Shown here: one piece after another, positions 1 to 64,000 of the stretch
Numbering within the stretch: the first letter of the stretch is position 1
Layout: each line of letters begins with the position of its first letter
From: Tahibacter aquaticus
GTDB lineage: Bacteria > Pseudomonadota > Gammaproteobacteria > Xanthomonadales > Rhodanobacteraceae
Length of the DNA stretch: 64,000 nt
Assembly: GCF_004363655.1 (NCBI RefSeq)
Contig: NZ_SNZH01000004.1
Span: 255,985-319,984, forward strand
Direction of reading: 5' to 3'
Program-made: the position numbers and the translations under genes
Notes under the pieces: model-generated
Database searches by the model: none
Seen by the model: only the letters and a program-made list of their open reading frames with translations
Told to the model about the DNA's origin: nothing

Positions 1-113
1 ACCGCAAGGTCAAGCAGTGCATGACCTTCGCCGAGCGCACCCGCGCGCACAAGGAATCGCAGAACACCATGCGCGACAACCTGCACAAGAACGCGCCTGA
101 CCACACGAAGTGA
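1..113 (+). CDS. C-terminal end of an unidentified protein (partial)
   Basis: This is the 3' end of a gene that begins upstream of the window. The frame enters at base 3 and stops with TGA at 111-113. About 36 hydrophilic residues are visible, rich in Lys, Arg, His and Asn, with one Cys and the end NAPDHTK. A strong intrinsic terminator follows 25 bases later, which supports this being a real gene end. No family can be assigned from the fragment. Confidence 0.55.
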   Translation, partial: RKVKQCMTFAERTRAHKESQNTMRDNLHKNAPDHTK

Positions 114-138
114 ACCGGCGCGGGCCAACCGCAGCAGC

Positions 139-168
139 GAGGCGGCGTTGAACGCCGCCTCTGTTTTT
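139..168 (+). terminator. Rho-independent terminator of the upstream partial gene
   Basis: A perfect 9-bp GC-rich stem (139-147 pairing with 153-161) with the loop TTGAA is followed by TGTTTTT. The T tract lies only on the plus strand, so it ends the transcript of the partial gene at 1-113. The minus-strand deiminase gene stops at its edge. Confidence 0.85.
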
Positions 169-1343
169 CAGCCGTCGAGATCGTCGCGGAACAGCAGGTC
201 AGGCACGTGCATGACGATGCAGTGGATAGCACCGGAAAGCCCGATGATGCCGCTGCAATCCACGCCGACCACGCTGCGCTCGGGCAGTGCCGCGGCGAAC
301 GTGGCCAGCGCCGCCGCATTCTGCGTGGCATAGCCGCTGAACTGGCAGACCAGGGCCACCTTGTTCAGAAGTACCGCATTGGCATAGGTGTAGTGCGTAC
401 CGCCGCTGAGCCAGGCCGGCGTGCGGTAGACGGTATAGCCGCGTCCCGTCATCAGCGCGGCGGTGTCTTCGGTCACCGTATACGGCACGCCATCGGTGCT
501 GGCGTGGCTGCTGATCAGCACCTTGTCGTCGGCCAGCGGCAGCATCCACATGTCGATGTGCTGGGTGGAATCGTAGCTGGCCGGGAACGGCGTGGTCAGG
601 GTCAGGTTCAGTCCCTGGTAGTCGCGGTAATAGTCCTTGATCTGCTGCTCGCTCACGCCGGCGTTCTCGTTCACGATCAGGCGCGTCATGAATGCGTCGC
701 GATTGCGGAACAAGTGGAAATTGCCGCCGCCGTGGACGAGCGGGATATCGTATTTCGCCTCGCCGGAATAGCCGGCCCAGACCCCGGGAAACGCATCGTC
801 GATCGGGCGCGGCCGGTTGTAGCTGTGGTCGACCGCGGCGCGGTGACCGGCGGCGTCGATGAAGCGCGGGCCGTAGTCGCGCATCCACACGCTGCAGCCG
901 CTGCTGCAGGCCTGGCTGATGAACCTGATGCGGCTCATGACTGCACCGGCGCCGTTCAGGGTGGCGCTGGCGCTGGATTGCTGGGTGGCTCCGGTCACCA
1001 CCACGTAGACGAAGGCATCCGGGTCGCCCGTGGTGATGGCCACGGCCATCTGGGTCAGCAGGGCATTCTGCGTGCCCCAGCGCACCAGGATGCCGCTGTT
1101 GTCCTCGTACTCGGCCTGCGCCCGCACCGGCCCGGCCGGCGGCGCCTGCGGCGCGCGGGACAGATCCGGCGGCTGCCAGCGCGCGCGTTCCTCGGCGCTG
1201 AGGTTGCGCGGCAGCGGATACGGTTCGTCGTCCTGGATCAGCGCCAGCACTTCCGGCGCCACCGTTTTCGGCACCTGCGCCTGCGCCGCGGCGGCGGCCC
1301 AGGCAAGCACCAGCATCAGCCCAACACCCATCGACTTGCGCAT
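168..1343 (-). CDS. Secreted agmatine deiminase / peptidylarginine deiminase family protein
   Basis: The protein has 391 residues and belongs to the PAD_porph / agmatine deiminase guanidino-group-modifying family, which hydrolyses the guanidinium group of agmatine or arginine. The catalytic set is visible: WMRDYGP (Asp156), the HGGGN loop (204-208), His262 and Asp264 in TQHIDMW, and the nucleophile Cys375 in GAIHC. The start was chosen at 1343 because MRKSMGVGLMLVLAWAAAAA is a clear signal peptide ending near AQA; the reading frame continues 44 residues further upstream without sense. Typical agmatine deiminases (AguA) are cytoplasmic, so an exported enzyme is unusual and recalls secreted bacterial PADs. 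No putrescine-pathway partner (aguB or a decarboxylase) is adjacent. Substrate is uncertain; family assignment is firm. Confidence 0.85.
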   Translation of the reverse strand: MRKSMGVGLMLVLAWAAAAAQAQVPKTVAPEVLALIQDDEPYPLPRNLSAEERARWQPPDLSRAPQAPPAGPVRAQAEYEDNSGILVRWGTQNALLTQMAVAITTGDPDAFVYVVVTGATQQSSASATLNGAGAVMSRIRFISQACSSGCSVWMRDYGPRFIDAAGHRAAVDHSYNRPRPIDDAFPGVWAGYSGEAKYDIPLVHGGGNFHLFRNRDAFMTRLIVNENAGVSEQQIKDYYRDYQGLNLTLTTPFPASYDSTQHIDMWMLPLADDKVLISSHASTDGVPYTVTEDTAALMTGRGYTVYRTPAWLSGGTHYTYANAVLLNKVALVCQFSGYATQNAAALATFAAALPERSVVGVDCSGIIGLSGAIHCIVMHVPDLLFRDDLDG

Positions 1344-1507
1344 GCCATCCCCAGGCAGTGTCCGTACGGACGCGTAGAGCGCGAGCCTAGCAGAGGCGGC
1401 GGCGCGATGGCCCCGCCCTGCACAGGCCGGCCGCAACGTACAGTGCATTGGGCTGCGCCGCCGATTGCCCCACAATGGCGCTCTTTTCCGCCTGCCCCGA
1501 GACCGCC

Positions 1508-2701
1508 ATGGACTACGCCGCCCGAGACCGACTGACCGAAGAACTGCACGCCATCCGCGAGCAAGGCCTGTACAAGACCGAGCGAGTCATCACCACGCCG
1601 CAATCTGCCGCCATCGCCACCGCCGACGGCCGCCAGGTGCTGAATTTCTGCGCCAACAACTACCTGGGCCTGGCGGACAATGCCGAAATCATCGCCGCGG
1701 CCAAGGACGCGCTGGACAGCCACGGTTTCGGCCTGGCCTCGGTGCGCTTCATCTGCGGCACGCAGGATCTGCACAAGCAGCTGGAAGCCGCCATCTCGCG
1801 CTTCTTCGGCACCGAGGACACCATCCTCTATACCAGCTGCTTCGACGCCAACGGCGGCCTGTTCGAAACCATCCTGTCCGAGCAGGACGCCGTGATCTCC
1901 GATGCGCTCAACCACGCCTCGATCATCGACGGCATCCGCCTGTGCAAGGCCGAACGCCGGCGCTATGCCAACGGGGACATGGCCGAGCTGGAAAAACACC
2001 TGAGCGAAACCCAGTCGCGGCGCACCCGCCTGATCGCCACCGACGGCGTGTTCTCCATGGACGGCTTTATCGCCAAGCTGGACGAAATCGCCGCGCTGAA
2101 GGAAAAGTACGGCGCCCTGCTGATGGTCGACGATTCCCACGCCACCGGCTTCGTCGGCGCCACCGGCCGCGGCTCGGCCGAACTGCACGGTGTTATGGAC
2201 AAAGTGGACGTGTATACATCGACCCTGGGCAAGGCGCTGGGCGGCGGTTCCGGCGGCTTCACCACCGGACGCCGGGAAATCATCGACCTGCTGCGCCAGC
2301 GTTCACGCCCGTACCTGTTCTCCAACACCTTGCCGCCGCCGCTGGTGGCGGCCTCGCTCAAGGTGTTCGAGATACTGGCGCGCTCGACCGAACTGCGCGA
2401 CCGGGTCGAGGCGAACGCCAACCGCTTCCGCGCCGGCATGAGCGCGGCCGGCTTCGACCTCAGGCCCGGCCAGCACGCGATCGTGCCGGTGATGCTGTAC
2501 GACGCCAAGCTCGCGCAGCAGTTCGCCGCGGAACTGCTGGAAGAAGGCATCTACGTGATCGGCTTCTTCTATCCGGTGGTGCCGCAGGGCCAGGCGCGCA
2601 TCCGCACACAGATGAGTGCGGCGCATACGCCAGAGCAGATCGACCAGGCCGTGGCGGCATTTACCAAGGTCGGGCGCAAGCTCGGCGTGCTGAAGGACTG
2701 A
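1508..2701 (+). CDS. kbl: 2-amino-3-ketobutyrate CoA ligase (glycine C-acetyltransferase)
   Basis: This PLP enzyme of the alpha-oxoamine synthase family performs the second step of threonine breakdown: it cleaves 2-amino-3-oxobutyrate with CoA to glycine and acetyl-CoA. The protein has 397 residues, the size of E. coli Kbl. Visible features are [10 protein letters not shown] near residue 46, the VDDSHATGF segment near 207 and the PLP lysine Lys242 in STLGKALGG. The ATG at 1508 gives the family length; the frame reads 20 codons further upstream but those are GC-rich noise. The usual partner tdh (threonine dehydrogenase) is not next to it, so this is a single-gene unit, convergent with the pseudouridine synthase gene downstream. 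Confidence 0.95.
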
Positions 2702-2760
2702 AGCAACGGCACAGCGGCCGCGGTGCGCAGATGCGCCGCTGCCGCAGGGCGCGCGTCCAC

Positions 2761-3573
2761 TCAGGCCGGCGTTGAATTCAACGCGGAAATTTCAGCCGCC
2801 GCCAGTTGCCGCCACTTGCCCTTGGCCAGCTCGCCCAGGGCAAGCTGGCCTATCGCCACGCGCACCAGGCGCAGCACGCCGATGCCGTGGGCGGCGAGCA
2901 GGCGCCGGATATGCCGGTTACGGCCTTCGTCCAGCACGATTTCCAGCCAGGCATTCTTCTCGCCACTGCGCAGCAGCGCGACCGACCTGGCCGTCAATGG
3001 CTCGCCTTCGTCGCTGATGCCGTCGCGCAGGCGCTGCAGCAGCGCGGCATGAGGTACGCAGTCGATCTGCACGTGGTAGGTCTTGTCCACGTGGCTTTCC
3101 GGCGCGATCAGCCGGGCCGCGGCAGTGCTGTCGTTGCAGAACAGCAGCAAGCCTTCGCTGGCCTTGTCCAGCCGTCCTATCGGTGCCAGCCAGGGCAGGC
3201 CGGCATCGGCGAGCAGGGCATATACCGTGTCGCGGCCGCGCTCGTCCTGGGCCGTGGTGACGTAGCCCCGCGGCTTGTTCAGCATGATCCAGACAGGTGC
3301 CGCCGCGGCGATATCGGCGCCGTCGACGGCGATGCGGTCGGCCTGTAGCCGGGCCGGTGTTTCCGGATCGCGCACGATGCGGCCGTTGAGACTGACGCGG
3401 CCGGCGCGCACCAGCACTTCGGCCTGGGTGCGCGAGCAATAGCCGCGCTTGGAAATGATGCGGGCCAGGCCATGGCGGACACCGGCCGCGGGCGACAGCG
3501 TGGCGGATGGCGCAGCGCGCGACGGGGAACGCGGCGGCAAGGCGCGCGGCGGGCGGGAATCGGAACGGGACAT
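2761..3573 (-). CDS. RsuA/RluB/RluE-type rRNA pseudouridine synthase
   Basis: The protein has 270 residues. An S4 RNA-binding domain (about residues 33-80, with GYCSRTQAE) precedes the catalytic domain, whose GRLDKASEGLLL motif carries the nucleophile Asp136. The enzyme isomerises a uridine in rRNA to pseudouridine. The N-terminal 30 residues are Arg/Pro/Ser-rich and probably disordered. The start at 3573 was preferred over a longer frame beginning inside the divergent osmC gene. The S4 plus RsuA layout excludes the RluA and TruA families, but sequence alone does not separate RluB, RluE, RluF and RsuA. It is convergent with kbl and divergent from the OsmC gene. Confidence 0.85.
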   Translation of the reverse strand: MSRSDSRPPRALPPRSPSRAAPSATLSPAAGVRHGLARIISKRGYCSRTQAEVLVRAGRVSLNGRIVRDPETPARLQADRIAVDGADIAAAAPVWIMLNKPRGYVTTAQDERGRDTVYALLADAGLPWLAPIGRLDKASEGLLLFCNDSTAAARLIAPESHVDKTYHVQIDCVPHAALLQRLRDGISDEGEPLTARSVALLRSGEKNAWLEIVLDEGRNRHIRRLLAAHGIGVLRLVRVAIGQLALGELAKGKWRQLAAAEISALNSTPA

Positions 3574-3670
3574 GCGCACACGCTGCCGCAAGCGGCCTCT
3601 TTCGTCAAAGCCCGGGCCCGGGCCATCATGCGGCGACTGCGCCGATTCCCGGCCATGCAGCGAGGCCTTC

Positions 3671-4120
3671 ATGTCCGAACACCGCACTTCCGTCCTCTGG
3701 CAGCGCAACGACGCTGCGTTCGAACGCGGCAACTACCTGCGCGAACACCGCCTTCGCTTCGAGCGCGGCCAGCAGCTGACCAACTCGGCCGCGCCGGGCT
3801 ACGGCGGCCTGGACGACGCGACCGACCCCGAGGAACTGCTGCTTGCCGCGCTGTCGTCCTGCCATATGCTGACCTTCCTCGCCCTGGCCGCGAACCGCGG
3901 CTACGTGCTGGAAAGCTACGCCGACGACGCGGTGGCGATACTCGACAAGAACGCCGAGGGCAAACCCGCGGTGACGCGGGCCATCCTCAATCCGCGCACG
4001 CAGTTTTCCGGCGAGAAGATTCCCACGGCAGCCGACATCGAAGCCCTGCACCTGCGCGCGCATGCGAACTGCTTTATTGCCAATTCGGTGAAGACCGAGG
4101 TGGAGGTGAGGCTGGCTTGA
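3671..4120 (+). CDS. OsmC family protein
   Basis: This 149-residue OsmC/Ohr superfamily protein is a small cytoplasmic thiol peroxidase-like protein. The two redox cysteines of the family are visible: Cys64 in LSSCHMLTFL and Cys134 in HANCFIANSV. Members reduce organic hydroperoxides or act in osmotic and redox stress, and some are of unknown substrate (YhfA type). The start ATG lies 98 bases from the divergent pseudouridine synthase start, so the two share an upstream region. No OhrR-like regulator is adjacent, which makes an Ohr call unsafe. Confidence 0.85.
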   Translation: MSEHRTSVLWQRNDAAFERGNYLREHRLRFERGQQLTNSAAPGYGGLDDATDPEELLLAALSSCHMLTFLALAANRGYVLESYADDAVAILDKNAEGKPAVTRAILNPRTQFSGEKIPTAADIEALHLRAHANCFIANSVKTEVEVRLA

Positions 4121-4151
4121 GCACTGGCGCCGCCGCCGCAACACCGCGGCT

Positions 4152-5159
4152 TCAGCGGCGCACGCGCATCGCGACAAGCGCGCTGCCGCCCGTCGACCAG
4201 ACGTCGCCGATGCGCGGCCCGTGCAGTTCCGCGCGGGTAGGACGATCCATGCGGGCGGGATCGGGTCGAAACCGGGTTTCGAGAAAACCGACCGGTGTGA
4301 CGATGTCGCTGTAAGCCGCCGTGGCGGCATTCGCATCGACCTGTTCGATCGTGATGAACTCCGCCGCATCGAAAACGCTGCTGAAGTCGCGTTGCAATTG
4401 CATGCCAGCGACTATGCCGTCGCCGGCAGAAAGGGTCAGGCGATAGTCGATACGGCGCACATCCTGGAAGCCGCCGTCAATGATCTCGTTGTGCACAATA
4501 TCCACCGACGTCACGTGCAGCAGCAGCGGCTGGCTGCGCAGGTAAGCCTGCGCAGCAGCCGGCAGCGGTGGCAAACCGGATACCGGACGGGTTTCGTCGC
4601 CGCGCCGAAGCGCGGCACCGTTCTGCGCGGCATAGGCCTCGCTGCCGCTGAAATTCACGGCGCGGGCAAAGCGAGCCAGCTGATCGGCACCGACCAGATA
4701 GCGCCGCTCGCCCCAGCGCAGGGGAATCAGGCTACTGGACAGGGTTTGCGGCAGCAGCGGCCAGGCCGGTGCGACGTAGTCGTCGTGCAGTTCGATGCGT
4801 CCGTCACGCCACTGGGCCGAGCCCAGGCGCAGCAGATCGCCCTCGCCCAGCCCTTCGCTGTTTTGACGTGCGATGAAACCGCTGCCCGGCACCAGCAGCA
4901 GTGTGCGCGAGGAGTTCTCACCGTCCCAATAGGTGTAGACGCCGCTCCATTCGTCGTGACCGGCACGCAGCAACGCCTGCTCGAGGCGCGGGCGCAACTG
5001 GTATTCCGCCGCCGCCGCATCGAATGGCGGCCGAACCTGGGCCAGCACAGTCTCGCCCGCTCGCCGTGAATGGACCACGCTGGCGAAAACAACCGCAATC
5101 GAAACGACAAGGAGCAAGACACTCCAGACCAGCACTGCCCTTCGCGACAGCGGCAGCAC
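4152..5159 (-). CDS. Uncharacterised membrane-anchored protein
   Basis: I do not recognise this protein. With the GTG start at 5159 it has 335 residues: a short basic N-terminus, one transmembrane segment (about 10-32, VWSVLLLVVSIAVVFASV) and a long soluble part, probably periplasmic. GTG 5159 was chosen because a GAGGGG motif lies 10 bases upstream and the preceding gene stops at 5180, only 20 bases away. The longer frame to 5273 would overlap that gene by about 90 bases. The pair of genes (5180-6460 and this one) is probably one operon read leftwards. No catalytic motif or known domain was seen. Confidence 0.6.
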   Translation of the reverse strand: MLPLSRRAVLVWSVLLLVVSIAVVFASVVHSRRAGETVLAQVRPPFDAAAAEYQLRPRLEQALLRAGHDEWSGVYTYWDGENSSRTLLLVPGSGFIARQNSEGLGEGDLLRLGSAQWRDGRIELHDDYVAPAWPLLPQTLSSSLIPLRWGERRYLVGADQLARFARAVNFSGSEAYAAQNGAALRRGDETRPVSGLPPLPAAAQAYLRSQPLLLHVTSVDIVHNEIIDGGFQDVRRIDYRLTLSAGDGIVAGMQLQRDFSSVFDAAEFITIEQVDANAATAAYSDIVTPVGFLETRFRPDPARMDRPTRAELHGPRIGDVWSTGGSALVAMRVRR

Positions 5160-5179
5160 GGCGGTGCAGCCCCTCAGCC

Positions 5180-6460
5180 TCAGGATCTGCCGAACGGCCG
5201 CTTCAGGCGCGACAGCAGCCCACCGCTTGCTTCCGGCTTGGCGGGCGCACGCAGCGAGGCACGCGTTTCCCATTCCACCAGGCCGATCGCGTAATACGCG
5301 TTGACCACGTCGAACACATCGGCCATGGGTACGTTGGCCGCGGCGGAAATTTCGTTCAGGCGCGCCGGCTGCAGCATGGCGCGGGCGATGCGCTGGTGCT
5401 GGCGCACGTCGCGGTCCAGTTCGAGCCAGCGCTTGAGCTTGTAGCTGCCACCCGGATCGAGCTGCGCCGCCAGGCGCCCGCCAGACTGTACCAGCGCTTC
5501 CAGCCAGACCAGGTTCTGGTAGGGCTGCGCGGTCTGCGTGTCGCGCACCTGGGCCAGCTCGGCCGTGGTCAGCGCGCGCCAGTCGCTGCGGCTCAGCGGC
5601 GCGCGGGCGTAGATTTCCAATTGTCCCAGACCGCCTTCGGTATAGAACTGCTCATTTTTCGGATCGAGCGTGAGCGCGGGCGCATCGCCGAGACGGATCT
5701 GCGCCGGCCCCGCCAGCAGCTGTCCTTGCAGGTAGGCGCGCAAGGCATGCCGGCTGCCGTCGAGATTGACGTTGCTGCCGCGCTTGACCGGCGGCAAGGT
5801 ATTCGGGCCCGGCGCCGATGGCTGGCGTGCCATGCCTTCGGCGCTGTCGCTCACGCGCGATTCGCTGCGCGAGGTGGCGCCGCCGCGTTCCACGTAGGTG
5901 TCGTCGTCAAGGGTGAGCGGCACGCTGAAACGCGGCTTGTGCGCGCCTTCGTCGCGCTTGAACAGCTCGTCGGCGCCGATCGCGACCGGTTCGTCCGCCG
6001 CCAGGCCCAGGGCCTGTGCATCGACATCGCCTTCTTCGTCGAACAGATGACGCAGGCCATCGGGCGGATCGAGCCTGGACGACGACGCGTGGGCGAATTC
6101 CAGGTACATGTCGTCGCTGATATTGCCCATGGCCGGCGCCAGGGCGAGGCCGCCGCCGGACTGGTTCAGCACATCGATCACATTGGCCAGCTTCAGCGGG
6201 CGGTTCAGGCGCAGCTCGGTGGTCGAAGGCCCGGACTCGTCGGTCAGCACGGCGACGCGCATGCCGGCGGCGAGGGCACGCGTGCGCGCCATCTGCCCGG
6301 CGAAGACGTCGGCATCGACGATGACCAGGTCGGCACCTTCTTCCGAGCCCCAGCGCCAACGCTGCTGCAACTGCTCGGCAGCCTTGCGGATCAGCAGGCG
6401 CAGATGCGCGGTGTCCTCGTCGCTGAGGCCGATGACGACCAGATTCTTGTCGATGCGCAT
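5180..6460 (-). CDS. Uncharacterised protein with receiver-like N-terminus and winged-helix-like C-terminus
   Basis: The protein has 426 residues and is acidic and cytoplasmic. Residues 1 to about 105 have the strand pattern of a response-regulator receiver fold: LVVIGLSDED, ADLVIVDAD (Asp49, Asp51), RVAVLTDES, then RPLKLANVIDVLN in place of the usual Lys-Pro region. Residues 110-250 look linker-like. The last 80 residues contain a helix-rich segment (RIARAMLQPARLNEISAAANVPMADV is its core region) resembling a small winged helix. The start at 6460 has GGGGAG seven bases upstream. It is followed 20 bases later by a membrane protein gene. The function is unknown; the receiver resemblance is my inference from pattern only. 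Confidence 0.65.
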   Translation of the reverse strand: MRIDKNLVVIGLSDEDTAHLRLLIRKAAEQLQQRWRWGSEEGADLVIVDADVFAGQMARTRALAAGMRVAVLTDESGPSTTELRLNRPLKLANVIDVLNQSGGGLALAPAMGNISDDMYLEFAHASSSRLDPPDGLRHLFDEEGDVDAQALGLAADEPVAIGADELFKRDEGAHKPRFSVPLTLDDDTYVERGGATSRSESRVSDSAEGMARQPSAPGPNTLPPVKRGSNVNLDGSRHALRAYLQGQLLAGPAQIRLGDAPALTLDPKNEQFYTEGGLGQLEIYARAPLSRSDWRALTTAELAQVRDTQTAQPYQNLVWLEALVQSGGRLAAQLDPGGSYKLKRWLELDRDVRQHQRIARAMLQPARLNEISAAANVPMADVFDVVNAYYAIGLVEWETRASLRAPAKPEASGGLLSRLKRPFGRS

Positions 6461-6694
6461 CGCCACTCCCCTGCCCCGTCGAATCCCGAAACTGCCGCGC
6501 CATCCGGGCGCTGCAGTGTGGAAGCAATAGTACTCAGTATCCGGCCAGCCGGAATTATGTTTTGGTTCTGCCGCCCGTCGCGCGGATGGGTGCCCGGGCC
6601 CAGGCAAAACGCGGCCTGGGCCTGGCGAGCCGGTCCTGCCGCGGAAATTCGCGCAGATGTTTCCTAGACAGGCGAAAGTCTGCGCGCCGGCCTA

Positions 6695-7177
6695 TCAGGC
6701 TTTTGCCGCCGCCTTGCGCTTGGGCTTGAGCATGGTGCCGCTGCAGGCCGGCATGCCGCAGCGGCAGGCCCAGATCGCCTTGAGCCTGGCCGTGTGCTTT
6801 TCCGCCAGGGTGATGCCGTAGTCGTAGCACAGCTCTTCGCCGGCGCGGATGTCGCGCAGGGTTTCGATCAGCACGCGGTCCTTGCGCGCATCGCCCGCGG
6901 CGTGTTCCTTCAGGAACGACTGGCAGTTCGGCGCGCAGGAGTGGTTGATCCAGCGCGCGATATTGCCCTGCTCGTTGGCGTCCAGCACGTAGCGCTCGTT
7001 GAGGGTGAACAAGAAAGTGTGGCCGGAATCCGCATTGCCCGGATAGCGCTTGTCCGCCTGGGCGTGGGTCAGCAGTTTGCCGCGGTATTCGCACACGGTG
7101 GTGCCGGCGGGAATGTCGCTGACGGCAAAGACGCCGTTGCCATGAATGGGAGAACGGCGGGCGGCGATTCGACGCAT
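6695..7177 (-). CDS. SET-domain protein lysine methyltransferase-like protein
   Basis: This 160-residue stand-alone SET domain is expected to transfer a methyl group from S-adenosylmethionine to a lysine of a protein. Visible are the start of the fold (SPIHGNGVFAVSDIPAG), the NHSCAPNC motif (78-85) that forms the pseudoknot and SAM site, GEELCYDYG (113-121) with the catalytic tyrosine, and a post-SET zinc-type cluster CRCGMPAC (Cys138, Cys140, Cys145). The basic tail KPKRKAAAKA could contact nucleic acid. The start at 7177 begins exactly at the SET fold; a longer frame adds 45 residues without support. It has no operon partner and is divergent from the beta-helix gene at 7448. Confidence 0.85.
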   Translation of the reverse strand: MRRIAARRSPIHGNGVFAVSDIPAGTTVCEYRGKLLTHAQADKRYPGNADSGHTFLFTLNERYVLDANEQGNIARWINHSCAPNCQSFLKEHAAGDARKDRVLIETLRDIRAGEELCYDYGITLAEKHTARLKAIWACRCGMPACSGTMLKPKRKAAAKA

Positions 7178-7447
7178 GGGTATCGGCTTGCGGTCAGGGG
7201 ACGGCGATTGTGCCGTGTCCGGCACGCACTGCGAAGGGCCGGCCGCTGCGCAATGGCGCCGCAACCGCGGGCCGGCCGGGCCGCCCATTTCTGTCCGGCT
7301 CGCCTTTTCCACCGTGAATTTGTGCCGTTCGTCGGCGCCACGGCGACGCAGCGAGCCGCGGCGCAGTGCCGATTTCGATTAGGTCGTTAGCTCTATCGCA
7401 CTGCAGCAGCGTTGCGGCGTGCTCGCAGCCACCTTCGGGGAATTGCC

Positions 7448-8263
7448 ATGATCCGTCGCCTCTTCTGCCTCGCCGCGCTTGCTGCCGCTTCGCCCCCGGT
7501 CCAGGCCGCCACTTTCGTCGTGGCCGACCACGACAGCAAGGCGTTGATCGCCGCCATTCAATCGGCCGAAGCCACGCTGGAACCCGATCGCATCGAGCTG
7601 GCCAGGGCCGGGCTCTACATCATCCGCGACGCCAGCGACAGCACACGCCGGCTCGGCCTGCCGCTGATCCGCAGCGCTATCACCATCGTCGGCAACGGGG
7701 CTGAAATCCGCCGCTATTCCGACCAGGAATTCGCCCTGCTGAGCATCGCCCCCAGCGGCAAGCTCGCCCTGGAAAACCTCGGTCTGGCGGAAGCCTCGCG
7801 CGGCGCCCTGATCAACCGCGGCGTAGTCCACCTGGACCGCGTACGCATCACCGACAGCCTTGCCGACGGCACCAATGCCATCGTCGTGAACTACGGCACC
7901 TTGCGCGGCTGGGACAGCGAAATCAGCCACAACGCCGTACTCGCGGCCAAGCGCGATGCCGGCATCGTGATGAATTTCGGCCGCATGGAACTGGCCCGCT
8001 GCCGGCTGTCGGGCAATACCGTGACCGGCCGGCGCAGTTCGGTACTGACCGCCTCGGCCCTGCTCAACCTCGGCGACATCGGCCTGCGCGACGTGACCAT
8101 CGAAGGCAACAGCGCCCTGGCCGAACCCAATGACACCTCCAGTGCGCATGCCGTGGTCAATCTCGGCAACGGCGTGCTGCGCGGCGAAGGCGTGGTACTG
8201 GCGAACAACTGGCCGGAGGAAGCCAACACGCTGCCGGTGGCCGATCCCGACGCGTTGAATTAG
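7448..8263 (+). CDS. Secreted right-handed beta-helix protein
   Basis: The protein has 271 residues. MIRRLFCLAALAAASPPVQA is a signal peptide, and mature protein begins near ATFVVADHDSKAL, the usual opening of CSLREA/choice-of-anchor beta-helix proteins. The rest is a repeated short-strand pattern with Asn ladders (INRGVVHLDRVRITDS, VVNYGTLRGWDSEISHN, VMNFGRMELARCRLSGN), typical of a parallel beta-helix of the pectate-lyase type. No catalytic Asp/Arg set is evident, so a surface or extracellular structural role is as likely as an enzymatic one. The start ATG has GGGGAA five bases upstream. A longer frame starting at 7412 ignores the signal peptide. Confidence 0.75.
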   Translation: MIRRLFCLAALAAASPPVQAATFVVADHDSKALIAAIQSAEATLEPDRIELARAGLYIIRDASDSTRRLGLPLIRSAITIVGNGAEIRRYSDQEFALLSIAPSGKLALENLGLAEASRGALINRGVVHLDRVRITDSLADGTNAIVVNYGTLRGWDSEISHNAVLAAKRDAGIVMNFGRMELARCRLSGNTVTGRRSSVLTASALLNLGDIGLRDVTIEGNSALAEPNDTSSAHAVVNLGNGVLRGEGVVLANNWPEEANTLPVADPDALN

Positions 8264-8533
8264 GTAATCCTGCACAAATACTCAATGTGCGGCGCGCGTA
8301 TTCGACGGCGGTATCGCCGTCCATACCGGGCTCGCCATGCGGAGCCATGCACCGCAGGCCTGGGGCTGCCGCCGGATAGAACGCAAGTTGCCGTCCATGC
8401 AGCCTTTTCCCGCCGGCCCTGGCGCGGCCTGGCGCCGGGGGCGGCATTCCGTCCCGGTGCCTAGCCCGCCCCTGCCACTGGCACGAGAACGCCCCAGCGG
8501 TCACACTCGCACGACCTTTGCCTGTGCCCCGCC

Positions 8534-9979
8534 ATGTCGCAACGCCGCCATCTGCTCCAGGGGCTGACGTTCAAGCTCGCCCTGTTCTACCTGTTGCTGT
8601 CGGTGCCTGCCTTGGCGCTGATCCAGTGGACCATTGTCACCTTCGAATTCCACGAGCTGTTCGAGGCGGTGGATTCCGGCCGCATGAGCCTGATGACGCG
8701 GGACGCGGCCGACGAGATCGGCCGCCATTGGAAAGACGGCAAGACGCCCAGCGAAATCGAGCTGGCCACCCGCGCCGAAGCGCTGGTGCTGCGGCTGGAA
8801 CGTCCGCAGGACGGCCTCGCACCCAGTTCCTACGTGATGCTGGAACTGTCCCGCGTACCGGTCGCCGTCGGCGCCTACGACGGCGACGGACAGCTGCTCG
8901 CCAACGCCCCCGACGGCGGCTGGACCGCCACGCCGCCGCCCGCCGGCGATCCGGCCTGGGAGCTGGCCAAACGCGACGGTTCGGCCGACCTGCCCGGCGA
9001 GGAAACGCCGGAACGCGTGCGCCGCGTGCTGGCGGTGATCCGCGATCAGGCCGGCCATCTGCGCGGCTTTCTGCTGACCGAGCTGCGCCTGCCGCTGCCC
9101 TGGCAGCGACTGGCCGGCGAAAAAAGTTTCGAATGGCCGATCCTGCTGATCTACCTGGTGGTATTCAGCATCGCCACGGCGTTTTTCATGGTGCGCTGGG
9201 TCACACGGCGGCTGAATACCATTGCCGACGCGGCGGAATCGTGGAGTGCCGGGGATTTTTCCACATTGATTCCGGACGAATCCGGCGACGAGCTGGGCCG
9301 TCTGTCGCGCGACCTCAACCGCATGGCCTGCGAGCTGATGAGCCTGATGCAGTCGCGCGCCGACCTGGCCAGCCTGCAGGAGCGCCAGCGCATCGCCCGC
9401 GACCTGCACGACACGGTCAAGCAGAAGGCGTTCGCGCTGAACCTGCAGATTCGCGCCGCGCGGCGCCTGCTTGGCAATGACGATGCGGCGGTGCAGACGC
9501 GGCTGGACGAGTCGTACGAACTGATCGTCGGCATCCAGCGCCAGCTGGTACAGGTGCTGGACGAACTGCGCAGCGAACGGGCGCCACGCGGCTTTCTCGC
9601 CCCGCGCCTGCTGGAGCTGGCCGAACGCTGGGCGCGCATCAGCGGCCTGCAGCGCGAGTTCGAACTGGACGACTCCATCCTCGACGACGCTGTCCACGGC
9701 GAGGCCCTGCTGCGCATCGCCGAGGAGGCGCTGGCCAATGTGCTGCGCCATGCCCGCGCCACGCGAGTCTCAATCAAGCTCCACCGCAAGGACGAGCAGA
9801 TTAGCCTGAGCATCGCCGATAATGGCATCGGTGGCGCCGACTCCAGCGGCGGCATGGGCCTGGCAAACATGCGCGCCCGCGCCGAAGGTCTGCCCGGCGG
9901 CCAGTTCGAATTGATCAGCCCGCCCGGTGCCGGCACCGAGGTAAGGGTTCGCTGCAACTACGGAGCACGACTGCAATGA
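8534..9979 (+). CDS. NarL-family sensor histidine kinase
   Basis: This inner-membrane sensor kinase has 481 residues. Transmembrane segments lie at about 13-35 and 201-222 and enclose a periplasmic sensor domain of about 165 residues with no recognised ligand signature. A HAMP linker follows (about 220-275), then a HisKA_3 domain with phospho-acceptor His292 in ERQRIARDLHDTVKQ. The C-terminal HATPase carries ADNGIGG and GMGLANMRARAEGLPGG. The kinase autophosphorylates and passes phosphate to the response regulator that starts within its stop codon (ATGA overlap at 9976). The domain order matches LiaS/DegS-like kinases. The stimulus is unknown. Confidence 0.9.
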   Translation: MSQRRHLLQGLTFKLALFYLLLSVPALALIQWTIVTFEFHELFEAVDSGRMSLMTRDAADEIGRHWKDGKTPSEIELATRAEALVLRLERPQDGLAPSSYVMLELSRVPVAVGAYDGDGQLLANAPDGGWTATPPPAGDPAWELAKRDGSADLPGEETPERVRRVLAVIRDQAGHLRGFLLTELRLPLPWQRLAGEKSFEWPILLIYLVVFSIATAFFMVRWVTRRLNTIADAAESWSAGDFSTLIPDESGDELGRLSRDLNRMACELMSLMQSRADLASLQERQRIARDLHDTVKQKAFALNLQIRAARRLLGNDDAAVQTRLDESYELIVGIQRQLVQVLDELRSERAPRGFLAPRLLELAERWARISGLQREFELDDSILDDAVHGEALLRIAEEALANVLRHARATRVSIKLHRKDEQISLSIADNGIGGADSSGGMGLANMRARAEGLPGGQFELISPPGAGTEVRVRCNYGARLQ

Positions 9980-10623
9980 GCCAACCGATTCGCGTCATCA
10001 TCGCCGACGACCATGTCCTGGTGCGTCAGGGCATCCGTGCCTTCCTGGACACGTGCGACGACCTGACCATCGTCGGCGAAGCGGACAGCGCCGAGAGCGC
10101 CGCTGCCGTATGCCGCGAACTGATTCCGGACGTGGCCCTGATCGACCTGGTCATGCCCGGCGGCGGCGTCGAGGCGACGCGCCTGATCCGCACCTCCTGC
10201 CCCTCTACCCAGGTGCTGATACTCACCAGCTACGAAGACGATGCGCAGATCGTGCATGCGGTACAGGCCGGCGCGCTGAGCTACCTGCTCAAGGACACCG
10301 ATGCCGACACCCTGGCCGATGCGGTGCGCCGCACCGCCCGCGGCGAGGCGATCCTGCATCCGCGCATCGCCACGCGACTGGTACAGGCAGTGCGCACGCC
10401 CGCTTCCGACCCGGCACCCAGCGCGCTCGACCGCCTCAGCCTGCGCGAACGCGAAGTGCTGGAGCTGATGGCGGACGGCCTGTCCAACCACGTCATCGCC
10501 ACCCGCATGGGCATCGGCGAGAAGACCGTCAAGACCCACGTCAGCAATGTGCTGGCCAAGCTGGAACTGCAGGACCGCACCCAGGCCGCCGTCTACGCCT
10601 GGCGCGCCGGTGTCAAACGCTGA
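9976..10623 (+). CDS. NarL/LuxR-family response regulator
   Basis: This 215-residue transcription regulator pairs with the preceding kinase. The receiver domain (1-120) shows the acidic pair Asp11-Asp12, phospho-acceptor Asp57 in VALIDLVMPGG and Lys106. A LuxR-type helix-turn-helix (about 148-208) has LSLREREVLELMADGLSN and VKTHVSNVLAKL. The ATG at 9976 overlaps the kinase stop, so translation is coupled. The two genes form a self-contained two-component system; the downstream LprI-MliC-like gene, 207 bases away, is a possible but unproven target. Confidence 0.92.
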   Translation: MSQPIRVIIADDHVLVRQGIRAFLDTCDDLTIVGEADSAESAAAVCRELIPDVALIDLVMPGGGVEATRLIRTSCPSTQVLILTSYEDDAQIVHAVQAGALSYLLKDTDADTLADAVRRTARGEAILHPRIATRLVQAVRTPASDPAPSALDRLSLREREVLELMADGLSNHVIATRMGIGEKTVKTHVSNVLAKLELQDRTQAAVYAWRAGVKR

Positions 10624-10712
10624 GCCAGACTCCTGCAGGAATGCACCGAGCCCCACGGATGGCCTTGAACGATGCCGGGCACGGCGAGCAGCGCGAACAG
10701 CGCCGCAAGGTG

Positions 10713-10743
10713 TAGGGTGCGACAGGCATCGCGAAGTACACCG
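10713..10743 (+). repeat. Degenerate copy of the GTGCGATGAGCGCAGCGAA-type intergenic repeat
   Basis: The stretch starting TAGGGTGCGA and ending TACACCG aligns to the repeat at 59723-59760 across about 31 bases, with roughly 23 matches by eye. It sits in the 207-base gap before the lysozyme-inhibitor-like gene. It may be a decayed copy of the same dispersed element, or chance in GC-rich DNA. Confidence 0.35.
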
Positions 10744-10830
10744 CAAGGTCTGCCCGCCGCGATCGAGCCCGAATCACGGGCGGCTTCTTCGCCGCCCGCA
10801 GGACGTCCTACCGAAACCAGGAAGCTGTCG

Positions 10831-11424
10831 ATGAACACTGCGTACTGCCGCGTTGCCGCACTGTCCCTGCTCGCCCTTGCCGCCGGCTCCGCCAGCGCGG
10901 CGCGGCCGTCCTACGACTGCACCAGGAAGCTGCAGAGCACCGTGGAAGAACAGATCTGCGCCGACGAAAAGCTCGCCGCGCTGGATCGCAAGCTGGCCGA
11001 GGTGTTCAAGGCTGCCCAGGGCAAGAGCAAGGGCAAGAGCGGCAGCACGCTGAAGGCCGAGCAGATCGGCTGGATCAAAGGCCGCAACGAGTGCTGGAAA
11101 AGCCCGATCCAGCAGCAATGCATGACGGACAACTACGAACAGCGCATCGCCGAACTGCAGGCGCGTTTCAGCCTGGTCGCCGCCACAGCCAGCGTCGAAT
11201 ACGTCTGCGACGGCGACAGCGTGCCGGTCAGCGCCAGCTTCTTTGCCACCGAGCCACCGTCGGTACTGGCCCGGCGCGGCGACGACAGCCAGACCCTGCT
11301 CAGCGTGCCCAGCGCCAGCGGCAGCCGCTACGAGGGCCGCAATGTCTCGCTGTACGAGCACCAGGGCGAGGCGCTGATCACCTGGGGCCCCGACGGCAGC
11401 GAGCGCAATTGCCGCAAGAAATAG
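10831..11424 (+). CDS. LprI-like (DUF1311) plus MliC-like lysozyme-inhibitor protein
   Basis: The protein has 197 residues. A signal peptide (1-23, ending SASA) is followed by a DUF1311/LprI domain (about 28-110) with its cysteines (YDCTRKL, EQICADEKL, NECWK, QQCMTD) and heptad-like helices. Residues 121-194 resemble MliC/PliC: VEYVCDGDS opening, SASGSRYEG (the SGxxY active loop, residues 163-167) and HQGEALITW where MliC has the KGxxA segment, with a closing Cys (NCRKK). MliC blocks c-type lysozyme by inserting these two loops into its active site, and LprI has also been reported as a lysozyme inhibitor, so the fused protein is a candidate periplasmic lysozyme inhibitor. The start at 10831 was chosen from the signal peptide. 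Confidence 0.8.
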   Translation: MNTAYCRVAALSLLALAAGSASAARPSYDCTRKLQSTVEEQICADEKLAALDRKLAEVFKAAQGKSKGKSGSTLKAEQIGWIKGRNECWKSPIQQQCMTDNYEQRIAELQARFSLVAATASVEYVCDGDSVPVSASFFATEPPSVLARRGDDSQTLLSVPSASGSRYEGRNVSLYEHQGEALITWGPDGSERNCRKK

Positions 11425-11571
11425 CTACAAGGCGGCACTCTGGCGTAGTACAGAAATTTGAACCGGCGTAACCGGGCCGGCCGGCGCCGGACCTGACGCC
11501 TGCGCAAACCGGCGCAGCGCCGCCAGTTCGGTACCGGCGCCCTACCGCAGCCCGCGGCAGGCCCGTGCAAA

Positions 11572-12255
11572 TCACTGCCCGCGCAGGCGCGGCACCAGCC
11601 GCGAAAGTATAATCATCCACAAGGCACCAATGGCCCAGCCGGCCAGCACGTCGCTGGGCCAGTGCACGCCGAGATAGATACGGCTGCAGCCGACCGCGAT
11701 CGCAACAATCCAGGCCACCAGCAGCAGATAGTCGCGCACGCGCCGGTCCTGGAAATCCGCGGCGAGCAGCATGGCAAAGGTGACCCAGGTCACCGTCGCC
11801 ATCAGGGTATGCCCGCTGGGAAAGCTGGCGCTGTAGATTTCCGCCTCGTGCGATACCAGGTCGGGCCGCGGCCGCGACACCAGCAGCTTGGACACGGCGC
11901 TGACGATCTGCGCGCCAGCCACGCTGCCCGCCAGGATCAGCACATCCATTCGCCGCCGCTGCAGCCACAGGTAGCCGGCCAGCAGCGCGCTGCCGCCGAT
12001 CACCACGCCAATGCCGCCCAGGCCGGTCATGTCGCGCATCACATCCTCGAACCAGGCCGGCCCGAGGGGATCGTTCAAGGCCTGCGGATTGCGCAGCAGC
12101 AGCATGATCTGCCGGTCCAGCGTGTGCGCACCGCCGTCGGCGAACAGCGAGGAAATGGCCAGCGCCAGCAGGGCCAGCGCCGCCACGCCGATGATCATGC
12201 GCCGCGGCCAGCGCCGCGCGGCAGGCGCGGCGCTGGCCGGAGTCGATACGCTCAT
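11572..12255 (-). CDS. PAP2-family membrane phosphatase
   Basis: This 227-residue integral membrane protein has about six hydrophobic segments and the three PAP2 signatures: KLLVSRPRP (Lys123 to Pro131), SFPSGH (PSGH 146-149) and SRIYLGVHWPSD (Arg192, catalytic His198, Asp202). Such enzymes dephosphorylate lipid phosphates such as phosphatidic acid, phosphatidylglycerol phosphate or undecaprenyl pyrophosphate at the periplasmic face. The start at 12255 lies 19 bases after the stop of the M20 peptidase gene, so the two are probably co-transcribed. Substrate cannot be read from sequence. Confidence 0.88.
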   Translation of the reverse strand: MSVSTPASAAPAARRWPRRMIIGVAALALLALAISSLFADGGAHTLDRQIMLLLRNPQALNDPLGPAWFEDVMRDMTGLGGIGVVIGGSALLAGYLWLQRRRMDVLILAGSVAGAQIVSAVSKLLVSRPRPDLVSHEAEIYSASFPSGHTLMATVTWVTFAMLLAADFQDRRVRDYLLLVAWIVAIAVGCSRIYLGVHWPSDVLAGWAIGALWMIILSRLVPRLRGQ

Positions 12256-12274
12256 GCGTGCTCCTGCGCCGCGT

Positions 12275-13753
<1,479 letters not shown>

Positions 13754-13971
13754 GCGGTTTTCCTGGGCTGTACGGCAAAGCGCGGATCTTACCGCGGCAC
13801 CGGCCGGGCCACGAAACCGCTGGGATTTTTCCCAGCGCCGTACGCGGCGTCTGCGCAGGGTTCGACGGGGTGTCTGCCTGACGAAGGCAGCGGCCGCACT
13901 GCCTAAAGTTTGCACCGTCGGAGCCGCAGCGGCCCGGCACCAAACCCACACAATCGATCCGGAGCAAACCC

Positions 13972-14253
13972 ATGAACAAGTTCATCCAGTCCCTCGTCCT
14001 GTCCCTGGCCTTCTGCCTGCCGGCCTTCGCCGCCCAGCCGGTGAACGTCAACACTGCCGACGCCGCCACCCTCGCTGCCAACCTCAAGGGCGTGGGTCAG
14101 AGCAAGGCCGAAGCGATCGTCGCCTATCGCGAGCAGAACGGCGCGTTCAAGAGCGCCGACGACCTGGCCAAGGTGAAGGGTATCGGCGACAAGACGGTCG
14201 AGGCGAATCGCGAATTCATCCTGGTCGAGGGCGGCGCGGCCAAGAACAAGTAA
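13972..14253 (+). CDS. ComEA-like helix-hairpin-helix DNA-binding protein
   Basis: This 93-residue protein has a signal peptide (1-20, ending AFA) and a single ComEA-type double helix-hairpin-helix domain, beginning VNVNTADAATLAANLKGVG and continuing ...DDLAKVKGIGDKTVEANR. In naturally competent bacteria ComEA binds incoming double-stranded DNA in the periplasm and ratchets it inward. Small exported HhH proteins of this size are widespread in gammaproteobacteria. No other competence gene is nearby. A hairpin and a terminator follow. Confidence 0.85.
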   Translation: MNKFIQSLVLSLAFCLPAFAAQPVNVNTADAATLAANLKGVGQSKAEAIVAYREQNGAFKSADDLAKVKGIGDKTVEANREFILVEGGAAKNK

Positions 14254-14288
14254 GACACGGCGTATCGCCAGGCCGCCATCACCGCGCC

Positions 14289-14321
14289 GCCGTCCATCGC
14301 CTGCCGGCGGCGATGGACGGC
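14289..14321. repeat. 13-bp perfect inverted repeat
   Basis: The arm GCCGTCCATCGCC (14289-14301) pairs perfectly with 14309-14321 across a 7-base loop. There is no T tract directly after it, so it is not a classical terminator by itself. It could stabilise the 3' end of the comEA-like transcript or work with the terminator 29 bases downstream. Confidence 0.6.
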
Positions 14322-14347
14322 GCCCCCCGACAACCCGCGAACCCCGA

Positions 14348-14370
14348 AGAACCGCCTTGTGGCGGTTTTT
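14348..14370 (+). terminator. Rho-independent terminator downstream of the comEA-like gene
   Basis: The stem AACCGCC (14350-14356) pairs with GGCGGTT (14361-14367) around the loop TTGT. The last two paired bases run into a TTTTT tract and then CGCTTTT. It sits about 100 bases after the comEA-like stop codon, on the same strand. Confidence 0.8.
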
Positions 14371-14459
14371 CGCTTTTCCACATCAATACAGAATTGAAAT
14401 CGCAGATTGGGGCAAGCCGCTGGCACACCCCACCATCGCGGCGTATCCGCCACAAAAAG

Positions 14460-14520
14460 CCCATGCCGAAGGAATGCTTTGGCCGGTGTCCCGGCGAAAC
14501 GAACATTCCTTCGGCATGGG
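14460..14520. repeat. Palindromic (REP-like) element with 17-bp perfect arms
   Basis: CCCATGCCGAAGGAATG (14460-14476) is exactly inverted at 14504-14520. The 27-base centre includes a second small GGCCGG/CCGG pairing. The perfect arms are too long for chance and lie between genes. The outer flanks (AAAAAG on one side, TTCTTT on the other) extend the symmetry imperfectly. This structure is typical of repetitive extragenic palindromes or of non-autonomous miniature elements. Confidence 0.75.
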
Positions 14521-14595
14521 TTCTTTGATGATGAGCCACCTTGCTGTTGGGGTGCGCCTTGTGGCTTACCCCACCTACGTCGCTGCCCCGCGCAC

Positions 14596-15294
14596 TTAGT
14601 CGTCGCCACGCGCCAGCAGCTGGCGCAGGAACGGCACGGTCACGCGGCGCTTGGCCGCCAGCGATTCGCGGTCGACCCGGTCGAGCAGCGCACCCAGGCT
14701 GCCGAGGTCGCGCGCATAGCGGCTGAACAGGAAATCCAGCACGGCTTCGTCCAGTGCGATACCGCGCGTCTCGGCGCGGGAACGCAGCACCTCGCGCCGC
14801 TGCGCATCGTCGAGCGGGCGCAAGGGTAGCTGGGTGCAACTGGACAGGCGCGATACCAGGTCTGGCAGCTGTATGCCGATCTGCGCTGGCGGTGCGCTGG
14901 CAACGAAGACCAGGGTGCTGCCTTCGGCACGGCAGCGGTTGTACAGGTCGAACAGGGCGTGTTCCGCCGCGGCGTCGCCGGCAATTGCGTCGAGATCGTC
15001 CAGCACCAGCAGATCGCTGCCGCCGAAGCCGCGGATGGCACCGTCCACCGGCGCGGGCAAGGCCGCCAGCGGCAGGTACTGGGCACTGATTTCCTGCGCG
15101 TTGGCCGCCTGGCAGGTAGCCATCAGCAAGTGGGTGCGGCCGCTGCCTTCCGGCCCGAACAGGAAGATCCAGCCGTTGCTGCTGCCGTCAGCCAGCTGGC
15201 GCAGCAGCTCCACCGTGGCCTCGTTGCCGGTGGCGAAAAACGTATCGAAGCGCTGCTGTGCCGGCCAGCGCCATCCCAAAGGCAACTGCTGCAC
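14596..15294 (-). CDS. hda: DnaA regulatory inactivator Hda
   Basis: This 232-residue AAA+ protein is homologous to DnaA domain III and matches Hda length (233 in E. coli). With the DNA-loaded beta clamp it stimulates hydrolysis of DnaA-bound ATP after initiation. The N-terminal QLPLGW element is a clamp-binding type motif. Walker A is GPEGSGRT (47-54), with Arg in place of Lys as is usual in Hda, and Walker B is LLVLDDLDA. No ATG exists; the GTG at 15294 lies one base after the stop of the PerM-like gene (TGACGTG), so translation is probably coupled. The gene ends a leftward operon DUF2066-PgsA-like-PerM-like-hda, an order also common in pseudomonads and xanthomonads. Confidence 0.92.
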   Translation of the reverse strand: MQQLPLGWRWPAQQRFDTFFATGNEATVELLRQLADGSSNGWIFLFGPEGSGRTHLLMATCQAANAQEISAQYLPLAALPAPVDGAIRGFGGSDLLVLDDLDAIAGDAAAEHALFDLYNRCRAEGSTLVFVASAPPAQIGIQLPDLVSRLSSCTQLPLRPLDDAQRREVLRSRAETRGIALDEAVLDFLFSRYARDLGSLGALLDRVDRESLAAKRRVTVPFLRQLLARGDD

Positions 15295-15295
15295 G

Positions 15296-16495
15296 TCAAT
15301 GCGCGCCGGGCTTGTCGTTGCCGCCCGGCAGCACAATGCCGGGTGCGGCTTGCGCCACCGTCGGCAGCGGCTCCAGGTCGCCCGCGGCAACCACGCTGCC
15401 ATGCGATACCACCACCACGCCGGACACTTCGGGTTGGGGCTGCTCGGCCTGGTAGAGCGTGCTGGCGGTGTATTTCTCGTGCAGGTAGCGCAGCACCACC
15501 ATGAACACGGCCGCGGCCGGCAATGCCAGCAGCACGCCGAGGAAGCCGAACAGCTCGCCGCCGGCCAGGATGGCAAAGATCACCGCGACCGGATGCAGGC
15601 CGATCTTGTCGCCGACCAGCTTGGGTACCAGCACATAGCCTTCGATGGTCTGGCCGACGCCGAACACGGCCAGCACCATGATCACGTGGGTCCAGTCCTG
15701 GTATTGCACCACCGCGGCGATCAAGGCCATGCCGACACCGACGATGGCGCCGAGGTAGGGCACGAAGCTGATCAGGCCGGCGATCATGCCGATCAGCGGG
15801 CCTACGTCGATGCCGATCGCCCACAGTCCGACTGCATACAAGGTGCCCAGCGCCAGCATCACGCTGAGCTGGCCGCGCAGGAAAGCCCCCAGCACTTCGT
15901 CGGACTCCCGCGCCAGCCGGCTGATGGTCGGCTCTATCGTGCGCGGCAGCAGTTCGTTCACCCGCGCCACCAGCACGTCCCAGTCGCGCAGAAGGTAAAA
16001 AGTGACAACCGGAATAAGTACCAACTGGGCGACCCAGCCGAGCACGGTCAGGCCCGACTTGGATACCTTGGCCAGCAGCGCCGTGGCCACGCCGCCGGCT
16101 TCGCGCCAGTGTCCGCTGAGCATTTCGATCAGCTTGTTCGGGTCGGCGAAATCCAGCGTGATGCCGAAGCGCTTTTCCAGCTGCGGCTGCGCCTCGGCCT
16201 GGATCCAGGCGAGCCAGCGCGGCAGCTGTTCGAGGAACTTGGCGATTTGCCGCTCAGTGAATGGAATCACCAGCAGGATCAGCGCCACCACGCCGACGAT
16301 GATGAAGAAGAACACCAGCGACACGGAGAAATTACGCGACAGCCCCAGCCGTTCGAGCCGGTCGACGACCGGATCCCACAGGTAGGCGAACAGGGCCGCG
16401 ATGGCGAACGGCGTCAGCGCCGGCGCCAGCAGGTAAATCAGTCCACCGCCTACCAGGGCCACAGCCAGCCACTGCCAGCGTTCCGTCGTTGTCAT
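15296..16495 (-). CDS. AI-2E family (PerM-like) membrane permease
   Basis: The protein has 399 residues and about eight transmembrane segments. It opens with a hydrophobic stretch (WLAVALVGGGLIYLLAPALT) and contains the family region LIGMIAGLISFVPYLGAIVG and the later GYVLVPKLVGDKIGLHPVAV. Members of the AI-2E transporter superfamily include TqsA and ion antiporters, so substrate cannot be assumed to be autoinducer-2. The C-terminus carries about 60 hydrophilic residues. Its ATG overlaps the stop of the phosphatidyltransferase gene (ATGA), and its own stop precedes the hda GTG by one base. Confidence 0.88.
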   Translation of the reverse strand: MTTTERWQWLAVALVGGGLIYLLAPALTPFAIAALFAYLWDPVVDRLERLGLSRNFSVSLVFFFIIVGVVALILLVIPFTERQIAKFLEQLPRWLAWIQAEAQPQLEKRFGITLDFADPNKLIEMLSGHWREAGGVATALLAKVSKSGLTVLGWVAQLVLIPVVTFYLLRDWDVLVARVNELLPRTIEPTISRLARESDEVLGAFLRGQLSVMLALGTLYAVGLWAIGIDVGPLIGMIAGLISFVPYLGAIVGVGMALIAAVVQYQDWTHVIMVLAVFGVGQTIEGYVLVPKLVGDKIGLHPVAVIFAILAGGELFGFLGVLLALPAAAVFMVVLRYLHEKYTASTLYQAEQPQPEVSGVVVVSHGSVVAAGDLEPLPTVAQAAPGIVLPGGNDKPGAH

Positions 16496-17058
16496 TGCGG
16501 CCTACCCCGTTGTGAATGCGTTTCGCGCCAGGCTTTGAGCGACCAGCGCGCGATGTAGTCCAGACCGCTGGCCAGCGTAGCGACGGCGACGGCGGCCAGC
16601 AGCCACTGGTTCAGCCATTGCGGCCATTCGGCAAAGCGCGACAGATGCAGCAGCGTCGCCAATACCAGCAGGATCTGCAAGACCGTGGTCAGTTTGCTCA
16701 GATAGCTTGGCGCCGCATGCAGTGGACCCACCAGGTTATGGTAGGCCACGGCACCGGCAACGATGATGACGTCACGGCCGAGTACCAGCAGGGCCAGCCA
16801 CCAGGGCAGCGCGCCCGCATCGGCCAGGCCGAGGAAGCAGGCCAGCAGCAGCAGCTTGTCGGCGACCGGATCGAGCAGTCCGCCCAGTTCGCTCTGCCAG
16901 GAAAACCGCTTGGCCAGATAGCCGTCCAGCGCATCGCTGAGACCGGCGAACAGGGCCAGCAGCAGCGCTGCGTCGAAACGACCGTTGCGCAGCAGCCAGG
17001 CCAGCGGCACCGTCAGCAGCATGCGCAGCAGGGTCAGCAGGTTCGGAATGTGGCGCAT
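16492..17058 (-). CDS. CDP-alcohol phosphatidyltransferase (PgsA-like)
   Basis: This 188-residue inner-membrane enzyme transfers a phosphatidyl group from CDP-diacylglycerol to an alcohol such as glycerol 3-phosphate. The complete signature is present as DALDGYLAKRFSWQSELGG followed by LLDPVADK, supplying the four metal-binding aspartates. About five to six transmembrane segments are visible. ATG 17058 (MRHIPNLLTLLR) is the best start; a TTG six codons upstream overlaps the DUF2066 stop and is an alternative. The position between DUF2066 and PerM matches the gammaproteobacterial hda neighbourhood. Whether it is the main phosphatidylglycerophosphate synthase or a second copy cannot be told. 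Confidence 0.88.
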   Translation of the reverse strand: MRHIPNLLTLLRMLLTVPLAWLLRNGRFDAALLLALFAGLSDALDGYLAKRFSWQSELGGLLDPVADKLLLLACFLGLADAGALPWWLALLVLGRDVIIVAGAVAYHNLVGPLHAAPSYLSKLTTVLQILLVLATLLHLSRFAEWPQWLNQWLLAAVAVATLASGLDYIARWSLKAWRETHSQRGRPQ

Positions 17059-17072
17059 GCGCCCGATGCGTC

Positions 17073-18149
17073 TCAAGGATTCAGCGCCAGCGACGCCTCC
17101 GCGCCGTCGCTCGCTGTTGCACCGACCACGCTCAGGGCGCCGTCCGGCGGCAGGTAGGCCATCCAGCGGTCCAGTGCCAGGTTCAAGGTGAGCTTGAGCA
17201 TCACACTGTCGCCGCGCGCCTGTTCCGGCTGGTACTCGCGCACCAGTTCGTTGCCGCTGAGGGTTTCGAACAGGCGGGCGTAGTCCTGGGCGGATTTCAG
17301 CCCGCCGACCCAGACGCGCGCGGTCGTGATGCGCCGCTCCTCAGCCTGGCTGGCGCCACGCCCGCGGGTCTTGTCCACGGCACCGTCGGCACCGGCGACC
17401 AGGGCCGCGGCCAGGTCGGGATCGCGCGATTCCCAGACCGGCTGTGCCTGTCCACCGAGGACCAGGGTCCAGCGCGCTATCCAGTCGCTGCCGACGCGGC
17501 GCAGCTGGCCGATCAGCACGGTATCGGTCTGGTAGCGCACAGCGTCCGCAGCCAGGGTCATGGAGTCGCCTTCCCAGACGATCTGCGCCGTGGTCTGCGC
17601 CTGGTCGGGCGAATCCAGGCGCGGCCAGACCAGGGTCACGCCGCGCTGTTCGGCCATCTGCTGCATGGCACGGGCGGCCGGATCGGTGTTGTCGAGCAGG
17701 CGCGGCCCCTTGCCATCGTCGATGGCCAGCCAGGCCACCACCGGCGCGCGCGCCGCGGGCGTCCAGACCTTGAGACCCCGATCGCGCAGCACGCGATCGA
17801 TGGCGCTGCGGTCGAAACTCGCCACCAGGCTCAGGCGCAGCAGCGGCTGGCCGTCGACGGTCTCCACCGACTGGCGATAGGTGTACTGCTGCACATAGCG
17901 CTCGGCTGATTCGACCAGCTTGGCCACGGCTTCGCTGCTGGCCGCCGCCCGGTCGCCGGTCAGCTTGACCACGACCTGGGCCAGCGCGCTTTTCAGGGCG
18001 ACAGCGCGCTGTTCGTCGGACTGGTCGGATACCGGCACTTCGCCGGTATACAGCGCGTTCGGGCTCTGGGCCTGGGCCAGGCCGTTCCCCAGCGGCAGGC
18101 ACAGGAGGAAAAAGAATAAGCTGAGCAATCGGGCGTAACGCACGGACAT
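17073..18149 (-). CDS. DUF2066 domain-containing exported protein
   Basis: The protein has 358 residues. A signal peptide (about 1-27, [16 protein letters not shown]) precedes a DUF2066 region with [27 protein letters not shown] and VQQYTYR, followed by a beta-rich second half. The function of the family is unknown; its genes lie next to hda and purM in many gammaproteobacteria. This start (18149) was chosen from the signal peptide; a longer frame runs antisense into purM. It is the first gene of the leftward hda operon and is divergent from purM, with 123 bases between starts. Confidence 0.85.
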
Positions 18150-18272
18150 TCCCTGGTCGGCGAGCGGAATCGTGCCCAAGTCTGCCCAAAGCCCGTCGCG
18201 ACGTCCATGTCGGCGCAGGCCAGGCGCGGCGGTCGCTGCTATCATTGCGCCCCTTTTTGTGCCGGCCGCCCC

Positions 18273-19310
18273 ATGTCCGACCCCAAGACCGCCCTGACCT
18301 ACCGCGACGCCGGCGTCGACATCGACGCGGGCAACGAAGTCGTCGAGCGCATCAAGCCGCTGGTTGCCCGCACCTTCCGCAAGGAAGTGATGGCCGGCCT
18401 CGGCGGCTTCGGCGCGCTGTTCGAACTGGCTGGACGCTACAAGGAGCCGGTGCTGGTGTCCGGCACCGACGGCGTCGGCACCAAGCTCAAGCTGGCGCAG
18501 ATCCTCGGCCGCCACGACACCATCGGCATCGACCTGGTCGGCATGTGCGTCAACGACGTGCTGGTACAGGGCGCCGAAGCGCTGTTCTTCCTCGACTACT
18601 TCGCCACCGGCAAGCTGCACGTGGACACCACCGTGGCCGTGGTCGGCGGCATTGCCAAAGGCTGCGAGCTGGCCGGCTGCGCACTGATCGGCGGCGAAAC
18701 CGCGGAAATGCCCGACATGTACCCGCCGGGCGAGTACGACCTCGCCGGCTTCTGCGTCGGCGCAGTGGAAAAATCCAAGCTCATCGACGGCAGCCGGCTC
18801 GAAGCGGGCGATGCCATCCTCGGCATCGCTTCCAGCGGCGCGCATTCCAACGGCTATTCGCTGATCCGCCGCATCGTCGCGCGGGCCGGCAATCCGTTCG
18901 AACTGGATCTGGGCGGCAGCAGCCTGGCCGATGCGCTGATGGCGCCGACCACGATCTACGTCAAGCCCATCCTGCAACTGCTGGCGCAGCAGAGCGTCAA
19001 GGGTATGGCGCATATCACCGGCGGCGGGCTGAAGGAAAACATCATCCGCGTCGTGCCCGATGCGCTGGGCATTGCGCTGGACAGCAGCAGCTGGAAACTG
19101 CCGCCCCTGTTCGACTGGCTGCAGCGCGAAGGCGCGGTGGCACAGGAAGAAATGTGGCGCACCTTCAACTGCGGCATCGGCTACTGCGTCATCGTCGGCC
19201 GCGACGAGGCGGCGAGCACGCTGGCTGCCCTGCAGCAGCTCGGCCTCGACGCCTGGCAGATCGGCGAGGTGACCCAGGCCGGCGGCGACGAGCGCGTCGT
19301 CATCCGCTGA
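18273..19310 (+). CDS. purM: Phosphoribosylformylglycinamidine cyclo-ligase (AIR synthetase)
   Basis: PurM catalyses ATP-dependent closure of formylglycinamidine ribonucleotide to aminoimidazole ribonucleotide, step five of purine synthesis. The protein has 345 residues, identical to E. coli PurM. Typical segments are [20 protein letters not shown] at the start, [44 protein letters not shown] and [11 protein letters not shown]. The start at 18273 matches the family; the 22 codons upstream are noise. The purN ATG begins on the last base of the purM stop codon, so the two are translationally coupled. Confidence 0.97.
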
Positions 19311-19951
19311 TGTCTGCCGTGCTGCGTGTCGCGGTGCTGATCTCGGGCCGCGGCTCCAATCTCGGCGCGCTGATCGCTGCGCAGCGGCGCGGCGAATTGC
19401 CGATCGAGATCGTCCTGGTCGCCAGCAACAAGACGGCAGCCGAAGGCCTGCGCCTGGCCGAGGCGAATGGCATCGCCACGCTGGCGCTGGACCCGGCCAG
19501 CCAGCCCGACCGCGCCCGCTACGATGCCGAGCTGTTTGCCCGCGTCGGCGCGTTCGCGCCAGACCTGATCGTGCTGGCCGGCTTCATGCGCGTGCTCGAT
19601 GCCGCCGTGCTGGCGCCGTGGGCCGGACGCATCATCAATATCCACCCGTCGCTGCTGCCCAAGTATGCCGGCCTGCATACGCACAAGCGGGCGCTGGCCG
19701 CCGGCGACACCGTACATGGCGCCAGCGTGCATTTCGTCACTGCCGAACTCGACGGCGGCCCGCTGCTCGCCTGTAGCGAGATCACCATCGAACCCGGCGA
19801 TAGTCCAGATACCCTGGCCCAGCGCCTACTGCCGCGGGAACACGCCCTGCTCTGCCGTTGCGTGCAATGGCTGGCGCAAGGCCGTGCCGAATGGCGCGAC
19901 GGCACGGTGCATTTCGATGGTGTGCCGTTGCTGCAGGTCTTGCGCGTCTGA
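19310..19951 (+). CDS. purN: Phosphoribosylglycinamide formyltransferase (GAR transformylase)
   Basis: This 213-residue enzyme transfers the formyl group of 10-formyltetrahydrofolate to glycinamide ribonucleotide, step three of purine synthesis. Visible features are LISGRGSNLGAL (phosphate-binding loop), VASNKTAAEGL, LAGFMRVL, the catalytic signature IINIHPSLLPKYAGLHTHKR (Asn and His) and the catalytic Asp in TAELDGGPLL. It overlaps purM by one base (TGATG). A DUF3108 gene follows, as in Pseudomonas and relatives. Confidence 0.96.
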   Translation: MSAVLRVAVLISGRGSNLGALIAAQRRGELPIEIVLVASNKTAAEGLRLAEANGIATLALDPASQPDRARYDAELFARVGAFAPDLIVLAGFMRVLDAAVLAPWAGRIINIHPSLLPKYAGLHTHKRALAAGDTVHGASVHFVTAELDGGPLLACSEITIEPGDSPDTLAQRLLPREHALLCRCVQWLAQGRAEWRDGTVHFDGVPLLQVLRV

Positions 19952-20102
19952 TCTGCCGCACCAGCCGATTCGACGGCGCCGATCGTGCTCTCGGAAACAC
20001 CAGGCAGCGGCCGCATGGACAACGCCACACTCAACCTCGAACACCCCGGCCAGCGTTCAGCCATACGCCGCCACACTGCGCCGTCCCCGCCTGGAGCCCG
20101 TC

Positions 20103-20831
20103 ATGCGTATCCTCGCCCTGCTCGGCCTTGCCGCCTTGCCGCTGTTGTCTTCCGCCGTCGAACTGAACCCGCCCGGCATCGCCGATCCCGCCGTCCGCGC
20201 CGATACCTTGCAGCCCTTCAGCGCCAGCTATGACGTCAAGCGCGGCGACAAGGTCATCGGTCAATCGACCATGACCCTGCGCCGGGACGGCGACAATCAA
20301 TGGTCGCTGGTCACCGAAACCAAGGGCACGGCCGGCATGGCCCGGCTGCTGGGTCTGGACGTGCGGGAAGAATCGAAATTCCGCGTCGGCAGCGACGGCC
20401 GCCTGGAAAGCACCGACTATCGCTATCGCCAGGACGCGACGCTGAAATCCAAGCAGCGCAGCATCGTGTTCGACACACAGGCACGCGAAGTGCGCGTGAC
20501 CGACAAGGACCAGCTGTTCCGCTATGCCTTGCAGCCGGCCATGATCGATCGTCAGGTTGTCGTCGTCGCACTGGGCCGCGACCGGGCACAAGCCAGCCAG
20601 CAACTGGTGGTGGCGAACAAGGACGCAGCGGAAAACCAGCGCTACGAGCGTCGCGAAACCAGCAATCTGGCCCTGCCGGCCGGCAACTTCAGGGCCATCC
20701 GCTTCGAACGCAGCGACAAGCCCGGCAAGAGCAGTACCTGGTACGCCGCCGACCGCATCGCGCCGCTGCAGGTGGAGCAGGCGCAGAAGGACGGCGAGAA
20801 CATCGTGATGCTGCTGCGCGAACTGAAGTAA
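20103..20831 (+). CDS. DUF3108 exported protein
   Basis: The protein has 242 residues. It has a signal peptide (about 1-18, LALLGLAALPLLSSA) and a DUF3108 fold starting FSASYDVKRGDKVIGQSTMTL, a beta-rich barrel-like domain related to outer-membrane-associated LolA-like folds. The role is unknown. The gene follows purN, with 151 bases between, an arrangement conserved in gammaproteobacteria. It ends 10 bases before a strong bidirectional terminator shared with murA. Confidence 0.85.
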   Translation: MRILALLGLAALPLLSSAVELNPPGIADPAVRADTLQPFSASYDVKRGDKVIGQSTMTLRRDGDNQWSLVTETKGTAGMARLLGLDVREESKFRVGSDGRLESTDYRYRQDATLKSKQRSIVFDTQAREVRVTDKDQLFRYALQPAMIDRQVVVVALGRDRAQASQQLVVANKDAAENQRYERRETSNLALPAGNFRAIRFERSDKPGKSSTWYAADRIAPLQVEQAQKDGENIVMLLRELK

Positions 20832-20841
20832 CCGGGAAAAC

Positions 20842-20874
20842 AAAAAAGGGACAACATGATGTTGTCCCTTTTTT
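20842..20874. terminator. Bidirectional intrinsic terminator between DUF3108 and murA
   Basis: AAAAAAGGGACAACA (20842-20856) is perfectly inverted at 20860-20874, with the loop TGA. The structure has an A tract before and a T tract after the GC-containing core, so it can end transcripts arriving from both convergent genes. Confidence 0.92.
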
Positions 20875-20918
20875 AACTCACGCGAGACCAGCGCTGCCGC
20901 AGGGCGGCACCGCAGCAG

Positions 20919-22537
<1,619 letters not shown>

Positions 22538-22725
22538 TTCGGGGGTAATCCGTGGCGGATTCAGGGCAGCGGCGATTGGCCGCGACGAAGTGCGGGTTTG
22601 CGCCGTCCCTGCGACGGGGACGACTAACCGGCTACACTATGGGGACGCGCATGTTACCGAAAATCCGCTGGCGCCAAAACGTTGCACACGACAGACCCGT
22701 CTCCCTGCTCCATCCAGCCCTGCTC

Positions 22726-23751
22726 ATGAATGCACAGATCCTGCCCCTGATCTCGTCCGCCGCGGCACATCCTCCACTCAATACTGCCGCCCTGGTGCAA
22801 AGCGCACTGCAGGTGGTCGAGACCGAGGCCAGGGCAATCGAGCTGCTCAAGTCCCGCATCGACGAAAACTTCCTGCGCGCCTGCCAGCTGATGTTCGACT
22901 GCAGTGGCCGCGTCGTGGTCTCGGGCATGGGCAAGTCCGGCCATATCGCGCGCAAGATCGCTGCCACCCTCGCCTCCACCGGTACGCCGGCCTTCTTCGT
23001 CCACCCGGGCGAGGCCAGCCACGGCGATCTGGGCATGATCACGCAGAAAGACGTGGTGCTGGCCCTGTCCAATTCCGGCGAAACCGACGAACTGCTGACC
23101 ATCCTGCCGCTGATCCGGCGCCAGGGCATACCGCTGATCGCCATGAGCGGCAACGACAGCTCGTCGCTGGCCCGCCTGGCCGATGTCCATCTCGATGTCA
23201 GCGTTCCGACCGAAGCCTGCCCGCTGGGCCTGGCGCCGACCGCCAGCACCACCGCCGCCCTGGTGATGGGCGATGCGCTGGCCGTAGCCCTGCTGGAGGC
23301 GCGCGGTTTCACCGCCGACGATTTCGCCCGCTCGCATCCCGCCGGCTCGCTGGGCCGCCGCCTGCTGATGCATATCAGCGATGTCATGCATACGGGCGAG
23401 CAGGTGCCGAAGGTCGGCGTGGAATCCAGCCTGTCCGAAGCCCTGGTGGAAATGTCGCGCAAGGGCCTGGGCATGACGGCCGTGGTCGATGCCCAGGACA
23501 AGCTGCTCGGCGTGTTCACCGACGGCGACCTGCGCCGCGCCCTGGACGATCACGCCATCGACCTGCGCAGCGCGCCGCTGGCCCGGCTGATGACGACCAA
23601 GGCAAAAACCATCACGCCGGACAAGCTCGCCGTTGAGGCGGCACGGCTGATGGAAGATTTCACCATCCATGCCCTGCTCGTCGTCGACCACAGCAACAAG
23701 CTGGTCGGCGCGCTCAATATTCACGATCTGCTGCGCGCCCGGGTAGTCTGA
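22726..23751 (+). CDS. kdsD: Arabinose-5-phosphate isomerase (Kdo pathway)
   Basis: The protein has 341 residues. An N-terminal SIS sugar-isomerase domain (about 50-190, VVVSGMGKSGHIARKIAATL, SNSGETDELL) is followed by two CBS domains (about 215-335, GVFTDGDLRRALDD). It interconverts ribulose 5-phosphate and arabinose 5-phosphate, the first step of Kdo synthesis for LPS. The family histidine is visible in ARSHPAGSLGRRLL. ATG 22726 fits the family length; the longer frame begins inside the divergent promoter region. It heads the run kdsD-kdsC-lptC-lptA-lptB. Confidence 0.95.
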   Translation: MNAQILPLISSAAAHPPLNTAALVQSALQVVETEARAIELLKSRIDENFLRACQLMFDCSGRVVVSGMGKSGHIARKIAATLASTGTPAFFVHPGEASHGDLGMITQKDVVLALSNSGETDELLTILPLIRRQGIPLIAMSGNDSSSLARLADVHLDVSVPTEACPLGLAPTASTTAALVMGDALAVALLEARGFTADDFARSHPAGSLGRRLLMHISDVMHTGEQVPKVGVESSLSEALVEMSRKGLGMTAVVDAQDKLLGVFTDGDLRRALDDHAIDLRSAPLARLMTTKAKTITPDKLAVEAARLMEDFTIHALLVVDHSNKLVGALNIHDLLRARVV

Positions 23752-23893
23752 ACGCTGGCCGCTTTACGGTACTTGCCGGCATGGACGGCGGTGGCGGCTT
23801 TGCCGCAGCATGCGCAGCCTGTTGTCATCGCGGCGGCCCGACCCGGTCGCGGCCGCCCTTCCCGCCGCTGCGGCGCGATTGAAAAAATCCATC

Positions 23894-24430
23894 ATGTTCA
23901 ACGACCTGTCCGCTGAAATCCGCGCCCGTGCCGCGGCCGTCAAACTGGCCGTATTCGATGTCGACGGCGTACTCACCGATGGCCGGCTCTGGTACGCCGC
24001 CGACCAGCGTGAGCTGAAGTCCTTTCATGTACACGACGGCCTGGGCCTCAAGCGCCTGCGCAGCAACGGCGTGGAAGTGGCCATCATCACCGCACGCATG
24101 AGCCATACGGTGACCGAGCGCATGGCCGAGCTGGGCATCGCCCATGTTTACCAAGGCCAGAAAGACAAGCTGGCCTGCCTGCACCAGCTGTGCGAGGCGC
24201 TGCAGCTGACGCTGGACCAGGTCTGCTATACCGGCGACGACCTGCCCGACCTGCGCGCCATGCGCCAATGCGGCCTGGCCATAGGCCCGGCCAACGCCCA
24301 TGCCTGGCTGCTGCCGCATCTGCACCTGCAGACGCGGCAGCGCGGCGGCGAAGGCGCGGCGCGGGAAGTCTGCGACCTGCTGCTGGCCGCCCAGAACAAG
24401 GCCGAGGCCGAACTGGCGCAGTGGCTGTGA
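23894..24430 (+). CDS. kdsC: 3-deoxy-D-manno-octulosonate 8-phosphate phosphatase
   Basis: This 178-residue C0-type HAD phosphatase has FDVDGVLTDG (Asp22 nucleophile and Asp24), ITARMS (motif II), Lys in GQKDKL and GDDLPDL (motif IV). It removes phosphate from Kdo 8-phosphate to give Kdo. ATG 23894 begins the family N-terminus; 28 upstream codons are not conserved in style. The stop overlaps the lptC GTG (GTGA), linking Kdo synthesis to LPS export in one transcript. Confidence 0.95.
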   Translation: MFNDLSAEIRARAAAVKLAVFDVDGVLTDGRLWYAADQRELKSFHVHDGLGLKRLRSNGVEVAIITARMSHTVTERMAELGIAHVYQGQKDKLACLHQLCEALQLTLDQVCYTGDDLPDLRAMRQCGLAIGPANAHAWLLPHLHLQTRQRGGEGAAREVCDLLLAAQNKAEAELAQWL

Positions 24431-25002
24431 CGGACGAGTCGCGCCTGCGCCTGATCCTGCTGCTGGCCGTTGTCGCCAGCGCGATCTGGGCTGCGCTGTG
24501 GTATCTGCGCCCGCCGGAAGAAGTGCCCGCCTTCGTCGGTCCGCCGCGCTCGAACTACACCCTCGACAATTTCACCCTGCATGCGCTGGACGAGGAGGGC
24601 AAACTGAGCTTCACCGTCTCCGCGCCGGCACTGGCGCGACGCAACGACGACGGCTCGCTCTGGGTGGACGCGCCGGATTTCCTCATCGCGGCCAAGCAGG
24701 GCGAACCCTGGAAAGGCACGTCGCAATCGGCCTTCGTGACCAAGGACGGCACCCACATGCTGCTGGCCGGCGCCGTGGAAATGCAGCGCGCACCGAGCCC
24801 GGAAGCTGCCGAAGCGCACATCGCCACGCGCGATGTCGATGCCTACCCGAAAGAGAACCGGCTCGAGACCGCCGCCGCTGCCACGATCACCCAGCCGGGC
24901 TCTATACTGCGCGGCACCGGCATGAAGGCCGATCTCAACACGCACCAACTGGAGCTGCTCTCCGATGTCCATGCTTCGTTCGCGCGCAAGCGCAAGCCTT
25001 AG
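24427..25002 (+). CDS. lptC: LPS export system protein LptC
   Basis: The protein has 191 residues, with a single N-terminal transmembrane anchor (about 7-26) and a periplasmic beta-jellyroll domain (NYTLDNFTLHALDEEGKLSFTV onward). LptC receives LPS from the LptB2FG transporter and passes it to LptA. It starts at a GTG that overlaps the kdsC stop (GTGA at 24427), and no ATG is suitable. Its 3' end overlaps the beginning of lptA by 38 bases. Confidence 0.92.
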   Translation: MTDESRLRLILLLAVVASAIWAALWYLRPPEEVPAFVGPPRSNYTLDNFTLHALDEEGKLSFTVSAPALARRNDDGSLWVDAPDFLIAAKQGEPWKGTSQSAFVTKDGTHMLLAGAVEMQRAPSPEAAEAHIATRDVDAYPKENRLETAAAATITQPGSILRGTGMKADLNTHQLELLSDVHASFARKRKP

Positions 25003-25548
25003 CCTTGTCGCGCTGCTGGCCGTGGCCGCTCCCGCAGCACATGCCCTGAAGACCGATGCCGAGCAGCCGCTGGAAGTGGCAGCGAACCATTTCGCCACCA
25101 ACCAGAACAAGCACCTCACCATCCTCACCGGCGCGGTCAAGCTGACCCGCGGCACGATGAAGGGCGAGTCGGACAAGGGCACGGTCTACCAGGACGATTC
25201 CAACGAGATCAACCGCGTGGTGCTGGAAGGCAAGCCGGCACGCATGCAGCAGCAGCTCGACAGCGGCGGCCTGATGCGCGCGACCGCGGCCAACATCGAC
25301 TATTCGACCGATTCGTCCACCGCCATCCTCACCGGCAATGCGGTGGTGATCCAGGAAGGCCGCGGCGAATTCCGCGGCGAACGCATCGTCTACAACACCG
25401 AATCGGGCGAACTGACCGGCGAAGGCGGTTCCGGTGGCGGCATCACCATGAAAATGCAGCCCAAGCCCAAGACCGACGCCAAGCCGTCGGCCGACAAGGC
25501 CAAGCCGGCCGACGCCGCCAAGCCCGCCGCCACGGACAAGCAGAAGTA

Positions 25549-25549
<1 letters not shown>
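24965..25549 (+). CDS. lptA: LPS transport periplasmic protein LptA
   Basis: The protein has 194 residues. A signal peptide (1-27, ending AHA) precedes an OstA domain (about 34-145; [48 protein letters not shown]). A Lys/Ala/Pro-rich tail of about 40 residues follows. LptA oligomers form the bridge that carries LPS across the periplasm. The gene overlaps lptC and its TAA overlaps the lptB ATG (TAATG). Confidence 0.94.
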
Positions 25550-26268
<719 letters not shown>

Positions 26269-26491
26269 CAACGTATACGTTGCCACAGATTGCTTCGCAG
26301 AATGCTTTCGACCCGCCTGCGCCGAACCTCCCCTGCGGCGCCGCTGCAATGCCGATCCTCCCTCAATCGGAACGGCTAAGCAAGTTTCGTACTTTCACGT
26401 TTCGTTGCGGTTCCCGTTGACCGTTTTCCGCATTAGGATGGCAGCGCGTGGCCACCGCACTGCCGGCCGCGGCACCGCCGATACGGGATCG

Positions 26492-27955
26492 ATGATGAAG
26501 CCAGCGTTAAACCTTCGCCTGCACCAGCAACTGGCGCTGACGCCGCAATTGCAACAGGCCATACGTCTGCTGCAGCTGAGCAGCATCGAGCTGGAAATGG
26601 AGCTGCGCGAGGCGCTGGAATCCAATCCTCTGCTGGAACTGCCCGAAGAGAACGGCGAGGCGGCAAGCGCCGATAGTCCCGACCAGGCCGAAGCGCCCAT
26701 CGCGGAGTTCATCGACAACCGCAACAACTCCAGCACCGAAACCAGCAGTAGCAGCGAAAACGACACGCGCGAAAACGAGGAAGAGCGTTTCGACACGCTC
26801 GACAACACCTTCGATACGCCGGCGCGCAACGCCCCCTCGGACGACGAATTCGAAAGCCAGGAACCCGAACAGCAGGACCTGCGCGACCACCTGCTCTGGC
26901 AGCTCAACCTCACGCCGATGTCGGCGCGCGACCGCGCCATCGCCGTCGCCGTGATCGAGGCAATCGACGACGACGGCTACCTGCACGAGCCGGTCGAAGC
27001 GATCCAGCAGGGCCTGGCCAGCCTGTACCAGATCGATGCAGACGAAATCGAAGCGGTACGCCATCGCATACAGCGCTTCGATCCGCTCGGCGTCGCCAGC
27101 CGCAATCTGCGCGAATGCCTGCTGGTGCAGCTGGATTCGTTCGAGCCCGACGTCGACGGCCTGGCCATCGCCCGCGCCATCGTCGCCGACCACCTGGAAG
27201 TACTGGCCAAGAACGACCGCGCGCGCCTGAGCCGCTCGCTCAAGGCCGGCAGCGACCAGATCGACACCGCAGTGCAGCTGATCCGTGCACTCGACCCCAA
27301 GCCCGGCTCCAGCGTGTCCTCGTCCGCCCCTGAATACGTCGCGCCGGACGCCTACGCCTTCCGCAGCGGCGGGCAGTGGCAGGTCAGCCTGGCGCCGGGC
27401 TGCCAGCCGCAGCTGGCGATCAACCGCCACTACGAATCGCTGATCGCCCGCGCCCAGCGCGACGACGCCTCCTACCTGCGCGGCCAGCTGCAGGAAGCAC
27501 GCTGGCTGATCAAAAGCCTGAAGACGCGTGCCGACACCATCCTCAAGGTGGCCCAGTCCATCGTGCGTGCGCAGAGCGCCTTCCTCGACTTCGGCCCCGA
27601 GGCCATGAAGCCGCTGGTACTCAAGGACGTAGCGGAAGAGATCGGCATGCACGAATCCACCGTTTCCCGTGTGACCACGCGCAAATTCCTCTACACGCCG
27701 CGCGGTACTTTCGAGTTCAAGCACTTCTTTTCCAGCGGCGTTTCCACCGTCGACGGCGGCAGCGCCTCGGCTACGGCGATCCAGGCCATGATCAAGAAAC
27801 TCATCGAAGCCGAACCCACCGGCAAGCCCTTGTCCGACCAGGGCCTGGCCGAAGAGCTCAACCGCCGCGGCATCAATGTCGCGCGCCGTACCGTCGCCAA
27901 ATACCGCGAGGCAATGAACATCGCCGCCTCGAACGAGCGTTGCCGGCTTTCCTGA
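26492..27955 (+). CDS. rpoN: RNA polymerase sigma-54 factor
   Basis: The protein has 487 residues. Region I is Gln/Leu-rich (LRLHQQLALTPQLQQAIRLLQ region), region II is acidic (about 50-120, DEEN-rich), and the core-binding and DNA-binding domains follow. The RpoN box ARRTVAKYREAM lies at about 464-475. It directs transcription from -24/-12 promoters with enhancer-binding activators. ATG 26492 (or the next codon, also ATG) is the family start. It lies upstream of hpf and the nitrogen-type PTS genes, which in other bacteria modulate sigma-54-dependent or potassium/nitrogen responses. Confidence 0.96.
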   Translation: MMKPALNLRLHQQLALTPQLQQAIRLLQLSSIELEMELREALESNPLLELPEENGEAASADSPDQAEAPIAEFIDNRNNSSTETSSSSENDTRENEEERFDTLDNTFDTPARNAPSDDEFESQEPEQQDLRDHLLWQLNLTPMSARDRAIAVAVIEAIDDDGYLHEPVEAIQQGLASLYQIDADEIEAVRHRIQRFDPLGVASRNLRECLLVQLDSFEPDVDGLAIARAIVADHLEVLAKNDRARLSRSLKAGSDQIDTAVQLIRALDPKPGSSVSSSAPEYVAPDAYAFRSGGQWQVSLAPGCQPQLAINRHYESLIARAQRDDASYLRGQLQEARWLIKSLKTRADTILKVAQSIVRAQSAFLDFGPEAMKPLVLKDVAEEIGMHESTVSRVTTRKFLYTPRGTFEFKHFFSSGVSTVDGGSASATAIQAMIKKLIEAEPTGKPLSDQGLAEELNRRGINVARRTVAKYREAMNIAASNERCRLS

Positions 27956-28091
27956 ACTTGAACGCCAGCCGGGGAACCCCAATGCCAATAGCAGGTCAGT
28001 GCTAACAGACACCCTTTTCGCACGGCGCGCACAGCCGCACCGTGCCGACCGCGTTCCGCGTCAGGAGCGCTCTACCGTAAGGAGAAGCACC

Positions 28092-28421
28092 ATGCAGATC
28101 AATGTCAGCGGCCCCAAGGTTGAAGTGACGCCGGCCCTGCGCAGCTATGTCGAAAGCAAGTTCGAGCGCATCCTGCGCCATTTCGACCATGTCCACGACG
28201 TCAATGTGACGCTCAGCGTGGAAAAGCTGGTGCACAAGGCCGATGCCACTCTGCACGCCGCCGCCGGCAAGATCATCCATGCCGAGGCCCTGGCCGACGA
28301 CATGTACGCCGCCATCGACGCGCTGGCCGACAAGCTCGACGTGCAGATCCGCAAGCACAAGGAAAAGCTGACCGATCATCACAAGGGCGAAGCCCTGCGC
28401 GCCGCAGAGCGGATTGCCTGA
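28092..28421 (+). CDS. hpf: Ribosome hibernation promoting factor (short HPF)
   Basis: The protein has 109 residues. The RaiA/HPF fold starts MQINVSGPKVEVTPALRSYV and contains the basic ribosome-binding face (HKADATLHAAAGKIIHAEA, DKLDVQIRKHKEKL). Its short length indicates the form that acts in 100S dimer formation on stalled ribosomes. The Shine-Dalgarno AAGGAGA lies seven bases before the ATG. It follows rpoN after 136 bases and is closed by a strong terminator. Confidence 0.93.
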   Translation: MQINVSGPKVEVTPALRSYVESKFERILRHFDHVHDVNVTLSVEKLVHKADATLHAAAGKIIHAEALADDMYAAIDALADKLDVQIRKHKEKLTDHHKGEALRAAERIA

Positions 28422-28835
28422 GCATTCTCGCCTGCTAGCAATTGGGCGCCAATTCGCGCCCTACGCAACACCATTCCCAACCAGCCCTCCCCTTTGCCGG
28501 GGAGGGTTTTTCATTTGGGGGGTGACTGTACAACCGGGCGCTGCCATCGCCTGGACGAAGGACAGTCGCGCGGAAGTGCCGGCCCCGATCGATCCGCAGA
28601 GGGTGAGGAATCGTCGTTCCAAATGCCCATTGGCCGCAAATCCGGTACGACAACGGCATTCGCCCGAGCCTGCTTTCCAGCCCACCGCCCACATGCGCCA
28701 CGGCGAAACGCCTGAATCGGCCGTTTCGCTCCGTGCATCGCCCATGCGGACGATTCCGCCCCCGACGATTTTCTTCCGCACTGCCGCATAAACCCGCGCT
28801 ATGATCCGCGCCTTCGCGACTACCCGCCCAGCGGC
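28422..28835. other. Gene-free stretch between hpf and ptsN
   Basis: These 414 bases hold the hpf terminator and then about 320 bases in which I see no convincing gene or structured RNA. The ptsN promoter should lie near its 3' end, but no clear -35/-10 pair was found. Confidence 0.6.
28485..28511 (+). terminator. Rho-independent terminator after hpf
   Basis: CCCTCCCC (28485-28492) pairs with GGGGAGGG (28499-28506) across the loop TTTGCC, followed by TTTTT. It separates rpoN-hpf from ptsN onward. Confidence 0.92.
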
Positions 28836-29288
28836 ATGCGCTTCAGCGACCTTCTGAACCCCGAAAGTGTGGTCGCCGACCTGCGCGCCAGCTCGCGCCG
28901 GGCTGTATTGGAAACCTTGGCGCAACTGCTCGCTCCGACGGATCAGGCACTGTCCGTACTGGAAGCACTGAGCGAACGCGAGGGACTGGGCTCGACCGCC
29001 CTGGGCCAGGGTTTTGCACTGCCGCATGGCCGCAGCGGCGTACTGGAACAGCCCCGCGCCGCGTTTGTGCGACTGCAGCGTCCAGTGCCCTTCGGCGCCG
29101 CAGACGGCCAGCCGGTAGACCTGTTCGCCGCCATCGTCACGCCCAGCCATTTCAATACCGGCCACCTGTCGCTGCTGGCCGACATTGCAACCCGTGCCGC
29201 AGACCCCGCCACGCTGGCCCGCCTGCGCGATGCCCGCCATGCCAGCGGTCTCTACGCCGAACTGGCACAATGGGGACTGCAAGCCTGA
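28836..29288 (+). CDS. ptsN: Nitrogen-regulatory PTS EIIA component
   Basis: This 150-residue EIIA domain of the fructose/mannitol type is the phospho-acceptor end of the PTS-Ntr chain. The active-site histidine is His64 in [11 protein letters not shown]. In other proteobacteria its phosphorylation state controls potassium uptake, sigma-54-linked and stress responses. The stop is eight bases before the hprK start. The position after rpoN-hpf is the usual one. Confidence 0.92.
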
Positions 29289-29296
29289 ACGCCGCC

Positions 29297-30247
29297 ATGG
29301 ATAGACTGACTGCACGCCAGCTGTTCGATAGCCTTTGCGAACGTCTTTCCCTGCGCTGGACCGCCGGTTCCCAGGGCAATGGCCGCACGCTCGACCCCGG
29401 CGACCATCACGCCCGCCGGCCGTCCATGGTCGGCTATCTCAACGTGATCTATCCGAACAAGGTGCAGATCATTGGCACCGAAGAGCTGAACTATCTCGAC
29501 GGCCTGGATTCGCGCCAGCGCTGGGAGTCGGTGCAGAAGATCATCAATTACCGCCCCACCGCGCTGATCGTGACCAAGGACCAGACCGTCCCCAGCGACC
29601 TGCGCGACGCCGCCGACGAGTCGAATACCCCGCTCTGGTCCAGCCCCAAGCGCGGGCATGAAATCCTCACTTTCCTGCAATACCACCTGGCCCGCCTGCT
29701 GGCGCGGCGCGAAACCCTGCACGGCGTGTTCATGGAGGTGTATTCCATCGGCGTGCTGATCACCGGCGAATCGGGCTCGGGCAAGAGCGAACTGGCGCTG
29801 GAACTGCTCACCCGCGGCCACCGCCTGGTCGCCGACGACGCCCCGGAATTCACCCAGATCGCCCCTGACGTGATCGATGGCCATTGCCCCGAACTGCTGC
29901 AGGACCTGCTCGAAGTGCGCGGCCTGGGCGTGCTCAACGTGCGCGAGATGTTCGGCCATACCGCGGTAAAGCCGTCCAAATACCTGCGCCTGGTCGTGCA
30001 TCTGCGCCCGCTCAATCCACTCGACGACGTCGATGGCATGAAGCGCCTGACCGGCGATGTCGGCTATCGTGACATCATCGACACGCGCATCCCGCAGATC
30101 GCCATTCCGGTCGCGCCCGGGCGCAACCTGGCAGTGCTGGTGGAAGCGGCCGTGCGCAGCCATATGCTCAAGAGCAAGGGCATAGACCCGGCGCAGACCT
30201 TCATCGACCGCCAGGCCCACCAGTTGCAGAAACAGGCACCGTGGTGA
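29297..30247 (+). CDS. hprK: HPr(Ser) kinase/phosphorylase
   Basis: The protein has 316 residues. The N-terminal domain (1-130) is followed by the kinase domain with conserved His142, Walker A GESGSGKS (157-164) and the HprK signature [15 protein letters not shown]. It phosphorylates and dephosphorylates HPr on Ser46, which is present in the HPr encoded downstream. An ATG at 29270 inside ptsN is in frame, but 29297 gives the normal length and no overlap. HprK in a gammaproteobacterium is restricted to some lineages including xanthomonads. Confidence 0.95.
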
Positions 30248-31131
30248 ACGCGAACAGCGACGACATCGGCAACGGCAACGGCGCAGTGCGCCTGGTGGTG
30301 CTGTCCGGCCTTTCCGGCGCGGGCAAGACCATCGCCCTGCGCACCCTGGAAGATTTCGACTTCTACTGCGTCGACAACCTTCCCGCCGGCCTGATGCCGG
30401 CCCTGGTCGATGCCGTCAGCACCGGCGGCCACCGCCGCATCGCTGTCGGCGTGGATGTGCGCAACCGCAGCGAAGACCTGAACCAGCTGCCGCTGGTGCT
30501 GGCCGACCTGGCCCGCATCGGCGTCGACTACCAGCTCATCTTCCTCGACAGCCGCGACGACGTGCTGTCCAAGCGCTTTTCCGACACCCGCCGGCGCCAT
30601 CCGCTGTCCGCCGACGGCCTGCCGCTGCACGATGCCATCGCCCTGGAACGCAAACTGCTGCGGCCGCTGGCAGCGATTGCCGACCGCGTCGTCGATTCCA
30701 GCGAGCTCAACGTGCACCAGTTGCGCCGCCTGATCGCCACCGAGCTGGGCATGGCCGGCGGCGAGCTGTCGTTATTGTTCGAATCGTTCGCCTACCGGCG
30801 TGGATTGCCCATCGACGCCGATTTCGTGTTCGATGCGCGCGTACTGCCCAACCCGCACTGGGACGCGGCGCTGCGTCCGCTCTCGGGCAAGGACCGCCCG
30901 GTGCGCGAATGGCTGCTGCAAAAGCCCGAAGTCACGCGCTTCCTCGACCAGCTCACCGGCTTTCTGGACGAGTGGCTGCCGCGCTTCGAAGCCGACAACC
31001 GTTCCTACGTCACCATCTGCATAGGCTGCAGCGGCGGCCGTCATCGCTCGGTCTACCTGGCCGAACGCCTGGCCGAGCATTTCCGCGGCACGCGCGAACA
31101 GGTACTTACGTTCCACCGTGAACTCGAGTGA
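30241..31131 (+). CDS. rapZ: RNase adapter protein RapZ
   Basis: The protein has about 296 residues. A P-loop domain (Walker A GLSGAGKT, 23-30; [11 protein letters not shown]) is followed by a C-terminal RNA-binding domain with [20 protein letters not shown]. In enterobacteria RapZ presents the GlmZ sRNA to RNase E and senses glucosamine 6-phosphate. Two adjacent GTG codons (30241, 30244) can start it; the second forms a GTGA overlap with the hprK stop. No glmY/glmZ-like RNA was seen here. Confidence 0.93.
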
Positions 31132-31285
31132 AAACGCCCCCATATTTCCGGCGACCGGCAACTTTCTTGCAAGCCGCCTCCTATCCCGACCTACCAGGCA
31201 TTGCGATGGCAACCTTCCAGTTCTGCGCACTTCAGTCCCGCGACCGTGACCGAGGCGCCCGCATTCGTATGGCGGAGCGACAATC

Positions 31286-31678
31286 GTGAGCGTAGGCGTA
31301 CTGCTGCTGACTCACGAATGCATGGGCGATGCGCTGGTCAATGCGGCGCATCACGTACTCGGCAACTTCGCCCTGCCGCTGGAAGTGATGGAAGTCGGCG
31401 CCTCGGCCGATCCGGAACGGGCACTCGGCGATGCCTCGCAACGCGCCCGCCACCTCGACCAGGGCGAGGGCGTGCTGGTACTGTCCGACCTGTACGGTTC
31501 CACGCCGTGCAATATCGCGCAGCGCCTGGCCAGCCTTGGCTTCCGCACCCACTGCGTAAGCGGGCTCAACCTGCCGATGTTGCTGCGCGTGCTGAACTAC
31601 CCGAATCAGGATCTCGACCAGCTGGCGGAAACCGCCGCCAGCGGTGGACGCTGCGGAATCTGTATCGATCATGCTTGA
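31286..31678 (+). CDS. PTS EIIA component of the mannose type
   Basis: The protein has 130 residues and the EIIA-Man fold. The phosphorylated histidine is His10 in VLLLTHE. DLYGSTPCNIA and SGLNLPMLLRVLNY are the family's conserved loops. No EIIB, EIIC or EIID gene is present, so it is probably a regulatory phosphate acceptor instead of part of a sugar transporter. It begins with GTG; the HPr gene starts eight bases before its end, so the two are coupled. Confidence 0.9.
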   Translation: MSVGVLLLTHECMGDALVNAAHHVLGNFALPLEVMEVGASADPERALGDASQRARHLDQGEGVLVLSDLYGSTPCNIAQRLASLGFRTHCVSGLNLPMLLRVLNYPNQDLDQLAETAASGGRCGICIDHA

Positions 31679-31940
31679 GCGCGACATTGTCATCAGCAAC
31701 AAGCTGGGCCTGCATGCCCGTGCCTCAGCCAAGCTGGTGCAGTTGCTGCAAAGCTACAAGTCCAGCGTGTGGCTGCGCTGCCGCGGACGCGAAATCAATG
31801 CCAAGAGCATCATGGGCGTCATGATGCTGGCTGCCGGCATCGGTACGCCGGTCAGCATCCGCGCCGAAGGCGCGGACGAGGCCGACGCACTCGCTGCCGT
31901 CGTCGATCTGTTCGAACGTAAGTTCGACGAGGGGCAATGA
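31671..31940 (+). CDS. ptsH: Phosphocarrier protein HPr
   Basis: The protein has 89 residues. His15 in KLGLHARASA is the PEP-dependent phosphorylation site, and Ser46 in AKSIMGVMML is the HprK site. Both are intact, so this HPr can be phosphorylated by EI and by HprK. ATG 31671 lies inside the end of the EIIA gene. It could also be described as an NPr-type protein of the regulatory PTS. Confidence 0.93.
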   Translation: MLERDIVISNKLGLHARASAKLVQLLQSYKSSVWLRCRGREINAKSIMGVMMLAAGIGTPVSIRAEGADEADALAAVVDLFERKFDEGQ

Positions 31941-32069
31941 CAATCCGGCGGTGACGGCGGCGGGGCTGGACGGCCTGGCCGGCGTCGTCGCCATGGCCGT
32001 GAGCGCCTGCCGGGCGTGCCGGGCCAGAACACCGACCACTGCCGACAAGGATCCGTACTACCCGTGAGC

Positions 32070-33800
32070 ATGCGCATCGTCCTCAATGGCATCGGCGCCT
32101 CGCGCGGCATGGTCCTGGGACGGGCACGGCTGGTACAGCCCAGCCAGTTCATCATCGACGACACCCTGCTCGAACCCGGCGAGATCGAAGCCGAAGCCAG
32201 CCGCCTGCAACAGGCACTGGAAACCGCCCAGACCGAGTTGCGCGCCATCCGCGACAAGCTGCACGGCGCCCTGGCACGGGAAATCGGCGAATTCATCGAC
32301 GCCCACAGCATGCTGCTGAACGATCCGGAGTTGCTCACCGGCCTGTTCGACCTGGTGCGCCGTGGCCGCTATCGCGCCAGCACGGCGCTGAAAATGCAGC
32401 GCGACCGCCTCGCCGCCGTGTTCGAGGCGATGGACGATCCTTACCTGCGCAGCCGGCGCGAAGACATAGACCATGTCATCGGCCGCGTACAGTCGGCGCT
32501 GGCGCGGGAAACCAGCCCGGCCGAACGCCAGATCGCCGCGCGCGTCGGCACCATCCTGGTCAGCGACCAGATCGCCCCGGCGGAGATGACCCACCTGACC
32601 GAGCAAGGCGTACTGGCCGCGGTGTGCACCGGTTCCAGCGCCCTGTCACACAGCGCCATCCTGGCGCGCAGCATGCGCCTGCCCATGGTGGTCGGCGCGC
32701 ACGAGGCCCTGGCCGAGGTACACGACGACGACCTGCTGCTGGTCGACGGCGACAAGGGCCAGGTCGTGGTACACCCGACCGCCCAGGATCTCGCCCGCTA
32801 CCGCCAGCACCAGCGCGACGCGCAGCGGGAAGGCCGCCGCCTGGCCGAACTCGCCCACGCACCGACGCGCACCCGCGACGATGCCAGCATCCGCCTGTTC
32901 GCCAATGCGGAACTGACCGGCGACGTAGCCCAGGCCCGCGCCCATGGTGCCGACGGCATCGGCCTGTACCGCACTGAATTCCTGTTCCTGCAGCGCCACC
33001 ACCTGCCCGACGAAGACGAGCAGTTCCAGGCCTACCGCGACCTGGTACTGGGCATGGGCGGCCTGCCGGTCACCATCCGCACCCTGGATCTGGGCGCTGA
33101 CAAGGCCGATACCACCGGCCTGGCCCTGACTACCGAACCCAACCCAGCCCTGGGCATGCGCGGCGTGCGCCTGTCGATACGCCGGCCGGCGCTGTTCGCA
33201 ACCCAGATGCGGGCCATCCTGCGCGCCTCGGCGTATGGCCCGCTGCGCATTCTCGTGCCCATGGTCACCAACGCGCAGGAAATCCTCGCCACGCGGCGCC
33301 TGATCCAGATCTGCGCCCGCGACCTGCGCAGCGAAGGCCATGAAGTGGCCGACCATTTCGAACTCGGCGCGATGATCGAAGTACCGGCGGCAGCCATCGC
33401 CCTGCCGTTCCTGATCCGCCATGTGGATTTTGTCGCCATCGGCACCAACGACCTGGTGCAGTACACCCTCGCCGCCGACCGCAACAACGACGCCCTGTCC
33501 GAGCTGTACGACCCGCTGCACCCGGCCGTGCTGCAACTGCTGTCGGCCACCATCAAGTGCGGCGAGAAGCACGCCAAGCCGGTAAGCCTGTGCGGCGAGA
33601 TGGCCTCGGACGCGCGCTATACGCCGCTGCTGCTCGCACTGGGCCTGACCGACTTCAGCATGCATACCGGCGCGCTGCTGGAAGTGCGCGACGCCGTCGG
33701 CCGCTGCGACCGCGGCCGCCTGCGCAAGCTGGCGCCGCGCCTGCTCAAGGCGGAAGACCGCGAGTCCTTGCTGCAGGTGCTGGCCAAGGCAGCGACCTAG
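32070..33800 (+). CDS. ptsI: Phosphoenolpyruvate-protein phosphotransferase (enzyme I)
   Basis: The protein has 576 residues, the length of classical enzyme I. It takes phosphate from PEP on His194 (SSALSHSAILARSMRLP; usual form TSHTAI) and passes it to HPr. The PEP-binding barrel shows GIGLYRTEFLF, RTLDLGADK, MIEVPAAA and GTNDLVQYTLAADRNN, then the active-site Cys in SLCGEMASD. No GAF domain is present, so it is not a PtsP-type enzyme. ATG 32070 is preferred; a GTG two codons upstream is possible. It ends the PTS block. Confidence 0.95.
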   Translation: MRIVLNGIGASRGMVLGRARLVQPSQFIIDDTLLEPGEIEAEASRLQQALETAQTELRAIRDKLHGALAREIGEFIDAHSMLLNDPELLTGLFDLVRRGRYRASTALKMQRDRLAAVFEAMDDPYLRSRREDIDHVIGRVQSALARETSPAERQIAARVGTILVSDQIAPAEMTHLTEQGVLAAVCTGSSALSHSAILARSMRLPMVVGAHEALAEVHDDDLLLVDGDKGQVVVHPTAQDLARYRQHQRDAQREGRRLAELAHAPTRTRDDASIRLFANAELTGDVAQARAHGADGIGLYRTEFLFLQRHHLPDEDEQFQAYRDLVLGMGGLPVTIRTLDLGADKADTTGLALTTEPNPALGMRGVRLSIRRPALFATQMRAILRASAYGPLRILVPMVTNAQEILATRRLIQICARDLRSEGHEVADHFELGAMIEVPAAAIALPFLIRHVDFVAIGTNDLVQYTLAADRNNDALSELYDPLHPAVLQLLSATIKCGEKHAKPVSLCGEMASDARYTPLLLALGLTDFSMHTGALLEVRDAVGRCDRGRLRKLAPRLLKAEDRESLLQVLAKAAT

Positions 33801-34199
33801 TCGCAGCGCCCGGCCGCGCAGCACACCGGTTGCTGCAGCATGGAGTCGTCGGCCGCTGCGCTGCTACTGCCTGCGTCTGTCAAACCAGTCTGCATGCCAG
33901 GCCGAACCATGGCGCCTCCGCGCCAGAGCCGTCGCAGGCCTGCGGCAAAGGCCGATCGCGCTCTTCCGGCGGGCGATGCCGTCGCCGCGTATCGGGTGCT
34001 GAGACCCCGGGCCGGCAAAAAAGTACATGCGGTTTCAGCCGACCCGCTGCCGCTCGCGTCGACTCGCTGCAGATCCTGCGACGAGGTCATCGGACACGCA
34101 CTATCCGCTCCCGCCGACGATCAGATTTCCTAGCTGGCGCAGACGCGGATGGGCTCGTGAAACCCGCTTCGCAACTCACAATGGACTGAGAGGTAATAC
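33801..34199. other. Gene-free stretch after ptsI
   Basis: About 400 bases separate ptsI from the frameshifted beta-helix gene. A 97-codon frame exists on each strand, but both are Arg/Ala/Pro-rich without a ribosome binding site or motif, as expected by chance in this GC-rich DNA. I see no terminator with a T tract and no tRNA. GAGAGG just before 34200 is the ribosome binding site of the next gene. Confidence 0.6.
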
Positions 34200-35164
34200 A
34201 TGAAACATATCCTGCAATCCCTGCTTGCCGGTGCAGCCTTGCTGCTCAGCAACGCCGCGTTTTCCTGCGATATCACGCTGCCGTCGGGCACCAGCGGAAC
34301 GGTGATCCAGCAGCGTCTCAATTCGATCAAGTTCCCGGCGTATGCCTCAGTGCAGGTAGCTACAACCTCGGCTCGACCACGTTGACGGTTCCCAACGGGA
34401 AAACGCTGAAGGGAATGGGCACGACGCGCGACGATGTCGTCGTCGAATCGTCAGCCACCCGGCTGATCTCCATCGAAAGCAATACCACACTGCAGAATTT
34501 CACTTTGCAGCCGACCAGCGGCCACCTGCCGGAATTCGGCGTGTTCTCCTACTACCAGTCTGCCCAGACTGTCTGGGGGCTGCGCCTGAAGGGTTCGCTG
34601 ATCAACCTTGCCTCGGTCGGCTCCAGCGATGTCAACGTCTGGGATACCTACATGTCCGACAACGGCGGCAGCCCGTCGGCAGATCCGAACGTTTGGATCA
34701 CGGACTCCACCGATATGGAATTTCCCTGGGGAGCAGTCTACGGCGAGGTCTATCACCCCTGGGGCGGCGGCGATGGCGAGATCGCCGCCTACAATTCCAC
34801 CAATGTAAGGATCTACGGCACCCAGGTCATCGATTCCGGCGCCAGCGCAATCTATCTGGTCAATTGCGATTCGTGCAGCGTGGAAAATGCAACGCTGCTG
34901 CGGGCCGCAGGCTGGGGGCTGGACGTGGTGCAGGGTTCGGACAATTTCACAGCCATCAATAACCTGGTGCAGCAGAGCCAGTACGGCGGTTCGGTGTTCG
35001 ATCAGCTCTACCAGACCGGCGGCACGTACACCGGCAACACCTTCATCGGCAACAACACCGGCGGCAACGCCAACTGCAATGCCATCAATGTGGCAGGCAA
35101 CCCCGCAGCCTTGACCCTGAGCGGCAATACGGCGACTCCGGCGCCCCTCACCTGCGTCTATTGA
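34200..35164 (+). pseudogene. Secreted beta-helix protein, broken by a frameshift
   Basis: A signal peptide (ILQSLLAGAALLLSNAAFS then Cys) starts at ATG 34200 with GAGAGG upstream. The first frame runs to a stop at about 34385. The natural continuation AGSYNLGSTTLTVPNGKTL is read in the -1 frame from about 34349 and stays open to 35164. Joined, the product would be about 320 residues of right-handed beta-helix (TTLTVPNGKTLKGMGTTRDD, NTTLQNFTLQP, NLVQQSQYGG, LTLSGNTATPAP). The shift lies between about 34335 and 34352. It is either a real inactivating indel or a sequencing error; the downstream part is otherwise undamaged, which suggests it is recent or artefactual. Confidence 0.75.
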
Positions 35165-35245
35165 ACGTAGAATAACGGCCCCCTGCCCCGCCCCTGCTGG
35201 CCTTGCGCTGGTTCGGGCGGGGTATCCGCCGAAGAACTCGACAGA

Positions 35246-36361
35246 GTGGAAGCGCCCGTGCCCCTCAAGACCCAGCTAGAAACCATCCTGCGCCCGGTGG
35301 CGCGGCTGTTGCCCCGGGCCATCAAGATACCGCTGGGCCGCTGGTGGTACGGCCCTGCCGTCGCACCGCCTGACACCTCCAGCTACGACAGGCGGGTCCA
35401 GCAGGAAGTCTCGCGCTTCGCCGAGGAAGAAGTCATCAATGACCTTCCTCCCATTTTCCACTATTGGTCAAACACCTATCTGCGACCGCAGCTGGAGAGT
35501 TTCGGTTTTTCCTATCCGGAAGACTTCTTCGCACGCATGATCGAGGCGCACGCCCGCGCAAAGGGCAAGAGCGTGCGAATCGTCAGCATCGGCGCCGGCA
35601 ACTGCGACAGCGAGATGACGATTGCCCGCCTATTGAAGGAACGCGGCATCGCCGACTTCCGTTTCGAATGCCTCGATATTACCGACGCGATGCTCAAGCG
35701 CGGCCAGACGCTGGCGAACGAATCCGGCATGGCGGCGAATTTCTCCTTCGTCAACGGCGACTTCAACCGATGGACGCCCGACGGTCACTACGACGTCGTC
35801 ATGGCCAATCAGAGCCTGCACCATGTGATGGACCTCGAGTCGCTCTACTCGGCCATCCATCAGGCTATCGGCAACGACGGCATCTTCATCACCTCCGACA
35901 TGATTGGACGCAATGGTCACATGCGCTGGCCCGAGGCGCTGCAGATCGTGCAGGAGTTCTGGAAGGAAATGCCGGAGTCTTACCGCTACAACAAGCAGCT
36001 GCGCCGGACCGAGCACGAATTCGGCAACTGGGATTGCTCGGTGGAAGGCTTCGAAGGAATTCGTGCGGAAGAAGTGCTGCCACTGGCGATGCAACGTTTC
36101 GGTTTCGATTTCTTCCTGGGCTACGGCAACATCATCGACCCTTTCATCGATCGCGGCTTCGGCCCGCACTTCGATCCGTCCAAGGAGTGGGATCGCAGTT
36201 TCATCGATCGCATCCATGCTCGCGACGAGGAAGAAATGCTGTCGGGCCGGATCAAGCCAACCCATGTGCTGGCTGTGATGCGTAGAGACCGGACCGTCAC
36301 GCCCAAGGTATGGCAGCACATGACGCCCGAATTCTGCGTGCGCCCGCCCACGGGGAAATAG
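35246..36361 (+). CDS. Class I SAM-dependent methyltransferase
   Basis: The protein has about 371 residues. Motif I is VRIVSIGAGNCDSEMTIARLL, then the acidic FECLDITDAML, NGDFNRW and the post-motif VVMANQSLHHVMDLESLY, a class I Rossmann methyltransferase of the Methyltransf_11/25 type. The C-terminal 130 residues are lineage-specific and contain many aromatics. GTG 35246 gives the frame used; GTG 35258 has a better GGAAG five bases upstream and is equally possible. It precedes the membrane glycosyltransferase-like and acyltransferase genes and may modify the same surface molecule. The substrate is unknown. Confidence 0.82.
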   Translation: MEAPVPLKTQLETILRPVARLLPRAIKIPLGRWWYGPAVAPPDTSSYDRRVQQEVSRFAEEEVINDLPPIFHYWSNTYLRPQLESFGFSYPEDFFARMIEAHARAKGKSVRIVSIGAGNCDSEMTIARLLKERGIADFRFECLDITDAMLKRGQTLANESGMAANFSFVNGDFNRWTPDGHYDVVMANQSLHHVMDLESLYSAIHQAIGNDGIFITSDMIGRNGHMRWPEALQIVQEFWKEMPESYRYNKQLRRTEHEFGNWDCSVEGFEGIRAEEVLPLAMQRFGFDFFLGYGNIIDPFIDRGFGPHFDPSKEWDRSFIDRIHARDEEEMLSGRIKPTHVLAVMRRDRTVTPKVWQHMTPEFCVRPPTGK

Positions 36362-36396
36362 CGTCACGGCGTCTCTGTTCCAATCCGGTACTCACC

Positions 36397-37974
36397 ATGA
36401 CCGACGCGGCAAACCTGCACTGCTGGACCCGGCGGGAGCGCTACGCGCTGCTGTTCTGCGTGTTCGTCTTCGGCCTCTGGGCCATGTCGCAGGGCCAGAG
36501 CAATAACTGGGACCTGCGCAATTACCACTGGTACAACGGCTGGGCCTGGCTCAACGGCCGTGGCGCACTGGACCTCGCCGCGGCGCAGGCGCAGAGCTGG
36601 TTCAACCCACTACTGCCCGCAGCACTCTACCTGCTGCTGTCGTCGCTGAAGCCCTGGCTGGGCACCTTCCTGCTGGGCTGTCTGCAGGGTCTGAACCTGC
36701 TGCCGCTGCATCGCATCGCACTGCAGCTGCTGCCAGCGCCCTGGCTGCAGCAACGGCGCTGGCTGGCCCTGCTGATCGCCCTGGTCGGCGCAACCGGCGC
36801 CACTCAGCGCGGCGAGCTGGGCGCCACCTTCGGCGACAACCTGGTCAGCCTGCCCTTGCTCGGTGCGCTGGCCTTGCTGCTAGGCGCACCGGCACGCGAC
36901 TGGCGCCGTCCGGTACTCGCCGGCCTGCTGCTGGGCCTGGCCGTCGGGCTGAAACTCACCGCCGCTCCGATGGCGGCCGGCATCGTGCTGGCCGCGCCGC
37001 TGCTCGCCGCCGATGGCACTGCGCGCCTGCGCCTGTTCGTTTGCGTCGCCACCGCCGCACTGGCGAGCTTCCTGCTGGTCCACGGCCACTGGATGCTGGA
37101 GCTGTACCGTCAGTTCGGTAATCCACTCTTCCCCATGTTCGGAAATTTCTTTGGCGGCGACTTCACGCCGCCGTTCGAACTGCGCGACGACCGCTGGCTG
37201 CCGCGCACTGCGTGGCAATGGCTGTTCTACCCGCTGGCCTGGGCCAACAATCCGCGCCATGTGTCCGAGCTGTGGTTTCTCGACCTGCGCATACCGCTGC
37301 TGTTCCTGGCCGTGCTGGCCCTGCCGCTGTGGTGGCGGCGCGCGCGCGATCAGTCGCCACGGCCTCAGGGCCTGCGCTTTCTGCTCGCTGCCGTCGCCGT
37401 CGGCTATGGGCTGTGGCTGCTGCTGTTCGGCTATTACCGCTATCTGGTGCTGCTGGAAATGCTGGCGCCGCTGCTGCTGACTCTGGCGCTGCTGACCCTG
37501 CGTTCGCGCCTGCTGCTGCCGGCCCTGTGCACGGCGGTGGTCCTGCTCGGCCTGGCCACGCGGCCGCCGCGCTGGGGGCGGACGGCACACTACGCCGAGC
37601 ATTACGTCGAGGTGCAGCTGCCGCCGCATGCCGACTATGCCCAGGCCATGATCGTGTTCGGCGGCGGCGAGCCGCTGAGCTTCATCGCGCCGTCGTTTCC
37701 GTCCAGCGCGCGCTTCGTGCGCATCGCCGGCAACCTGGTCGGCCCGCCGCAACCGGAATGGGCGCTGGACCGGGCCGCCCGCAAACACTTGCAGCAGCAC
37801 GCGGGACCGCTCTATCTGGTGGCGCTGGAACTCGACAGCGAATTCCTGCGCGAGGCGCTGCTGCGGCAGCAGCTGGCCATCGTCGCCGGCAGCTGCGCGC
37901 CCATCGACAGCAACCTGTTCCGCAAGGAACGCCTGCCGCAGCTGTGTGCACTCCAGCGTATGCCCAAAGCGTGA
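36397..37974 (+). CDS. Polytopic membrane protein, GT-C glycosyltransferase-like
   Basis: This 525-residue integral membrane protein has about ten to twelve hydrophobic segments. A first external loop reads NNWDLRNYHWYNGWAWLNGR, the aromatic and acidic type of loop that carries the catalytic Asp in GT-C (GT87/PMT-like) glycosyltransferases using lipid-linked sugars. A soluble C-terminal domain of about 120 residues follows the last segment (from HYAEHYVEVQLPPHADYAQA). Exact family and donor are not determined. It starts 35 bases after the methyltransferase gene and belongs to the surface-modification locus. Confidence 0.7.
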   Translation: MTDAANLHCWTRRERYALLFCVFVFGLWAMSQGQSNNWDLRNYHWYNGWAWLNGRGALDLAAAQAQSWFNPLLPAALYLLLSSLKPWLGTFLLGCLQGLNLLPLHRIALQLLPAPWLQQRRWLALLIALVGATGATQRGELGATFGDNLVSLPLLGALALLLGAPARDWRRPVLAGLLLGLAVGLKLTAAPMAAGIVLAAPLLAADGTARLRLFVCVATAALASFLLVHGHWMLELYRQFGNPLFPMFGNFFGGDFTPPFELRDDRWLPRTAWQWLFYPLAWANNPRHVSELWFLDLRIPLLFLAVLALPLWWRRARDQSPRPQGLRFLLAAVAVGYGLWLLLFGYYRYLVLLEMLAPLLLTLALLTLRSRLLLPALCTAVVLLGLATRPPRWGRTAHYAEHYVEVQLPPHADYAQAMIVFGGGEPLSFIAPSFPSSARFVRIAGNLVGPPQPEWALDRAARKHLQQHAGPLYLVALELDSEFLREALLRQQLAIVAGSCAPIDSNLFRKERLPQLCALQRMPKA

Positions 37975-38152
37975 CCTGCTTAACCAAGCACAAACCCGGC
38001 GCTGCACCGGCCGGTGCTAGACTTCGGCGCCGCTGGGTCCCGCTATGCCGTTGATTGCGAAGGATTCGCCGCCAAGGCTACCGGATCGCCCAGCAGTCTC
38101 GGCCCAGTTTTCCCCTTTTTGTATCCGAACCTGACCGGCAGCCTGGCCCCGC

Positions 38153-39556
38153 ATGCTTTTCAACTCACTGCATTTCGTCGTCTTCTTCGTCATCGTGCTG
38201 GCGCTGAACCAGAGCCTCAGGCCCTGGCCGACCGCACAGAAACTGATGCTGCTGGCCGCGAGCTATTACTTCTACGGCCAGTGGAGCTGGATGTACCTGG
38301 GCATCATTGTGTACTCCACCTTGCTCGACTACAGCATCGCGCGGGGCATGGTGCGCGTATCGCGACCACGCTATCTGTTGCTGCTGAGTCTTTTTACCAA
38401 TCTGGGGCTGCTCGCCTTTTTCAAATACGCGAACTGGCTGATCGAGAACTGGAACCTGGCCAGCGGCGCCGCCGGTGTCGCGCTGCAGATCACGCCGATG
38501 GATATCGTGCTGCCGGTGGGCATTTCCTTCTATACCTTCCAGAGTCTGTCCTACACCATCGACGTCTATCGCGGCATCAGCCAGCCGCGGCGCAATCTGC
38601 TCGACTACGCCCTGTTCGTATCGTTCTTCCCGCAGCTGGCCGCCGGGCCCATCGTGCGCGACTACGAATTCTTCAAGGAACTCGACGGCGACAAGCACGT
38701 CGATGCGGGCGACGTACAGCGCGCGCTGGTGCTGATCGCATTCGGCTTCGTCAAGAAAATCGTGTTCGCCGACAACCTCGCGCTGTATGCCGACCCCATC
38801 TTTGCCAACCCGGCGCAGCACGGTTTCTGGGACAGCCTGCTCGCGGTCTACGCCTTCAGTTTCCAGATCTACTGCGATTTCTCCGGCTATACCGACATCG
38901 CCATCGGCCTGGCCCTGCTGCTGGGCTTCCGCTATCCGCAGAACTTCAACTATCCCTATTTCGCCGACAGCGTGCAGGAGTTCTGGCGCCGCTGGCATAT
39001 GACCCTGTCGCGCTGGCTGCGCGACTATCTGTATATCTCGCTGGGCGGCAACCGCCACGGCAATCTGCATACCTACTTCAACCTGATGCTGACCATGCTG
39101 CTCGGCGGCCTCTGGCACGGCGCGAGCTGGAATTTCGTTATCTGGGGCGGGCTGCACGGCGGCTATCTCGCATTCGAGCGCGCAGTGCTGTTCCGCCTGC
39201 CGTTCTGGAACGCAGACACGGCGCTGATGCGCTGCCTGCGCTGGCTGCTCACCTTCAACCTGGTCTGCTTCGCCTGGATCTTCTTCCGCGCCAAGACCTT
39301 CGGCGATGCACAAACGCTGATCGGCAACATCATCCACAGCAGCCCGCTCGCCTTCGACCAGGGCGCACACCTGGGCATGCTGGTGCTGTTGCTGGCCATG
39401 CTGGCAGTGCACCTGCTCGGCGGCTGGAAAGGCTTCAAGGACTACCTCGGCCGCGAGCGTGGCCCGGTCTTCGCCGTCACGCTGGCAGCCATCGGCCTGC
39501 TGCTGATCTGGTTCACGCCAGCAGCGACCGTGCCTTTTATCTACTTCCAGTTCTGA
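38153..39556 (+). CDS. MBOAT-family O-acyltransferase (AlgI-like)
   Basis: This 467-residue polytopic enzyme has the AlgI/DltB/PatA layout. LPVGISFYTFQSLSYTIDVYRG, FSFQIYCDFSGYTDIAIGLA, EFWRRWHMTLSRWLRDYLYI (His282) and the catalytic His322 in LLGGLWHGASWNFVIWG are all present. Such proteins move acetyl groups across the inner membrane to acylate exported polysaccharides or lipids, together with an SGNH-type periplasmic partner, which is encoded three bases downstream. No alginate genes are near, so an alginate role is unlikely. Confidence 0.92.
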   Translation: MLFNSLHFVVFFVIVLALNQSLRPWPTAQKLMLLAASYYFYGQWSWMYLGIIVYSTLLDYSIARGMVRVSRPRYLLLLSLFTNLGLLAFFKYANWLIENWNLASGAAGVALQITPMDIVLPVGISFYTFQSLSYTIDVYRGISQPRRNLLDYALFVSFFPQLAAGPIVRDYEFFKELDGDKHVDAGDVQRALVLIAFGFVKKIVFADNLALYADPIFANPAQHGFWDSLLAVYAFSFQIYCDFSGYTDIAIGLALLLGFRYPQNFNYPYFADSVQEFWRRWHMTLSRWLRDYLYISLGGNRHGNLHTYFNLMLTMLLGGLWHGASWNFVIWGGLHGGYLAFERAVLFRLPFWNADTALMRCLRWLLTFNLVCFAWIFFRAKTFGDAQTLIGNIIHSSPLAFDQGAHLGMLVLLLAMLAVHLLGGWKGFKDYLGRERGPVFAVTLAAIGLLLIWFTPAATVPFIYFQF

Positions 39557-39559
39557 GCG

Positions 39560-40708
39560 ATGCCGATGAAGACCTTGCTCAAATTCGTCGCGCCGCTGGT
39601 GCTGATCCTGCTCTGCGAAGGCCTGTTCCGCCTCGGTGCGTGGGAGCCCATGACCAAGCCCGAGAGCCACGCAGGCACCAGCGTGCGGGTCAAGCGCGCA
39701 CTGCAGGATCCGGCGCTGCAAAAGCTCGATTTCGTCACCCTGGGCAGCTCGCGCCCGGTCTACGGCATCGACCACGAAGCGCTGGCCGCGCTGGCGCAGC
39801 AGCATGGCTATCTGCATGCCAACCTGAGCATGCCCGGCTCGCACTGGCTCACCATCGACGTGGTCACCGACTGGCTTGCGCGGCACCGGCCAGCCTTGCG
39901 CGGCGGTGTCATCGCGACGGATCTCACCTCGTTCCTGTATGCAGGCAACGGCAGCTACGAGCTGGGCATTGCCGCGCCATTCCGCACCTTCGCCGACGAT
40001 GCCACGGTCGCCGTGCACGTGCCATTCGAACTCAAGGACATGGCCAGCTGGGGTACGCATTCGGCGCTATACCAGTATCGCGAAGACATCCAGGATTTCG
40101 TGCGCCACCCGCGCCAGCGCCGTTCCGCACTGCAATGGTGGCGAGAGCGTCCGGCCGAGGAAATCATATTGCGCAATGCCAGCGATACGCGCGACATGTG
40201 CGCCTTCGGCGTGGATACGGTCGCGGCCTGCGACAAGGTGGAAGCCTCGACCGATCCCGCAGCCGACGGCCTCAAGCACCAGTGCAAGGAACTGCGTGGC
40301 GCCCTGGCCGGGCGCGCCGACTTCAGCGCGCAGGCGCGCCAGCAGCCCATGCCCGAGTACATGCAGCGCACGCGCGACGCGATCCGCAATCGCCTGAATG
40401 CGCTGCGCTGGCAGCAGCCGCCGGTAGTCGTGCTGATGCCGCTGACCGGCGCCTGGAAAGAAGTCAGTCCGCTTGGCCTGCACGAGTGGACGCTGAGCGT
40501 TCTGCAGCCGCTGGCCGACAGCGGACGCATCCGCCTCATCGACGCGACCGACTTTCTGCAAGATGATGCAAATTCCACCTGTCGCTATTATTTCGATTTC
40601 TACCACCAGAACGATGCCGGCCGGCAGCAGCTGATGGGCAGACTGCTGCCGCTGCTCGGTGCGGCGCTGTATCCAGCGTCCAGCAGCGGCACGGCGGCGG
40701 CACCATGA
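39560..40708 (+). CDS. SGNH/AlgX-AlgJ-like periplasmic partner of the MBOAT acyltransferase
   Basis: The protein has 382 residues. An N-terminal membrane anchor (about 4-21) precedes a periplasmic domain. FVTLGSSRPVYGID resembles the block I serine loop of SGNH hydrolases, and YYFDFYHQNDAGRQQL near the end supplies the Asp-x-x-His dyad of block V. These proteins accept the acyl group exported by the MBOAT protein and place it on the glycan. The start is three bases after the MBOAT stop, so the genes are co-translated. The assignment rests on context plus these two motifs. Confidence 0.75.
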   Translation: MPMKTLLKFVAPLVLILLCEGLFRLGAWEPMTKPESHAGTSVRVKRALQDPALQKLDFVTLGSSRPVYGIDHEALAALAQQHGYLHANLSMPGSHWLTIDVVTDWLARHRPALRGGVIATDLTSFLYAGNGSYELGIAAPFRTFADDATVAVHVPFELKDMASWGTHSALYQYREDIQDFVRHPRQRRSALQWWRERPAEEIILRNASDTRDMCAFGVDTVAACDKVEASTDPAADGLKHQCKELRGALAGRADFSAQARQQPMPEYMQRTRDAIRNRLNALRWQQPPVVVLMPLTGAWKEVSPLGLHEWTLSVLQPLADSGRIRLIDATDFLQDDANSTCRYYFDFYHQNDAGRQQLMGRLLPLLGAALYPASSSGTAAAP

Positions 40709-40724
40709 CGAGCAGCGCCGCGGC

Positions 40725-42566
40725 ATGAGCGCGGCCGCGCCCGGCTGGCGCGAGCGCGCAGGGGTCGACCTGCCCGGCCGCCTGCTCGCCGGTACGTTCC
40801 TCGCCGCTGCAGCGCTGTACCTGCTCACCGCATTCTGCGCGGTGGTCAATTTCGCCTGGCTGCAGCCGCTGTTCGACCAGTTCCGCCTCTACGATATTTA
40901 TCTGTCGCAGCCGTTTCCCGACAACGTGCTGCAGCTGGAAAACGGCCACCGGCCGATAGTGCCGGCGCTGCTGCGCCTGGCCGAAATCCATGCCTTCGCG
41001 GCCAACCAGAAACTGCAGGTCGTGCTGGGTACGGGCTTCGCCTTTGCCACGGCGCTGACGCTGGCGCTGCTGGCCTGGCGCGCGCCGCTGCCGCTGCCGG
41101 CACGCGCTGCCGGCGTCCTCGCCAGCGTGATCGGCGTGCTCTGGCTGGCCAACGCACGCATGCTGCTGCACGGCAACGAAGCCGTGCACGCCTACCTGGT
41201 CGCCCTTTGCGTGGTAAGCGCAGCACTGTGCTGCTACCGCGCGGGCCGCGATAACGCAACGCTCTGGCTGGGCCTCGCCAGCCTGTGCTGCGGCCTGGCC
41301 ACTTTCAGCTTCGGCGGCGGCATTGCGTCATTCGTCGCGGCCATCCTGCTGGCCTGGCTGCAGCGCGTGAACCTTCGTGCCCTGCTGTTGCCGGCAGTGA
41401 CCCTGTTCGCCTGCATCGGCGTCTATCTGTTTGTCCTGCCGGGCGACGCGAGCGTGCGCGAACAACTCGATATGCGGCCGCTGGCCCTGGCAGGCATGAC
41501 TGCGCGCTGGCTGTCCTCGCCCTGGATCGTCGCCTGGCTCGGCCTGGGCGATGCCGACCTGTATGGCTGGGCACAGGACTACGTGCGTGCACAGCCGCTG
41601 TCCGCCGCCATGATCGCCCTGGCCGAAGCGCCGCAACGCTGGACCGGGCTGCGCTGGACACAAACAGGTAGTGTCGGCATCGGCGCCGCAGGCATCGCCA
41701 CCTTCGGGCTGTTGCTGCTGCGACGCCTGCGCCAGCGCGAAAAACCGGACCGGCTGGAAACCGTCGCACTGGGCCTGTGCCTGTTTGCCCTGGCCACGGC
41801 GCTGGTGGTCTGCCTGGGCCGCCTGCAGTATCTGCAGCAATGGCCGATGCAGGCCTTTGCCGACCGCTATCTGGTATGGCCTTGCCTGTTCTGGCTGGGG
41901 CTGGCCCTGCTGCTGTTGCGCAGCATCGCGACACACCTGGGCAAAGCCGCACTGCACTGGGCATTGCTGCCTTGGCTGATACTGCCCGCCATCGCCTGGC
42001 CTGCACACGAACTGTGGACAGGCTGGGGCGCCAGCGTCTATCGCAATCTGCAGCAGTCAGCCGCATCGGCGCGTGCCGATGCGCTGGACGAACGCCATTT
42101 CGGCAGCAACCCTGCCGTGGCCGCAGATGTCACTTTGCGCACATTGCAATTTTTTCGCAACCGCCGCCTGGCCATGTATGCCGAACCGGGCAGCGACTGG
42201 CTGGGCCAGCAATTCCGCGGCGGGCTGCAAGCTGCCGGCACGCGCATCGCCGCCCACGCCCACACGCGGGAAGCGCTGCGCGATATGCGCGACGGCAGCC
42301 CCATTGCGCATTTCGACGGCTGGATCAGCTCTGGCGTACGCGCAGCCCACAAAACCGGCGAACTGGTAGTGCTGGACGCGGACAGCTACGTCGTCGGCTT
42401 TGCCGAGTTCAGTTTCATCCAGCCGATGGCCGCAGCCCTGCGCCTGGACCTGCCCAGAAAACGCGGCTACGACGGCTACATCCGCCATTACGACCCCGCG
42501 GCGCGCTACCGCCTGGTGCTGCTGCGCGATCTCGACGCAGATGGCGTGCTGTTGTATGAGTTCTAG
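40725..42566 (+). CDS. Large polytopic membrane protein of unknown function
   Basis: The protein has 613 residues. It has a basic N-terminus, then about eleven hydrophobic segments with a long first loop (DQFRLYDIYLSQPFPDNVLQ, ENGHRPIVPALLRL) and a soluble C-terminal domain of about 190 residues (from WTGWGASVYRNLQQ). The arrangement of an N-terminal membrane region with early acidic loop and a periplasmic tail resembles GT-C glycosyltransferases, but no decisive motif is visible. It sits between the SGNH partner and a second large membrane protein and is probably in the same operon. Confidence 0.65.
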   Translation: MSAAAPGWRERAGVDLPGRLLAGTFLAAAALYLLTAFCAVVNFAWLQPLFDQFRLYDIYLSQPFPDNVLQLENGHRPIVPALLRLAEIHAFAANQKLQVVLGTGFAFATALTLALLAWRAPLPLPARAAGVLASVIGVLWLANARMLLHGNEAVHAYLVALCVVSAALCCYRAGRDNATLWLGLASLCCGLATFSFGGGIASFVAAILLAWLQRVNLRALLLPAVTLFACIGVYLFVLPGDASVREQLDMRPLALAGMTARWLSSPWIVAWLGLGDADLYGWAQDYVRAQPLSAAMIALAEAPQRWTGLRWTQTGSVGIGAAGIATFGLLLLRRLRQREKPDRLETVALGLCLFALATALVVCLGRLQYLQQWPMQAFADRYLVWPCLFWLGLALLLLRSIATHLGKAALHWALLPWLILPAIAWPAHELWTGWGASVYRNLQQSAASARADALDERHFGSNPAVAADVTLRTLQFFRNRRLAMYAEPGSDWLGQQFRGGLQAAGTRIAAHAHTREALRDMRDGSPIAHFDGWISSGVRAAHKTGELVVLDADSYVVGFAEFSFIQPMAAALRLDLPRKRGYDGYIRHYDPAARYRLVLLRDLDADGVLLYEF

Positions 42567-42624
42567 CCACCCAACGCCGCCAACGCCGCCAGCGGCGTAC
42601 TTGCGTCCGTATCGAGCCTGAGGA

Positions 42625-44853
42625 ATGAGCACAACCACCCTGCCACCGGCTACTCGCACCGGCACACCGCCGCAACCCGCGGCGTATCGCCATGTCATCG
42701 CCGTGGGCGGCGCACTGGCTGCCTGCGCCATCGTCGCCTGGGGCCTGATCGTGCCAGGGCCGTTCGACTGGCAGCTGTCCCTGCCGCAAACCGTCGAAGG
42801 CGGCGCCGAAGCCATTTTGCTGATGCTTGCACTGGCCCTGCTGCAGGCCGTGCCGGGGCAGTCCTGGCGTCTGGCACTCAGTGGCGCCGTGGCCGCGCTC
42901 TACCTGCGCCGGCACGGTGTCGATGCGGCGGTGCTGCTGACCGTGTTCTATCTCGAATTCGCCATCGCCCTGGGCGCTGCAGTGCAGCGCGCCGCCGGTG
43001 CGGGCCTGCCGCGCAGCATCGAAGACTATCTGCGCTGTTTCCTGCTCGGCCTCGCTGCCTGGAGCGTGAGCGCCTGGAGCCTTTCCGCTTTCGGTCAGGG
43101 CCGCGCCCTGGATCTGCGCTATCTCAGCCTGCTGCTGCTGATTCCCGCACTATGGGCACGCGCACGCCCGCTGAGCCTGCACCTGTGGGCACGCAGCCAG
43201 CGCTGGGCCTGGGGCGAGCGTGCCTTGTTCGCCGTGCTCGCCGGCTGGATGCTGGTGCTGTATGCGCGGACCGAAGTGGCCTTCAGCTTCGATGGACTCT
43301 GGTACGGCCTGCGCCCGGAAGATGTACTGACCGCCGACGGCTCGGTGTTCGACGCGCTCGCACTGGTTTCGCCAGTGCATTATTTTCCCAAACTGTACGA
43401 AGTATTCCTGTTGCCGCTGAGCGGCCTCGGCGATGCCAGCGCACTGTCCGGCGTGACCATCCTCGTGCTGGGCCTGATTGCGCTGACCAGCGCGCGCATT
43501 GCCGCGCGCCTGGGCATCGCCAGCCGGCGCGCGCAGCTGGCCCTTGGCGCACTGGTACTCAGCCTGCCGGCCCTGGCCAATGCTGCGCTGGAACCCAAGC
43601 CCGACATTCTCTGCGCGCTGGCCCTGCTGCTGGCCTGGCTGTTCGGCGGCGACTGGCTTTTGCAGCGCCGCCCCGGCGATCTGGCCTGGGCACTGAGCGC
43701 AGCCGCCATTGCGCTGTCGTCCAAGCTGATCGCCGTGCCCTATCTTGGCCTGCTCGGCATCGCCCTGGCCGCAGGCTGGCGTGCCTGCGCACCCTCGCCC
43801 GCGACGACGCCGGCCGCGACATCGCAGCGCCTGGCCTGGATAGCCCTGGCGCTGGCCACGACGGCAGCCGCCTTCGTCATGGCACGTACCTGGCTGCTCG
43901 CCGGCATGCCGACCATAGGTCCCGACCCGCTTTACAAACTGTGGACAATGCTCGGATTCCACCTGCACGAACCGGCCGGCACCATGACCTGGGCTACGCC
44001 GCAGCAGTGGGACCAGGTACCCGGCCTTATCCTGGACTGGCTGCTGCGCCCGCACCGCATGGAACACATCGCGATCAGCTGGCCCGGCAATGTCTGGTTA
44101 TGGCTGCCGCTGTGCGGCCTGCTGCTGCGCAACCCGACACAGCACAGTGCCGCGCCTGCCGGCGCGTATCGCCTGAGTGGCGCAGCGCTGGCGCTGTGCG
44201 GCGCCGTGCTCGCGCTGGGCTGGCAGTACCACGCCCGCGGCAGCGACGGAAACTACTTCATCGTCGCCGTAGTCGCGGCGAGCACACTGGGTTTTGCCTT
44301 CGCCTGGCGCTGCGCCGGCAGCGCGCGCGCGCCGCGCGCCAGTCTGCTCGGCATCGTGCTGCTGTTTGCGGCGTTCCAGGCCGGCTATGCCTTCGTCAGC
44401 GCGGCCTGGACACCGGGTACGCGCGCTTTCGATCTGGATTTCCTGCGCAGCCCGCGCGACCTGCGCCAGGCCGACGAAGAGGCGCTCAAGAGCGCCACGC
44501 TGCAGGACATCGCCTATTTCCTGCGCGCCCGTGACCATGTCGCCCGCGTCATCGGCTGTGCGCCGTTCCGCCCGGGAGTCGCCTTGCCGGCGCGTTTCGA
44601 AGACCTGCCTGCCATCACTCTGTCGCGGCCCGAATACACGCGCAACCCTGCTGCGGTACTTGCCTATATGCGCCGTTTCGGCATCCAGTATCTGCTGCTG
44701 CCGCGGCCAGATCCGGACAAACCCGAAACGGTACACACCGCCGACGACGATCTGTGCAAACCCGGCCAAGGCGCTCCTGCGGGAACGCGCCTGCTGATCG
44801 AGAGCACACGTTTCCGCCTGCTCGAACCCGTGCCCGCCACCGCGGCGCACTAG
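42625..44853 (+). CDS. Large polytopic membrane protein, GT-C-like
   Basis: The protein has 742 residues and about fourteen to sixteen hydrophobic segments. The loop FSFDGLWYGLRPEDVLTADG followed by SPVHYFPKLYEVFLLPLSGL has the Asp-containing aromatic character of GT-C glycosyltransferase first loops. A C-terminal periplasmic domain of about 140 residues ends the protein (IGCAPFRPGVALPARFEDLP, YLLLPRPDPDKP). Together with the two similar proteins upstream it may add sugars from a lipid carrier to a surface glycan or protein. The family is inferred from pattern only. Confidence 0.68.
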   Translation: MSTTTLPPATRTGTPPQPAAYRHVIAVGGALAACAIVAWGLIVPGPFDWQLSLPQTVEGGAEAILLMLALALLQAVPGQSWRLALSGAVAALYLRRHGVDAAVLLTVFYLEFAIALGAAVQRAAGAGLPRSIEDYLRCFLLGLAAWSVSAWSLSAFGQGRALDLRYLSLLLLIPALWARARPLSLHLWARSQRWAWGERALFAVLAGWMLVLYARTEVAFSFDGLWYGLRPEDVLTADGSVFDALALVSPVHYFPKLYEVFLLPLSGLGDASALSGVTILVLGLIALTSARIAARLGIASRRAQLALGALVLSLPALANAALEPKPDILCALALLLAWLFGGDWLLQRRPGDLAWALSAAAIALSSKLIAVPYLGLLGIALAAGWRACAPSPATTPAATSQRLAWIALALATTAAAFVMARTWLLAGMPTIGPDPLYKLWTMLGFHLHEPAGTMTWATPQQWDQVPGLILDWLLRPHRMEHIAISWPGNVWLWLPLCGLLLRNPTQHSAAPAGAYRLSGAALALCGAVLALGWQYHARGSDGNYFIVAVVAASTLGFAFAWRCAGSARAPRASLLGIVLLFAAFQAGYAFVSAAWTPGTRAFDLDFLRSPRDLRQADEEALKSATLQDIAYFLRARDHVARVIGCAPFRPGVALPARFEDLPAITLSRPEYTRNPAAVLAYMRRFGIQYLLLPRPDPDKPETVHTADDDLCKPGQGAPAGTRLLIESTRFRLLEPVPATAAH

Positions 44854-44863
44854 GAAGCAACAA

Positions 44864-46057
44864 ATGGAAGATTTCCACTGGATACTGCTGGCCCTGACCC
44901 TGATCGCCGCCGCCCGCGCTTGGCTAGGCCCGCCCCCCGTGCGCATCGAGACCGCCGCCGCGCCGGTGCGGCGCTGGCGCAGCCTGGGCCAGGCCATGGC
45001 CGCGCCGGGCGACAATCTGTTGCTGCTGCGCCTGCTCGCTGCCTCGGCGGTGATCTACGGCCATAGCTACGCGCTGTGCGGCATTCCCGGTGCGGTCGAC
45101 CATATTGCGCGGCATAACTGGGGCTACGGCCTGTATTCCGGCTCCATCGCGGTGCAGGTGTTCTTCGTCGTCAGCGGCTTTCTCGTCAGCGGCGCCTGGC
45201 TGCGCCGGCCCGACCTGGCCTTCTTCCTGCGCTCGCGCGTGCTGCGCATCGTGCCGGCTTACCTGGCCTGCCTGGTCATCAGCGCGCTGGTCCTCGGCGG
45301 CCTGCTGACCACCTTGCCGCGCAGCGACTATTTCGCCCACGCGGACACCTGGCGCTACATCTGGAAAAATCTCACTTTCAGCACCGAAATGGCCTGGACT
45401 CTGCCTGGCGTATTCACCGGCAACCCGCTGCCGAACACCGTCAACGGCTCCCTCTGGACCCTCGTCGTCGAAGTGCGCGTCTACCTGTGGCTGGCCATCT
45501 TCGGTCTGCTCGGCCTGCTCGACCGGCGCGAGCGGCTGTTCTACGCCCTGGCCATCCTGGCTGCGTACCTGTACGCGCCGCTGACCCTGCCGATGATGCC
45601 GATGAACGAATTCCTGCGCCTGGGCGGCTTCTTCGCCGCCGGCTGCGCCTTCTATCGCTGGCGCGACGACATTCCGTTCCACGGCGGCCTTGTCGTCGTA
45701 CTCGCCGCGCTGGCCGTGATCGCCCACGGCAGCGAATGGTTCATGCCGCTGTACGGTCTGGCGCTGGCCTATGCCGTGTTCTGGTTTGCCTACGGGCCCC
45801 GGTTCCTGCTGTTCTTCAACCGGCTGGGCGACTATTCCTACGGCGTCTATCTCTGGGGCTTTCCACTGCAGCAGCTCGTTGCGCTATGGCTGCCCACGCC
45901 GACACCGACGCGTATCACCCTGATCGCCCTGCCGCTGGCGCTGATCGCCGGCGCCTTGTCCTGGCATCTGCTGGAACAGCCCATGCTGCGTTTCAAGCGC
46001 CGGCGTGCGGCGGAGTCTTTCCCCGCGCCGACACCGGCACCGGCAGGCGCGGCATGA
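44864..46057 (+). CDS. Acyltransferase-3 family membrane O-acyltransferase
   Basis: The protein has 397 residues. The OafA/YrhL-type core is present: RLLAASAVIYGHSYAL with the R-x10-H signature, FFVVSGFLVSGAWLRRPDLA, FLRSRVLRIVPAYLA and NGSLWTLVVEVRVYLWLAIFG, then the later GDYSYGVYLWGFPLQQL. Around ten transmembrane helices. Such enzymes O-acetylate surface polysaccharides from the inner membrane. AGGA lies eight bases before the ATG. It is the last gene of the locus and faces the convergent gene at 46114. Confidence 0.9.
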   Translation: MEDFHWILLALTLIAAARAWLGPPPVRIETAAAPVRRWRSLGQAMAAPGDNLLLLRLLAASAVIYGHSYALCGIPGAVDHIARHNWGYGLYSGSIAVQVFFVVSGFLVSGAWLRRPDLAFFLRSRVLRIVPAYLACLVISALVLGGLLTTLPRSDYFAHADTWRYIWKNLTFSTEMAWTLPGVFTGNPLPNTVNGSLWTLVVEVRVYLWLAIFGLLGLLDRRERLFYALAILAAYLYAPLTLPMMPMNEFLRLGGFFAAGCAFYRWRDDIPFHGGLVVVLAALAVIAHGSEWFMPLYGLALAYAVFWFAYGPRFLLFFNRLGDYSYGVYLWGFPLQQLVALWLPTPTPTRITLIALPLALIAGALSWHLLEQPMLRFKRRRAAESFPAPTPAPAGAA

Positions 46058-46062
46058 TGCGG

Positions 46063-46084
46063 CGCCGGCGCCTTGGCGCCGGCG
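46063..46084. repeat. 10-bp perfect GC hairpin between convergent genes
   Basis: CGCCGGCGCC (46063-46072) is inverted at 46075-46084 with a TT loop, seven bases after the acyltransferase stop. There is no T tract, so it is a possible but weak terminator or transcript-end stabiliser. Confidence 0.45.
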
Positions 46085-46113
46085 TACTCCCATAATGAAT
46101 CTTCGCCTGGAAA

Positions 46114-47052
46114 TTAACCGGCCGGCGCATTGCGCGATGAGCGCGCAATGCGCCGGCGCCGCCAATAGTTCACTTTTAGGATAACTTCCGGCGCTTTCGG
46201 CTCGTTGCACTGTGCCTGGTACGGTTCCGGTATGGTTCGCTCGAGATAGCCTTGCGCAATGGGAATAGGCTGCCGGCTGGCGGCAAACCGGTAGAGTATC
46301 GCTGCCAAAACCAGAGCAGCGGCGTAGACGAGATCGACCCAGCCTGAGTATTCGTGGATTCGCGACCAGGAGCAGTTGACGAACTCCAGCACTGGTCCGC
46401 TGCAACTCCCCGGGACGAAACTCGCCACGGCAAGGAAATAGCCCGCAATCGCCAGTGCCGCCAGCAAGAAGGTCGTCGCCCACCGCGGCGTGGAATAGCT
46501 GCCGGCAACCGCCCAGGGTTGCTGGCGTTCCAATACCAATGTATCGGTAGCAAGTTTCGGCAACGATTTCAGGTGCAGCACTTCCGCCAGATTCAACGGC
46601 GTTTCCGCGTCTCCCGACGCCGCTCGCTCGTCCTGCGCAGCGACCAGTGCCGGCTGCAGCTTGGCGACGACCTTGCTCATGATTTCCGGCGCATCCAGTT
46701 CGAACAACCAGGTATCGAGTGCCGGAAGCGTATCGAAATAGATATCCCAGATACCTTTGTGGAGCTTCGTGCTGTCTTCCTTGATGTCCTTGGGGCCGGC
46801 ACGGATCGCCGTGTTCTGCAGATCGTCATGCGGGAAGACCTCGATACGCAGGCGGTATCCGCCGTCCAGGTCCACGTCTTCCAGATTTTGCAGGAATACA
46901 CGCAACCGCTTCTTGTCGCCGGCGCCGATGCCGCGTGTGCTGTACAACGCGATGGAATGCTTCGATATGTAGCCCAGAAAGCGATAGCCGAACAGAAAGT
47001 AGATCAGCCAGGGAAGAATCTGCAGGAACAGCAGAAACAGAGGATTGATCAT
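46114..47052 (-). CDS. Uncharacterised membrane protein
   Basis: The protein has 312 residues. An N-terminal hydrophobic segment (about 4-28) is followed by a soluble region of about 165 residues with a possible beta-rich domain (YRLRIEVFPHDDLQN, LHKGIWDIYFDTLPALDTW). Two more transmembrane segments (191-213 and 238-256) lead to a basic C-terminus. Four cysteines lie outside the membrane (SFVPGSCSG, FVNCSWS, QCNEPK). I do not recognise the family. It starts 67 bases after the dCache-PAS gene and may be co-transcribed with it. Its last codons lie within a 16-bp hairpin. Confidence 0.6.
   Translation of the reverse strand: MINPLFLLFLQILPWLIYFLFGYRFLGYISKHSIALYSTRGIGAGDKKRLRVFLQNLEDVDLDGGYRLRIEVFPHDDLQNTAIRAGPKDIKEDSTKLHKGIWDIYFDTLPALDTWLFELDAPEIMSKVVAKLQPALVAAQDERAASGDAETPLNLAEVLHLKSLPKLATDTLVLERQQPWAVAGSYSTPRWATTFLLAALAIAGYFLAVASFVPGSCSGPVLEFVNCSWSRIHEYSGWVDLVYAAALVLAAILYRFAASRQPIPIAQGYLERTIPEPYQAQCNEPKAPEVILKVNYWRRRRIARSSRNAPAG
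46121..46157 (-). terminator. 16-bp hairpin overlapping the end of the 46114-47052 gene
   Basis: GCCGGCGCATTGCGCG (46121-46136) is exactly inverted at 46142-46157 with a 5-base loop. On the minus strand it encodes the last residues of the membrane protein and is followed by CGGTTAATTTCC, which contains the stop codon. The T content after the stem is modest, so termination is plausible but not certain. Confidence 0.5.
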
Positions 47053-47119
47053 CGGGCAGTATTCCTTCAATTTGCCGCAAAAAATGCCAGGCACACACCA
47101 GACTTCGCCCAAGGCGCGC

Positions 47120-49387
47120 TCAGTCGTCGTTGGCTTCGTCGCGGGGAACCACCTGCCCGGTAGAGAGAGGTGCGCAAGGCGTATTGTGTCTGCGCTTGCG
47201 ATGCCAGATCTGCCACTCGGCAGCCAGTGTGCGGATGCGTCTGCTGGAGGCGCGTTCCATAGTGCCGTAGGTTCCGACAGCCTTGGTTTCGTGGGCGCGT
47301 AACGCATAAGACCAGGGCCGCAACAGGCCGGAAATATGCGGACTGGTCTCTCTGACCAGGGGACCGGCCTGGACAACCAGCCAGCCTTCTTCGGGCGCCT
47401 TGTCGCGCAGGTGAATCCAGTACCTCGACGTCCGCCCTTGGGTCCTGCGTCGATAGATTTCCGCACCGGAGAGCTCGCGGTAGCTGGGCGGATTGGTGTC
47501 GACGCTGTCTTTCACGTCCGGCCACCTGTCGCCGATTATTTCCAGTGCCAGATCGAACTGGCGCGTATAGACGAGAGGCGAATTCGTCGCAACCGTGCGC
47601 ACCTTGGGCAAGGTAATGCCGAGCAATTCCTCCGCCCTGTCGTTGGCACGCACGATCTGCTCGCCGTCGATCATGGTCTCTATCACGCCGGTCTGCAGGC
47701 TGCGGAAAATCACCAGATCGCTGCGCACGGCTTCGTCTTCGCGCCGCTTGATGACGCCCATGATGGTGAAGGCGGCATAAGCAAAGCCGCTGATTCCCAG
47801 CACGATGGTCAACAGCGACTGGCGACTGCCCAGGCCGCGGCTTTTTGCCGGCGAAACCACCAGTGCCTGCATCTTGTTTTCGCTGACTTTGCCGATCGGC
47901 ACGATAAACGCTGCTTCGCCGGCAACGTCGATGCTGCGCACGGTCTGGGAGATTTCCGCAATGCCCGACTTGCTGGCGTCAATCGCGGCCGTCAGAGCCC
48001 TGCGGTCGTAGTACGGCGGTGCAATCGTCAAGTTGATCGAATCGACCTGGGTCGCGCCGTTGTGCATCGATACGGTGATCGGCTCGATCTGCAGAAAGCG
48101 GTTGGATACCAGGCGTTTGAGCAATTCCTTGTTCTGGGTAATGTTCAGCGTGAGGTCGGCGCATACGGCACCGAGAAACACGCTGGAGTCGCCTCGCCCT
48201 AGCCATAGCGGCCTGCATTCCGTGCTGACCAGACCGTTGCCGCCGAGGTCGAGATAGGCCCGGGTCCGCACCGGCGAACGCGAGCCTTCGACGATGAACG
48301 GTCGCATATAGGCCGCTGCAGACCACTGGCGGGTGCGCGGCAAATCCTTGATCGGATCGCCGTCGACGGTCCAGATGCGCAGGAAATTGTCGGGTGAAAT
48401 GAAATAGGCCTGGCGCAGCTCTGCCCCCTCCAGCAGCGACGTCACGGCGCTGTCGCCGGGTGGCCCAGTACCGTCGGCGCCGCCGACCTCGCCGTCAGCG
48501 GCGACTGCCGTTGTCTTGTCGCCGACGATGGCCATGGCGTTGACAATGGCGACATCGATGAGTTTGGCAACTCCGGCGATTTCCTTGGCGTCGCCTTCCC
48601 AGTCGGGTATCCAGTCGGCCAGGACTTTCGCTTCCTTGACGAGCCTATGATCCTGGATGCGAGCGGCGACGGCGAAATCGGTCAACTGTGCCGGGATCAG
48701 GCTGGCAGGGCTGCCAGGGCGGCGAAACACCTCGCAGGCGGCCTGACCAACACCGTGCGATTTGGCCACGGCAGGATTGGTCGAGTCGGGGCAGGGAATC
48801 ATGACCTCGCTATTTTTCTCTGTGCGCGCCGTGGCAATGCTCTGCAGCGCAGCCCGCATCCACGCACAACGCCGGCCCTCGTCGCCGGCGGCTCCAGCCC
48901 ACAAACCCAGCAGCAGATCGCGCACACCGCCGGTAAGCTTCTCGCCACAGTTGCCTGGTTCCTGCGATTGGTCATACGGCAGTGCATTGATATCGAGCGC
49001 CAGAGCGAACAAACGGTCTACGGTCTGCAGCAGCGCCTCTTTTTGCCGGCACGCGAGCAAGGGCGAACCGGACACACAATGCACGTCATCGACCTGGTAG
49101 TTGATCGTTCCGAGCAGTCCGGCCACCACGCCGGGATAAGGCAGCTCGCGCTCTTCCTGGCGCACACCGAAGGTCTTGGTGAAAAGCTCCTGGTCCTGCT
49201 GAATCGCCTGCGCCCGCTCGATCAGCAGCAGGCGCAGCGCCGCCGCAGCGACGAGTGCACAGGCAACCGCCAGTATCAGATAGAGCACGCCTTCGTTGCG
49301 GGCACGGCGGGAAGTCGACTGCAGGCGCTTGAGCAAACGCCGCCAAGACTCGGCAGATACCGCGCTTGAAAACGACAGGAAGCTCAT
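47120..49387 (-). CDS. Membrane sensor with dCache-like periplasmic domain and PAS domain, no output domain
   Basis: The protein has 755 residues. Transmembrane segments at about 33-55 and 523-546 flank a periplasmic region of about 465 residues. Its second half has Cache character (AYFISPDNFLRIWTVDGDPI, TRQWSAAAYMRPFIVEG, RTRAYLDLGGNGLVSTECRP, GAVCADLTL). The cytoplasmic part starts with a PAS domain (IFRSLQTGVIETMIDGEQIV, RANDRAEELLGIT). About 150 further residues contain no histidine kinase, GGDEF, EAL, methyl-accepting or HTH motif that I can see. It is probably a sensor that acts through a partner. The gene upstream of it on this strand (49490) and the one downstream (46114) are also uncharacterised membrane proteins. 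Confidence 0.7.
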   Translation of the reverse strand: MSFLSFSSAVSAESWRRLLKRLQSTSRRARNEGVLYLILAVACALVAAAALRLLLIERAQAIQQDQELFTKTFGVRQEERELPYPGVVAGLLGTINYQVDDVHCVSGSPLLACRQKEALLQTVDRLFALALDINALPYDQSQEPGNCGEKLTGGVRDLLLGLWAGAAGDEGRRCAWMRAALQSIATARTEKNSEVMIPCPDSTNPAVAKSHGVGQAACEVFRRPGSPASLIPAQLTDFAVAARIQDHRLVKEAKVLADWIPDWEGDAKEIAGVAKLIDVAIVNAMAIVGDKTTAVAADGEVGGADGTGPPGDSAVTSLLEGAELRQAYFISPDNFLRIWTVDGDPIKDLPRTRQWSAAAYMRPFIVEGSRSPVRTRAYLDLGGNGLVSTECRPLWLGRGDSSVFLGAVCADLTLNITQNKELLKRLVSNRFLQIEPITVSMHNGATQVDSINLTIAPPYYDRRALTAAIDASKSGIAEISQTVRSIDVAGEAAFIVPIGKVSENKMQALVVSPAKSRGLGSRQSLLTIVLGISGFAYAAFTIMGVIKRREDEAVRSDLVIFRSLQTGVIETMIDGEQIVRANDRAEELLGITLPKVRTVATNSPLVYTRQFDLALEIIGDRWPDVKDSVDTNPPSYRELSGAEIYRRRTQGRTSRYWIHLRDKAPEEGWLVVQAGPLVRETSPHISGLLRPWSYALRAHETKAVGTYGTMERASSRRIRTLAAEWQIWHRKRRHNTPCAPLSTGQVVPRDEANDD

Positions 49388-49489
49388 GCTGCACGATCCT
49401 TTGCTCGCCGGGTTATCTGCCCGGTGTTGCCGGCAAGGAAAAAGTCTCAGCTTCCGGTAGTCGCGACTGCTGTCGCCGGTCGCTACGCC

Positions 49490-50227
49490 TTACCAGGCCC
49501 GCGCACCGAACGGCGTACGCCACCAGATCACGCCGCCCAGCAACAGCAAGGCCCAGCCCAGCCAGCGCAGCAGCTGCGGCCAGGCGGCACCACGGCGCAA
49601 TATCTCCACCTGCTGCACGAATACGGTTTCGCAGGCACCGTCGCCTTCGTCATCGCGCGAGACCGAGGTGCCGCGCTGGAAATGAAAGCCTTCGTCGTGG
49701 CTGTAGCTGACCAGCTGGCCACGCAGGCGCACCTGGTCGCCGACACGCACGCCCAGCAGCTGGCGCGCAATATCGTTGCGGTCGGTCAGCAGGTGGTTGT
49801 TCGACAGCGCGCGCAGATGCGCCGCTTTTACCCGGCTGCTGTCGGCGTAGCGGAAATAGCAGGTCCACTGGCCGCTGAAGAAGGACATGTGCTCGTAGGC
49901 GCCTTCGGCCGCATTCGCCCCCCATACCACGCACAAATCCACAACGTTGAGATAGTCGTTGGCTACCCAATGACGCATATCCCACCAAGTGCGCGTGTCG
50001 TGCCGGCTGACGACCAGCCCGGCGATCTCGTAGTCGGCGACCGGCGCGATGCGGTAGTCGATGCCGCCGCGATGCACGGCGAAGGCCGGCGCGGCAACCG
50101 CCTGCTGCTGCGGTTCCTGCAGTACCGGCGGCAACAGCTGCGCGGGGCTGGGGCGCTGGCCGCCGAACAGCCAGCCCGCCGCCAGCAGCGAGAGTCCTGC
50201 CAGCAACGGCGTACGTGCGGGCGACAT
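49490..50227 (-). CDS. Conserved membrane protein with an OB-like middle domain
   Basis: The protein has 245 residues. It has an N-terminal hydrophobic segment (6-22), a soluble middle and a C-terminal transmembrane segment (about 220-238). The middle contains TRTWWDMRHWVANDYLNVVD, a WTCYFRYAD stretch and then GVRVGDQVRLRGQLVSYSHD and FQRGTSVSRDDEGDGACETV, an OB-like strand pattern also seen in unnamed proteobacterial proteins. The function is unknown. It lies about 100 bases upstream of the dCache-PAS gene on the same strand. Confidence 0.65.
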   Translation of the reverse strand: MSPARTPLLAGLSLLAAGWLFGGQRPSPAQLLPPVLQEPQQQAVAAPAFAVHRGGIDYRIAPVADYEIAGLVVSRHDTRTWWDMRHWVANDYLNVVDLCVVWGANAAEGAYEHMSFFSGQWTCYFRYADSSRVKAAHLRALSNNHLLTDRNDIARQLLGVRVGDQVRLRGQLVSYSHDEGFHFQRGTSVSRDDEGDGACETVFVQQVEILRRGAAWPQLLRWLGWALLLLGGVIWWRTPFGARAW

Positions 50228-50509
50228 CAGTCAGGCCTGCGGCGAGGTTGGCGCCAACTGGCGAGGTGCATCGGTGTTTCCCCTGGAATTCACAGCCGCC
50301 CTGGTCGCGGCCATCGCCGTTGCCGGCACGGCGATCAGAAACCAGATTCGCCACCGCCGCAATCGGCCACAAGGCGTGGCCGGCCACCGGCGCAAGCCTG
50401 CCGCCCAGCCGGCAGACGGGTGCGCGCAGCGGCAATCGCCGCGCCGGCCGCTGCATCCAAAGCCGCCGCCGCTGCGTAAGGGTGGGACAGAATTCCTGGG
50501 CGAAACCCG

Positions 50510-51307
50510 ATGAAGCCAGCGCGCGCCGCCTCCACTGCCTACATCGCCCTGCTCTGCCTGGGCGCGACAGCGACGGCCTGCGCCGACGATTCCGCCACGG
50601 TGGAGCACTACGAAGGCCAGGCCTATGCCGCGCGCAGCGGCGACGCGGTCTATCGCGAATCGCACTGGCTTTATCGGCAGGACGGACAGCGCCATCGCCT
50701 GGTGCTTTATCGTTGCAGCGACGGCACACCGTTCGGGCGCAAGCAGATCAGCGAAGGCAACAGCGCACTGGCGCCAGATTTCGATTTCGTCGACGCCCGC
50801 GACGGCTATCGCGAAGGTGTGCGCAGCAGCGGCGAAGACCGCCAGGTGTATTGGCAGGCCGCCACCGGCAAGCCGGCCAGACAGGAAGCCGTGGCGCTTG
50901 GGCCGCAGGCGGTTGCCGATGCGGGCTTCGACGCGCTGGTGCGCCAGCGCTGGAATGAACTCGCTGCCGGCGAGGCCGTGCATGCCGCGTTTCTGGTGCC
51001 GGCCGACTTCAATTTCCTGCCCCTGGTCTTACGCAAGGACAACTCCGCCTCCGATGCGCAATTCAGTGCTTTCCGCCTGCGCCTGCAGGCCTGGTATGCC
51101 TTCGCCCTGCCCGAGTTCGTGCTGGTCTACCGCAACAGCGACCAGCGCCTGCAGCGTTTCCAGGGCATCAGCACCATCCGCGACAGCCAGGGCCGCCGCC
51201 AGAATGTACGCATCGAATTCGGCGAGGCGCAGAACCCCCTGCCGGCCAGCCGCGCCGACGTCGATGCGGCCGCGGCCGAACCCCTCACGAATCGTTGTCG
51301 TTCCTGA
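50510..51307 (+). CDS. Uncharacterised exported protein
   Basis: The protein has 265 residues. A signal peptide (about 1-25, IALLCLGATATACA) contains a Cys near its end, but the surrounding residues fit an ordinary cleavage site as well as a lipobox. The mature part is mixed alpha/beta with YRESHWLYRQDGQRHRLVLY and a recurring FDFVDARDGYREGV. No family is recognised; it resembles proteins annotated only as hypothetical in gammaproteobacteria. It precedes the ECF sigma gene by 160 bases and may or may not belong to that unit. Confidence 0.6.
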   Translation: MKPARAASTAYIALLCLGATATACADDSATVEHYEGQAYAARSGDAVYRESHWLYRQDGQRHRLVLYRCSDGTPFGRKQISEGNSALAPDFDFVDARDGYREGVRSSGEDRQVYWQAATGKPARQEAVALGPQAVADAGFDALVRQRWNELAAGEAVHAAFLVPADFNFLPLVLRKDNSASDAQFSAFRLRLQAWYAFALPEFVLVYRNSDQRLQRFQGISTIRDSQGRRQNVRIEFGEAQNPLPASRADVDAAAAEPLTNRCRS

Positions 51308-51467
51308 TGTCATGGTAACGTCGAACCTGTCCACGCCAGATCGGCACGGCCCGCCAGGGGAATGCGCAGTCTCCGGATTGCGCAGGCGGGCAGCAGCTGT
51401 GCCGCTGCGATCGGACCATCGCCGTTTCACCGTATACCGGGCAGCACGCCCGCGGGGAATTCTACGG

Positions 51468-52037
51468 ATGCATGCATCGTCATTGGCTCAGGACTCGCTC
51501 GCCGAGCAGGTCGACCAGCTGTTGGTACGCGTGGCCCAGTACGACCAGGCTGCGTTCGAGGCGCTTTACCGCGCCACCGCCGGCCTGCTGCTGGGCATCT
51601 GCCTGAGAATATTGAAAGACCGTGCCGAAGCCGAGGATGTAGTACAGGAAGTCTTCGTCTCAGTCTGGGCCAAGGCAGCGCAGTTCGACCCGCAGCGCGC
51701 CAAGGGCACCACCTGGATAGGCTCCATCGCCCGCCATCGCGCCATCGATCGCGTGCGCTCGCTGCCCGCCGGTATCAGCGCACCGATCGAACTGGCCGAC
51801 ACGACGGCCGACACGGCACCGTCGCCGCCGAGCATTGTGGAAAACCGCGCCGAACGCGTACGCCTGGACGAATGCATGGAACAGCTCGACGGCCGCCGCC
51901 AGAGCCTGATCCGCACGGCGTTCTACGAAGGCGCGACCTACGATGAGCTGGCGCAGCGTTCGGGTTCGCCGCTGGGTTCGGTCAAAAGCTGGATCCGCCG
52001 CGGCTTGCTGCAACTGAAGGCGTGTCTGGAATCATGA
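51468..52037 (+). CDS. ECF-type RNA polymerase sigma factor
   Basis: The protein has 189 residues. Region sigma-2 contains FEALYRATAGLLLGICLRIL, DRAEAEDVVQEVFVSVW and TTWIGSIARHRAIDRVR. Region sigma-4 contains RQSLIRTAFYEGATYDELA and SPLGSVKSWIRRGLLQL. It directs RNA polymerase to stress promoters when released from its anti-sigma factor, whose ATG overlaps its stop (ATGA). The sequence type is close to the SigK/RskA pairing (ECF19-like). Upstream DNA holds no ECF promoter I can name with confidence. It probably controls the lipid-modification genes downstream. Confidence 0.92.
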   Translation: MHASSLAQDSLAEQVDQLLVRVAQYDQAAFEALYRATAGLLLGICLRILKDRAEAEDVVQEVFVSVWAKAAQFDPQRAKGTTWIGSIARHRAIDRVRSLPAGISAPIELADTTADTAPSPPSIVENRAERVRLDECMEQLDGRRQSLIRTAFYEGATYDELAQRSGSPLGSVKSWIRRGLLQLKACLES

Positions 52038-52789
52038 ATACCTCGCCGCCACGCCACGACGACGACACCCTTACCCCGCCCAGCGACGACGTCCGCGCCG
52101 GCGAATACGTACTCGGCGTGCTCGATGCCCCGGCCCGCCGCGCCGTGCAGGCACGCATCGCCAGCGATGCCGCCTTCGCCGGGCTGGTGGAAAACTGGGA
52201 ACGGCATTTCGCTGCCTGGCTGGGCCGGGTCGATGCGGCGACGCCGTCGCCGCATGTCTGGGCCGGCATCCGCCGCCGCCTGGGCTGGCCGGCGGTACAA
52301 AGCGTCAAACCCGGTCTCTGGAACAATGTGTCGTTCTGGCGCGGCGCCGCCGCGCTGGCTGCGGCGGCGGGCATCGCGGCAATTGCCTTCGGCCTGCGCC
52401 AGCCCACCCTGCCCGGGCCGGCACCGCCGCTGGCCAGCGAGGAAGCCGCGCCCAGGCCAGTCACGGTATTGGCCCGCGACGACGGCAGCACGGGCTGGAT
52501 CGCCTCCATCGATACGCGCAGCGGCAAGCTGGTCATCGTGCCGGTGCCTTCGGCCCTGGACAGCGGCGGCCGCGTGAACGAATTGTGGATTATTCCCGCC
52601 GGCGGTGCGCCGCTGTCGCTGGGCATGGTCTCGCACGACCGGACACATACCATCGCGGTGCCGCAAGCGCTGCGTGCGGCCATCGTGTCCGGCTCGCTGC
52701 TTGCCATCACGCTGGAACCGCAGGCCGGCATTCCGCATGCGCAGCCTTCGGGGCCGATCGTGGCCAAGGGACAGATACAGGCAATCTGA
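52034..52789 (+). CDS. RskA-like anti-sigma factor
   Basis: The protein has 251 residues. The N-terminal anti-sigma domain (AGEYVLGVLDAPARRAVQAR, about 22-90) lacks the His/Cys zinc-binding set of ChrR and ZAS anti-sigma factors. One transmembrane segment (about 103-120) and a periplasmic C-terminal RskA domain follow (TGWIASIDTRSGKLVIVPV, VNELWIIPAGGAPLSLG). It holds the ECF sigma factor inactive at the membrane, and release probably requires proteolysis. ATG 52034 overlaps the sigma stop; a GTG four codons earlier is an alternative. Confidence 0.9.
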   Translation: MNTSPPRHDDDTLTPPSDDVRAGEYVLGVLDAPARRAVQARIASDAAFAGLVENWERHFAAWLGRVDAATPSPHVWAGIRRRLGWPAVQSVKPGLWNNVSFWRGAAALAAAAGIAAIAFGLRQPTLPGPAPPLASEEAAPRPVTVLARDDGSTGWIASIDTRSGKLVIVPVPSALDSGGRVNELWIIPAGGAPLSLGMVSHDRTHTIAVPQALRAAIVSGSLLAITLEPQAGIPHAQPSGPIVAKGQIQAI

Positions 52790-52858
52790 GGAAGTACTGC
52801 ATCCATTCGTGGTGCGGGCCCGTATAGGCCCGCACCAACAGCGAAGAGGGAGCAATGC

Positions 52859-53809
<951 letters not shown>

Positions 53810-53811
53810 AC

Positions 53812-55125
53812 ATGCGCATCGCCGTGATCGGATCGGGTATCGCCGGACTTGCCAGCGCCTGGCTGCTGTCGCGCCGGCACGAGGTCGTGCTGCTGGAGGC
53901 CAACGACTATCTCGGCGGCCACACGCATACCCATGCGATACACCTGCGCGACCGCGACTACGCCGTCGACACGGGCTTTATTGTGCACAACCCCGCACAT
54001 TACCCTTTGCTGACGCGCCTGTTCGCCGAGCTGCGCGTGCCCACCCGGCCGACCACGATGAGCTTCTCCGTGCGCAACGACGGCAGCGGCCTGGAATACA
54101 ACGCCACATCGCTGGACGGCCTGTTCTGCCAGCGGCGCAACCTGGTGTCGCCGCGCTTCTGGGGCATGCTGCGCGACCTGCGCCGCTTCTACCGCGAGGC
54201 ACCGCAATTGCTGCAGCAGCCCGGGCCCGGCCCCAGCCTGGGCGACTATCTGCAGCAGCGTGGCCTGGGCGAGGCCTTCCGCGACGATCACCTGGTACCG
54301 ATGGCCTCGGCGCTGTGGTCTTCGCCGGCCGAGCGCATCCTGGCGTTTCCGGCGCGCTACCTGGTGCAGTTCATGGCCAATCACCAGATGCTGCAGATCG
54401 CCGGCCGGCCGCAATGGCGCGTAGTCGCCGGCGGTTCGCGCCGCTACATCGATGCATTGCAGCGGCTATGGCAGGTCGAGGTGCGGCTGAATGCCGGCGT
54501 CACCAGCCTGCGCCGGGACACGCAAGGCATAGAGCTGGTCAGCGGCGGGCAGCGCGAACGCTTCGACCAGGCCGTGCTGGCCTGCCATTCCGACCAGGCT
54601 CTGGCCCTGCTGGCCGACCCGGACGAGCGCGAGCGCGACATCCTCGGCGCCCTGCGCTACCAGCATAACGACACCGTGCTGCATACCGATGCGCGCCTGC
54701 TGCCGCAGCGGCGCAAGGCCTGGGCGGCGTGGAATGCCCATGTATCCGCCGCGCAGCCGGATCGCTGCACGGTCAGCTATTGCATGAACTTGCTGCAAGG
54801 CATCGATGCCCCCGAACCGCTGATCGTCACGCTCAACCGCAGCGAGGCGATAGCGCCGGAAAAAATCCTGCGCCGGCTCAGCTACCGGCATCCGGTCTAC
54901 GATCATGCCAGCGTCGCTGCCCAGGCGCGCAAGGCGGAAATCCAGGGCCGGCGCCGCACCTGGTTCGCTGGTGCCTACTGGGGCTGGGGCTTTCACGAAG
55001 ACGGCATGCGCAGCGCCGTGGAAGTGGCCAACGCGCTGGGCGTGGCCTGGCCGGGCACCGCGGCATCGCTGCCGCCCACCAGTGCAGCAGCGCATGCCGC
55101 CGCCAGCGTCGCGGAGACCACATGA
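53812..55125 (+). CDS. FAD-dependent amine-oxidase-like oxidoreductase (COG2907)
   Basis: The protein has 437 residues. An N-terminal dinucleotide-binding fold ([23 protein letters not shown] at 7-12; [14 protein letters not shown]) is followed by a flavin amine oxidase/phytoene-desaturase-like body with [11 protein letters not shown] and, near the end, [23 protein letters not shown]2907 proteins are regularly encoded with DUF1365 and CFA-like methyltransferases in proteobacteria, some under ECF sigma/ChrR control, and related FAD proteins desaturate or reduce methylated acyl chains. The exact reaction is unproven. Its stop overlaps the DUF1365 ATG (ATGA). Confidence 0.88.
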
Positions 55126-55919
55126 ACGCCGCGCTCGACGAGCCGCTGCGCTACAGCGCCGTCTACGAAGGCAGCGTGCGGCATCGCCGCTTCGGTGCGC
55201 GGCCGCATGCCTTCAGCTACCGCATGGGCCAGCTGTACCTGGACCTGGACGAACTCGACCGCGTCTTCCAGGGGCGCTGGTTCTGGTCGCTGGAACGCCG
55301 CAACCTGGCCGCCTTCCGCCGCACCGATTATCTCGGGCCGCCGCAGCAGCCGCTGGCCGAAGCCGTGCGCGACCGCGTCGCCGCCGTCACCGGCACGCGA
55401 CCACGCGGCCCGGTGCGCCTGCTTGCGCATCCGCGCTACGCCGGCTACGTGTTCAACCCGGTCAGTTTCTACTACGGCTTCGACGACGACGGCGAAACCC
55501 TGGCCTACGTGCTGGCGGAAATCACCAACACGCCCTGGGGCGAGCGCCACAGCTACGTCCTGCCGGTCGCCGAGGCACAGCAGCACGGCCGCGCCCTGTG
55601 CTGGAACTTCGCCAAGGCCTTCCACGTATCGCCGTTCCAGCCCATGCAGCAGGACTATCGCTGGCGCTTCACCCGCCCGCAAGACGATATTTTTATACAC
55701 ATGGATATTCTGCAGCGCGACGCGCGCGTGTTCGACGCCACCCTGCAGCTGCGCCGCCGCGCCCTCGACGGCAGCGCGCTGGCCAGGCTGCTGTGGCGCT
55801 ATCCGCTGATGACGGCCCAGGTGATCGGCGCCATCCATTGGCAGGCGCTGCGCCTGTGGCTCAAGCGCATTCCATTCCATCCGCATCCCAACTCGCTTCC
55901 GCCGGGGTCTTCTTCATGA
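55122..55919 (+). CDS. DUF1365 family protein
   Basis: The protein has 265 residues. It opens [20 protein letters not shown] and has [36 protein letters not shown] and [13 protein letters not shown], the hallmark segments of DUF1365. Its biochemical role is not established for this family; it is almost always next to COG2907 and CFA-type methyltransferases. Stop/start overlaps on both sides (ATGA at 55122 and 55916) make it part of one translational unit. Confidence 0.9.
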
Positions 55920-57193
55920 GCGAATACGCCCAATCACTGTCGGCCTATGCGCCGCGCTGGACTGCGCTGGACCGCCTGCTGCGCCGGCGCCTGCTGCAGC
56001 AAATGGCACAACTGCACGATGGCAGCGTGCGCATCGCCGATTCCCTGGGTACGACGAACCTTGGTACGGCGGCGGCCGACAGCGACACCATCGAAATCCG
56101 CGTCAGCGATGCCGGCTTCTACCGCGCCGTTGCCGCCAACGGCAGCGTCGGCGCCGGCGAGGCCTACATCAAGGGCCTGTGGCAATGCGACGATCTGGTC
56201 GGCCTGGTGCGCCTGCTGGTGCGCAACCGCGATCTGCTCGACGGCATGGAAACCGGCCTGGCCCGCCTCGGCGGCTGGGCGCTGCGCAGCTGGCACGCGC
56301 TGCGGCCGAATACGCGCTCCGGCGCGCGGCGCAATATCGCCGCGCACTACGACCTCGGCAACGCCTTCTTCGCCACCTTCCTGTCGGCGGATCTGATGTA
56401 TTCCTCGGCCCTGTTCGCGCCGGGTGACGATCTGGAGCGCGCTTCGCTGCGCAAGCTGGAACGCCTGTGCCAGAAGCTGCGCCTGCAGCCCGGCCAGCGC
56501 CTGCTGGAGATCGGCACGGGCTGGGGTGGTTTCGCGCTGCATGCCGCACGCCACTACGACTGCCATATCACCACGACGACGATTTCCCGCGAACAGCACG
56601 CACTGGCCACCGCGCGCGTCGCCGAAGCCGGCCTGCAGCACAAGGTCGATGTAGTGATGCAGGACTACCGCGACCTGCACGGCCAGTACGACAGGCTGGT
56701 GTCGGTGGAAATGGTCGAGGCCATCGGCGCGCTCAACCTGCCCGGCTATTTCGCCGCGCTGGGCCGCCTGCTCAAGCCCGATGGCCTGGCCGTGCTGCAG
56801 GCCATCACCATCGAAGACCACCGCTATGCGCAGGCCCTGCGCGTGGTGGATTTCATCAAGCGCTACGTATTCCCGGGCTCGTTCATTCCTTCGATCGCGG
56901 CATTGCTGAGCGCAAAGACGCACAGCAGCGACCTGGCCCTGGTGCATATGGAAGATTTCGGCCTGTCCTACGCCCAAACCCTGCAGTGCTGGCGCGAGCG
57001 CTTCCTGGCTCGGCGCGACGAAGTACGCGCGCAAGGCTTCGACGACGAATTCCTGCGCCTGTGGGAGTTCTACCTGGCCTATTGCGAAGGCGGTTTCCGC
57101 GAACGCTCCATCGGCGTGGCCCAGCTGGTACTGGCCAGGCCCGGCTGCCGCGACGCCGAGTTCGTGGTCGGCCTGGCCGGCGGGGCGGCCTGA
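55916..57193 (+). CDS. Cyclopropane-fatty-acyl-phospholipid synthase family methyltransferase
   Basis: This 425-residue CFA-family SAM-dependent enzyme acts on double bonds of membrane phospholipid acyl chains. Visible are [20 protein letters not shown] (substrate region), the SAM loop [28 protein letters not shown], the glutamate in [22 protein letters not shown] and [20 protein letters not shown]. The product may be a cyclopropane, methylene-branched or methylated unsaturated chain; CFA, UfaM-like and BfaB/Tms-like enzymes cannot be separated by eye. ATGA overlap with DUF1365, and DUF2878 follows directly at the stop codon. Confidence 0.92.
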
Positions 57194-57736
57194 ATGCGCT
57201 TCTGGGCCAATATCGCCGCTTACCAGCTGGTCTGGTTCTGCGCCGTGCTGGGCGCAGCACGCGGACAGGCCTGGCCCGGCATCGCAGCCGCGCTGTTGTT
57301 TTCCATCATTCACTTGTACACATCGCCATCGCGCCGCAGCGACGCGCGGCTGATCGGCTGCGCCCTGCTGGCCGGCCTGCTGATCGACGGCGGGCTCGGT
57401 GCCAGTGGCTGGGCACACTACGCAGCCGACCAGTCGGACGCATTCGCACCGTTGTGGATATTGGCCATCTGGCTCGCCTTCGCGCTGACCTTGAACCACT
57501 CGTCGGCCTGGCTGCAGGGCCGGCCACTGCTCGGCGTTGCGCTGGGTGTGTTCGGCGGCCCGCTGGCCTATCTCGCCGCCGAGCGCCTGCATGCCATCGC
57601 ATTTATTGCACCGGCCTGGCGTGGCCTGCTCTGGCTGGCGCTGGCCTGGGCCGTGGCAATGCCCTTGCTCGCCGCCGCCGCCGCACGCTGGCGCCACACA
57701 GCTGGCCGCACGCCGCTATCCGGAGCCTCCACATGA
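57194..57736 (+). CDS. DUF2878 membrane protein
   Basis: This 180-residue protein has five hydrophobic segments covering most of the sequence. It opens FWANIAAYQLVWFCAVLGAA and includes WLAFALTLNHSSAWL and FGGPLAYLAAERL, typical of DUF2878. Function is unknown; the family co-occurs with COG2907-CFA clusters. The ATG directly abuts the CFA stop, and its stop overlaps the DUF1295 start (ATGA). Confidence 0.88.
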   Translation: MRFWANIAAYQLVWFCAVLGAARGQAWPGIAAALLFSIIHLYTSPSRRSDARLIGCALLAGLLIDGGLGASGWAHYAADQSDAFAPLWILAIWLAFALTLNHSSAWLQGRPLLGVALGVFGGPLAYLAAERLHAIAFIAPAWRGLLWLALAWAVAMPLLAAAAARWRHTAGRTPLSGAST

Positions 57737-58536
57737 GCGCTACCGGTGCGCTACTGCTGGTGTGGCTGGCCGCAGCGCTGGCGCAGGGCGCCGGCTGGTA
57801 TTGGCAGCAGCGTCGGCGCAATGCCGGCATCGTCGACGTGATCTGGGCCGGCGGCGTCGGCGGCGCGGCCGTGCTGCTGGCCAGCCTCGGCGACGGTGCC
57901 CTCGCGCCACGGCTCACGCTGGCGGTACTCGGCGGTGTCTGGGGTCTGCGCCTGGCCTGGCATCTGTGGCAGCGCGTGCGCGGCGAAGACGAGGATGGCC
58001 GCTATGCCCAGCTGCGCCAGCGCTGGGGCGACGGTCCCTGGCTGTGGTTCGCGTTTTTCCAGTTCCAGGCTGCGCTGATCGTGCTGTTCTCGCTGCCGTT
58101 CCTGGCCGCCGCGCGCAACCCTCAGGACGGCATTACGCTGGCACTTGTCGGCGCTGCAACACTGTGGATTATTGCCGTAGTGGGCGAAAGTATCGCCGAC
58201 CGCCAGCTGCAGCAGTTTCGCGACAATCCGGCCAATCGCGGCCGCACCTGCCGCACCGGGCTATGGCGCTATTCGCGCCATCCGAACTATTTCTTCGAAT
58301 GGCTGCACTGGTTTGCCTACGTGCTGCTGGCCCTGGCTTCGCCCTGGTGGTGGCTGGCCTGGTCCGGGCCGCTGGTCATGTATGCCTTCCTGCGCTGGAT
58401 CAGCGGCATTCCGTTCACCGAGGCACAGGCCCTGCGCAGCCGCGGCGACGACTACCGCGACTACCAGCGCAGCACGTCAATGCTGTTTCCCTGGTTTACG
58501 AGGAGTTCCCATGAGCACCGCCAGCGTAACGACTGA
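57733..58536 (+). CDS. DUF1295 (steroid 5-alpha-reductase-like) membrane protein
   Basis: The protein has 267 residues and about six transmembrane segments. The C-terminal signature TGLWRYSRHPNYFFEWLHW belongs to the DUF1295/isoprenylcysteine methyltransferase-like steroid reductase superfamily. A reductase acting on lipid double bonds is possible, but the superfamily also includes methyltransferases. The gene overlaps DUF2878 by four bases, and its last 26 bases overlap the next methyltransferase, whose ribosome binding site lies inside it. Confidence 0.88.
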   Translation: MSATGALLLVWLAAALAQGAGWYWQQRRRNAGIVDVIWAGGVGGAAVLLASLGDGALAPRLTLAVLGGVWGLRLAWHLWQRVRGEDEDGRYAQLRQRWGDGPWLWFAFFQFQAALIVLFSLPFLAAARNPQDGITLALVGAATLWIIAVVGESIADRQLQQFRDNPANRGRTCRTGLWRYSRHPNYFFEWLHWFAYVLLALASPWWWLAWSGPLVMYAFLRWISGIPFTEAQALRSRGDDYRDYQRSTSMLFPWFTRSSHEHRQRND

Positions 58537-59596
58537 ATTGCCGGCCCAGCACGCCGCGCCCGGACTGCTGGGCCTGGCCGAACGCGGCTGGCTGCCCGAT
58601 GCGCTGCTGCGCTGGGGCATACGCCGGCAATGCGCGCAGCGCCTGCAGGACGAGCGCCGCGGCGGTATCGAGGCGGAAAGCGCGCGTTTCCAGGCCAATC
58701 TGCGCCTGCTGCGCGACAGTCCCGTCGCCGTGCATACCGACGCGGCCAACCGTCAGCACTACGAATTGCCGGCGGCGTTCTTCCAGCACTGCCTGGGGCC
58801 GCGGCTGAAATATTCCTCGGGCTATTTTCCCCAGGGTCACGAAAGCCTGGACGAGGGCGAGCAGCAGATGCTGGCCCTGTACGAACAACGTGCCCAGCTG
58901 GCGGATGGCCAGGCTATTCTCGAACTGGGCTGCGGCTGGGGTTCGCTCACCCTGTGGATGGCGCAGCGCTATCCGAACGCGCAGATCACCGCGGTATCCA
59001 ACTCGCATTCCCAGCGCCGCTTCATTCTGGAACGCTGCGCCGCACGCGGACTGGACAACGTGCGCGTGCTGACCCAGGACGCGAACCAGCTCGACCTTCC
59101 CGCCGACAGCTTCGATCGCTGCATCTCCATCGAGATGTTCGAACACATGCGCAACTACGGCCCGCTGCTGGCACGCATCAGCCGCAGCCTGCGCCGCGAC
59201 GGCCAGCTTTTTGTCCACATTTTCTGCCACCGCACAGTGTTGTACCCGTTCGAGACCGACGGCGAGGACAACTGGATGGGCCGGCATTTCTTCACCGGCG
59301 GGCTGATGCCTTCGGCCGATACGCTGGCCTGGTTCCAGCGCGATCTACAGCTGCAGCAGCGCTGGCTGCTGGACGGCCGCCACTACGCGCGCACGGCCAA
59401 CCTCTGGCTGGCCGAGCAGGACAAGCACAAGGCTGCGCTGATGCCGGTACTGCAATCCGCCTACGGTCCCGCCGCCGGACTGTGGTTCCAGCGCTGGCGC
59501 ATGTTCTGGATGGCCTGCGCCGAGCTGTTTGGCTATGCCGGCGGCAGCGAATGGGGCGTCGCGCACTACCGCTTCAGCCAGCGGGAAGCATCGTAG
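58511..59596 (+). CDS. CFA-superfamily methyltransferase resembling coclaurine N-methyltransferase
   Basis: The protein has 361 residues. The SAM loop ILELGCGWGSLTLWMAQRYP and ITAVSNSHSQRRFI, then EMFEHMRNYG, FVHIFCHRTVLYPFE, WMGRHFFTGGLMPSADTLA and DGRHYARTANLWL, follow the pattern of plant CNMT-like members of the CFA superfamily more closely than bacterial Cfa. It probably methylates a lipid or amine within this pathway. AGGAG lies five bases before the ATG. It is the last gene of the coupled cluster and overlaps DUF1295 by 26 bases. Confidence 0.88.
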   Translation: MSTASVTTELPAQHAAPGLLGLAERGWLPDALLRWGIRRQCAQRLQDERRGGIEAESARFQANLRLLRDSPVAVHTDAANRQHYELPAAFFQHCLGPRLKYSSGYFPQGHESLDEGEQQMLALYEQRAQLADGQAILELGCGWGSLTLWMAQRYPNAQITAVSNSHSQRRFILERCAARGLDNVRVLTQDANQLDLPADSFDRCISIEMFEHMRNYGPLLARISRSLRRDGQLFVHIFCHRTVLYPFETDGEDNWMGRHFFTGGLMPSADTLAWFQRDLQLQQRWLLDGRHYARTANLWLAEQDKHKAALMPVLQSAYGPAAGLWFQRWRMFWMACAELFGYAGGSEWGVAHYRFSQREAS

Positions 59597-59894
59597 AGCG
59601 CCGTCCCAGGTGCGGTGAGCGCAGGCGAACTGCACCGCACGGTGCGCACTAGACAGCGGTGCAAATCCTGCGGCGCAATTCCCTGCGCTCATCGCGCCCT
59701 ACCGGACACGCCACGCCTCATAGGGTGCGATGAGCGCAGCGAATTGCACCGGGCGGTGCCACTGCCGATCAGCTCGCAAAACCCTGCGGCATCTTGGCGC
59801 TGCCGCTGTCCGCCGAGTGGCGATGCCGCACCCGCATGTCCTCTACCCGGACCGAACTGCGCTTATCCGAGCACCCCTGTCTCGGAGCGTTGCC
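59597..59894. other. Intergenic region with repeats before the large beta-helix gene
   Basis: These 298 bases contain three related repeat copies (59609-59760) and no credible gene. The last 130 bases should hold the promoter of the beta-helix gene; no clear consensus boxes were seen. Confidence 0.65.
59609..59760. repeat. Cluster of three GTGCGATGAGCGCAGCGAA-type repeats, one inverted
   Basis: Copy one is at 59609-59645 (GGTGCGGTGAGCGCAGGC...), copy three at 59723-59760 (GGGTGCGATGAGCGCAGC...). Copy two at 59672-59702 is inverted (ends CTGCGCTCATCGCGCCCTAC). The copies share most of about 30 bases. Direct and inverted copies in one gap give a BIME-like structure able to form large hairpins. 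Sequences of this kind (TAGGGTGCG...GCGCAGCGAATTGCACC) are dispersed in many proteobacterial genomes. Confidence 0.75.
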
Positions 59895-61967
59895 ATGCGT
59901 GTGCGAATCCAATCTCTGCTGTTGTGCCTGATTCTGTTGCCCGCAACAGTCCAGGCTGGCGTCCTGCCGCCGACCTGGCCCGGGCCGGCGCCGTGCAATA
60001 CCACCTTGCAAGCCTGTATCGATGCGACGCCCGACAGCCAGACGATTTCGATCGAGACCGATGCGCCGATCGCGGAAAATATCAATCTGTACAATCGCAG
60101 CCTGGCCCTGGTTGCTGGCGAAGGACGCCGGCCCACCTTCGCCCCGGGCAACTGGATCTCGGTAAGCTCGGCGCCGATTCTCGGCAACCAGAACGTCACC
60201 CTGCGCGGACTGCGCCTGAGCAATGCCTACGTACGTGCCGTCTATCTGGGCACCGGCACGGCCACCTTCGATTTTTCCGGACTGGTGCTGGAACAGACCA
60301 GCAGCGCGCCGACCTATATCCGCGTCGAGGCGAATAGCGGCAATACCGTGCAGGCACGCCTGTACGACAACCGCATCCGCGGCGTGCCGGCGGCGCTGAA
60401 TGCGGGCTCGATCGAACTGGTCAATGCCGGTGGCACGCTCAACGCGAGCGCCTATTACAACCAGATCAGCAGCACTTCGGCCGTTGCGACCGACGGCGCC
60501 GGCATTTTCGTCGATGTCACCGGCGGCGGCGGTGGCACGGTAAAACTGCACGGCAATACGATACGCGGCGGCTATTTCCGCTCCGGCCTGTTCGTCTCCG
60601 AAGGCTTGTTCTCCAGCACCACCAGCAGCTTCAGCGCGCGTGTCTACAGCAATGTCGTGGTCTGCGCCGATCCCGCCGTCGCCGGCAGTTCGACCGGCCG
60701 CGGCATCGGCTTTACCGCGAACAACGGCAGCATCAATGCGCAGGCCGTCAACAACACCCTGACGCGCTGTTCCTCCGGCATCAGCGCCACGCAATGGTCC
60801 GGCGGCAGCGGCAGTGCGGCCGTCACCGGCCTGGTCAAGAACAACCTCGTCGTCGGCGAGCGTGGCCTGGACTTCACTCCGGCACTGACGCCTTCGCTGA
60901 GCAACGACTACAACCTGCTCAACGTCAACAGCAATATCGCCACGCCCGGCGCGAATACCATCACCAGCAACGCGCAGCTGGCCAGCCTGAGCGCACCGCG
61001 CCTGCGCTACAACTCGCCGGCCATCGACGCGGCGGACAACGCCACGCTGGCACTGGGACTGATCTTCAACAGCCTGCCCAGCAACGATGCCGATGGCCTG
61101 CGCCGCATCAAGGGCGGCAGCGGCGGCACCGCGGACATCGGCGCCTATGAGTTCGGCGACAGCGGCCTGCTGCATGTAGCGACCAGCGCGAACATCGTGG
61201 GCGGCTACATCACGCGCATCGACAACCCCGTGCTGGACAACCGCTCCGGCGCCAATCCCATCGCCACGCCGAACTGGCACGGCGGCAGCAGTGGCGGCAC
61301 GTCCAACGACAACTACCTGGGAATCTACTATTTCAGCGGCAACTGGCTGCTGTTCAACGAAGACCAGACGACGCCGATGCCGCTGCGTGCCGCGTTCAAC
61401 ACCTTCGTGCCCGCGGCCGGCAGCGGCTCGTTCCGCCATGTCAGCAGCGCCGCCAACACTATCGGCTTCGGCACACGCATCGACGACAGCACGGTCAACG
61501 GCCTGCCCGAACGCATCGTCCTCGCCACGCAGAACTGGAGCGCCGGCAGCAATGTATACAACGCACATCCCATCGGCCTGAGCTACGTACCGGCCGGCAG
61601 CTCCGGCAACTGGCATATCGTCAACATCGACCGGGCCGGCGGCGGCGCCATGCCGGTCAATGCGGGCTTCAACGTCTACGCCCAGGAAGCCAGTCCCAAC
61701 GCATTCCGCGTCAGCGCCTATGCGGGCGGCAGCAGCATCGCGCTCGATCATCCCCTGCTCAACGACACCGCCTGCGCCCGCGTACAGGTCACACGACTGG
61801 ACACCGGCAACAGCGTGCCGCGCAACTTTGACGTCTACTACGGCAGCGGCCGCTGGCGCATCTTCAGCTATTCCGCCCTGGCCAGTGGCACGCAGTTCAA
61901 TGTGCTGGTAGACCCGGCCCAGGTGTTCGAGTGTACCGACCGGATATTTGCCAATGGCTACGAGTGA
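59895..61967 (+). CDS. Large secreted beta-helix protein with repeated C-terminal domain
   Basis: The protein has 690 residues. A signal peptide (1-21, ending VQA) precedes a right-handed beta-helix of about 400 residues with a Ser/Thr/Asn/Gly-rich pattern (LNASAYYNQISST, VKNNLVVGERGLDFTP) and the closing SGGTADIGAYEFGDSG typical of choice-of-anchor/CSLREA proteins. Two or more repeats of a smaller beta domain follow, each with a VSSAANTIGFGTRIDD- or AGGSSIALDHPLLND-like core and an aromatic stretch (NYLGIYYFSGNWLLFNED; NFDVYYGSGRWRIFSYS). It ends DRIFANGYE. Probably an extracellular or surface protein. The start at 59895 was chosen from the signal peptide. Confidence 0.8.
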   Translation: MRVRIQSLLLCLILLPATVQAGVLPPTWPGPAPCNTTLQACIDATPDSQTISIETDAPIAENINLYNRSLALVAGEGRRPTFAPGNWISVSSAPILGNQNVTLRGLRLSNAYVRAVYLGTGTATFDFSGLVLEQTSSAPTYIRVEANSGNTVQARLYDNRIRGVPAALNAGSIELVNAGGTLNASAYYNQISSTSAVATDGAGIFVDVTGGGGGTVKLHGNTIRGGYFRSGLFVSEGLFSSTTSSFSARVYSNVVVCADPAVAGSSTGRGIGFTANNGSINAQAVNNTLTRCSSGISATQWSGGSGSAAVTGLVKNNLVVGERGLDFTPALTPSLSNDYNLLNVNSNIATPGANTITSNAQLASLSAPRLRYNSPAIDAADNATLALGLIFNSLPSNDADGLRRIKGGSGGTADIGAYEFGDSGLLHVATSANIVGGYITRIDNPVLDNRSGANPIATPNWHGGSSGGTSNDNYLGIYYFSGNWLLFNEDQTTPMPLRAAFNTFVPAAGSGSFRHVSSAANTIGFGTRIDDSTVNGLPERIVLATQNWSAGSNVYNAHPIGLSYVPAGSSGNWHIVNIDRAGGGAMPVNAGFNVYAQEASPNAFRVSAYAGGSSIALDHPLLNDTACARVQVTRLDTGNSVPRNFDVYYGSGRWRIFSYSALASGTQFNVLVDPAQVFECTDRIFANGYE

Positions 61968-62062
61968 ACACACCGGCAACGCAACAGCGCGTCGGCCGCG
62001 CTGGCGCTGACCCCACAGGACTCTGCGGCCGCCGGCCCGCCGGCGACGGCGGCCGCCGCGGC

Positions 62063-62872
62063 TCAGCCCTGTGCCGCGCGGCTGCCGCCGGGGCGGGACA
62101 GCGGCCGGGCCGTGGCATATACCCGCGCCACGCCGGCATGGTGTGCATGATGGCCGCGCAGCTCGCTTTCCCAGGCCCGGCGTGCCTTGACGGCCATGGC
62201 GAATGCGCCCTGTTCGCCATGCGTCAGCACGCCGAAGGTGCGCTGTGTCATCTTGCCGCCCAGCCCTTTGGGCTTGCGTGCTATCCATTGCCGGTACTGG
62301 CAGACCGAACCGTCCTTGCGCACGCGCACGGTCAGGCTGACCGACACGCCGGAAACTCCCGAGGTATTCGTCGCCAGCCTTCGCGCCGCCAGATCGCGCT
62401 TGGACGCGGTGCGGTGGCGCGCGACCGTGAGATCGCGCCACTCCTGCGCAGCGCGCAAGGCGGCCTTGCTGCTGCCGAAGTCCGACACGCGGAAACGCCG
62501 CAGGTAGTCGCGCCCGGCGCGATGCACACTCACCTGCCAGGCAATCGGCGCGCCGGCCTTGGCGCCGTTCGCGCGCGCCGAGTGGGCGTACTTCGGTGCA
62601 ATGCCGTACATCGCCTCGGTCTTGCGGTAGTGCACGCCGGCGCGCGTACGTGCGGCCTTGATCTGGCGCGCATTCAAGCCGGCGTAGGCGCGCTTCCAGC
62701 GTGCGATGGTGGCAGCACTGACGCCGTAGCGCTTGGCAATGGCTTTCTGCGTAGCCGACGCCTGGGTGCGCTTGCCGGCGGCCAGCGCATCGCTGACTGC
62801 CTGGCGCACGATCGAACTGGGTATCGACCGGCGGATTTCGACAACAACCGCGCTGTTTTGCGCCATGACCAT
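62063..62872 (-). CDS. Helix-turn-helix protein with two AP2-like DNA-binding segments
   Basis: The protein has 269 residues and is very basic. A transposase-type helix-turn-helix (about 38-62, ATQKAIAKRYGVSAATIARW) is followed by two segments resembling AP2 domains. The first is weak (about 109-152, APIAWQVSVHRAGRDYLRRF, then SSKAALRAAQEWR). The second is clearer (about 169-238, NTSGVSGVSVSLTVRVRKDG, FGVLTHGEQGAFAMAVKAR). Bacterial AP2 domains are mostly found in HNH homing endonucleases, but no HNH motif is present. ATG 62872 is preferred; a second ATG lies two codons on, and a TTG frame extends to 62926. Function unknown; DNA binding is inferred. Confidence 0.65.
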   Translation of the reverse strand: MVMAQNSAVVVEIRRSIPSSIVRQAVSDALAAGKRTQASATQKAIAKRYGVSAATIARWKRAYAGLNARQIKAARTRAGVHYRKTEAMYGIAPKYAHSARANGAKAGAPIAWQVSVHRAGRDYLRRFRVSDFGSSKAALRAAQEWRDLTVARHRTASKRDLAARRLATNTSGVSGVSVSLTVRVRKDGSVCQYRQWIARKPKGLGGKMTQRTFGVLTHGEQGAFAMAVKARRAWESELRGHHAHHAGVARVYATARPLSRPGGSRAAQG

Positions 62873-62926
62873 GGTCTGCCTGGCCTCGAAGGATACATTT
62901 TCCCGGACGGGCCGCCGTTCGGGCAA

Positions 62927-63287
62927 TAGACCTGGCCTGCGGCAGATCGCCAGCTGCTTGCGGCAGCGTTCGCTGTTCGCTGATCAGTTCGCCAGGCTCT
63001 GGTTCGGCCAGTCAAGCGCCGAACGCGAACCGCAGGCCGTTTCGTACGCCACGTGGCGATGGGCGTCAAGCGCAGGTGTGCGCTGAGCACGGAATTGCCC
63101 CGGCGCACGGGCGCGGTTTCATGCCATCGCGGCAGACGACCGCCCGCCGCCGGCGCTGCACGGGCGGCGGCTTGGTCAGCGGCCGCGCTTGCACACCTGA
63201 ATGCGCAAAGCCGCGTCCCGGCCGGCGGAGAAACGTCCGCAACAAGCCCCGCGATCACGCGGGGCGTGTTGCCAGCGCCATGCGCGA
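62927..63287. other. Gene-free stretch between the AP2-like gene and the lipoprotein gene
   Basis: No gene is supported in these 361 bases. They include the hairpin at 63239-63272 downstream of the lipoprotein gene and, next to 62927, the upstream region of the AP2-like gene. Short frames on both strands are Arg/Ala-rich and lack ribosome binding sites. Confidence 0.6.
63239..63272 (-). terminator. Hairpin downstream of the lipoprotein gene (possible terminator)
   Basis: GCAACAAGCCCCGCG (63239-63253) pairs with 63258-63272 with a single mismatch and a 4-base loop. It lies 16 bases after the lipoprotein stop on the minus strand. There is no uninterrupted T tract, so the call is tentative. Confidence 0.5.
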
Positions 63288-63905
63288 CTACTGCAACGCC
63301 TTGACGATGCGCGGATCGGAGAACCAGCTTTCCATCTTGCGCTTGTAGGCGTCGAGGATGACGCCGCGGCCGATATTGTCGTTGCCCTTGAAGTCGGCCG
63401 AGCCCAGTTCATTGCCACCGCCATCGAACACCCGGATCACCACGTCGAAGAGCAGGCTGGTATTCATGAACGTATCGCTCTTCCATTCGTTCAGCACCAC
63501 GAAGACCGAACGCTCCGCGCCCTTGGCAACCAGCTTTTCCTTGGCCGCCCGCGTGCTATCGCTGCTGGCGATGGAAACGCTGCTCGCAGTGAAGCCGCGC
63601 GCCGACAGTGCCGACGACAGCGAAGCATTGATGTCGTCGGCCAGCGGCGCGCCGCTGACGGTGTTGACGTTGAACGGATTGCCGTAGCCGCCGCGCATCA
63701 GGCCGACGAAGGTGGGGGTCTTGTCGCCCGAGACGATATACGGCCGCTGGTCCGACGTGCCTACCGCGACCGACAGCGTGCCTTGGGGCTCGATATCGGG
63801 AACCGTGGTGCTGTAGGCGATTTTGCGTCCGTAGGCGCAGGCGCTCAGCAGAACGGCGGCGCACAGCAGCAGCGCCCAGCGCAGCAGGCGGGTGGTAGTC
63901 GTCAT
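63288..63905 (-). CDS. YajG-like outer-membrane lipoprotein
   Basis: The protein has 205 residues. A lipoprotein signal peptide with the lipobox LLSAC gives Cys23 as the acylated residue; the next residues AY contain no Asp, so outer-membrane sorting is expected. The mature part resembles YajG-type proteins: GTLSVAVGTSDQRPYIVSGD, LADDINASLSSALSARGFTA and a beta strand set ending in SLLFDVVIRVFDGGGNELG. The role of YajG proteins is not established. The upstream 95 bases to the window edge presumably contain its promoter. Confidence 0.82.
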   Translation of the reverse strand: MTTTTRLLRWALLLCAAVLLSACAYGRKIAYSTTVPDIEPQGTLSVAVGTSDQRPYIVSGDKTPTFVGLMRGGYGNPFNVNTVSGAPLADDINASLSSALSARGFTASSVSIASSDSTRAAKEKLVAKGAERSVFVVLNEWKSDTFMNTSLLFDVVIRVFDGGGNELGSADFKGNDNIGRGVILDAYKRKMESWFSDPRIVKALQ

Positions 63906-64000
63906 GCAAGTTTTCCCCTGATTTCAAAAAACACGTCCGGTCGGGCGTGCCGGCATATTTTTGCAAACCTTCCATTACGACTACAACGCGCGCGGATACC

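What the first reader, a model, noticed from the sequence alone, without database searches (positions are those of the whole stretch)
51468..59596. ECF-sigma-controlled cluster for oxidation and methylation of membrane acyl chains
Seen: an ECF sigma/anti-sigma pair, a di-iron desaturase, a COG2907 FAD oxidoreductase, DUF1365, a CFA synthase, DUF2878, DUF1295 and a second CFA-superfamily methyltransferase, in one direction and mostly with overlapping stop/start codons. Known: COG2907-DUF1365-CFA-type genes belong to sigmaE-ChrR singlet-oxygen regulons in several proteobacteria, and CFA-like methylase plus desaturase/oxygenase enzymes make furan fatty acids in Rhodobacter and relatives; FAD protein plus CFA methyltransferase pairs make 10-methyl branched fatty acids in others. 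Inference: this cluster makes a methylated, possibly furan or branched, phospholipid acyl chain in response to membrane or oxidative stress. DUF1365, DUF2878 and DUF1295 have no assigned step.
Basis: partly seen in the sequence, partly recalled or inferred. Interest (0 to 1): 0.75.

Follow-up and report, generated by a model that had tools for sequence, protein, structure and literature searches.

The report
Furan fatty acid operon, SigK-type control
This gene cluster very probably lets a bacterium turn membrane fats into antioxidant furan fatty acids when a SigK/RskA-type membrane stress sensor is triggered, which gives a testable idea of what that poorly understood sensor is for.

Summary
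The cluster is real and at the stated coordinates. FAD protein, DUF1365 and first methyltransferase correspond to UfaD, UfaO and UfaM of bacterial furan fatty acid (FuFA) synthesis; the last methyltransferase belongs to the family of FufM, which makes dimethyl-FuFA. The first methyltransferase has residues E/A/Q found in all 93 relatives examined, not the G/H/H of two true cyclopropane synthases compared. A desaturase in front, DUF1295 and DUF2878 belong to the same operon (full order in 23 of 35 related loci). DUF1295 accompanies the pathway in 3 of 3 actinobacterial records inspected and resembles NADPH sterol/steroid reductases. The sigma/anti-sigma pair is SigK/RskA-like, not the sigmaE-ChrR of known FuFA operons. 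An exact promoter, GCATCC-N16-CGTA, precedes the gene upstream of the sigma factor and the desaturase (2 found in the window, 0.13 expected), the desaturase in 15 of 29 related loci, and a DUF4331 gene elsewhere. A Streptomyces plasmid carries SigK-RskA divergent from the same four lipid genes, and a SigK-RskA-like pair is already reported to be induced by singlet oxygen in Rhodobacter capsulatus. Furan reading supported, branched-chain reading not. New variant of a known kind; product and regulation are untested at the bench.

The parts
50453..50478 (+). ECF-type promoter GCATCC-N16-CGTA, 31 bases before the next gene
   Evidence: exact match; 2 in window, 0.13 expected
50510..51307 (+). 265-aa protein of unknown family, probable upstream member of the sigma-factor operon
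   Evidence: no Pfam or NCBIfam match; homologues 35-47% identical beside the same operon in L045, L049, L058
51468..52037 (+). ECF sigma factor, SigK-like; C136 and C186 align with SigK C133 and C183
   Evidence: Pfam; best solved structure 4nqw SigK E 6.6e-30, alignment
52034..52789 (+). RskA-type anti-sigma factor
   Evidence: PF10099 RskA_C 65 bits; two weak hydrophobic segments by a crude scan
52799..52824 (+). ECF-type promoter GCATCC-N16-CGTA, 34 bases before the desaturase start
52859..53809 (+). acyl-CoA desaturase (SCD1-type)
   Evidence: PF00487; PDB 4ymk E 5.2e-28; 14 histidines in 30 of 30 aligned sequences
53812..55125 (+). UfaD-like FAD acyl desaturase (amine-oxidase type)
   Evidence: PF01593, PF13450; 44% identical over 428 aa to the UfaD orthologue of Rhodopseudomonas sp. 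B29
55122..55919 (+). UfaO-like, DUF1365, furan-forming oxygenase
   Evidence: PF07103 286 bits; 38% identical over 240 aa to Rhodopseudomonas sp. B29
55916..57193 (+). UfaM-like SAM methyltransferase
   Evidence: PF02353; E/A/Q at Cfa G236/H240/H266; 43% identical over 368 aa to Rhodopseudomonas sp. B29
57194..57736 (+). DUF2878 protein with about four hydrophobic segments, role unknown
   Evidence: PF11086; 28 of 35 related loci have a match by the script's thresholds, in two (L050, L057) on the other strand
57733..58536 (+). DUF1295 membrane protein, NADPH sterol/steroid reductase-like
   Evidence: PF06966; 7c83 E 3.5e-6; model pLDDT 95.9; Foldseek 4quv, 7bw1, 7c83 prob 1.00
58511..59596 (+). 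FufM-like SAM methyltransferase (plant coclaurine N-methyltransferase family)
   Evidence: 6gkv E 7.9e-70; 46% identical over 338 aa to the member of Rhodopseudomonas sp. B29

Best explanation
The cluster is a stress-induced operon that makes mono- and then dimethyl furan fatty acids on existing phospholipids. Proposed order: (1) the RskA-like membrane anti-sigma holds the SigK-like sigma; membrane or photo-oxidative stress releases it (inferred). (2) The sigma transcribes from GCATCC-N16-CGTA before the unknown gene-sigma-anti-sigma row, before the desaturase-to-methyltransferase operon and before a DUF4331 gene elsewhere (inferred from sequence, strong). (3) The desaturase supplies or places the double bond (inferred). 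(4) The UfaM-like enzyme methylates and shifts the double bond, the UfaD-like enzyme makes the conjugated diene, UfaO-like DUF1365 inserts O2-derived oxygen to give the furan, the FufM-like enzyme adds the second methyl (by homology to enzymes proven in R. sphaeroides and R. palustris). (5) DUF1295 is an NADPH-dependent membrane C=C reductase; I suggest that it acts on the furan lipid or its oxidised ene-dione form (inference). DUF2878 is a membrane accessory (inference).
For: UfaD/UfaO/UfaM identities, and order equal to that of Rhodopseudomonas sp. B29, a member of a genus with proven enzymes. UfaM-type residues in 93 of 93 MT1 sequences and 3 of 3 actinobacterial ones, absent from the genome's own true Cfa and E. 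coli Cfa. MT2 is sharply bounded: 33 of 398 Pseudomonadota genomes at E <= 1.9e-112, next match 2.3e-43; 30 of these 33 have DUF1365 against 121 of 365 others, Fisher p 6e-11, not corrected for kinship. DUF1295 beside MT2 in 65 of the 80 best named loci, 18 of 20 in one family, 15 of 26 loci outside the host's order (3 genomes shared). Promoter. SigK-RskA divergent from FAD-DUF1365-UfaM-DUF1295 in Streptomyces sp. NBC_00069, with CAATCC-N16-CGAA facing both ways; a SigK-RskA-like pair about 0.6 kb from FAD-DUF1365 in Caulobacter vibrioides OR37, with GCGTCC-N16-CGTA before the FAD gene. A SigK-RskA-like pair is induced by singlet oxygen in R. capsulatus (PMC7074977).
Against: No lipid, transcript or phenotype data exist for this genome in what I saw. 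No proven Ufa/Fuf sequence was itself compared; a same-genus orthologue stood in. Only two true Cfa sequences were set against the UfaM residues. 3 of 33 MT2 genomes lack DUF1365 (G094, G420, G439). The motif also precedes ECF genes of ECF-ChrR pairs in L045 and L046, so it does not by itself name the sigma; 14 of 29 desaturase loci lack the exact motif, among them G006 and G007 of the same genus (near forms there), and G007 has no sigma pair beside the operon. In eight genomes of the genus the motif occurs 106 times against 19 for the reversed pattern, so the reversed pattern understates chance; in the host 8 of 12 sites lie inside genes. R. capsulatus has the SigK-RskA-like pair but no homologue of UfaD or UfaO. 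Oxidation is reported to tighten the SigK-RskA complex of M. tuberculosis (PMC7509140).
Confidence: 0.72

Rival explanations
1. Monomethyl furan fatty acids only: UfaD, UfaO and UfaM work as stated, but the last methyltransferase acts on another lipid or an amine, like its plant N-methyltransferase relatives.
For: Closest solved structures are plant N-methyltransferases; three genomes hold the family without DUF1365.
Against: FufM is in this family by way of Arabidopsis AT4G33110, 37.87% identical to FufM (PMC10940516); at least two ufa genes lie in the fetched stretch in 56 of 80 named loci.
Confidence: 0.15
2. 10-methyl branched fatty acids made by a flavoprotein plus methyltransferase (BfaA/BfaB, TmsAB type).
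For: A flavoprotein next to a CFA-type methyltransferase; M. tuberculosis UfaA1 was reported to make tuberculostearic acid in vitro (PMC5660069).
Against: The FAD domains over cut-off here are of the amine-oxidase, NAD_binding_8 and DAO types; that BfaA has another FAD domain (FAD_binding_4) is recalled. DUF1365/UfaO has no place in that route.
Confidence: 0.04
3. An ordinary cyclopropane fatty acid operon.
For: MT1 carries the CMAS domain. Overexpressed Halomonas UfaM was accompanied by cyclic fatty acids in E. coli, which has its own Cfa (PMC12089945).
Against: G236E, H240A, H266Q in MT1; a separate true Cfa with all these residues sits elsewhere in the genome; H266 is a ligand of the catalytic bicarbonate (PMC11387697).
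Confidence: 0.03
4. The pathway is as stated but the neighbouring sigma factor controls only itself and other genes.
For: The motif also precedes ECF genes of ECF-ChrR pairs in other genomes, and G007 has the operon without the pair beside it.
Against: No ECF-linked ChrR was found in this genome: two Cupin_7 matches below the cut-off, no ChrR similarity and only marginal ECF similarity (E 0.08 or worse) beside them; the same promoter stands before the sigma row and the lipid operon.
Confidence: 0.06

Closest known systems
UfaM/UfaD/UfaO and FufM furan fatty acid pathway, Rhodobacter sphaeroides and Rhodopseudomonas palustris (PMC7380195)
   Same: Same four enzyme families; ufaD-ufaO-ufaM order as in Rhodopseudomonas
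   Different: All four in one operon here, with an acyl desaturase, DUF1295 and DUF2878; SigK/RskA-type instead of sigmaE-ChrR control
Halomonas sp. YLGW01 ufaM-ufaD-ufaO (PMC12089945, passages)
   Same: Three consecutive ufa genes; its UfaM made 11-methyloctadec-12-enoate in E. coli
   Different: No FufM, DUF1295 or regulator described in the passages
R. capsulatus 'rpoE-chrR', SigK/RskA-like (PMC7074977, passages and first part of Discussion)
   Same: SigK/RskA-like pair, induced by singlet oxygen (log2 3.7 and 3.4)
   Different: No UfaD/UfaO homologue in that species; near the photosynthesis cluster
Mycobacterial SigK locus (Mb0457c, Mb0456c, UfaA1, Mb0453c, SigK, RskA; PMC10540498)
   Same: SigK-RskA with a CFA-type methyltransferase and three 'unknown' proteins; recalled, not tested, to be amine oxidase, DUF1365 and DUF1295; Streptomyces sp. 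NBC_00069 shows this set
   Different: No FufM-like gene, desaturase or DUF2878 described there; MPB70/83 in the regulon
Aeromonas salmonicida NTF2-SDR-FAD-DUF1365-cfa-DUF2878 genes (PMC10012899)
   Same: FAD-DUF1365-CFA-DUF2878 core; a ChrR gene falls with it under riboflavin
   Different: No FufM, DUF1295 or desaturase listed; ChrR-type regulator
Chlamydomonas SAK1-dependent singlet-oxygen genes CFA1, CFA2/CPLD27, DUF1365, DUF1295 (PMC4067076)
   Same: The same families induced together by singlet oxygen
   Different: Eukaryote, separate genes, other regulator

Membership tests
Furan fatty acid pathway (UfaDOM) | Amine-oxidase-type UfaD, DUF1365 UfaO and CFA-type UfaM together | tested here: met
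Furan fatty acid pathway (UfaDOM) | Makes furan fatty acid | not testable with these tools
   needs FAME GC-MS
UfaM | Residues that set UfaM-type sequences apart from Cfa (E236, A240, Q266, E. coli numbering; defined here) | tested here: met
   window MT1 and 93 of 93 relatives, against two Cfa sequences
FufM | Same family as FufM, distinct from Cfa/UfaM | tested here: met
   46% to the Rhodopseudomonas sp. B29 member; family gap; the R. palustris protein itself not compared
FufM | Converts 9M5- to 9D5-FuFA | not testable with these tools
   needs enzyme assay
SigK-RskA (ECF18/19) | Sigma closest to SigK, with its two cysteines | tested here: met
   (solved structures only); cysteines also in L041, L049, L038, L244
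SigK-RskA (ECF18/19) | Anti-sigma with RskA_C domain | tested here: met
SigK-RskA (ECF18/19) | Placement in an ECF18/19 tree | not tested
   no reference set used
sigmaE-ChrR (ECF11) | Zinc/cupin ChrR anti-sigma beside the sigma gene | tested here: not met
   none over cut-off in the genome
Cyclopropane fatty acid synthase | Bicarbonate ligands E239, H266, Y317 | tested here: not met
   H266 is Q; E239 and Y317 kept
BfaA/BfaB | BfaA-type FAD oxidoreductase | tested here: inconclusive
   the FAD domains found are of the amine-oxidase type, but no BfaA sequence was compared
Steroid 5-alpha-reductase/sterol reductase fold (DUF1295) | Fold and NY..E motif of NADPH reductases | tested here: inconclusive
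   sequence E 3.5e-6; Foldseek prob 1.00, E 1e-3 to 3e-2, TM about 0.5; a methyltransferase, 4a2n, also fits 81 columns at prob 0.99, E 0.74

The most novel reading that the evidence does not exclude
SigK/RskA is, across Pseudomonadota and Actinomycetota, a photo-oxidative membrane stress sensor with furan fatty acid synthesis as an old main output: the FAD-DUF1365-UfaM(-DUF1295) module sits beside SigK-RskA, beside the singlet-oxygen regulator ChrR, or beside a B12-binding MerR of the light-sensor type. DUF1295 would be the recycling enzyme, an NADPH reductase that reduces the ene-dione left after a furan lipid has caught singlet oxygen, so that the 1,4-dione can close to the furan again. The 'unknown' genes of the mycobacterial SigK locus would be the same pathway.
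Probability: 0.25. Interest if true: 0.8.

Novelty: new variant of a known kind. Interest (0 to 1): 0.6.

Why it matters
The signal of SigK and the role of its regulon in mycobacteria are stated in print to be unknown or little known (PMC7509140; PMC5547695). Finding SigK-RskA beside a furan fatty acid gene set in two phyla, with one promoter layout, turns that question into a lipid test; the reported singlet-oxygen induction of such a pair in R. capsulatus points the same way. It also gives a one-operon candidate for dimethyl-FuFA, suggests that SigK-RskA and ChrR are interchangeable inputs to one pathway, and marks DUF1295 as a widely conserved, unassigned component of it.

Tried and rejected
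BfaA/BfaB-type and plain cyclopropane readings were weighed and set aside. That the ECF pair is sigmaE-ChrR was tested and dropped. That the desaturase is the genome's only source of double bonds was dropped: 5 desaturases including this one, and one FabA over the cut-off. An ECF11-like TGATCC...TA pattern (form recalled) was not found within 400 bases upstream of any of 29 desaturases. No PDB chain matched the DUF1365 profile by sequence up to E 1; its model (pLDDT 92.9) had no match at E <= 0.001, only weak lipocalin/nitrobindin-like barrels with query TM-scores of about 0.3 or less, so its oxygen chemistry stays unexplained. Upstream genes of other loci gave no single shared regulator. A first reading of residue numbers was one off and was repeated with the right shift. 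Rows dropped: family sets used only matches covering at least 70% or 80% of the query, without stops; A1 holds 30 of 34 and A2 30 of 35 sequences at hand.
Full report
What is there. Pfam assigns ECF sigma, RskA_C anti-sigma, FA_desaturase, an Amino_oxidase/NAD_binding_8 flavoprotein, DUF1365, a CMAS methyltransferase (MT1), DUF2878, DUF1295 and a second, more distant CMAS match (MT2). It is of another class than Ancylobacter: a genome listed only as same phylum (G510) has an MT2 identical to that of Ancylobacter defluvii.

Known chemistry. In PMC7380195 (abstract, passages and section 9 seen) the FAD protein UfaD, the DUF1365 protein UfaO and the CFA-like UfaM make monomethyl furan fatty acid on phospholipids, and FufM adds a second methyl. 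So DUF1365 does have a step. PMC10940516 (passages) reports Arabidopsis AT4G33110 as 37.87% identical to FufM; MT2's closest solved structures are plant N-methyltransferases, 6gkv E 7.9e-70, far ahead of E. coli Cfa at 2.9e-27. PMC12089945 (passages) reports that Halomonas UfaM makes 11-methyloctadec-12-enoate in E. coli.

Named comparison. A scan of named genomes with an MT2 alignment returned the best 80 of 588 loci, among them Rhodopseudomonas sp. B29 (L231), of the genus in which FufM was proven. Its DUF1365 locus has FAD-DUF1365-MT1 in the order of RPA2571-2570-2569. Window identities to this strain: FAD 44% over 428 aa, DUF1365 38% over 240, MT1 43% over 368, MT2 46% over 338, DUF1295 40% over 264. 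The R. palustris proteins themselves were not compared.

Which methyltransferase. PMC11387697 (passages) gives E239, H266 and Y317 as bicarbonate ligands of E. coli Cfa. In the window's MT1, in 93 of 93 related MT1 and in three actinobacterial ones, G236, H240 and H266 are E, A and Q, while E239 and Y317 stay; the genome's own Cfa on contig C21 keeps G, H, H like E. coli Cfa. MT1 is therefore UfaM-type; only these two Cfa sequences were compared. That the difference sets the fate of the carbocation is inference.

Conservation of the operon. Of 61 genomes searched around the host, 36 have DUF1365; the 35 loci outside the window were read at up to 20 kb. Desaturase-FAD-DUF1365-MT1 is kept on one strand in 29 of 35, the full row to DUF1295-MT2 in 23 of 35. 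Two loci (L050, L057) have MT2-DUF1295-FAD-DUF1365-MT1 without desaturase; L066 and L070 show no MT2 in the fetched stretch; L055 is cut by a contig end. In 398 genomes spread over the phylum, MT2 proper occurs in 33, with a wide gap to ordinary Cfa matches, and DUF1365 in 151; 30 of the 33 have both (Fisher p 6e-11, without correction for kinship). G094, G420 and G439 have MT2 without DUF1365.

DUF1295. It lies next to MT2 in 65 of 80 named loci, in 18 of 20 of one family and in 15 of 26 loci outside the host's order (one with DUF2878 between; three of these genomes are also). In 3 of 3 actinobacterial plasmid records inspected it follows UfaM: Streptomyces sp. NBC_00069 and NBC_00158 directly, Rhodococcus erythropolis KB1 after another methyltransferase-like stretch. 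No FufM was annotated there. Chlamydomonas induces CFA1, CFA2/CPLD27, DUF1365 and DUF1295 in a SAK1-dependent way under singlet oxygen (PMC4067076, passages). The profile matches the steroid 5-alpha-reductase PbSRD5A at E 3.5e-6, sharing an Asp and the NY..E...W stretch; the model (pLDDT 95.9) is closest to sterol and steroid reductases 4quv, 7bw1 and 7c83, each probability 1.00 with E 1e-3 to 3e-2 and TM about 0.5, while the methyltransferase 4a2n fits only 81 columns. A reductase is thus more likely than an ICMT-type methyltransferase. Reduction of the ene-dione left by singlet oxygen, to allow ring closure again, is my proposal; the searches listed no paper holding both 'DUF1295' and 'furan fatty acid' among the rows shown.

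Regulator. Among solved structures the sigma is nearest to M. tuberculosis SigK (4nqw, E 6.6e-30), then R. sphaeroides RpoE (2q1z, E 3.4e-22); both SigK cysteines, 133 and 183, align with C136 and C186 and are kept in the four relatives aligned. The partner carries RskA_C. Known furan genes belong to the sigmaE-ChrR core regulon (PMC6852236, passages).

Promoter. GCATCC-N16-CGTA occurs twice in the window, before 50510 and before the desaturase at 52859; 0.13 expected, none of 100 shuffles had two. Genome-wide there are 12 sites against 4 for the reversed pattern: 8 inside called genes, 2 here and 2 before a DUF4331 gene, of which the nearer lies in the longest open frame but ahead of the likely start and the DUF4331 domain. 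In eight genomes of the genus there are 106 sites against 19 reversed, so most sites are not promoters and the reversed pattern understates chance. The one DUF4331 gene each of G000, G001 and G007 and the best one of G004 have the exact motif about 120-200 bases upstream of the matched stretch; three weaker G004 matches have none there, and G003's is cut by a contig end. Upstream of the desaturase, 15 of 29 loci have the exact motif with spacer 16, one more with spacer 17. All 35 loci together hold 30 exact sites on both strands, none reversed; of the 15 other sites, 6 lie ahead of a sigma gene or of the gene of unknown family (L041, L045 twice, L046, L048, L049; judged by eye). The remaining 9 as background would give 0.08 in the searched upstream stretches.

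Regulator swap. ChrR-like proteins occur in 6 of 35 order loci, 10 of 40 phylum stretches and 34 of 80 named loci; RskA-like ones in 5 of 35, 1 of 40 and 10 of 80 (within the fetched stretch, not always adjacent; L206 has both). Cupin_7 confirms ChrR in L045 and L046, RskA_C confirms L038, L041 and L244. In L045 and L046 the motif lies ahead of the sigma domain of the ECF-ChrR pair, within the longest open frame, so one promoter layout seems to serve both sensors. Within the genus the SigK-RskA pair lies upstream in L041, L049 and L058 but not in L054. In this genome no ChrR beside an ECF gene was found. In Streptomyces sp. NBC_00069 SigK-RskA is divergent from FAD-DUF1365-UfaM-DUF1295, with CAATCC-N16-CGAA facing each way; in NBC_00158 a MerR protein with B12-binding domains lies beside the same genes. 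For mycobacteria, PMC10540498 (passages) lists the SigK locus as two unknown proteins, UfaA1, another unknown, SigK and RskA; that the unknowns are amine oxidase, DUF1365 and DUF1295 is recalled.

Signal. PMC7074977 (passages and first part of the Discussion) reports that the 'rpoE-chrR' pair of R. capsulatus is closer to SigK-RskA than to R. sphaeroides RpoE-ChrR and rises under singlet oxygen (log2 3.7 and 3.4); it also lists no homologue of RSP_1090 or RSP_1091 there, so that pair works without UfaO and UfaD. Light raised the putative SigK targets mpk83 and mpk70 in M. kansasii, though not dipZ (PMC9861118, passages), and UV lowered RskA in an actinobacterium (PMC8965627, passages). Against a simple oxidation switch, oxidising conditions stabilise SigK-RskA (PMC7509140, passages). 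The signal here is therefore a proposal with published support in a related pair.

Verdict. The cluster is a new variant of the furan fatty acid operon: complete to the dimethyl step, preceded by its own desaturase and tied to a SigK/RskA-type pair. Of the papers listed by the searches for SigK/RskA with furan fatty acid, DUF1365 or mycobacterial gene names, those I looked into did not state this link in the passages seen; several listed ones were not opened, and most subscription papers are not held.

Noticed in passing
window 52809-52834: A 10-base perfect inverted repeat (GGTGCGGGCC / GGCCCGCACC, loop CGTATA) overlaps the spacer and -10 of the desaturase promoter, without a run of T after it; terminator of the sigma row or operator, unknown (seen by eye).
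   Followed up: no
G000:C6:25037-28210 (L257): A DUF4331 gene followed by a TPR-repeat gene, with two copies of the ECF promoter upstream; probable second target of the same sigma factor.
   Followed up: partly
L309:6706-12527 (Streptomyces sp. NBC_00158): FAD-DUF1365-UfaM-DUF1295 genes beside a MerR regulator with B12-binding domains, the layout of light sensors of the CarH/LitR kind (name recalled).
   Followed up: partly
L307:10033-11344 (Rhodococcus erythropolis plasmid): Stretch between UfaM and DUF1295 without a listed gene (the plasmid gene table is incomplete), with methyltransferase similarity in two pieces; perhaps a broken second methyltransferase gene. Left as it is.
   Followed up: no
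window 47120-49387, minus strand: 755-aa protein with a PAS match below the cut-off, upstream of the cluster, role unknown.
   Followed up: no
window 59730-61967: Protein with three DUF7452 stretches directly after the operon, probably unrelated.
   Followed up: no
G094, G420, G439: FufM-like methyltransferase with no DUF1365 found in the genome; a hint of another substrate in that genus.
   Followed up: no
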